Source: Nanobdellati archaeon
Lineage (GTDB): Archaea; EX4484-52; GLR71
Direction: 5' to 3'
Length of the DNA stretch: 28,526 nt
Assembly: GCA_019429005.1 (NCBI GenBank)
Contig: JAHYJR010000009.1
Coordinates: 1 to 28,526 of the forward strand
Translations under genes and position numbers: made by a program
In this document: piece by piece, positions 1 through 28,526 of the stretch
Layout of the letters: each line of letters starts with the position of its first letter
Numbering within the stretch: the first letter of the stretch is position 1
Notes under the pieces: generated by a model
What the model was told of the DNA's origin: nothing
The model's input: only the letters and a program-made list of their open reading frames with translations
The model's database searches: none

Positions 1-1178
1 TTAAGATCCTTATTACCTGCAGAATTTATTTTTTCAATTATCAAATCAATTGTATGTACATATTGTGCAAAAACCATTGCTTTTTTTCCAGAAACAACAT
101 GTTCTTCAAGTAGATTTTTCAAAACGTCTAATTTAGGATGTTCAAAATCGGAAATATAAAGTTTTTCAATAAGATCAAAAGCATTCTGTATATCTTTATT
201 TGCAATAATTAATTTTGTTGCTTTTGTAGTCGTATCAGAAAAAAGCCGTTTAAGATACGCATACGTTTGGGGCACACCCTGACTTTCAAGAAGCTCTAAT
301 GCATGGCTTATTTTTATAAGAGCTGAGGCTTGTGATATTGCTTCAAATAACATAGGATCCTTATCGTATGCCAAACGAGAACCAATATTTTTTTGAAGTT
401 CTAAAATTTCGCGCTTTTTAGGTTGTGTTGTTGAAATCAAACCTTTTGAAGATAAAAATTTCACAATAGTTGCAATGTAATTATTTATATAAGTCCGGAT
501 TAAATCAAATTCTTTTGGACAATCTAATTTTAACCAATCAATTGAGGTTTCCATAACATAATCTTTTACATCCCAATCAGTTTCACTTTTGACTTCAATA
601 TTATCTATAAAAAGATTTGAACAGATACGCCCTACTTGTTCTTTTGTACCACCAGGACTTGCAGTAAGACCTAGAATCAATGGCTTTTTTGCAGATTCCA
701 TATATTTTTTTGCGATAAAAGTATAAGCATAATTCCCGCTTGCACGATGAGCCTCATCAAAAACGATAAGATTGAACACATTTAAATTTAATAACCCTTT
801 GAAAATATCATTCTGTATAACTTGAGGTGTTGCAAAAATAACATGATTTTCATTATAGATCACACCTCTATCTTTTGGAGATACAGCACCAGTCAGAATT
901 GTGAATTTACCTATAATCTCAGGTTTCATAACAGATTCAAAACTTTTTAGATGCTGTTCCACTAATGGTTTTGTAGGTGCCATTATAAGGACTTTAGAGC
1001 CTTTATCAATATGAAGACGGTGTGCTGCAATACCCACACCAATAATTGTCTTACCAATACCAGTTGGAAGAACAACAAGAGAATTCTTTTTTGAACAACC
1101 TGCAATTATAGATTCCTGATAACGCCTAAGCTCTATTGTGTTATCTTTTATAAGCGGATGCTTTATGAATTCAGTCAT
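1..1178 (-). CDS. hef: Hef-like DEAH-box helicase (3' part beyond the window)
   Basis: Superfamily 2 helicase of the Hef/Mph1/FANCM type, which processes stalled replication forks and branched DNA. The frame is open from an ATG at 1178 to the window edge, giving about 392 residues. It begins MTEFIKHPLIKDNTIELRRY. Visible motifs are Walker A (LPTGIGKT), motif Ia (APTKPLVEQH), the DEAH box (FDEAHRA) and motif III (LGLTASPGG), followed by the helical insert region and the start of helicase domain 2 (KAMVFAQYVHTID). In euryarchaeal Hef an XPF-like nuclease domain follows; that part would lie to the left of position 1, so I cannot say whether it is present. No strong ribosome binding site precedes the ATG. 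Other SF2 helicases are possible, but the order and wording of the motifs fit Hef best. Confidence 0.85.
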   Translation of the reverse strand, partial: MTEFIKHPLIKDNTIELRRYQESIIAGCSKKNSLVVLPTGIGKTIIGVGIAAHRLHIDKGSKVLIMAPTKPLVEQHLKSFESVMKPEIIGKFTILTGAVSPKDRGVIYNENHVIFATPQVIQNDIFKGLLNLNVFNLIVFDEAHRASGNYAYTFIAKKYMESAKKPLILGLTASPGGTKEQVGRICSNLFIDNIEVKSETDWDVKDYVMETSIDWLKLDCPKEFDLIRTYINNYIATIVKFLSSKGLISTTQPKKREILELQKNIGSRLAYDKDPMLFEAISQASALIKISHALELLESQGVPQTYAYLKRLFSDTTTKATKLIIANKDIQNAFDLIEKLYISDFEHPKLDVLKNLLEEHVVSGKKAMVFAQYVHTIDLIIEKINSAGNKDL

Positions 1179-1278
1179 AGATTACAATAGATAAAAAAAG
1201 ATAAATAAAGATAGTATAAATTAAAAAAGATAAAAATAATAATAAAAATTAAAAAAATGATATATTAGATTTAACTAA

Positions 1279-1446
1279 TTATACCAAAGCTACACCCATT
1301 GTAATAAGCATAAATAAAATTACAAGAGCTACACCTGCACCAATTGCAAAACCAAAGCCTTGAACCATAGCCTTTTCAAGGACTGAAAGGCTAGTTTCAT
1401 CTATGTTTGTAAGGTTATCATAATGTTTCATTAAAATTTTTTTCAT
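1279..1446 (-). CDS. Small single-span membrane protein, unknown
   Basis: A 55-residue frame with an ATG at 1446, preceded by a good archaeal ribosome binding site (GGTGAT, 4 nt before the ATG). The N-terminal half is charged and hydrophilic (MKKILMKHYDNLTNIDETSL). Residues about 29-55 form one glycine-rich hydrophobic segment (FGFAIGAGVALVILFMLITM), so it is probably a tail-anchored or single-span membrane protein. It lies between the helicase gene and methanogenesis marker 14 on the same strand. Small subunits of membrane complexes (Mtr F/G, Sec61 beta, TatA) have a similar layout, but I see no diagnostic motif for any of them. The ribosome binding site and clean membrane segment make a real gene likely; the function is unknown. 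Confidence 0.65.
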   Translation of the reverse strand: MKKILMKHYDNLTNIDETSLSVLEKAMVQGFGFAIGAGVALVILFMLITMGVALV

Positions 1447-1531
1447 AAATATCACCGATGAATAATATTATCCATAAAGGGTATATATAAGTTTAGGTTG
1501 TTATGAAATAAAAAATAGCCTTTATTAAATC

Positions 1532-2872
1532 TTAAAATAATTTATTTTCTCTTCTTGAAAAACAGGAACTTCCACCGACAAGACACTTTGGTTTACAAAG
1601 ACTGTTCACACACCGTGCCATCATAGATGCACCAAGAGCAAGACCATCTTCTACAGCATAGACCTCATAACCGTCAAGCATAGCATCAACAATATCAAGC
1701 TTATTGCCTTCTATTGCAGCACGACCCGTAAGACCCAAAATATAAGAATCTATGTATTTTTTAGATTCAGTTACAAGCACATCGATTAAAATTGCAGAGG
1801 TATTATCTATCGTATCATAGATAGCTTTCTGACCATAAGTTTCAAATAAATCACGACCAATATCTGATATTTTTCTAAGATCTGAACCATTTATACCCAC
1901 ATCAATACCTATAATTTCAATATCTTGTTCTTTTGCCTTATCAAGATATACAGGCACCATACCACACACATCTTTATTGACAGAACCTACAGAAATATAA
2001 TCCATAAGTTTAGATGAGAAATCCAAAGAACCCTCATTAAGATAATCTGCATCGCCAGACTCTAATTCACCAAGATCCATAACAGATGGATAATCATCAG
2101 TTGCAATACTGCTGACTAAAGCATCAAATATTCCACCATAAAGACCGACAAAACAGACTTTTGTCATATTATCATCAATAACTTTTCCGGCAAGAGTTGT
2201 GCCACCATCTATGAATATACCAGAATCAATATACGAATCTGAACCGAATACGCACTGTTGAAACTGTTTATTAGATTTATTAACTTCAAAAGATATTGCA
2301 TCTTTCAAGCCAGCAACCACAAGGTCGCTTTCCATACTGTTTGCAGTCACACTGTCAGGCATAACATTTGCGACATAACCGTCAAATGGCAATTTGTCAT
2401 AAACAGAATATTTCTTAAGAGATTCGGGTATATCTTGTATCATCTTTTTAGAAGGTATACCTGTATTTAAACAACCATTTGCAAGAGATATTATTATATT
2501 GTCAAGGTCTTTTGAATTATCCATACCTGCAACAATACCTGTAGACCTTACTGCAAAATCAAGATCTTTTGTGTTTAGGCGTAAATTGAAAAAAGTCTTT
2601 CGGATTGCATCTGAAATATAATCTGACAATTCAGATGTTCCTAGATTTTTGCCTAAGACAGTCTTGAAATCGTTACCATCATCAACATCACGTGTCATAG
2701 ACACACCTTTTTCTAAAAGATATGTTTTTTTGCTTGGAAACTCTGTTGCTGTAAGAATCGTTTTTACGGTTGTGTTTCCGACTTCAACAGAAAGGCATGT
2801 GAAATACTTATTTGGATTCTTCCGGAATTCTTGTACATCAAGAGTTTCGTGAACAATAGAGTGTAAAACCAT
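1532..2872 (-). CDS. Methanogenesis marker protein 14-like (ASKHA fold)
   Basis: A 446-residue protein that matches my memory of the methanogenesis marker 14 family: an N-terminal segment SVEVGNTTVKTILTAT, then KTYLLEKGVSMTRDV, VRSTGIVAGM, and a C-terminal GLTGRAAIEGNK followed by AVEDGLALGASMMARC. The GNTT and IDGGTT turns resemble the phosphate loops of the ASKHA (sugar kinase/Hsp70/actin) superfamily. The biochemical role is not known to me. The family was defined by its co-occurrence with methanogenesis genes. The C-terminus carries several Cys residues (positions about 422, 429, 433 and 439). It is divergent from mtrAH, with 177 bp between the two starts, which suggests shared or related regulation. 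The family call is from motif recall only. Confidence 0.75.
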   Translation of the reverse strand: MVLHSIVHETLDVQEFRKNPNKYFTCLSVEVGNTTVKTILTATEFPSKKTYLLEKGVSMTRDVDDGNDFKTVLGKNLGTSELSDYISDAIRKTFFNLRLNTKDLDFAVRSTGIVAGMDNSKDLDNIIISLANGCLNTGIPSKKMIQDIPESLKKYSVYDKLPFDGYVANVMPDSVTANSMESDLVVAGLKDAISFEVNKSNKQFQQCVFGSDSYIDSGIFIDGGTTLAGKVIDDNMTKVCFVGLYGGIFDALVSSIATDDYPSVMDLGELESGDADYLNEGSLDFSSKLMDYISVGSVNKDVCGMVPVYLDKAKEQDIEIIGIDVGINGSDLRKISDIGRDLFETYGQKAIYDTIDNTSAILIDVLVTESKKYIDSYILGLTGRAAIEGNKLDIVDAMLDGYEVYAVEDGLALGASMMARCVNSLCKPKCLVGGSSCFSRRENKLF

Positions 2873-3020
2873 CTTTAATCAACAAATTATACATAATAAC
2901 AAAATACTAACAACAATAATAGAAACTATAATAGTATAGAATCGAATATTACATATTATAACAATACTAAATATATCACCAAGCAATAATTTAAAACTTA
3001 TGAGTGATAAAATCTATAAG

Positions 3021-3030
3021 TATATAAAAT
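3021..3030 (+). promoter_or_regulatory. TATA box of the mtrAH operon
   Basis: TATATAAAAT lies about 25 nt upstream of the ATG at 3050, and no purine-rich ribosome binding site precedes that ATG. This spacing places the expected transcription start at or next to the ATG, so the mtrAH mRNA is probably leaderless. This is inferred from archaeal promoter spacing. Confidence 0.5.
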
Positions 3031-3049
3031 TTAAAAAATATTTTTTAGT

Positions 3050-4684
3050 ATGAGTGATTCTTCAAAAAAGAATATCTGGCCTTTAATAAAACCAGATATA
3101 ACTATACTAAATGAAGACGGATATGTTGCAGTTGCAACTTTAGATAACAAAAAACTTGATTTCTCTGATGTAAAAAATGTTTTGATACAAGGCCCTTTAA
3201 TAACTGAAAATGTAGGTATTGAAAAGCTTGTCATTAATACAGTAACAAATCCCTACATTAGATATCTTGTACTTGTTGATAGCGAAGTTATGGGTCATAA
3301 ACCAGCACACACAATAAATGCACTTGTCGAGAATGGAATAGATGAAGATACAAAAAGGATTATTGGTGCAGAAGGTGCTATACCGAATATCCCAAACATT
3401 AATGATGATATAATTGCGCATTTTAGAGAACAAATTGAAATCGTAAACCTTGTAAAAGATTATAACCCAGATCTACAAGTGCTTTCAGATGATATATATT
3501 TAGAAACTATAAAAGAACAAATTGCAAATTTACCTAAAAAAGATTCTTTTACAACTTATGAACATAAAATTGACTTACCACTTCTTGGAACACCGATGAA
3601 AGAAATGAAACCAAGAATATCTGATAATATAGCTAACAGCATGATATACCCTACTGCATCTCATCCGTTTAATGAACTTAGAGGAGGTACAGACATATCA
3701 TCTTGGAATCGTAAAATATCTAATATAGGCGGAACATTACTTGGAGGATACCCTGGACAGTTTCCAATCTTTATGGGTGGAAGCATATTCTATAAAGGAC
3801 ATGATATCCTAAAAGATTCAAAAAAAGGTATTTTTGATGAAAAAAGAGCAGAAGAATTAATATTATGCCAAGATGCATTATCTTCAAAATATAACATTCC
3901 ATGCTTTATTGACCTTGTTGCAGACACTAAAGAAGCTGCTGAAAAATACATATTATTTTTTACTGAAATAAGTGATTCACCGTTTGCTATTGATTCAGGA
4001 GTCTCTGATGTTAGAATACATGCTGCACAATTTGCAGAGGAAATTGGACTTGGAAACAGATTAATCTATAACTCACTTAACATGGGTATTGATGAGAAAG
4101 AAGCGTCATACTTACAAAATAATCCGCCACAAAATGCAATTGTCCTCGCATATTCAAGTGAATATGGATTATCAAAAAAAGAGGATGTATTATATTCAAG
4201 AGGTCTCGTAACTCATGACGAGATTCTTAAAATGAATCGTAAAGAACTTACAAAACTTGCAAGGACAAGTACATTATCATTTGCAGAAGCAATAGGAATC
4301 CCAAATATACTTATTGATACAGCAGCAGTTAGCGGAATGGATGGCTTGATTGCACTTGAAAAATTCAATGATTATGGTTATCCTTTAGGTTGTGGTGCAC
4401 ATAACGTGATTCAAGATCCAAAAAATAGCTATGCTAGTGTTAGTATAAATGCAATTTCAAGAATAAAGGGTGCGGATTTTCTTTTATATGGACCAATAGA
4501 TAGCTCAAAAGAAAACTTTTCTTCAATGAACCAAATAGAAAAAGTTATGGGCGATTATAATACTAAATCATTTAATATAATTCCAGCAACAAAACATCCT
4601 TTTTGGGGCGAGGAGGATAAAGATGAATCTTGTAGACCCGGAATATGTACAAGACCATGTCGTAAGACAAATATTGTGCCATAG
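3050..4684 (+). CDS. mtrAH: Fused methyl-H4MPT corrinoid methyltransferase, MtrA-MtrH
   Basis: A 544-residue fusion of two subunits that are separate in the methanogen Mtr complex. Residues about 10-165 are MtrA, the corrinoid carrier: ENVGIEKLVINTVTNPYIRY, then SEVMGHKP, whose His83 sits where MtrA coordinates cobalt, then GAEGAIPNIPN and FREQIEIV. Residues about 225-525 are MtrH, which moves the methyl group from methyl-tetrahydromethanopterin to the corrinoid: GGYPGQFPIFMGGSIFY, KKGIFDEKRAE, LGCGAHNV and LLYGPIDSSKENF. MtrA's C-terminal membrane anchor is absent, so the protein should be cytosolic. Residues about 170-220 form a linker. The last 25 residues hold a cluster C528-X4-C533-X3-C537 not typical of MtrH; it may bind metal. 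The ATG appears leaderless. It heads a probable operon with the thymidylate-synthase-like gene. The methyl acceptor is unknown; methionine synthesis or CODH/ACS are reasonable guesses. Confidence 0.92.
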   Translation: MSDSSKKNIWPLIKPDITILNEDGYVAVATLDNKKLDFSDVKNVLIQGPLITENVGIEKLVINTVTNPYIRYLVLVDSEVMGHKPAHTINALVENGIDEDTKRIIGAEGAIPNIPNINDDIIAHFREQIEIVNLVKDYNPDLQVLSDDIYLETIKEQIANLPKKDSFTTYEHKIDLPLLGTPMKEMKPRISDNIANSMIYPTASHPFNELRGGTDISSWNRKISNIGGTLLGGYPGQFPIFMGGSIFYKGHDILKDSKKGIFDEKRAEELILCQDALSSKYNIPCFIDLVADTKEAAEKYILFFTEISDSPFAIDSGVSDVRIHAAQFAEEIGLGNRLIYNSLNMGIDEKEASYLQNNPPQNAIVLAYSSEYGLSKKEDVLYSRGLVTHDEILKMNRKELTKLARTSTLSFAEAIGIPNILIDTAAVSGMDGLIALEKFNDYGYPLGCGAHNVIQDPKNSYASVSINAISRIKGADFLLYGPIDSSKENFSSMNQIEKVMGDYNTKSFNIIPATKHPFWGEEDKDESCRPGICTRPCRKTNIVP

Positions 4685-4701
4685 TAAGATCTGTGATTAT
4701 T

Positions 4702-6057
4702 ATGAATAATATAATAAAAGATCCAAACATATTACGTGGAAAAACATTTCCAAATGTTTGGAGACAATATCTTGATGACATAAACCGGAATGGCCTTAGA
4801 AATTATACTGAAGAAAAAGGCATAATTAATGAAAATTTCTGTACGCTTGCTGTTATCACAGACGTAAATAGTGGTAAGATACTTCCAGATGAATACAATA
4901 CAATTTCTGAAGCTAATATGCCCGGATACCTTAAAGAATATGGAAGCATAACCTGCATGGATAATCTTGATTTTGAATATACATATGGTGAACTTGAATG
5001 TGATCATTTTGGATATAATCAGCTCGAAGATGCTATCAGTAAAATCCAAAATAATCCAGAAGGAACATATGCTACAATGAGATGGGATCCTCCAGTCGCA
5101 TGGGATACAAAAAGTAGACCTTGTCTTGTATCTTCAATATGGAAAGAATTTAATGACGCAATACATACAATACAGATTGTAAGAGTGCATGATATAAAAG
5201 GAGGGATACCTGCAAACAATTACGGAGTTACAAACGCTTGGGGACAAAATGTATCTAACGCACTTAACATACCACTTGGTGATGTAGCATATCTTTCAAT
5301 AGTTCCGGATTTTAGAGATACAAATCTTAAAGAGGTTGAAACTATAACAAGATCATATGAAAACTGTGATCGTAACCTTATACCTAAAAACAGATCACAT
5401 TTACCAGGACCTGTACTTGTGAAAGCAAATGATATTAATACAGCATATCAAAAAGCAAAAGATGCATTTAAAAGACATTCAAAAGAAAATGTTAGTCAAA
5501 AGGAATTGATTCTTGGTGTATTTATAAGAGATGTAGATACAACAAACACAGACTATTATAATCTAGAGATTGTAGAAAAAACATTAAATGGTGAAAATGT
5601 TGTTGGGAATCGTCTCTGTAACTTTGAAGGTTATCCTGAAAGGACTGCAGAATATCTAAGAGGACATATCCGTGAGATTAAAGCTATGGATGATGATAAA
5701 TTTGACATATTTAAACAAGCACTCCCTAGAAAAATTGACCAGATTGAACAAAATGTAACTGGAAAATATGGTCTGATTGAAATGCCAAATCTTGTAAGAG
5801 TTGGTATGACACCATATGATCCTGTAAAAGATAAAAAAGGTACAGATACAAACCTTCTTTGGGCACAACCGCTCATACGTGGCGGTAGAATGAACATGGT
5901 CGGCGTTTATTTAGATTCTTCTACAGACGATTTCTCTGATGATTTCTCAACCATTGCAGGCATACAAAATCATATAACTGAGCGTGTCAATAATGAAACA
6001 GGACAGAAACTTGAAAATGGAAGTATATTTATTCAATATGCACCAATACATGATTAA
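4702..6057 (+). CDS. Enlarged thymidylate synthase-like protein
   Basis: A 451-residue protein starting at ATG 4702. GTGAT at 4693-4697 serves as ribosome binding site, so the longer GTG start at 4693 is less likely. Residues about 120-210 resemble archaeal thymidylate synthase: SRPCLVSS with the catalytic-type Cys141, VRVHDIKGGIPANNYG matching the RS-D...P-N substrate-binding segment, and DVAYLSIVPDF where the usual S-HIY motif has lost its His and Tyr. Archaeal ThyA proteins are about half this length. The C-terminal half (about 360-451; GGRMNMVGVYLDS and later NGSIFIQYAPIHD) looks like a second, degenerate synthase-like unit without the Cys. The N-terminal 120 residues are unassigned. It starts 17 nt after mtrAH, so it is probably co-transcribed. 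It may methylate or bind dUMP or another pyrimidine with methylene-H4MPT, or it may have changed function. Confidence 0.7.
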   Translation: MNNIIKDPNILRGKTFPNVWRQYLDDINRNGLRNYTEEKGIINENFCTLAVITDVNSGKILPDEYNTISEANMPGYLKEYGSITCMDNLDFEYTYGELECDHFGYNQLEDAISKIQNNPEGTYATMRWDPPVAWDTKSRPCLVSSIWKEFNDAIHTIQIVRVHDIKGGIPANNYGVTNAWGQNVSNALNIPLGDVAYLSIVPDFRDTNLKEVETITRSYENCDRNLIPKNRSHLPGPVLVKANDINTAYQKAKDAFKRHSKENVSQKELILGVFIRDVDTTNTDYYNLEIVEKTLNGENVVGNRLCNFEGYPERTAEYLRGHIREIKAMDDDKFDIFKQALPRKIDQIEQNVTGKYGLIEMPNLVRVGMTPYDPVKDKKGTDTNLLWAQPLIRGGRMNMVGVYLDSSTDDFSDDFSTIAGIQNHITERVNNETGQKLENGSIFIQYAPIHD

Positions 6058-6084
6058 CTGTGTTAAAACCATCAGATGATAAAC

Positions 6085-6955
6085 ATGAAACCTGTAGATT
6101 TACATATACACACAAATATGTCTGATGGAAATATATCTTCTGAAGAAATAATAAAAATTGTTTCAGGTAAACTTTCAGCTATAGCTTTTACAAACCATGA
6201 AAGCATAAAAGCATATGAAAATGTTACTGTTGAACTTGGAAAAAAATATAATGTTTAAATTATAACAGGAACTGAAATAAATGTCAATCATAACGGTATA
6301 AATTGTGAGATACTAGGATATCTGTTTGATTCTAAAGATGAAAAACTAAATTGTTTTTTAGATAAACTCAATAAAACAAAATTAGGTTCAATTAAAAAAT
6401 TAATTGATATAATTAATTCTGAAGATATTTTGAATAAACCGATAGATATTGAATCTTATTTTTCTAAATCAAATCATATAAACAAACATCATGTCGCAAA
6501 AGGTATGATTGAAAACGGTTATAATGACACAAAAGATACAATATTCAAAAACTATTTTACTATAGATAAAATAAAACAAACAGAATGGAAATTTCCACGA
6601 CTTAAAACAGCATCAAAGATTATTAGGGATGCAGGTGGTGCGGTTGGAATTGCACACCCTGAAAGGATAGCTATTCAAGATAAACTCAAATTCATAAAAG
6701 ACATAATGCCGCACATCACAATAATTGAAGCGATATATAACTATCGTGAATTTAGGAACTCTAAATAAAATAAACAATTCAGACAGGATTCTGAAAAAAA
6801 AAATAACCTTTGCAAAAAATGAAGGGCTTTTAATCTGCGGTGGATCTGATTTTCATTATCTTAACAAAAATGAAGAAAATGTTCTTGGTAAATTTTCCAT
6901 ACCCTATGAGTATCTTGAAAAGATAAAAGAAGCTAATTTGAAACATAATAGATAA
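6085..6955 (+). pseudogene. PHP-domain phosphoesterase, broken by a stop and a frameshift
   Basis: The N-terminus KPVDLHIHTNMSDGNISSEE and later FTNHES, GIAHPERIA and GGSDFH are the metal-binding motifs of PHP phosphoesterases of the YciV/TrpH (3',5'-nucleoside bisphosphate phosphatase) type. The frame from ATG 6085 (an alternative ATG is at 6076) meets TAA at 6256-6258. It continues unbroken in the same frame with ITGTEINV, exactly the sequence expected next in the family. At about 6755-6770 the reading frame must advance by one base to continue from AIYNYREFRNS into ITFAKNEGLLICGGSDFH and end at 6955. It lies 27 nt after the thymidylate-synthase-like gene, presumably in the same operon. Two lesions suggest a decayed gene; an assembly error or programmed recoding cannot be excluded. 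Confidence 0.85.
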
Positions 6956-6975
6956 AATACAGTTTTTTGTTTTGA

Positions 6976-7587
6976 TTATTTTTTTCTTACAGTTCCAATA
7001 CCCGGAAATACAGCATCATAATCCCTAAAAAGCTTATACTGTGCATCTTTATCCTCAGTCCGATATAATTTTTTCTGAGTAACATTAGAAATGTCATCAA
7101 ATACATTTACATCACCCCAACCATTTGGGTTTGGAAATGCATAAAATGGTATATGTTCAGGCACACCCTCAATAAAGATAGTATTTATATCTGAACCAAT
7201 ACTTCTTGCATGGTATGATCTATGTGCACCATCCTCTACCAATATAACACCACCATCAATATCTGACCTATGTGTTATCACAGGAAGCAATGTATATGTA
7301 AAAGTGCCATCATCTATAACGTAGCCTTTCTCAAGACAATAGCTGTTTATATCAAATTCGTTAATCAAAGTCTTATGTAAAATATCCTGCATCTTAATAC
7401 GATCTTCTAAGACATAGAAAGCTGTAGGTGATAATTCATCTGTATGGAACTTCTTAATAGATACATTTGCTTCTTTATATGGACAGATTTCCGAATTAAA
7501 AAGAAGTGGCGTATTCTTTATCCCTGAGATAAGATCTTGAGTTGATAGTTCATCACAGATTTCAATATTAAGAGGATTATCTTGCAT
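6976..7587 (-). CDS. ParB-like fold protein, unknown role
   Basis: A 203-residue protein with an ATG at 7587. The segment at residues about 100-145 (LLPVITHR...GGVILVEDGAHRSYHARSIG...TIFIEGV) has the DGxHR-x(n)-A pattern of the ParB/sulfiredoxin superfamily, in which that motif binds or hydrolyses nucleotides. No helix-turn-helix DNA-binding domain typical of ParB follows. The C-terminus (KLYRTEDKDAQYKLFRDYD, then FPGIGTVRKK) is basic and aromatic. It converges on the PHP pseudogene. Upstream of its start lies the 14-bp tandem repeat array, which begins 80 bp before the ATG. No ribosome binding site is visible; TTTATATT about 26-30 nt before the start suggests a leaderless message. The superfamily assignment is tentative. 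Confidence 0.6.
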   Translation of the reverse strand: MQDNPLNIEICDELSTQDLISGIKNTPLLFNSEICPYKEANVSIKKFHTDELSPTAFYVLEDRIKMQDILHKTLINEFDINSYCLEKGYVIDDGTFTYTLLPVITHRSDIDGGVILVEDGAHRSYHARSIGSDINTIFIEGVPEHIPFYAFPNPNGWGDVNVFDDISNVTQKKLYRTEDKDAQYKLFRDYDAVFPGIGTVRKK

Positions 7588-7666
7588 AATTAATTTTAAG
7601 ATTTAAAGAATATAAATGCGAACAAATTAAGTTTATATTTATATCGGATGAGTTATAACATACAAA

Positions 7667-7876
7667 TATTTAACAGAAAATATTTAACAGAAAATATTTA
7701 ACAGAAAATATTTAACAGAAAATATTTAACAGAAAATATTTAACAGAAAATATTTAACAGAAAATATTTAACAGAAAATATTTAACAGAAAATATTTAAC
7801 AGAAAATATTTAACACACAATATTTAACAGACAATATTTAACAGAAAATATTTAACAGAAAATATTTAACAGAAAA
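7667..7876. repeat. 15-copy tandem array of a 14-bp repeat
   Basis: Fifteen consecutive copies of TATTTAACAGAAAA with no spacers. Thirteen are identical. Copy 11 (7807-7820, TATTTAACACACAA) and copy 12 (7821-7834, TATTTAACAGACAA) differ by one to two bases. A degenerate partial copy follows at 7877. Each unit contains TAA, and 14 is not a multiple of three, so all three plus-strand frames are stopped within three units; the array is non-coding. It fills the 396-bp gap between the ParB-like gene and thymidylate kinase, whose starts both lie on the minus strand. The rest of the gap is plain AT-rich DNA. Read on the minus strand, each unit contains TTAAATA, which resembles a TATA box or AT-rich iteron. 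Confidence 0.97.
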
Positions 7877-7983
7877 TATTTGAAAATAATAAAAAACTAA
7901 TTTCAAAAAAAATAAAATTAAATTTAAAAATAATAAAAATAGATTTATATAGAATTATACTATTATCTCTAACAAAATCTAGA

Positions 7984-8646
7984 TTAAAGATATTTGTTTT
8001 TCGTTAATATTGGATTTAAATGACTTAAAGTCTTATTAAAAAGTGCACCAATAGAATCCTCTTTTGTATGCCTGAAACCAATCTTAACAGTATCAAGCAC
8101 AACAACATTATCGTAATATTCTGAAAGTTTCAAGTAATTATTTCTTGCAATAATCTGCTTTTGAATATTTGACTCATCACGATTCATTGCTTCATTTCGA
8201 CTCGATAATCTCTCTGATGCAAGATAAGGTGGGATATCATATATAAGTATCAGACTTGGATCTGGCATAAAACTGTTAATCTCTTTAATATCTTGATAAG
8301 ATAAATCTCCAGATGTCTGTGATGCGAAAGTTGATGTTAAACCCCTGTTTGATATTACGTTTGTGCCTTTTGCTAAATTGGGCTCAATAACTGTCGATAA
8401 AAGATAAGCCCTATCAGCTGCAAAAAGATGTGCTTTTGTTCGATCATCAAATGCAACATCAGACGATTTTAGATTTGTTGCTTTCAAAAGAGCACCTATC
8501 GGATTCGCTGTAGGCTCCTGAACAAAAATACAATCTAAAGCATTTTTATCAACATAATGTTTAAGCAAATCTACTTGTGTATCTTTTCCAGAACCGCTTA
8601 TACCATCAAGAATTATGTAATTACCGCGTTCATTGTTTGGAACCAT
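7984..8646 (-). CDS. tmk: Thymidylate kinase (dTMP kinase)
   Basis: A 220-residue kinase that phosphorylates dTMP to dTDP in the cytosol. The N-terminus YIILDGISGSGKDTQVDLL contains the P-loop, in place of the usual EGxDGxGKST. Then come VQEPTANPIG, the FAADRAYLL helix and NRGLTSTFASQTS, which stands for the usual DRY..S..AYQ. RNEAMNRDES is a candidate lid region. Length fits the family. The replacement of the canonical DRY by NRG makes it divergent, so a different nucleoside or nucleotide monophosphate kinase is possible. It lies across the repeat array from the ParB-like gene on the same strand. The thymidylate-synthase-like gene is 2 kb away, so thymidylate metabolism may be loosely clustered here. 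Confidence 0.78.
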   Translation of the reverse strand: MVPNNERGNYIILDGISGSGKDTQVDLLKHYVDKNALDCIFVQEPTANPIGALLKATNLKSSDVAFDDRTKAHLFAADRAYLLSTVIEPNLAKGTNVISNRGLTSTFASQTSGDLSYQDIKEINSFMPDPSLILIYDIPPYLASERLSSRNEAMNRDESNIQKQIIARNNYLKLSEYYDNVVVLDTVKIGFRHTKEDSIGALFNKTLSHLNPILTKNKYL

Positions 8647-8785
8647 GCATATTATTTTAAAAAAAATATTATAAATCTATCTGTATTTCATAGTGGTAAC
8701 ATGTATAAAATTAATTTAATCTTATAATTGTATAGATGATGATACAATACCTAAAAAATCAACACATAAAACATATTGCCTAGAC

Positions 8786-9085
8786 ATGCCTACAGATGAA
8801 ATGATGACACAATATCTCTTAACTAGTTGGGATTATCCTGAAGAGACAGGTATAAAAACAATATCATTAAAGAATATAGAGGTACTATATTCATATTCAT
8901 ATACTTTAGAAGAATTATTGACAGAATTAGATAAAAATCATGAGAATAAAATTACAAGAATAAATATGGAGCTTTCAAGCTATTTTCCAGATGCTATTGA
9001 GTGCGTTATAAAATACATCGATAAGAACGCAGAAACAGCTATAAAGACACTTGAAGGTACAAATGAAGCATATATGGTAAAATAG
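8786..9085 (+). CDS. Hypothetical acidic protein, 99 residues
   Basis: A 99-residue frame from ATG 8786. I do not recognise it. It is acidic overall with predicted helices in the second half (LEELLTELDKNHENK and AIECVIKYIDKNAETAIKTL), no membrane segment and no Cys. It is convergent with the HerA-like gene, with 35 bp between their ends, and starts 139 bp from the start of thymidylate kinase on the opposite strand. Codon use resembles its neighbours and no larger overlapping frame competes, which supports a real gene. Confidence 0.55.
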   Translation: MPTDEMMTQYLLTSWDYPEETGIKTISLKNIEVLYSYSYTLEELLTELDKNHENKITRINMELSSYFPDAIECVIKYIDKNAETAIKTLEGTNEAYMVK

Positions 9086-9120
9086 AATCTATAAAAGTAT
9101 AAGCCCTATTTATAACAAAC

Positions 9121-10392
9121 TTAATCTTTAATTGCAATAGGGCTTCCACCAGCGTGCCAGCTCATTCTTGGCCTGACTCTGACAGGAATAAGTTTTTCGG
9201 AATTATCATCTAGAACTAATGCTGCACCTTTGACTTTTGGAAGAGTGTCAAAATAATTCTCAATACCATATTTCATATAAGATTGCATGACTTGTGTCAA
9301 TGCATCAATATCTTTTGATGATGTCAACCTGTGAGTCAGCACAAGATCGCATTGGCTTATAGCTTCTTGATGTAGTTTATTTGGCATCTGTGTCGCAAGA
9401 ACTAAAGATACGCCAGGTTCACGGCCAACCTTTACCCACTGAAGAAGCGGTAGCGATGCTGCGGTTGTTCCAACCATAGGAAGGAACTCGTGAGCTTCAT
9501 CAATAAACATCCAAGTTATAGGCATGTGACCTTCACCAGAACCACCCTCAAGACTTTCTTCTTCTTCCATACGCCTTGCTTTAATACGTGCGTCAAGAAT
9601 TTTCCTTGAAAGAAGTCCCACAACAAGAGATTTTACACTCCAGCCACCGCTTGCTTGAGAAAAATGACTTACATCTATAACTGTAACTTTACCAGGTTTT
9701 ACAATGGAATGTATATTTGACCCATCTTGATTAAAAATACCCCATTCATCTGCAACAATAAACCTATTTATCAAATTTTCTTTTGTAAGTTTCTCTGCAT
9801 CTTCGTCCTTTATGACTTCAATTATATCATCAATTGAATAATTTCCAGTACCTAATATCTGTTTCATAACACGTTGTAATAAAATACCCATTTCAGTATC
9901 AAGTTCAATATTAAAACTTAAGGCCCAATCAGATGTATTAAGCTCACTTGGCTTGAAACTGAAAATAGAGTCAAATGGAACATTATCATCTTCAAACAAT
10001 TTCTTATGCCCAAACGGTATCATCAGATTGATGTCAAAAGCTCTAGGTTTAAGTCCCCATTCTGAAAGAAGCTCACTATCACGATCATTTGGATATTTCA
10101 TACTCCAATAGATACCCATTGTATCTATTACAACGCCTGCAAGATTACGCCTGATATTGTCTGGAAAAAGCATTAATTCTTCAATAAGATTCCCCATTGT
10201 ATAGGATTTACCTTGTCCACGTTTACCAAAAAGACCTAATATATGTGGTCTTGAAAGATCAAAAAGAACAGGAGTAGTAAGATGAGTTTCCCCTTTATCG
10301 CCAACAATATGTTTTGCAATATAGCCCATACCTTTTGAACCATATTTAGCAAGATCGAAAAGATCACGACCTACAAGAATCTCATTAAGCAT
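9121..10392 (-). CDS. HerA-like DUF87 ATPase
   Basis: A 423-residue RecA-fold ATPase of the HerA/FtsK superfamily. Walker A is GKRGQGKS (residues 56-63), Walker B is MFIDEAHEFLP, and LVLATQMPN is the sensor segment with the conserved Gln, followed by SQCDLVLTHRL. Members of this superfamily translocate along DNA or move macromolecules as hexameric rings. True HerA is about 500 residues with an N-terminal beta-barrel (HAS domain) and works with NurA. Here only about 50 residues precede the P-loop, so the barrel is short or absent, and no nurA is next to it. It may therefore belong to the broader DUF87 group rather than being the DNA-end-resection HerA. It starts 148 bp from the end of the unknown gene at 10540. 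Confidence 0.8.
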   Translation of the reverse strand: MLNEILVGRDLFDLAKYGSKGMGYIAKHIVGDKGETHLTTPVLFDLSRPHILGLFGKRGQGKSYTMGNLIEELMLFPDNIRRNLAGVVIDTMGIYWSMKYPNDRDSELLSEWGLKPRAFDINLMIPFGHKKLFEDDNVPFDSIFSFKPSELNTSDWALSFNIELDTEMGILLQRVMKQILGTGNYSIDDIIEVIKDEDAEKLTKENLINRFIVADEWGIFNQDGSNIHSIVKPGKVTVIDVSHFSQASGGWSVKSLVVGLLSRKILDARIKARRMEEEESLEGGSGEGHMPITWMFIDEAHEFLPMVGTTAASLPLLQWVKVGREPGVSLVLATQMPNKLHQEAISQCDLVLTHRLTSSKDIDALTQVMQSYMKYGIENYFDTLPKVKGAALVLDDNSEKLIPVRVRPRMSWHAGGSPIAIKD

Positions 10393-10510
10393 AGTTATTA
10401 TTAGAAGTCATAGAATAAATAGATATGTTTATCTAAATATGCAAGAAGATGAACTTCAAGTAAGCTCTATGCACACTATACCCTTAAGAATATCAGACCA
10501 CGATTTTCCT

Positions 10511-10603
10511 CGTTCTTTAAGAGCATACGCAGAATCCTACTATTTTGTAATACTTTGTTGATGATTTGTTGTTTTGCGTTCTTTAAGAGCATACGCAGAA
10601 TCC
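10511..10603. repeat. 27-bp direct repeat, two copies 66 bp apart
   Basis: An identical 27-bp sequence (starting CGTTCTTTAAGAGCATACGC) occurs at 10511-10537 and 10577-10603, separated by 39 bp. The copy at 10577 encodes DSAYALKER inside the gene at 10540-10920. The copy at 10511 lies in the same reading frame just after that gene's TAG TAG stop codons. It looks like a local duplication at the gene's 3' end. The repeat unit is not palindromic and there are only two copies, so it is not treated as CRISPR. Confidence 0.9.
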
Positions 10604-10920
10604 GACAGACTATAATCTGCAAACTTAAGCTCGTTCGCATCATATAAAAGATATACCAAAGGATTGCTTTTGACATATTCAGACGCTTTCGTACTTGATT
10701 CAGATCCATATATAAATTCATTTGAATTTAATCCTGTTGCAACTTCAATTTTTTTTGAATTTCCACTTTCATTAAGTACCCTATCTATACCATACAATAA
10801 AACATTCATCAAATTCTTAGGATGGATACCCCTAAATATAATATTGACCGAAGTATCAAGCATCACCTGTACAATATATCTTAAAGAATCTTTTCTATAC
10901 AGATCAAGCATAGTACCCAT
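10540..10920 (-). CDS. Hypothetical protein, C-terminus altered by duplication
   Basis: A 126-residue frame that I do not recognise, beginning MGTMLDLYRKDSLRYIVQVM. The ATG at 10911 is an alternative start. The body looks like a mixed alpha/beta soluble protein, with no membrane segment. The C-terminus DSAYALKERKTTNHQQSITK ends at two TAG codons. Immediately downstream, in the same frame, the sequence reads DSAYALKERGKSWSDILKGI and ends at about 10466. That is probably the original C-terminus, now cut off by a 66-bp duplication or insertion. The gene is upstream of the HerA-like gene on the same strand. It could still make a functional protein with a new tail. Confidence 0.6.
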   Translation of the reverse strand: MGTMLDLYRKDSLRYIVQVMLDTSVNIIFRGIHPKNLMNVLLYGIDRVLNESGNSKKIEVATGLNSNEFIYGSESSTKASEYVKSNPLVYLLYDANELKFADYSLSDSAYALKERKTTNHQQSITK

Positions 10921-10965
10921 ATCACCATTATGTTTAAGTAATTATGTATTTAAAAACGTTGAAAA

Positions 10966-11097
10966 TTATGGATCCTTAGAAGATATCAAAGATTCTGACA
11001 TAGTCATATTATAAATTGGTATGAGATTTCCATTAATTTCGACTTCATCCTCATCACGAATTAAATCATACATATAATTAAGAGCATCAACAGCCAT
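10966..11097 (-). CDS. Possible small acidic protein
   Basis: A 43-residue frame from ATG 11097 (MAVDALNYMYDLIRDEDEVE...). The frame is open upstream into a hydrophobic segment (INIQVIVGLCVF) and then runs back over the plus-strand gene at 11180, so a longer membrane-anchored version with a non-ATG start is conceivable. The composition (acidic, ending SESLISSKDP) is protein-like, but there is no ribosome binding site or recognised family. It could be the remnant of a larger gene. Confidence 0.3.
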   Translation of the reverse strand: MAVDALNYMYDLIRDEDEVEINGNLIPIYNMTMSESLISSKDP

Positions 11098-11179
11098 AAA
11101 AACACATAATCCTACAATTACCTGAATATTTATTTTTAAACCTATGCAAAATAATATAAAAATCAAAAAAGTATAATAA

Positions 11180-11383
11180 ATGATGAGCGAACACAAAATA
11201 AAAATATCTGATAAAGATAATGACTCTCTTAAAAACGCTATTGAAAACGCGATACAACTAGCATCAGAGAATCGTGTTGGTATTGATATTGAATTTGATA
11301 ACGAAGATATTAAATACAAAGGTATAAAGATAAATGTGAATGGAAAGCTCAATATAAAGTGCTCAGGCGATAATAATGATTAA
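11180..11383 (+). CDS. Small hypothetical protein, first of an overlapping pair
   Basis: A 67-residue frame (a second ATG follows directly at 11183). The N-terminal half is amphipathic helix (SLKNAIENAIQLASENRVG) and the C-terminal half alternates like beta strands (IDIEFDNEDIKYKGIKINVN, then KLNIKCSG). It is soluble and acidic. It overlaps the next gene by 8 nt, which suggests translational coupling. I do not recognise a family. Confidence 0.55.
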   Translation: MMSEHKIKISDKDNDSLKNAIENAIQLASENRVGIDIEFDNEDIKYKGIKINVNGKLNIKCSGDNND

Positions 11384-11585
11384 AGCAAGACTATCTATAG
11401 ATGATAAAGATATGATATCTGCTATTGTCAAAGGCAATGAAATTGATATTGATATTCTTGATTATATGAAAGTTCTTAGAACACCAAAACTTGTTAAGAT
11501 TGCACTGAACCTGAAAAGTATATCCTCTGGAAAATATAAGGTAAACATAAAGAAAAACTTTTTCTCCAATATATTTGGAAAATGA
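11376..11585 (+). CDS. Small hypothetical protein, second of an overlapping pair
   Basis: A 69-residue frame from ATG 11376, with GGCGAT about 5 nt upstream as a ribosome binding site inside the preceding gene. It begins MIKARLSIDDKDMISAIVKG and ends with a basic tail (VNIKKNFFSNIFGK). The alternating beta/alpha pattern is compatible with a small complex subunit such as the KEOPS Pcc1 type, but no diagnostic residues support that. The 8-nt overlap with its partner argues that both are real and made together. Confidence 0.55.
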   Translation: MIKARLSIDDKDMISAIVKGNEIDIDILDYMKVLRTPKLVKIALNLKSISSGKYKVNIKKNFFSNIFGK

Positions 11586-11649
11586 TTAATTAAATAATTG
11601 ATTAAACGACTTTCAAAGCAATATTATTTAAATCAAAAAATATTAAAAT

Positions 11650-12270
11650 TTAAAAAATACCCATTAATAGGAACGCAAAAAGTAGCATAGCTCCCCAAAT
11701 TGCCTTATTATACTTAAATACCTTATAGCCATCAAAAGGTACTACAGGTATCAAATTAAACATAGCAAGGAATGCATTTACATATGCTATTGATAAGGCA
11801 ATTGAATAGTTTGAGAAAAACAATATCATAGTAAGTGCAACTATTAAATTTACAATTGGTCCCGATCCAGATACGATTGCATCTTCTTTTTTTGTGAGTT
11901 TTGTTCTAGAAACACCAAAGTGATCTATATAACCACTATAGACTACAACTGCACCAGGTGCGGCTATCACAAAATTGCCATTTGTAACAACTGCAAGAAT
12001 GAATGCCCATTTAAGACCAGACCACCAAATCTGATATTGTGCTATACATTTATAATGCATGGCTGAAAACTTATGCGCAAGCTCATGTGGAATAAATGCA
12101 AAAATTATTATAAGAAAATATAAAATAAAGCCTACGAGTATATTTGTTAAAGACATTGAAAATACGCTTAAACCCGGATAAAAAAAAACAAATGCAAGTA
12201 TTACAGATGAAAGAAGAATATCTTTAATTTCTTTAAATGTAAAACCCAATTGCTTTAATTTTTGTTTCAT
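11650..12270 (-). CDS. Site-2 protease-like M50 metalloprotease
   Basis: A 206-residue integral membrane zinc protease. HELAH at residues about 61-65 gives the two zinc His and the catalytic Glu. VPFDGYKVF near residue 178 supplies the third ligand, equivalent to the N/PDG motif of M50 proteases. Five or six hydrophobic segments are visible. The start is set at ATG 12270 (MKQKLKQLGFTFKEIKDI); the extension to 12318 would need a TTG start and reads across a likely TATA element. This short form, without PDZ or CBS domains, is common in archaea. Its substrate is unknown. It lies downstream of the pilus operon on the same strand, with 160 bp between them, so it may or may not be part of it. Confidence 0.88.
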   Translation of the reverse strand: MKQKLKQLGFTFKEIKDILLSSVILAFVFFYPGLSVFSMSLTNILVGFILYFLIIIFAFIPHELAHKFSAMHYKCIAQYQIWWSGLKWAFILAVVTNGNFVIAAPGAVVVYSGYIDHFGVSRTKLTKKEDAIVSGSGPIVNLIVALTMILFFSNYSIALSIAYVNAFLAMFNLIPVVPFDGYKVFKYNKAIWGAMLLFAFLLMGIF

Positions 12271-12430
12271 AAAAACCAACTTACTTCTTACATTTAGAGA
12301 GATACCTATAAATAACAATCAAAAACGCTTAAAAAAATATTAAAAATAGTGTAAAAATAGAAAAATTTTAAAAAAAATATATTATGTGGGACAAAATCCC
12401 ATCATAACATTTTAAGTTAGATTATAAAAT

Positions 12431-12928
12431 TTAACTTATATCAGCAGAGTCTGAAATTGTTGCAGCAACACTACCTGCGATTGGATGTGGTATACCATCA
12501 GATGTATACTTTATTGTTAGACTACCGTCGTAACAAGCTCCAGCAGCACCTGGTGTATTTATAGCAGCAGCAAGAACTGTAACCGTACATGCAGTACCTT
12601 TAGGTATTGTAGTACCAGTACAACCAACGCCTACACTTGTAGTTATGTTTGTTGTTGCAGAACCTATTTGTGTCAAAGTTATGTCATTACCCATAGCGTT
12701 TGTTATTTTAATCATAACCTCACCATCTGTATCGACTGCAAATCCTTCAACTAACATGTTTGGTGACTTGAAATTTGTAGTATCTGTACATGAACCTCCA
12801 AAAAGACCCATCTGAAAAAGAACACCAGCGACAACAACAATTGCAAGAAGTGCCCAACCGTAAGTCATAAGATACTCTGTTGCGGATTGTGCTTTCTTTA
12901 TTCCTTTATTATTAAATATATTCAACAT
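12431..12928 (-). CDS. Archaeal pilin with class III signal peptide
   Basis: A 165-residue secreted pilin. GGAGG is located 8 nt before ATG 12928, inside the longer frame that opens at 12943, so 12928 is chosen. The signal MLNIFNNKGIKKAQSATEYL has the basic stretch and the A|QSATE processing site of prepilin peptidases (Gln+1, Glu+5), followed by a hydrophobic core (LMTYGWALLAIVVVAGVLF). The mature domain is rich in Thr, Gly and Ala and has Cys residues (about 47, 104, 113 and 132) that could form disulfides; NITTS and NFK are Asn-rich surface segments. The MTYGWA core is typical of pilins from DPANN-like archaea. It is the likely major subunit of the pilus made by the three genes upstream. 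Confidence 0.9.
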   Translation of the reverse strand: MLNIFNNKGIKKAQSATEYLMTYGWALLAIVVVAGVLFQMGLFGGSCTDTTNFKSPNMLVEGFAVDTDGEVMIKITNAMGNDITLTQIGSATTNITTSVGVGCTGTTIPKGTACTVTVLAAAINTPGAAGACYDGSLTIKYTSDGIPHPIAGSVAATISDSADIS

Positions 12929-13042
12929 TTTAATTTCCTCCATTTATCTTTAAAGTTTGATAAACTTAGTATAAACATAATATGTTTTTTTAGTATATAT
13001 ATAATTTTCGGTTTAATGTGTTATTAATTAAGGTCCATAAGA

Positions 13043-14167
13043 CTATAACCCACCCATCAAAACAAAAAGGATATGTTTTGCAATAAAGAAAATCACGATA
13101 GATACCACTACAAATATAGGGCTGTAATTAATACCACCTTTGATGTTTCCATTCTTGATAAGAGAAATCACAAGACCTGCAAAAAAGTTTGTTATAAATA
13201 TAGCAGTAATTGCAAAACCATCGAAAAATGCAGGGTCTACAGATGGTGCTGATGGTGATATTGACATAAGTGAAGAACCCATATTCTTTGAACCAAAATC
13301 ACCCATCCCACCCCACATATCAATTGTACTTGAAATAAGATAGCTTGAAATTGCAAACATAATAGGAGATGCGATAACGCCGGCAATTATAATAAATATA
13401 AGATACATCTGGATACTTGAATTTATCTCTTTCTTCAACACCTTTGCATTCTCAATATCATTTGCACTTTCTTCAAGAAGTGTTGCAATCTGACCACCGT
13501 TTTTCATACCTTCAACAAGAAGATTTATTACACGTTCAAGATGTTCAGAATAAATGTTATCTGTAAGTTTTTTGAACGCTTTTTCAGGTTTTATACCACT
13601 ATAAATCATAAATGCAGTTTTCTTTATTTCAACAGATAATGCACCAAATTCTTTTCTTGCAGAAAAGATTAACGCTTTATCAATAGTATAACCAGATTTT
13701 ATGTTTGATGAGGCCAATATAAGCACATCAGATAAAATCTTTTCAACATCTTTTGTCCGATTATCAGCCATCACAGTATAAATAATATAAGGTACAAAAA
13801 AGGACACTACAATAAAAAACAATGAAATTGTTAAAAACAAATAGGTAGGCATAAGTAAAAACAAATTTGCAACAACAAGCAAAGCTAAAAATAAGAACAT
13901 GAAAAATCTACTAATAATTACAGCTTGATGATCTATTGGATGTTTTATACCAGCATAAATTGCTTCTTTTTCTAGTAAGGCACGATATTTTGCCGGATAT
14001 TTATGATATATAGCTTTAACATAATCTTTTTGTACATCTTGATACCCTTTAATATTTGAATTAGAACGTTTCCTTTTTTGAGATGTTGAGTGAGTTGAAG
14101 GTGTATTCTGTTCACTATATGATTCAGATTCCATAGACCCCTTATCAACGATATCATCATCAGACAT
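13043..14167 (-). CDS. TadC-like pilus platform protein (GspF family)
   Basis: A 374-residue inner-membrane platform protein of the GspF/TadC/ArlJ family. It organises pilus assembly above the ATPase. ATG 14167 is chosen because GGTG lies 9 nt upstream, whereas the ATG at 14179 is only 2 nt from it. The N-terminal about 60 residues are hydrophilic and rich in Ser, Asp and Lys. Next come two membrane spans (FLFLALLVVANLFLLM, then LFFIVVSFFVPYIIYTV), the T2SF cytoplasmic helices (LSDVLILASSNIKSGYTIDK, VEGMKNGGQIATLLEESAND) and further spans toward the C-terminus. It starts 12 nt after the TadB-like gene ends and is followed by the pilin. Confidence 0.85.
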   Translation of the reverse strand: MSDDDIVDKGSMESESYSEQNTPSTHSTSQKRKRSNSNIKGYQDVQKDYVKAIYHKYPAKYRALLEKEAIYAGIKHPIDHQAVIISRFFMFLFLALLVVANLFLLMPTYLFLTISLFFIVVSFFVPYIIYTVMADNRTKDVEKILSDVLILASSNIKSGYTIDKALIFSARKEFGALSVEIKKTAFMIYSGIKPEKAFKKLTDNIYSEHLERVINLLVEGMKNGGQIATLLEESANDIENAKVLKKEINSSIQMYLIFIIIAGVIASPIMFAISSYLISSTIDMWGGMGDFGSKNMGSSLMSISPSAPSVDPAFFDGFAITAIFITNFFAGLVISLIKNGNIKGGINYSPIFVVVSIVIFFIAKHILFVLMGGL

Positions 14168-14179
14168 AAAACATAACAC

Positions 14180-15034
14180 CTATAACCTTACAAGTGGTCT
14201 TTTTGTCTTGACCACATTTATGAAAAATATCTGAAACCCTACTAAAAACACTAATATTAAATAAAATACCTTATTGCCAAAACCAGTACCTACAAAAGTT
14301 GAAAGAAGCATGAATAACGTTATACCTAAGGATGGCATAATAACACCAATCATCATATACATCATAGTAAAAGGATTAAGTTCCTGACCATATTTCTTTA
14401 TTGAAATCATCTGTTCTTTTATGATATTATTAACACTAGTCTTAAGAGGTTTTTCAATATCAGTACCAGTTCTCAAAGCATTAAGTATCTGCCAAAAAGA
14501 TTTCCTATAAAGATAAGAGGGGCTTGTGATAACACTTTCCTCAATCGCTTCAATTTCAGATTTCCCACCATTTATCTGTTTCAATATATGTTTCATTTCA
14601 AGAGATATTTCACCATAATTTTCTGAGATTGATACAAGCGCATTATAAAGAGGGATACCGGAGCGAATATTAATTAGAAGATGACGAAGTGCATAAGGAA
14701 GTTCCCTATCAAGCTCACGACCTCTTTTTTTTGCGATGATTTTAGGTTGATATAATTCAGAATAAAGACTAAACATAAACAAGATAGGTACTATAACAAT
14801 ACCTAGCATGTAGATGCTTGAAATCCTCGTAAAAAGACCTAATAACAAAAAAGATACAAGAACTAAAAGCGATAAATTTGCAGATTTAAAAATTGATAGA
14901 GCTATATGTTCATTAAGACTTTTTTTTATTCTTGCCTGAGAAAGATCAATTTCAATATTAATAAAATACGGTGCTATATTTTCACCAAAATGCCTAAAAA
15001 TTTTAGGAATTGGTTTATTTTTAGATATTACCAT
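14180..15034 (-). CDS. TadB-like pilus platform protein (GspF family)
   Basis: A 284-residue GspF-family membrane protein and probable partner of the TadC-like protein. ATG 15034 is chosen because GGTG is 10 nt upstream; the in-frame ATG at 15043 is only 1-2 nt from it. It has two early membrane spans (LSLLVLVSFLLLGLF, LGIVIVPILFMFSLY), the T2SF motif DRELPYALRHLLINIRSGIP and then GTDIEKPLKTSVNNI, and two C-terminal spans ending in a basic tail. It shares the operon with the ATPase upstream (62 nt) and TadC-like downstream. Archaeal pili often use one ArlJ-like protein; here the function is split into two half-length genes as in Tad systems. Confidence 0.85.
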   Translation of the reverse strand: MVISKNKPIPKIFRHFGENIAPYFINIEIDLSQARIKKSLNEHIALSIFKSANLSLLVLVSFLLLGLFTRISSIYMLGIVIVPILFMFSLYSELYQPKIIAKKRGRELDRELPYALRHLLINIRSGIPLYNALVSISENYGEISLEMKHILKQINGGKSEIEAIEESVITSPSYLYRKSFWQILNALRTGTDIEKPLKTSVNNIIKEQMISIKKYGQELNPFTMMYMMIGVIMPSLGITLFMLLSTFVGTGFGNKVFYLILVFLVGFQIFFINVVKTKRPLVRL

Positions 15035-15096
15035 AACAACCATACACCAAAAACATTAAAAATCACACAAAGACTTTCTAAACAATAAATTAACTA

Positions 15097-17010
15097 TCAA
15101 TTTATACCAATAATCTTTTCAGGAGACCCATTAGATTTTGCAAGTTTAACCACGGCTCCCTCATCACGATAATATTCTGCAATGATTTTTCCAACATTGT
15201 TTATATCTTTAATACCCTTATCTAACATCCATTGAAGTACAATCTGTTTTTCAACTAAATTCTCTTCAATTTCAGTCTCATTCATACCAGTATAAAGATT
15301 TATCTCATTTATCAACCGTATAAGACGCCCTTTTCGAATAAATGTATCAGTATGCACGTCCCACTTATATACTACGTTTACCTCATTTGAGACATCTACA
15401 GGAACTATTTCTGCAACTTCAAGAGTTCTTCTAACACCCATACGTCTCTGACGATATTGAACAACCATAAGGTGTAATGCACTGATTAAAGATGCGGGAA
15501 GATTCATAGGTGGATTTATAAGACGTTGATATGCCTGTTCAGCACGATCAGAATGAAATGTAGCATAAGCAGAGTGACCAGTCCGAATTGCTTCAAACAT
15601 AACTTCGGCTTCTTTTCTACGCCGAATCTCTCCGATAATAATCCTGTCAGGTCGCATCCTCAACGAATTTACAAGGAGATCAAGCATAGATACCTTACCT
15701 TGACCTTCTGCATTTGCTTCTCTTGCAGATAATGGCACCCAATGTAAAAATTTAGGTAATTGTATTTCACGAGTATCTTCAATTGAGATGATTCTCTGAT
15801 TTGGTGGTATAAACGGTATAAGCGCATTTAAAAGAGAAGTCTTACCACTTGCAGTACCACCTACAACAAGTATATTAAGCTCATATTGTAATGCAAGCCA
15901 AAGAAGTGCTGCAACTTCCTTTGAAAGTGTGTTTATCTTAGGATCTATAAGATGCACAATAGTCCAAGGATCTCTAGAAAAACGACGAATTGTTAAAGTG
16001 TTACCTTGAGAAGATATTGGAGATATCGTTGCATTAACACGATCTCCTGTTGTAAGGTATGCATCCATAAGAGGATGAAGATTTGTTATTTGCCTTCCAA
16101 CTTTACGCCCAATAGCACCCGCATAATTATATATCATCTCTTCGCTTTTGAAAAGAATATTTGTCTTTACCCAACCAAACCTTTTATGATAGACCCAAAC
16201 TGGCTCAGAACTACTATTTACAACAATCTCTTCAAGATTATCATCATTTAAAAGAAGTTCAATATCACCAAGACCTAACATCTCATGAATCAGATTACCA
16301 CTGATTAAATTCATCTCTAGTTTTGATAGCCCTGGAAGATATTTATCAATAAGTTCATAAGACCGTTCCATAAAACGTTTCTTTATAGTTATTATCGCTT
16401 GAGGATCCACAAATTCTTTAGTTGTTATATCAACTGAAGAGATTATCTCTTCACGGATTTTATCAACAATTGCTCTTGTTGCTGGCTGAATAAGTGCACG
16501 TTTTATATCATAGATTGGTACATATTCTTCCAAAGTTGTATAAATAGTAACTCTAGCTGGAACATTATCTGCTATAAGATCATATTCCATCTTGATTGTC
16601 CTATCAGCACCGATTTGTTTAGGATGTGTGTCAACAGATTTATTTGGTTTAGATATGGTTTTATGGAGAGGTTTATGATCTGATTTAGATATGGTTTTAT
16701 GGAGAGGTTTATGATCTGATTTAGATATGGTTTTATGGAGAGGTTTATGATCTGATTTAGATATGGTTTTATGGAGAGGTTTATGATCTGATTTAGATAT
16801 GGTTTTATGGAGAGGTTTAGATTTAGTAGTAATCTTTTTTTTAGATGAACTCTTTGAATTTGATTTATGTGTCTGTTTAGGTATAATGTCATGTACTAAT
16901 TTAGAAATGGCCTTCTTTAAAACCTTAGAAGTTGAACCTGAAACAGACTTAGGATGTGATTTATTTGATGTTTTAGTTGATTTATCCACATTTACCGATT
17001 TTTTTACCAT
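15097..17010 (-). CDS. Pilus assembly ATPase (TadA/VirB11-like) with repetitive tail
   Basis: A 637-residue secretion ATPase that powers pilin assembly. The catalytic part starts near residue 140. GDIELLLNDDNLEEIVVN and RVNATISPIS belong to the N-terminal domain, VVGGTASGKTSLLNAL is Walker A, ISIEDTREIQLP the Asp box, PDRIIIGEIRRRKEAEVMFE Walker B, and GHSAYATFHSD the His box. The first 135 residues are an unusual Lys/Ser/His-rich extension that contains five tandem 12-residue repeats of KPLHKTISKSDH (residues 65-121). This tail is very basic and probably disordered; it may bind nucleic acid, polyphosphate or a membrane surface. It is the first gene of the operon ATPase, TadB-like, TadC-like, pilin. 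Confidence 0.93.
   Translation of the reverse strand: MVKKSVNVDKSTKTSNKSHPKSVSGSTSKVLKKAISKLVHDIIPKQTHKSNSKSSSKKKITTKSKPLHKTISKSDHKPLHKTISKSDHKPLHKTISKSDHKPLHKTISKSDHKPLHKTISKPNKSVDTHPKQIGADRTIKMEYDLIADNVPARVTIYTTLEEYVPIYDIKRALIQPATRAIVDKIREEIISSVDITTKEFVDPQAIITIKKRFMERSYELIDKYLPGLSKLEMNLISGNLIHEMLGLGDIELLLNDDNLEEIVVNSSSEPVWVYHKRFGWVKTNILFKSEEMIYNYAGAIGRKVGRQITNLHPLMDAYLTTGDRVNATISPISSQGNTLTIRRFSRDPWTIVHLIDPKINTLSKEVAALLWLALQYELNILVVGGTASGKTSLLNALIPFIPPNQRIISIEDTREIQLPKFLHWVPLSAREANAEGQGKVSMLDLLVNSLRMRPDRIIIGEIRRRKEAEVMFEAIRTGHSAYATFHSDRAEQAYQRLINPPMNLPASLISALHLMVVQYRQRRMGVRRTLEVAEIVPVDVSNEVNVVYKWDVHTDTFIRKGRLIRLINEINLYTGMNETEIEENLVEKQIVLQWMLDKGIKDINNVGKIIAEYYRDEGAVVKLAKSNGSPEKIIGIN
16651..16819. 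repeat. 36-bp coding tandem repeat in the ATPase gene
   Basis: Four complete 36-bp units start at 16651, 16687, 16723 and 16759. A fifth at 16795 matches for 25 bp before diverging. The complete units are identical, so the DNA repeat is young or kept uniform. Each encodes 12 residues in frame (KPLHKTISKSDH), so changes in copy number would not shift the frame. Confidence 0.95.
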
Positions 17011-17127
17011 TATAACACCAACCTAACAAGAATATAGCTATATAAATACTTGTAGGACGTTGCTATTAAAGGTTTTGTAATACCTATACATATATAAAAT
17101 GTTACTACTAAGTAATACTGTGATAAT

Positions 17128-17319
17128 ATGCCAAATGATTCAAATATTTATAAAGTAATAGTAGAGGGATTATATCCTAAAAACGATGCTATTGTTCAAG
17201 AAAGTCTAGTTAAAATTGAAATGGTATTTATACCAAAACCATATGTACCAACTTTGATTGGACGGACAGCAAAGTATTCTGATGAAAAGCCATATGATGG
17301 CGGGGTTGAAGTTCTTTAA
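17128..17319 (+). CDS. Small hypothetical protein, 63 residues
   Basis: A 63-residue frame from ATG 17128, with GTGATA just upstream. I do not recognise it. It reads like a small beta-rich soluble protein (YKVIVEGLYP, then LVKIEMVFIPKPYVPTLIG) with a charged C-terminus. It diverges from the pilus operon (117 bp between the starts) and converges on the coiled-coil gene with 5 bp between their ends. Confidence 0.55.
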   Translation: MPNDSNIYKVIVEGLYPKNDAIVQESLVKIEMVFIPKPYVPTLIGRTAKYSDEKPYDGGVEVL

Positions 17320-17324
17320 AAAAA

Positions 17325-18128
17325 TTAAGAATATAGTTTAGATATTAATCTTGTGAAGATTCCAAATTTAGTCTCTATAATATTATGTTTTTTCTTGAGT
17401 TCTTCACCTTTTTTTTCAATCTCTTTAACTTGTTTTTCAAGATCTTTCGGATGTTTCTCATCAATAATAGAGGAAAGTTTCATAATAACATGAAGATCTA
17501 CTTTAAGAGCATCTTTAAGATTTTGAATCTTTGAAAGCTCATCTTTAGTTTTCTTAATCAAATCATGTTTAACAGAAACTATATTTATAATCTTATTAGA
17601 CTCATCACGAAGCTTCTTTTCTTTATTTTCAAGCATAGCTTCAGACATTTTTAAGAGGTTTTCTTCCTTATCAATCTTAAAAATTCGTGATTCAATATCA
17701 TCTTGTTTCTTTTTGAAATTTTTAAGTTCTTCTTGAAAATTATTTATCTTAAGAAGATCCTTATTAAGTATTGATTCAAAATCGTTTATGTGCTCTTGTG
17801 CAAGATTAATATCGGTTTCTTTAGTATTTAAATATTTTTGTAAGTTTGAAATTTCCTCAGTTGAACTTTCTTTAAGCAATTTAATCTTACTTTTTTTAGC
17901 ATCAATATTTTTTTTTGTTGCTTTAAGAACAAGATCTCCAGTAGAATCATAAAGTGTTGTGATAAGATTTTCAGAATTCAATGCATCTGCCCATGCTTCA
18001 AGTATTTCTGGATTCTTATTTAGGCGTCTTGAAGCATCTTTAACAGAGATTTGACCCTCTTCAATTACAAGAGATAAAAGGGAATCAACACCTGTTTTTA
18101 AAATAACTTCTTTCCATTCGTCTGACAT
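17325..18128 (-). CDS. Winged-helix and coiled-coil protein
   Basis: A 267-residue protein. Residues about 1-70 look like a winged helix: SLLSLVIEEGQISVKDASRR, then LEAWADALNSENLITTLYDS. Residues about 75-250 are almost pure coiled coil, rich in Lys, Glu, Leu and Ile, followed by a short C-terminal tail (KFGIFTRLISKLYS). It has no membrane segment. Coiled-coil wHTH proteins of this kind accompany pilus or chemotaxis loci in some archaea, and the pilus operon lies just downstream on the same strand, but a direct link is an inference. A chromosome-organising role is an alternative. The start at 18128 has an AT-rich TATA-like sequence about 20 nt upstream. Confidence 0.6.
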   Translation of the reverse strand: MSDEWKEVILKTGVDSLLSLVIEEGQISVKDASRRLNKNPEILEAWADALNSENLITTLYDSTGDLVLKATKKNIDAKKSKIKLLKESSTEEISNLQKYLNTKETDINLAQEHINDFESILNKDLLKINNFQEELKNFKKKQDDIESRIFKIDKEENLLKMSEAMLENKEKKLRDESNKIINIVSVKHDLIKKTKDELSKIQNLKDALKVDLHVIMKLSSIIDEKHPKDLEKQVKEIEKKGEELKKKHNIIETKFGIFTRLISKLYS

Positions 18129-18223
18129 AAAAATACACTATATAAAAAGATATTTAAAATAATAATTGTTATTATTTATTTAATTAGATAATTATTATTT
18201 AATCTATATAAAGGTGATATTAA

Positions 18224-18439
18224 ATGGCAGAAAATGAAATTATTACAAAAGAAGCATCTATAGGCGACACATTAACAAAATATCCAGAAGTTATTGAAAT
18301 ATTTTCTAAATATGGATTCCATTGCTTAGGATGTGCTGCATCATCATTTGAAAGTATAGAAGAAGGTGCATCCGCACATAATATTGATATTGATAAGTTT
18401 ATGGGCGACCTCAATCAAGCAATTTCTAAAAAAGAATAA
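18224..18439 (+). CDS. DUF1858 redox-disulfide protein
   Basis: A 71-residue protein of the DUF1858 type (hybrid-cluster-protein-associated redox disulfide domain). IGDTLTKYPEVIEIFSKYGF followed by HCLGCAASSFESIEEGA is the family's hallmark, with a CxxC motif at residues about 43-46. It starts at ATG 18224 with GGTGAT 5 nt upstream and CTATATAAAG about 15 nt further. Family members bind or sense redox-active groups; the exact role is not known. No hybrid cluster protein gene is nearby. The next gene, a pilin-like protein, starts 54 nt later, but the two functions look unrelated. Confidence 0.88.
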   Translation: MAENEIITKEASIGDTLTKYPEVIEIFSKYGFHCLGCAASSFESIEEGASAHNIDIDKFMGDLNQAISKKE

Positions 18440-18493
18440 AACTGAAAGCCTAAAAACCAAAGCTATATTTAAAGACACATACAATTAATAGCA

Positions 18494-18934
18494 ATGGTAA
18501 AAAGAAAAGGTCAAGCAGCACTAGAATATATGATTATACTAATGATAGGTCTTGTTCTCATAACACCAATTATAATCGAAGGCAACAAAAAGATATCTGA
18601 CTTAAGATCAACAACTGCAGCTTTAAAAATTACTGAAACACTAAATGCAATTTCAGATACATCAAGATTAGTATATTCACAAGGAGTACCTGCAAGAATC
18701 ATTATTGATGTTGAATTGCCCGAATATATTAATTCAATCAATATAACAAATAAACACATCATAATTACGCATGAAACCGAACGTGGTATCTCTGATTTTG
18801 TTGAAACCTTTGATTTTAATGTGACTGGAGATATTTCGATATTAAGTGGATTGAAAAAAGTCAAGGTTGAAGCTATATATGATATTTCTGATAAAGTTTG
18901 GGTTAATATCAGCGAGATTAAAAGGATTTATTAG
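18494..18934 (+). CDS. Minor pilin-like protein with class III signal
   Basis: A 146-residue secreted or pilus-associated protein. The N-terminus MVKRKGQAALEYMIILMIGL is a textbook class III signal: basic residues, then G|QAALE with Gln+1 and Glu+5, then a hydrophobic stretch ending near residue 29. The mature part is beta-rich (ARIIIDVELPEYINSINITN and later FNVTGDIS). It contains two or three N-glycosylation sequons (NIT, NVT and NIS). It lies on the opposite strand to the pilus operon, about 1.5 kb from the ATPase start, and would be processed by the same prepilin peptidase. Confidence 0.85.
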   Translation: MVKRKGQAALEYMIILMIGLVLITPIIIEGNKKISDLRSTTAALKITETLNAISDTSRLVYSQGVPARIIIDVELPEYINSINITNKHIIITHETERGISDFVETFDFNVTGDISILSGLKKVKVEAIYDISDKVWVNISEIKRIY

Positions 18935-18994
18935 TTAGATAATTTTAAAAAAGTTATAATAAGTCACCGTATGCTCAGATGACTATCAGAAAAC

Positions 18995-20425
18995 TCAACC
19001 TTTTATAACACCCATAGGCTTAAGTTTCGCAACCAATTTGCCAATGCCTGCATTGTTGCTGACATTTACAACCTCATCAATGTCTTTATACACTTGAGGT
19101 GCTTCTTCAACTACGCCTTTCCAAGATGCAGTCTTTAGTAAGATACCTTGAGATTCAATTTGTTTTTTTATCTGATCGCCTGTAAATTTGTTTATAGCTG
19201 CAGACCTAGACATCACACGACCTGCACCGTGTGCTGTTGAACCGAAAGATGCTTCTTCAGCACTGTCAGTTCCAACAAGAAGGTATGAAGATGTGCCCAT
19301 AGAACCTGGGATTATCACAGGTTGGCCAGTCTTTCTATAAATTGATGAAATTTCTTCACGACTAGGACCAAAACTTCTTGTAGCACCTTTTCTATGCACA
19401 CAAACTTTTTTTGTTTTACCATCAATTTGATGTTTTTCCATTTTTGCAATGTTATGTGTAACATCATACACAAGATCCATCTCAAGGTCTTCAGGACTCA
19501 TCTTCAGTATACGTGAAAAGCTCTCTCTAACCCAATGAGTTATCATCTGCCGATTTGCCCATGCATAATTTGCTGCAGCAGACATTGAATTAAAATAACG
19601 TTCGCCTAACTCAGACTTTATTGGTGCATATACAAGTTGACGATCTGGAAGTTTGCTCAGGTCAGAACCTAATGTGCGCTCCATCTCACGTATGTAATCA
19701 GAACAAACTTGATGACCTAAACCCCTAGAACCGCAATGTATCATAACACAAATCTGGCCCTTAAATATACCAAAAGCTTCAGCAGCCTTCTTATCATAGA
19801 TCTCTTCAACATATTGCACTTCTAAAAAATGATTTCCGGAACCTAAACTTCCAAGCTGAGGCAGACCACGTTTCATTGCATTATCAGAGATGTTAAGATC
19901 CGTTACATCTATTTTACCGTTATCTTCATGACGTTCAAGGTCCTTTTTAAAACCATAATTATTATCAACTGCCCATTTCGCACCATCATGAAGAACATCC
20001 ATAAGCGTATTTTTATTAACCCGTAATGAACCTGCACGACCTACACCTGATGGAACCTCAGTATACATCAGATTAAGAAGTTCTGGAAGTGCTTTCTTAA
20101 TTTTATCTTTCTCTAAGCTTGTCCTTACAAGACGAACACCGCAATTGATATCATAACCAATACCACCTGGAGAAATCACACCTTCATCAAGGTCAAATGC
20201 AGCAACTCCACCTATAGGGAAACCATAACCTTCATGAGCATCAGGCATAATCATTGCTTGTTTCTGAATCCCGGGTAGTTGTGCGACATTCATTATCTGA
20301 TTCAGACTTTTATCCAGCTTGATTTTATCCATAAGAATATCAGATGCATATATTATTACAGGAACCTGCATAGCACCTTCTTTTTCAATTTTCCAGGAAT
20401 AATCATTAAGTCTTGTAAGTTTCAT
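18995..20425 (-). CDS. rtcB: RtcB RNA ligase
   Basis: A 476-residue GTP-dependent 3'-phosphate RNA ligase that joins tRNA exons and repairs RNA. GGIGYDINCGVRL carries the metal-binding Asp and Cys. CVMIHCGSRGLGHQ, YDVTHNIAKME and VHRKGATRSFGP hold the active-site His residues, including the one that is guanylylated in the family. GTSSYLLVGT and FGSTAHGAGRVMSR complete the C-terminal core. There is no intein. ATG 20425 (MKLTRLNDYSWKIEK) is chosen because it matches the family's N-terminus; in-frame ATGs also occur at 20440 and 20434. The archease gene ends 76 nt upstream on the same strand, so the two probably form an operon. Confidence 0.97.
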   Translation of the reverse strand: MKLTRLNDYSWKIEKEGAMQVPVIIYASDILMDKIKLDKSLNQIMNVAQLPGIQKQAMIMPDAHEGYGFPIGGVAAFDLDEGVISPGGIGYDINCGVRLVRTSLEKDKIKKALPELLNLMYTEVPSGVGRAGSLRVNKNTLMDVLHDGAKWAVDNNYGFKKDLERHEDNGKIDVTDLNISDNAMKRGLPQLGSLGSGNHFLEVQYVEEIYDKKAAEAFGIFKGQICVMIHCGSRGLGHQVCSDYIREMERTLGSDLSKLPDRQLVYAPIKSELGERYFNSMSAAANYAWANRQMITHWVRESFSRILKMSPEDLEMDLVYDVTHNIAKMEKHQIDGKTKKVCVHRKGATRSFGPSREEISSIYRKTGQPVIIPGSMGTSSYLLVGTDSAEEASFGSTAHGAGRVMSRSAAINKFTGDQIKKQIESQGILLKTASWKGVVEEAPQVYKDIDEVVNVSNNAGIGKLVAKLKPMGVIKG

Positions 20426-20501
20426 AATTATCATTTCCATTTAAACTTTAAAAAATATAGCATTATAAGATTTTATTTGTTTTTATTAATACCATAACTT
20501 A

Positions 20502-20921
20502 TTACACATCACAGATAACATGTGCTACCCACACACCATCTATCTTTTTAATTGACATTTCATTATAAGTAACAGCTTTAACATCTGGCTTGATCTCATA
20601 TTTACTTAAATCAGTATCACCAGAAACTTTAGCTTTTAGAGTATAATTATCACCCGAGTTCTCAATCTTGGCTGAAACCGAATGAGGAACAAAACCTTCT
20701 GAATCAAATAATACTAGAAATTCCTCTAAAAAATCATAAAGAAGAGATTCTAAACTTTCAGAAGACACAGAAATATACTTATCTACAACAGATTTAATTT
20801 TTTCAGTATCAGTCATGATATTGAACATAGCAAGAACTGCATTTGAAAAAGTCTCAGAATAAGTTGAACCATATGCTTCAAAACGAACATCTGCAGTGTG
20901 TGGAATAAATTTGAAACGCAT
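20502..20921 (-). CDS. Archease (RtcB cofactor)
   Basis: A 139-residue archease, which helps RtcB turn over by aiding guanylylation. The N-terminus RFKFIPHTADVRFEAYGSTY contains the HTADV metal-binding motif. The segment LESLLYDFLEEFLVLFDSEG and the C-terminal VKAVTYNEM...VICDV with its terminal Asp are characteristic, and the length is typical. It sits directly between rtcB and the tRNA-Ser gene (23 nt from the tRNA's 3' end), so it may be transcribed from the tRNA or ribosomal-protein promoter. Confidence 0.97.
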   Translation of the reverse strand: MRFKFIPHTADVRFEAYGSTYSETFSNAVLAMFNIMTDTEKIKSVVDKYISVSSESLESLLYDFLEEFLVLFDSEGFVPHSVSAKIENSGDNYTLKAKVSGDTDLSKYEIKPDVKAVTYNEMSIKKIDGVWVAHVICDV

Positions 20922-20944
20922 AAAACTTACCAGTAATAAATATT

Positions 20945-21031
20945 TGGCGCCGAGAGAGTGATTTGAACACTCGAGTCCTTACGAACACCAGATTTCCAGT
21001 CTGGCGCTATACCAGGCTAAGCGACCTCGGC
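20945..21031 (-). tRNA. tRNA-Ser(GGA)
   Basis: Full cloverleaf on the minus strand. The acceptor stem GCCGAGG pairs with TCTCGGC (one G-U), the D arm is GCTTAGCCTGGTATAGC, and the anticodon stem-loop CCAGA-CTGGAAA-TCTGG has anticodon GGA. A long variable arm folds as GTTCG/GGAC, typical of class II tRNA-Ser. The T arm is GAGTG-TTCAAAT-CACTC. The discriminator is G73, as in archaeal tRNA-Ser, and the CCA tail is encoded (20945-20947). There is no intron. It follows rps10 on the same strand, a gene order known from other archaea. Confidence 0.97.
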
Positions 21032-21100
21032 ACAACTATAAACTTAAACTTATTAATTAATGGTCAATTGAAATATTTAAAGAAAAAAAACATGAAAGAT

Positions 21101-21409
21101 TTAATCTTTCAAATCAATCTCGATATGAACACCATCGGGAATCTGAATTCTCATGATATTCCTAAGAGCACGCTCATTAACGCTTAAATCAAGAACACGC
21201 TTATGAATTCGCATTTCCCATTTCTCATAAGTTTCAGTACCGTCGCCACATGGAGATTTTCTAGTAGTTACTTTTAGTTTCTTAGTAGGTAATGGCATAG
21301 GACCACTAACCGTAGCACCCTGCTTTTGAGCCATAACTTTAATACCCTCAACTAAAGTATCTAATTTTAAGTGATCAACACTTGATAATTTTATTCTTGC
21401 GACTTGCAT
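21101..21409 (-). CDS. rps10: Ribosomal protein S10
   Basis: A 102-residue uS10 protein of the small ribosomal subunit head. MQVARIKLSSVDHLKLDTLV starts it, followed by GPMPLPTKKLKVTTRKSPCG, with the family's PLPT/RKSPCG core, and MRIHKRVLDLS. The ATG at 21409 is chosen because the 18 extra residues of the longer frame (from 21463) are hydrophobic and absent from the family. It lies 63 nt downstream of the EF-1A gene and is followed by tRNA-Ser, the classic archaeal arrangement. Confidence 0.97.
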   Translation of the reverse strand: MQVARIKLSSVDHLKLDTLVEGIKVMAQKQGATVSGPMPLPTKKLKVTTRKSPCGDGTETYEKWEMRIHKRVLDLSVNERALRNIMRIQIPDGVHIEIDLKD

Positions 21410-21472
21410 AATAATACACTTTTTGGTAAAAATAAAAATAAAATATGTGCAAAGATTGCACACAGATTAAAC

Positions 21473-22762
21473 TTATTTAGCTTTTTTTGGTTCTACTTTT
21501 ATAGGTACATGATCAAGACACATACCAGCTGCGATTGTTGTACCCATATCACGGATAGCAAATCTTGAAAGCTGTGGCATAACTGAATTTTTCTCTAATA
21601 CAAGAGGTTTTGTTGGCCTACATCTGATTATAGCAGCATCTCCAGTCTTAATGAAATCAGGATTCTCTTTTATAACTTCACCAGTTGATGGATTAATCTG
21701 TTTTACAAGCTCAGTAATCTGACATGCGATATGTGAAGTACCAATGTGGAATACAGGTGTATAACCTTTAGTAATTACGTTTGGATGATGTATAACAACA
21801 ATCTGTGCAGTAAATTCTTCTACAACAGTTGGTGGATTATCAATAGGACCAATAACATCTCCTCGTTTCATCTCATTCTTACCAAGACCTCGGATACTTA
21901 CACCAACGTTATCTCCAGGCTCTGCTTGTGGCATCTGCTGGTGGTGCATTTCTATTGTTTTTACTTCACCAGTATAACCTGAAGGCATACAGATTACTTT
22001 GGAACCTACTTTCATAACACCAGTTTCAACTTTTCCTACAGCAACAGCACCAATACCACTAATTGTATATACATCTTGAAGACACATTCTAAGTGGTTTG
22101 TCAGTTGGTTTTGGAGGTAATACAAGCTGATCTAATTGTGCAAGTAATGTGTTACCTGTAAACCATGAAAGTTTATCAGACGTAGTTGCAATATTATCAC
22201 CAATCCAAGCACTTACAGGAACAACAGGAGTATCTCCACTGTAACCTACAGTCTTTAGAAGAGCTAATGCATCTGCTTTAACTTTTTCAAATTTAGCTTG
22301 ATCATAATCAATAGTATCCATCTTGTTTACTGCAACTATCATCTGTGAAACGCCAAGAGTTTTACATAAGAAAACGTGTTCTTTTGTCTGAGGCATAAGA
22401 CCTTCAGCTGCTGCAATAACTAGAATTGCTGCATCTGCTTGACTTGCACCAGTAATCATATTTTTTATGAAATCTCGGTGACCAGGAGCATCAATTACTG
22501 TAAAGTAATACTTATCAGTATCAAATCTCTTGTGAGCAAGATCGATTGTTACACCTCTCTCTCGCTCCTCTTTAACACTATCCATTACAAAAGCAAATTT
22601 AAAAGATTCTTTTTTAAGTTCTTTCGCTCGCTCTTCAATCTTTCTCATTTCCTGTACTGGAATGTTATTCGTATCGAATAAAAGTCTACCTATAAATGTA
22701 GACTTACCGTGGTCTACGTGACCTATTGTTACTATATTAAGATGCGGTTTTTCTGCTGCCAT
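21473..22762 (-). CDS. tuf: Translation elongation factor EF-1A
   Basis: A 429-residue archaeal EF-1 alpha, the GTPase that delivers aminoacyl-tRNA to the ribosome. GHVDHGKS (G1), [10 protein letters not shown] (switch 1), [12 protein letters not shown] (G3) and AVNKMD (G4) are all present, followed by domain 2 ([20 protein letters not shown]) and domain 3 ([18 protein letters not shown]). Length fits the family. GAGATGAT 4-5 nt upstream of the ATG is the ribosome binding site. A separate promoter is likely, because 186 nt separate it from the EF-2 gene; S10 follows. Confidence 0.98.
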
Positions 22763-22948
22763 AAAATCATCTCTTCATTAATTATATATACCTATTAAAA
22801 ATTTTAAATATTTATTAATTTATTAGTTATAATGCTCTTAAAACATTTAAAAACTTATGTGTTTTTTCAGGCATTTGATATAAAAACAAATAACCAGACA
22901 CGAATTAACATTTTAACACATAACTTTATAAAGGTTGCTTAGACCCTA

Positions 22949-25144
22949 TTATTCATCAATAATTTGTGGAATTACCTCTTTAAGACCCTTTCGCTTTCTA
23001 ATCTGTAATATTGTCTGATCCCTAACATCTTTTGGTATCATTTCATACACGATATCAACAAGTGATTGGAAACCACGACCAGCTGTAGCTGATTTTAAAG
23101 ATGGCTCAAAACCAAACATTTCAGCTACAGGTAATTTTACAGTTATTACTGCAGTATCACCTTCTTCAATCATATCCATAACCTGACCACGTCTGTTCTG
23201 AACTTCAGACATAACATCACCCATAGTGTTCAGAGGAACATCAAGACGAATTATCTGTTTTGGTTCATATAAAGATGAATCAGACATAAGCATTGCTTGT
23301 TTTATTGAAGAACGTACTGCTGGAAGTACTTGAGATGGACCTCTATGTATTGCATCTTCGTGTAATTTTGCATCAACAATAAGAACACTTAATCCAGTTA
23401 CAGGTTCATCAGCAAGAGGGCCTTTATCACAAACCTCACGGAATGCTTGTTTTAGAAGTTCCATAACTTCATCAAGATATTGTACACCTCTTGATATATT
23501 TATAAGCATATTACCTTCATAAACATCAAGAACTTTTTTGGATTTTTCACGTTCAAAACCAACAGCAATCAGATTTTCAGAGACTTCTTTCTGATCTTGT
23601 TTTCGTACTTTACCATTTCGGATTGCACCAGATGTTATTGCAGTCATAATATCATTAGTTAAAGGCTCAACAATCATATAAAATTTATTGTGTTTGTTTG
23701 GTGATTTACCTTCAACCTCAGTTGAGGTTTTCTTTATACCCTCTTTATAGATAACAATTGGAGGACTTATTATAACATCAATGTTTTTCTCTTTTAGATA
23801 TCGCTCAATCTTTGCTTCAATATGAAGTTCGCCAAGACCTGAAACTAAGGTTTCACCAGTATCTTCACTAATTTTTATAACAAGAGTCTGATCTTCTTTA
23901 GAACGCTGTTGTAATGCAGTAATCAGCCGAGGAAGATCCTTAATGTTTTTAGGCTCAATAGACTTTGTAACTACGGGCTCAAAAACGTGCTTTATACTTT
24001 CAAAAGGAGCAATAATTTTATCAACACCACAAATTGTTTCTCCAGACATAGCACTACTAATACCAGATACAGCAGCTATATTCCCACAAGGAATTGGAGA
24101 TATTGCGTGTCTTCGAGGCCCATAATAAACAGCAACCATCTGAACTCTTGCATCTTTATTTTGATTTACAAGATGAACACTATCACCATCTTTAATTGAA
24201 CCTGAAAATAATCTGACCGCAGCAATTAAACCTGCATGTTTATCAATCTGCGTATTTGTAACTACACCTGAAAGAGGACCATCAGGATTACAATTAAGCA
24301 TAGCTTGACCCTCGGGACTATCCATTTCCCCAGTCCATAATCTAGGAATCCTATAAATCTGTGCAACAGTTGGTGTTGGAAGATGATTAATAGCCATTTC
24401 AAGTACAATTTTATGAAGTGGTGCCTTTTTAGCAAGCTCTTTCTCTTGACCATTTACAGTCATATCAATTATATCTTTAAAAGTCATGTTTGTTGCTTTC
24501 ATATAAGGTATAGAAATCGCCCAATTCTTAAAAGCTGAACCGAATCCCACCCTACCACTGTTTACATCAACCTGCCAGCTCTCTTTGAACTCTTCAGGTG
24601 CAACGTTATAGATAATTGTATTTACTTTTGTAATTATGTTTACAAATCGCTCCTGCATTTGTTCAGGAGTAAATTTTAACTCTTTTATAAGACGATCAAC
24701 CTTGTTTATGAATAATACAGGTTTTACACGCTCTTTTAAAGATTGTCTTAATACAGTTTCAGTCTGAGGCATAACACCGTCAACAGCACATGCAAGAACG
24801 ATAGAACCATCAACAGCACGCATAGCACGAGTTACATCACCACCAAAATCAACATGACCTGGTGTGTCAATAAGATTTACTAGATAATCAGAACCATCAG
24901 AACCTTTATGAACCATAGATACGTTTGCAGAAAATATTGTTATACCTCTTTCCTGCTCTTGTGCATCAAAATCAGTAACCCGCATACTACCTGCAAGCTC
25001 ATCAGAAATCATACCTGCTCCAGCAAGAAGGTTATCTGAAAATGTAGTCTTTCCATGATCTATGTGTGCTGCAATACACAGGTTTCTAATATGCTTCTGA
25101 TCATAAACAATCTTTTTAATTTTATCATACATGTTTTCTGCCAT
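22949..25144 (-). CDS. fusA: Translation elongation factor EF-2
   Basis: A 731-residue archaeal EF-2, the translocation GTPase. AAHIDHGKTT (G1), QEQERGITI (switch 1), DTPGHVDFGGDVTRAMRA (G3) and NKVDRL (G4) are visible, then GLGELHIEAK in domain III and AIHRGPSQVLPAVR in domain IV. The His of IHRG is the residue modified to diphthamide. ATG 25144 is chosen: the frame also opens at a GTG at 25153, but GTGATT there is better read as the ribosome binding site. It is the first gene of the EF-2, EF-1A, S10, tRNA-Ser block on this strand. Confidence 0.98.
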   Translation of the reverse strand: MAENMYDKIKKIVYDQKHIRNLCIAAHIDHGKTTFSDNLLAGAGMISDELAGSMRVTDFDAQEQERGITIFSANVSMVHKGSDGSDYLVNLIDTPGHVDFGGDVTRAMRAVDGSIVLACAVDGVMPQTETVLRQSLKERVKPVLFINKVDRLIKELKFTPEQMQERFVNIITKVNTIIYNVAPEEFKESWQVDVNSGRVGFGSAFKNWAISIPYMKATNMTFKDIIDMTVNGQEKELAKKAPLHKIVLEMAINHLPTPTVAQIYRIPRLWTGEMDSPEGQAMLNCNPDGPLSGVVTNTQIDKHAGLIAAVRLFSGSIKDGDSVHLVNQNKDARVQMVAVYYGPRRHAISPIPCGNIAAVSGISSAMSGETICGVDKIIAPFESIKHVFEPVVTKSIEPKNIKDLPRLITALQQRSKEDQTLVIKISEDTGETLVSGLGELHIEAKIERYLKEKNIDVIISPPIVIYKEGIKKTSTEVEGKSPNKHNKFYMIVEPLTNDIMTAITSGAIRNGKVRKQDQKEVSENLIAVGFEREKSKKVLDVYEGNMLINISRGVQYLDEVMELLKQAFREVCDKGPLADEPVTGLSVLIVDAKLHEDAIHRGPSQVLPAVRSSIKQAMLMSDSSLYEPKQIIRLDVPLNTMGDVMSEVQNRRGQVMDMIEEGDTAVITVKLPVAEMFGFEPSLKSATAGRGFQSLVDIVYEMIPKDVRDQTILQIRKRKGLKEVIPQIIDE

Positions 25145-25547
25145 TTGAATCACTTAAATAATATTTTAATAATTGCTATAAAATGTATAAGAAATACACC
25201 ATTTTTAAATTTATAAGTATAGCTCTATTTGTATTTGAATTATTACAGTAATTTTATAAATGTATTGATATCAAAACGAATTAAAACAGAATCACTATAC
25301 ACAAAATCAAAATATACAAAAAGTCTATATTTTATTAAAAAAAACCATTTATACCTAAATAAACATAAAAATGCTATTAAAAAAAGAGGATTTGAAATAG
25401 TATTTATTTTAAAAAAAACATTTAAAATCCATAAAAAATATATTGTTCTTTAAAAACAGATTCCATAAAAAGATTATCATTATTAGATTATATAAAATAC
25501 CTAAAAATATAACAATATTTAAATAATTGTACAAACTAAGAATACGT

Positions 25548-25616
25548 ATGGATACAAAAACAAATGCTAAAACAAATAGCATAACACTATTTGAAAATCC
25601 TAAATTTAACTTCTAA
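25548..25616 (+). CDS. Possible leader peptide, 22 residues
   Basis: A short frame (MDTKTNAKTNSITLFENPKF plus two residues) whose ATG lies about 25 nt after a TATA-like TATTTAAATA, the spacing of a leaderless archaeal message. It ends 18 nt before the hairpin at 25635. It could be a leader peptide for the downstream reading frame, a gene remnant or chance. Confidence 0.2.
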   Translation: MDTKTNAKTNSITLFENPKFNF

Positions 25617-25634
25617 TATTTTTACTATATATAG

Positions 25635-25694
25635 GTCTAGGTTATCCTAACCAAATAAAAATTATCCTTATTGGTTTGGATTTTAAACTTAGAC
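25635..25694 (+). promoter_or_regulatory. Long imperfect hairpin, possible attenuator
   Basis: The outer stem GTCTAGGTT (25635-25643) pairs with AACTTAGAC (25686-25694), with one G-U pair. Inside it ATCC..AACCAA..AATAA pairs with TTATT..TTGGTT..GGAT, leaving a loop AAATTATCC. The segment GGTTA-TCC-TAACC (25640-25652) can form a smaller perfect hairpin that excludes the long one. Such mutually exclusive folds are seen in attenuators. The hairpin lies 45 nt upstream of ATG 25740. A terminator or a remnant of an inverted-repeat element is also possible. Confidence 0.5.
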
Positions 25695-25739
25695 TAAATA
25701 AAACATACTTAGGTAGTTAAAAGATTAAAGGTGGTACAG

Positions 25740-26291
25740 ATGAAACAATATTTAGAAAATAATGATAATGTACAAAGAATATTGCCAGAAGGTAATAAAT
25801 ATGGAAATAACAGTTCAGATGAATTTAATATTGAACTTGATGGAAACAATAGAGGGATTTTTAAAACATTTGAATATCCAAGCATACCCTTTTAAATTAA
25901 TGGAAATGATAAATTATTCAAAGCAATTTTAGATTGCACTGAAGAAAATAATACATCGTTTAAAGACGAACTAAATAAAGACCAAGCTGCACAAGATATC
26001 ACTAATAATATTTTTGATAAAATGAATTAAAAACAGGTTTTTAGCAAACAAATATTAGACACACTACTATCAAAAGCATATATTAACCCCTTCAATAACA
26101 GTAACAAGTCATCTTTTGTGTCAGGAGGTCTTGATAGTTTAGAAACAATATTGCCATCAATTAAAAAAAATACAGATAAACTTAAATGGAAACAAATCGG
26201 CTTTAAATTATTAAACATCATAGGTAGAAGCTATGAGCAAATTGATAAAGCTATTGATACTCTCAAACAAATGAACGGAGATGACAAATAA
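25740..26291 (+). pseudogene. Unknown gene interrupted by two in-frame TAA codons
   Basis: ATG 25740 has a good ribosome binding site (GGTGGT, 4 nt upstream). The frame codes 51 residues (MKQYLENNDNVQRILPEGNK...) to TAA 25893-25895, continues in the same frame (INGNDKLFKAILDCTEENN...) to TAA 26028-26030, and again in the same frame (KQVFSKQILDTLLSKAYINP...) to a final TAA at 26289-26291. All three parts look protein-like and helical and no frameshift is needed, so together they make a protein of about 181 residues. I recognise no family. It converges on ileS. Either it is a young pseudogene or, less likely, TAA is read through. Confidence 0.65.
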
Positions 26292-26315
26292 ATCTCAGAT
26301 GAAGAGCTCAATAAT

Positions 26316-28526
26316 TCACTTCAACTTAAATGCCAGCTTAATCTTTGCGCCGCCAAGAGACAATTCCTTAATATCAAGACCTTGTGGTATCTTAAGTTCA
26401 AGCAAATCAGCTTGAACTGGATGTTTTATAATATCTGCAAATTTATCAAGGCAACCTAAAACCATCTTATCAGTTGTTTCAATATATAGCTCAATCCGGT
26501 TTTCAATCGTTAGTTTAAGTTCTTTACGATAACCATTCATCTTATGAATCAAATCTCGTGACAAACCTTCTTGAATAAGTGCATCAGTTAGTTTTGTGTC
26601 GAACTTTAAAGATAACGTTTTACCATCTTTAAGATTAACTTTCTTGACATTAACCTCTTCTTTTATAAGATCAAGATATTCAACTTCTAATTTGACACCA
26701 GAAATTTCAAGACTTGCAAGAACTTGTTTAACAGGAATTCCGCATTTCTCACGCTCAACCATAGATTTACTCACAATATCCCTTGTCAAATCCATATTTT
26801 CGCTAAGCTCAATAGAAATCAGTTTCGTTTTAGCTTTGGGCCAAGATTCAAGATGTACAGATTCACATTTTGTTTCCTTATTTACAGAAAGATATATTGA
26901 TTCTGCAATAAATGGCGTTATTGGAGCCATAACTTTTGAGAGATTCACAAGAACATATGCAAGTGTTTTTATTGCACCATCTTTTGTTTTTTGGTCTGCA
27001 CTTTTGAACCTATCTCGACTTCGCCTTACATACCAAGTAGACAATTCATCAATAAAGGAAAGTACACTACTTGAGGCTGTTATCGTATCGTATTCTTCAA
27101 GAGATTTTGTAACACCCTTAATAAGAAGATTAATCTCACTTACAATCCACCTATCCATTATATGATCATTTGACGGTTTATCTACAACAGTATTATCTTT
27201 ACCAAACAAGCCATAGAAACTGTTGACATTACCAAGCAACATAATCAGTTTCCTATATATCTCTTTAACACCATCTTCCCTAAAATTCATATCTTGAGCT
27301 CGAGTTAGTTGCGATGACATAAGGTAGAACCTTAGACAATCTGCACCATATTGTTCAAAAATCTTATTTGGACTAGGGAAATTCTTTTTGGATTTAGACA
27401 TCTTACTCCCATCTTCAGCAAGTATGTTTCCACTAACAACAACATTCTTGAATGGTATCTTATCAAAAAGAATTACAGATAACACATTCATATAATAGAA
27501 CCACGTACGAACCTGTCCAACATATTCTGACACGAAATCAGATGGGTAATTATCATCAAAATGTGCTTTATTTTCAAAAGGATAATGCTTTGCAGCAAAA
27601 GGCATACTTCCAGACTCAAACCAACAATCTAGAATCTCAGGTATTCTTGTCATTTTTTTGCCACAATCGCATTTGAGATGAATCTTATCAACTATATGCT
27701 TATGAAGATCAACATCATCTTGAACTTTCTCTATAGCATGTTCTTTAAGTTCAGCTATACTACCAATTACAATAGACTTTCCGCAACAGACATCATCACA
27801 GACCCACATTGGAATTGATGTACCCCAATAACGGTTTCTTGATATTGTCCAATCAGGAGCAGTTTCAATAATGTTTTTTGCACGCTTATGTTTGATGCTT
27901 CCAGGATACCAATTAATCTCCTCATTTTTTTCAATCAATCTAGGTTTTATTTTTTGAATGTTTACAAACCAAGAATCAACCGCATTATAGAAAAGTGGTG
28001 TTTCACATCTATAACAGAACGGATATGAATGCGCATAATCATCTGCTTTAAATAATAAATTGCGTTCGTTCAAATCATCAAGTACAAGCTTATCTGATTT
28101 TTTGAACCAGTTACCAAGCCATTCTTTAGGTCCAAGCACAAGCTTACCACCGGAATTAACATGTTGGATTATCGGAAGATTATGCTTTTTAATCATCTCA
28201 TAATCAAATTCACCATAGATTGCCATGTGGACTATACCAGTACCATCTTCAGAAGATACGTCAGAGCCACCATCTATTATGTAATGACCTTTCTTATCTG
28301 AAGGTATGACATATAATGGCTCATAATCCTTACCAAGAAGAGCTTTACCTTTTAAGGTGTCAATCACTTTGTAAGGTTTATCCATAACAACATCAAGACG
28401 ATCTTTAGCAAGTATGAAAAACTGATTGTCTTTTTCAACTTTTACATAAGACAATTTAGAATTAACTGCAAGTGCAACGTTACCAATAAGTGTCCATGGA
28501 GTTGTTGTCCATGCAAGGACAAATGT
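26316..28526 (-). CDS. ileS: Isoleucyl-tRNA synthetase (5' end beyond the window)
   Basis: The frame is open to the window edge, giving 736 residues of the C-terminal three quarters. It starts with TFVLAWTTTPWTLIGNVALA, part of the editing domain entrance. Then come DGTGIVHMAI (editing domain), CYRCETPLFYNAVDSWFV, SRNRYWGTSIPMW and the zinc-type Cys pairs. FVSEYVGQVRTWFYYMNVLS and the signature GSKMSKSKKNF follow, then the anticodon-binding domain (LSTWYVRRSRDRFK) and a C-terminal domain. The enzyme charges tRNA-Ile. The HIGH motif would lie to the right of the window. Confidence 0.97.
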   Translation of the reverse strand, partial: TFVLAWTTTPWTLIGNVALAVNSKLSYVKVEKDNQFFILAKDRLDVVMDKPYKVIDTLKGKALLGKDYEPLYVIPSDKKGHYIIDGGSDVSSEDGTGIVHMAIYGEFDYEMIKKHNLPIIQHVNSGGKLVLGPKEWLGNWFKKSDKLVLDDLNERNLLFKADDYAHSYPFCYRCETPLFYNAVDSWFVNIQKIKPRLIEKNEEINWYPGSIKHKRAKNIIETAPDWTISRNRYWGTSIPMWVCDDVCCGKSIVIGSIAELKEHAIEKVQDDVDLHKHIVDKIHLKCDCGKKMTRIPEILDCWFESGSMPFAAKHYPFENKAHFDDNYPSDFVSEYVGQVRTWFYYMNVLSVILFDKIPFKNVVVSGNILAEDGSKMSKSKKNFPSPNKIFEQYGADCLRFYLMSSQLTRAQDMNFREDGVKEIYRKLIMLLGNVNSFYGLFGKDNTVVDKPSNDHIMDRWIVSEINLLIKGVTKSLEEYDTITASSSVLSFIDELSTWYVRRSRDRFKSADQKTKDGAIKTLAYVLVNLSKVMAPITPFIAESIYLSVNKETKCESVHLESWPKAKTKLISIELSENMDLTRDIVSKSMVEREKCGIPVKQVLASLEISGVKLEVEYLDLIKEEVNVKKVNLKDGKTLSLKFDTKLTDALIQEGLSRDLIHKMNGYRKELKLTIENRIELYIETTDKMVLGCLDKFADIIKHPVQADLLELKIPQGLDIKELSLGGAKIKLAFKLK

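Follow-up and report, generated by a model that had tools for sequence, protein, structure and literature searches.

The window analysed here, a stretch of 28,526 nucleotides, is contig C15 of the DPANN archaeal genome G000 (1.08 Mb, 93.6% complete) and carries an MtrA-MtrH fusion gene between a divergent gene for methanogenesis marker 14 (Mmp14) and a thymidylate-synthase-like (ThyA-like) gene:

1532-2872, minus strand: Mmp14 (methanogenesis marker 14, DUF2114), matched by TIGR03285 and PF09887, divergent from the fusion
2873-3049: divergent intergenic region of 177 bp, read from the sequence only
3050-4684, plus strand: MtrA-MtrH fusion of 544 aa, an intact open frame
3068-3463, plus strand: MtrA corrinoid domain (residues 7-138), profile match, with the His83 codon at 3296-3298
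3464-3709, plus strand: hydrophilic inter-domain linker of about 80 residues by hydropathy, of low confidence in the structure model from about residue 170
3710-4564, plus strand: MtrH methyl-pterin transferase domain (residues 221-504), profile match
4631-4660, plus strand: Cys-rich C-terminal tail of the fusion in the sequence (Cys528, Cys533 and Cys537)
4693-6057, plus strand: thymidylate-synthase-like protein of 454 aa (TIGR03283 match and alignment), starting with GTG at 4693 or ATG at 4702
7984-8646, minus strand: dTMP kinase (TIGR00041, 122 bits, above cut-off)

A tatataaa motif at 3021-3028, 22-29 nt upstream of the fusion ATG, resembles an archaeal TATA box. The ThyA-like gene starts 8 bp past the fusion stop, both frames being open over 3 kb, and the dTMP kinase gene, which belongs to the same pathway, lies ~1.9 kb from the ThyA-like gene, on the opposite strand and outside the operon. 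Elsewhere in the window, a gene for a PHP-domain phosphoesterase (6076-6955) is in pieces through stops and frame changes, reflecting either a pseudogene or local sequence errors. An archaeal type IV pilus-like cluster (12431-17010) encodes a pilin-like protein, two T2SSF membrane proteins and a T2SSE ATPase in whose N-terminal part a KSDHKPLHKTIS repeat occurs about five times, and at 18995-20921 an RtcB RNA ligase gene adjoins that for archease, a known functional pair.

Both halves of the fusion score far above the Pfam gathering cut-offs, in agreement with the earlier note, which had read this gene as an MtrA corrinoid domain and an MtrH domain in one polypeptide: residues 7-138 match MtrA (PF04208; E 1.5e-34, 119.6 bits, cut-off 25) and residues 221-504 match MtrH (PF02007; E 2.1e-55, 188.4 bits, cut-off 22.8). 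They fall under the equivalog cut-offs of the strict TIGR01111 for MtrA (116 vs 249 bits) and of TIGR01114 for MtrH (171.9 vs 271.4 bits). The MtrH part also matches the tetrahydrofolate-using MtgA, and the solved structures that it matches are those of MtrH (8z9u, E 2.9e-42; 9qtp) and MtgA (6sj8). The cobalt-ligating His83 named in that note corresponds in the alignment to His84, the cobalt ligand of MtrA. The GAIP motif (at 109) and the T-E-N loop, with Glu53 for Glu54 of MtrA, are retained as well, the cobalt-ligand His, the loop Glu and GAIP being the conserved points taken from the MtrA structure paper (PMC4915002). The absence of a membrane anchor was likewise borne out: no membrane helix was found in the fusion (highest 19-residue Kyte-Doolittle mean 1.36, in the MtrH part; linker 0.08), which by hydropathy lacks the C-terminal membrane helix of the MtrA of the Mtr complex. 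Profile searches of G000 recovered each family once, both in the fusion. The structure model shows the MtrA domain with fair confidence (pLDDT mostly 64-90), and a shallow alignment left the MtrH part poorly modelled; the arrangement of the domains is therefore not readable from such shallow models (pLDDT 51.3 for the whole MtrAH, 43.5 for the ThyA-like protein).

Among the matches listed for the whole-protein query (151 genomes), no other case spans the two domains in a single open frame; mtrA and mtrH are two adjacent genes in related genomes, and a scan of genome contigs for close relatives with the fusion alone as query returned nothing. An assembly join of two genes, which the earlier note had raised as an objection, is not indicated, since the 80-aa linker is read through in an open frame with neither frameshift nor stop. 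One separate pair (G102) is read through with a single in-frame stop.

The divergent Mmp14 gene scores above the equivalog cut-off of TIGR03285 (295.4 bits, cut-off 274; PF09887 E 2.9e-87). The family is confined to genomes with His-type MtrA, bar one weak match, and is often found near mtrH. Alignment identifies the motifs GNTTxK, GTTLAG and TGRA, which are ASKHA-ATPase-like, but a search of the Mmp14 profile against solved structures returned no ASKHA protein (e.g. of the RACo/RamA type) among its matches. Mmp14 is regarded here as a candidate corrinoid reactivase.

The gene 8 bp downstream, which had not been connected with the fusion in the earlier note, is the only ThyA/ThyX candidate of G000 in TIGR03283 and PF02511 searches, although its score against TIGR03283 (E 7.5e-24, 84.4 bits) is under the family cut-off of 174.55. 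By alignment, its N-terminal half has the catalytic Cys144 together with Arg164, Asp167 and Asn175, which we take to correspond to Cys146, Arg166, Asp169 and Asn177 of the E. coli enzyme. The same half, aligned to the E. coli sequence, has no counterparts of Arg126/127 (RR replaced by TY), His207 or Tyr209 (HxY lost), and one phosphate-contact Arg may be supplied by the C-terminal half. A purpose-built ThyA profile matches the N-terminal half with E 3e-24 and the C-terminal half only with E 0.02. The latter is possibly a degenerate second ThyA copy forming a tandem pseudo-dimer: it is similar in size to the N-terminal half, and in a low-confidence model its predicted secondary elements roughly repeat the order seen there, but by sequence it has no significant likeness to ThyA. 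When the ThyA-like model (pLDDT 43.5) was used for a fold search, thymidylate synthases came out on top, none with E < 0.001. In six other genomes (G016, G021, G036, G044, G050 and G052), ThyX-like frames of 430-574 aa contain two tandem ThyX matches, which suggests degenerate fused ThyX dimers.

HMM family searches in the 93.6% complete assembly of G000 found no McrA (PF02745), core MetE (PF01717), CODH/ACS subunit CdhD, ThyX (PF02511), MetF or Mer-type luciferase-like proteins. McrA is also absent from the whole order, ruling out a methanogenesis remnant feeding CoM, and methionine synthesis and CODH/ACS were rejected as acceptors in G000 with the failure to find MetE and CdhD. The self-contained soluble machine proposed in the earlier note thus survives in part: the domains are consistent with a putative MtrA-MtrH methyl-pterin:corrinoid transferase outside methanogenesis, whereas the named acceptors, homocysteine via a core MetE and CODH/ACS, do not hold for this genome. 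Its third option, an unspecified methyltransferase, is the sole one left, and the gene context points to the ThyA-like protein. With neither MetF nor Mer found, G000 has no detected enzyme that would form methyl-pterin.

MtrA is joined to thymidylate synthesis in several other genomes. In the window's own family (f1), the genomes lacking MtrH carry MtrA and ThyA as a single protein (PF04208 E 3e-41, PF00303 E 8e-15), and an MtrA-ThyA fusion is equally clear in Methanoperedens MnB_21 (L125; PF04208 E 1e-45, PF00303 E 1e-15). This last protein (451 aa; L125:2466-3821, VEPN01000049.1) has the cobalt His and the ThyA Cys intact and is the tidiest natural MtrA-ThyA fusion for biochemistry; a dTMP kinase gene lies ~5 kb from it. 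Proteins of family f7 and of Aenigmatarchaeota B34_G15 (L130) combine a clear MtrA with a ThyA-like part recognised by alignment, Woesearchaeota Zod_Metabat.157 (L135) has an MtrA-ThyA-DUF4346 protein with a weaker MtrA part, and in the ThyA fusions of family f2 and of G049 the MtrA part is very degenerate. The cobalt-ligand His is missing from the ThyA-fused MtrA of Woesearchaeota, f2 and G049, and the TEN-loop Glu from that of f1 and f7; MtrH was not detected in f2, in f7 or, apart from the window genome, in f1. Viral contigs yielded no MtrA-ThyA relative. The MtrA tree groups the fusions of f1, f7 and Methanoperedens in a single clade (94/93) separate from the window MtrA, whose branch is long and weakly placed, long-branched rows not being placeable; if this tree is right, MtrA joined ThyA more than once. 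At two loci (L046:6315-8705 and L135:7893-9419), DUF4346 and ThyA are fused to MtrA-like domains that lack the cobalt His, and DUF4346 recurs alongside MtrA, including in G034. MtrA is also fused to a 4Fe-4S ferredoxin domain in G046 (L048:8291-9190) and has a long C-terminal part in a Nitrospirae sequence (L127:769-2010).

Gene order and gene content connect the same functions. The mtrA-mtrH pair of family f3 is preceded in all three genomes, at 11-12 bp, by a dCMP-deaminase-like gene that encodes the HAE and PCxxC zinc motifs, and thyA is some 10 kb distant; in one f6 genome (G033) a dCTP deaminase gene is found ~1.3 kb upstream of mtrA; these deaminases are suppliers of dUMP or dUTP. Also in f6, mtrH and thyA are direct neighbours in G018, 19 bp apart, and lie about 100 bp from each other in G023. 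Across the window's order, ThyA is present in 17/19 genomes with MtrA/H and in 5/15 without; MtrA/H is associated positively with ThyA and negatively with ThyX (Fisher p values of 0.001 and 0.003 with kinship ignored), lineages with ThyX tending to lack both MtrA/H and ThyA, and the switch between ThyA and ThyX is visible within f6 (g12 vs g8/g10). A MetF-like protein occurs in f3 (G010) and in several f6 genomes, G010 combining MetF, MtrA, MtrH and ThyA in a genome in which MetE and CODH/ACS were not found. G039 is a contrast case, in which a ThyA-like gene is followed directly by a DHFR-like gene recognised by eye (L158:4253-5700), the expected partner of classical chemistry.

In other lineages the context differs. 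Thermoplasmatales SG8-52-3 has a compact mtrA-mtrH-core metE-DUF4346 run (L133:7995-10682), and its soluble MtrAH apparently feeds methionine synthesis, which backs the MetE idea of the earlier note in a different lineage; methionine synthesis is the likely role of MtrAH there and a possible one in f6, where core MetE is present. In four Methanobacteriales-like loci (L142, L143, L149 and L150, from G035, G057, G077 and G097), from methanogens in which the donor used by ThyA has been little studied, core metE, archaeal-type thyA and mch are neighbours, an arrangement that fits a corrinoid role and plain pterin chemistry alike.

A functional link of MtrAH to dTMP synthesis is well supported by these data and is, in our assessment, probable. 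A thymidylate role is favoured by the 8-bp spacing and by the status of the ThyA-like gene as sole ThyA/ThyX candidate in G000, by the MtrA-ThyA fusions, deaminase-mtrA-mtrH operons, mtrH-thyA pairs and alternation with ThyX elsewhere, and by the failure to find the known acceptors Mcr, CODH/ACS and MetE in G000. For the fusion itself we propose, as a working scheme with not quite an even chance of being right, a cytosolic methyl-pterin:corrinoid methyltransferase working in thymidylate synthesis in four steps. First, as family membership predicts, the MtrH barrel would take a methyl group from a methyl-pterin (methyl-H4MPT or methyl-H4folate) and put it on the Co(I) of a cobamide bound by MtrA through His83. 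The tethered methyl-Co(III) carrier would then, judging from gene context, dock on the ThyA-like protein encoded by the neighbouring gene. In the third step, Cys144 of that protein would add to C6 of dUMP and the C5 enolate would attack the methyl-cobalt, releasing dTMP and Co(I); the pterin would give no hydride, so that no dihydropterin reductase would be needed. Finally, Mmp14 may bring cobalt that has been oxidised to Co(II) by accident back to Co(I), or service the corrinoid in some other way. The thymidylate synthase cysteine renders C5 of dUMP nucleophilic, and matches of archaeal-type ThyA to the E. coli enzyme end near residue 211/264, the folate-closing C-terminal tail being missing, which leaves room for another donor. 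Precedent for the logic is given by the Thermoplasmatales mtrA-mtrH-metE run and by MesA, which is predicted to draw its methyl group from MtrA (PMC7857596).

Several observations weigh against this mechanism, namely the substrate contacts lost from the N-terminal half of the ThyA-like protein and its score under the TIGR03283 cut-off, the ThyA-fused MtrA parts without the cobalt His and those of f1/f7 without the TEN-loop Glu, and the failure to find MetF and Mer in G000, or MtrH in f2, f7 and, the window genome excepted, f1. The transfer of methyl straight from cobalt to dUMP is accordingly advanced as a tentative suggestion, appreciably short of probable. Since thyA also stands beside mch in Methanobacteriales, context can equally mean general pterin C1 use, and the best-surviving alternative, which we consider unlikely, builds on this: MtrAH would feed an unrecognised acceptor such as a methionine synthase, the ThyA-like protein would be conventional and use methylene-pterin, and the proximity of the genes would reflect a common pterin pool. 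The position of thyA between core metE and mch as part of a general C1-pterin cluster, core MetE as a possible acceptor in f6, the Thermoplasmatales run of soluble MtrAH with MetE and the missing cobalt ligand in some ThyA-fused MtrA parts all fit a common pool, which nevertheless leaves the MtrA-ThyA fusions, the dCMP deaminase-mtrA-mtrH operons and the alternation with ThyX unexplained and has to contend with a genome, G000, without any known acceptor searched for.

It is considerably less probable that the system runs in reverse or as a scavenger, the corrinoid taking methyl from a methyl compound, or MtrH stripping imported methyl-pterin to give free H4-pterin, on which ThyA would then draw in the form of methylene-pterin. 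MtrH relatives such as MtgA move methyl from corrinoid to folate, and methyl-pterin would have an outside origin in a genome where MetF and Mer were not found; no substrate-specific methyltransferase partner lies beside the fusion, however, and conversion of reverse-made methyl-pterin to methylene-pterin needs Mer or MetF, neither of which was found. Most improbable of all is decay or domain reuse, in which divergent pyrimidine enzymes would use MtrA-like domains for structure or regulation and the ThyA-like gene would have another substrate or be losing its function: the long branch of the window MtrA, the His lost from several ThyA-fused MtrA parts, the dUMP-contact residues lost from the window ThyA-like protein and the broken PHP gene next door are in keeping with it, but the window MtrA keeps His83, Glu53 and GAIP, MtrH is far above its cut-off, Mmp14 is retained and also exceeds its own, and neither frame is interrupted over 3 kb.

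Only two families of thymidylate synthase, ThyA and ThyX, are known, and both take a methylene group from a folate-type cofactor; methanogen ThyA has been shown only to exchange a proton, and its full reaction is not known to have been reconstituted. If extended from the window, the corrinoid scheme would amount to a third chemistry for making dTMP, with a corrinoid-dependent thymidylate synthase whose direct donor to dUMP on a ThyA fold is the methyl-cobalt of MtrA, charged by MtrH from methyl-pterin, and with the pterin left unoxidised, operating through an operon in DPANN archaea, through MtrA-ThyA fusions elsewhere and perhaps also in methanogens with a short, tail-less archaeal-type ThyA; we regard this broader proposal as conjectural and rather doubtful. 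If it is true, a B12-type cofactor would be a direct requirement of DNA synthesis in these archaea. What MtrAH does outside methanogenesis has been called unclear (PMC9635834) and the biochemistry of short archaeal ThyA is said to be barely explored (PMC9012536). The linkage of MtrA/MtrH, by fusion or operon, with ThyA and dUMP-forming deaminases offers a testable answer to both. In the literature searched, from which subscription papers were mostly absent, no report was found of MtrA-ThyA fusions or of a thymidylate role for MtrAH.

Soluble MtrA/MtrH pairs have been described in non-methanogens, Thorarchaeia among others, by Adam et al. 2022 (PMC9635834), so that what is new here is confined to the single polypeptide and its thymidylate context. 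Like those pairs, the window MtrAH has MtrA and MtrH outside methanogenesis and apparently without the membrane subunits, and Mmp14 beside mtrAH is common to the window and to an mtrH-mtrA-mtrH-mmp14 cluster in G105. The described pairs, however, are separate genes in Wood-Ljungdahl lineages, where they are thought to feed methyl into that pathway, whereas in the window a single polypeptide has a ThyA-like neighbour, and CODH/ACS was not found in the genome. With the membrane MtrA-H complex of methanogens the fusion shares the MtrA fold, the cobalt-ligand His and the methyl-pterin site of MtrH, but it has no membrane helix, a single MtrA and MtrH and no Mcr in its genome, and as such would pump no sodium. 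The ThyA-like protein retains the equivalents of the catalytic Cys, Arg166, Asp169 and Asn177 of archaeal-type ThyA (TIGR03283), a short enzyme without a folate-closing tail, from which it differs in its 454 aa, its score under the cut-off and the loss of the Arg126/127 and His207/Tyr209 equivalents. The flavin-dependent ThyX, an unrelated family absent from G000, is the alternative dTMP route of sister lineages. A parallel in logic is the core methionine synthase MesA (Price et al. 2021, PMC7857596), likewise a soluble acceptor enzyme for which the MtrA corrinoid is the predicted source of methyl; the acceptor of MesA is homocysteine on a MetE barrel, whereas the candidate in the window is dUMP on a ThyA fold.
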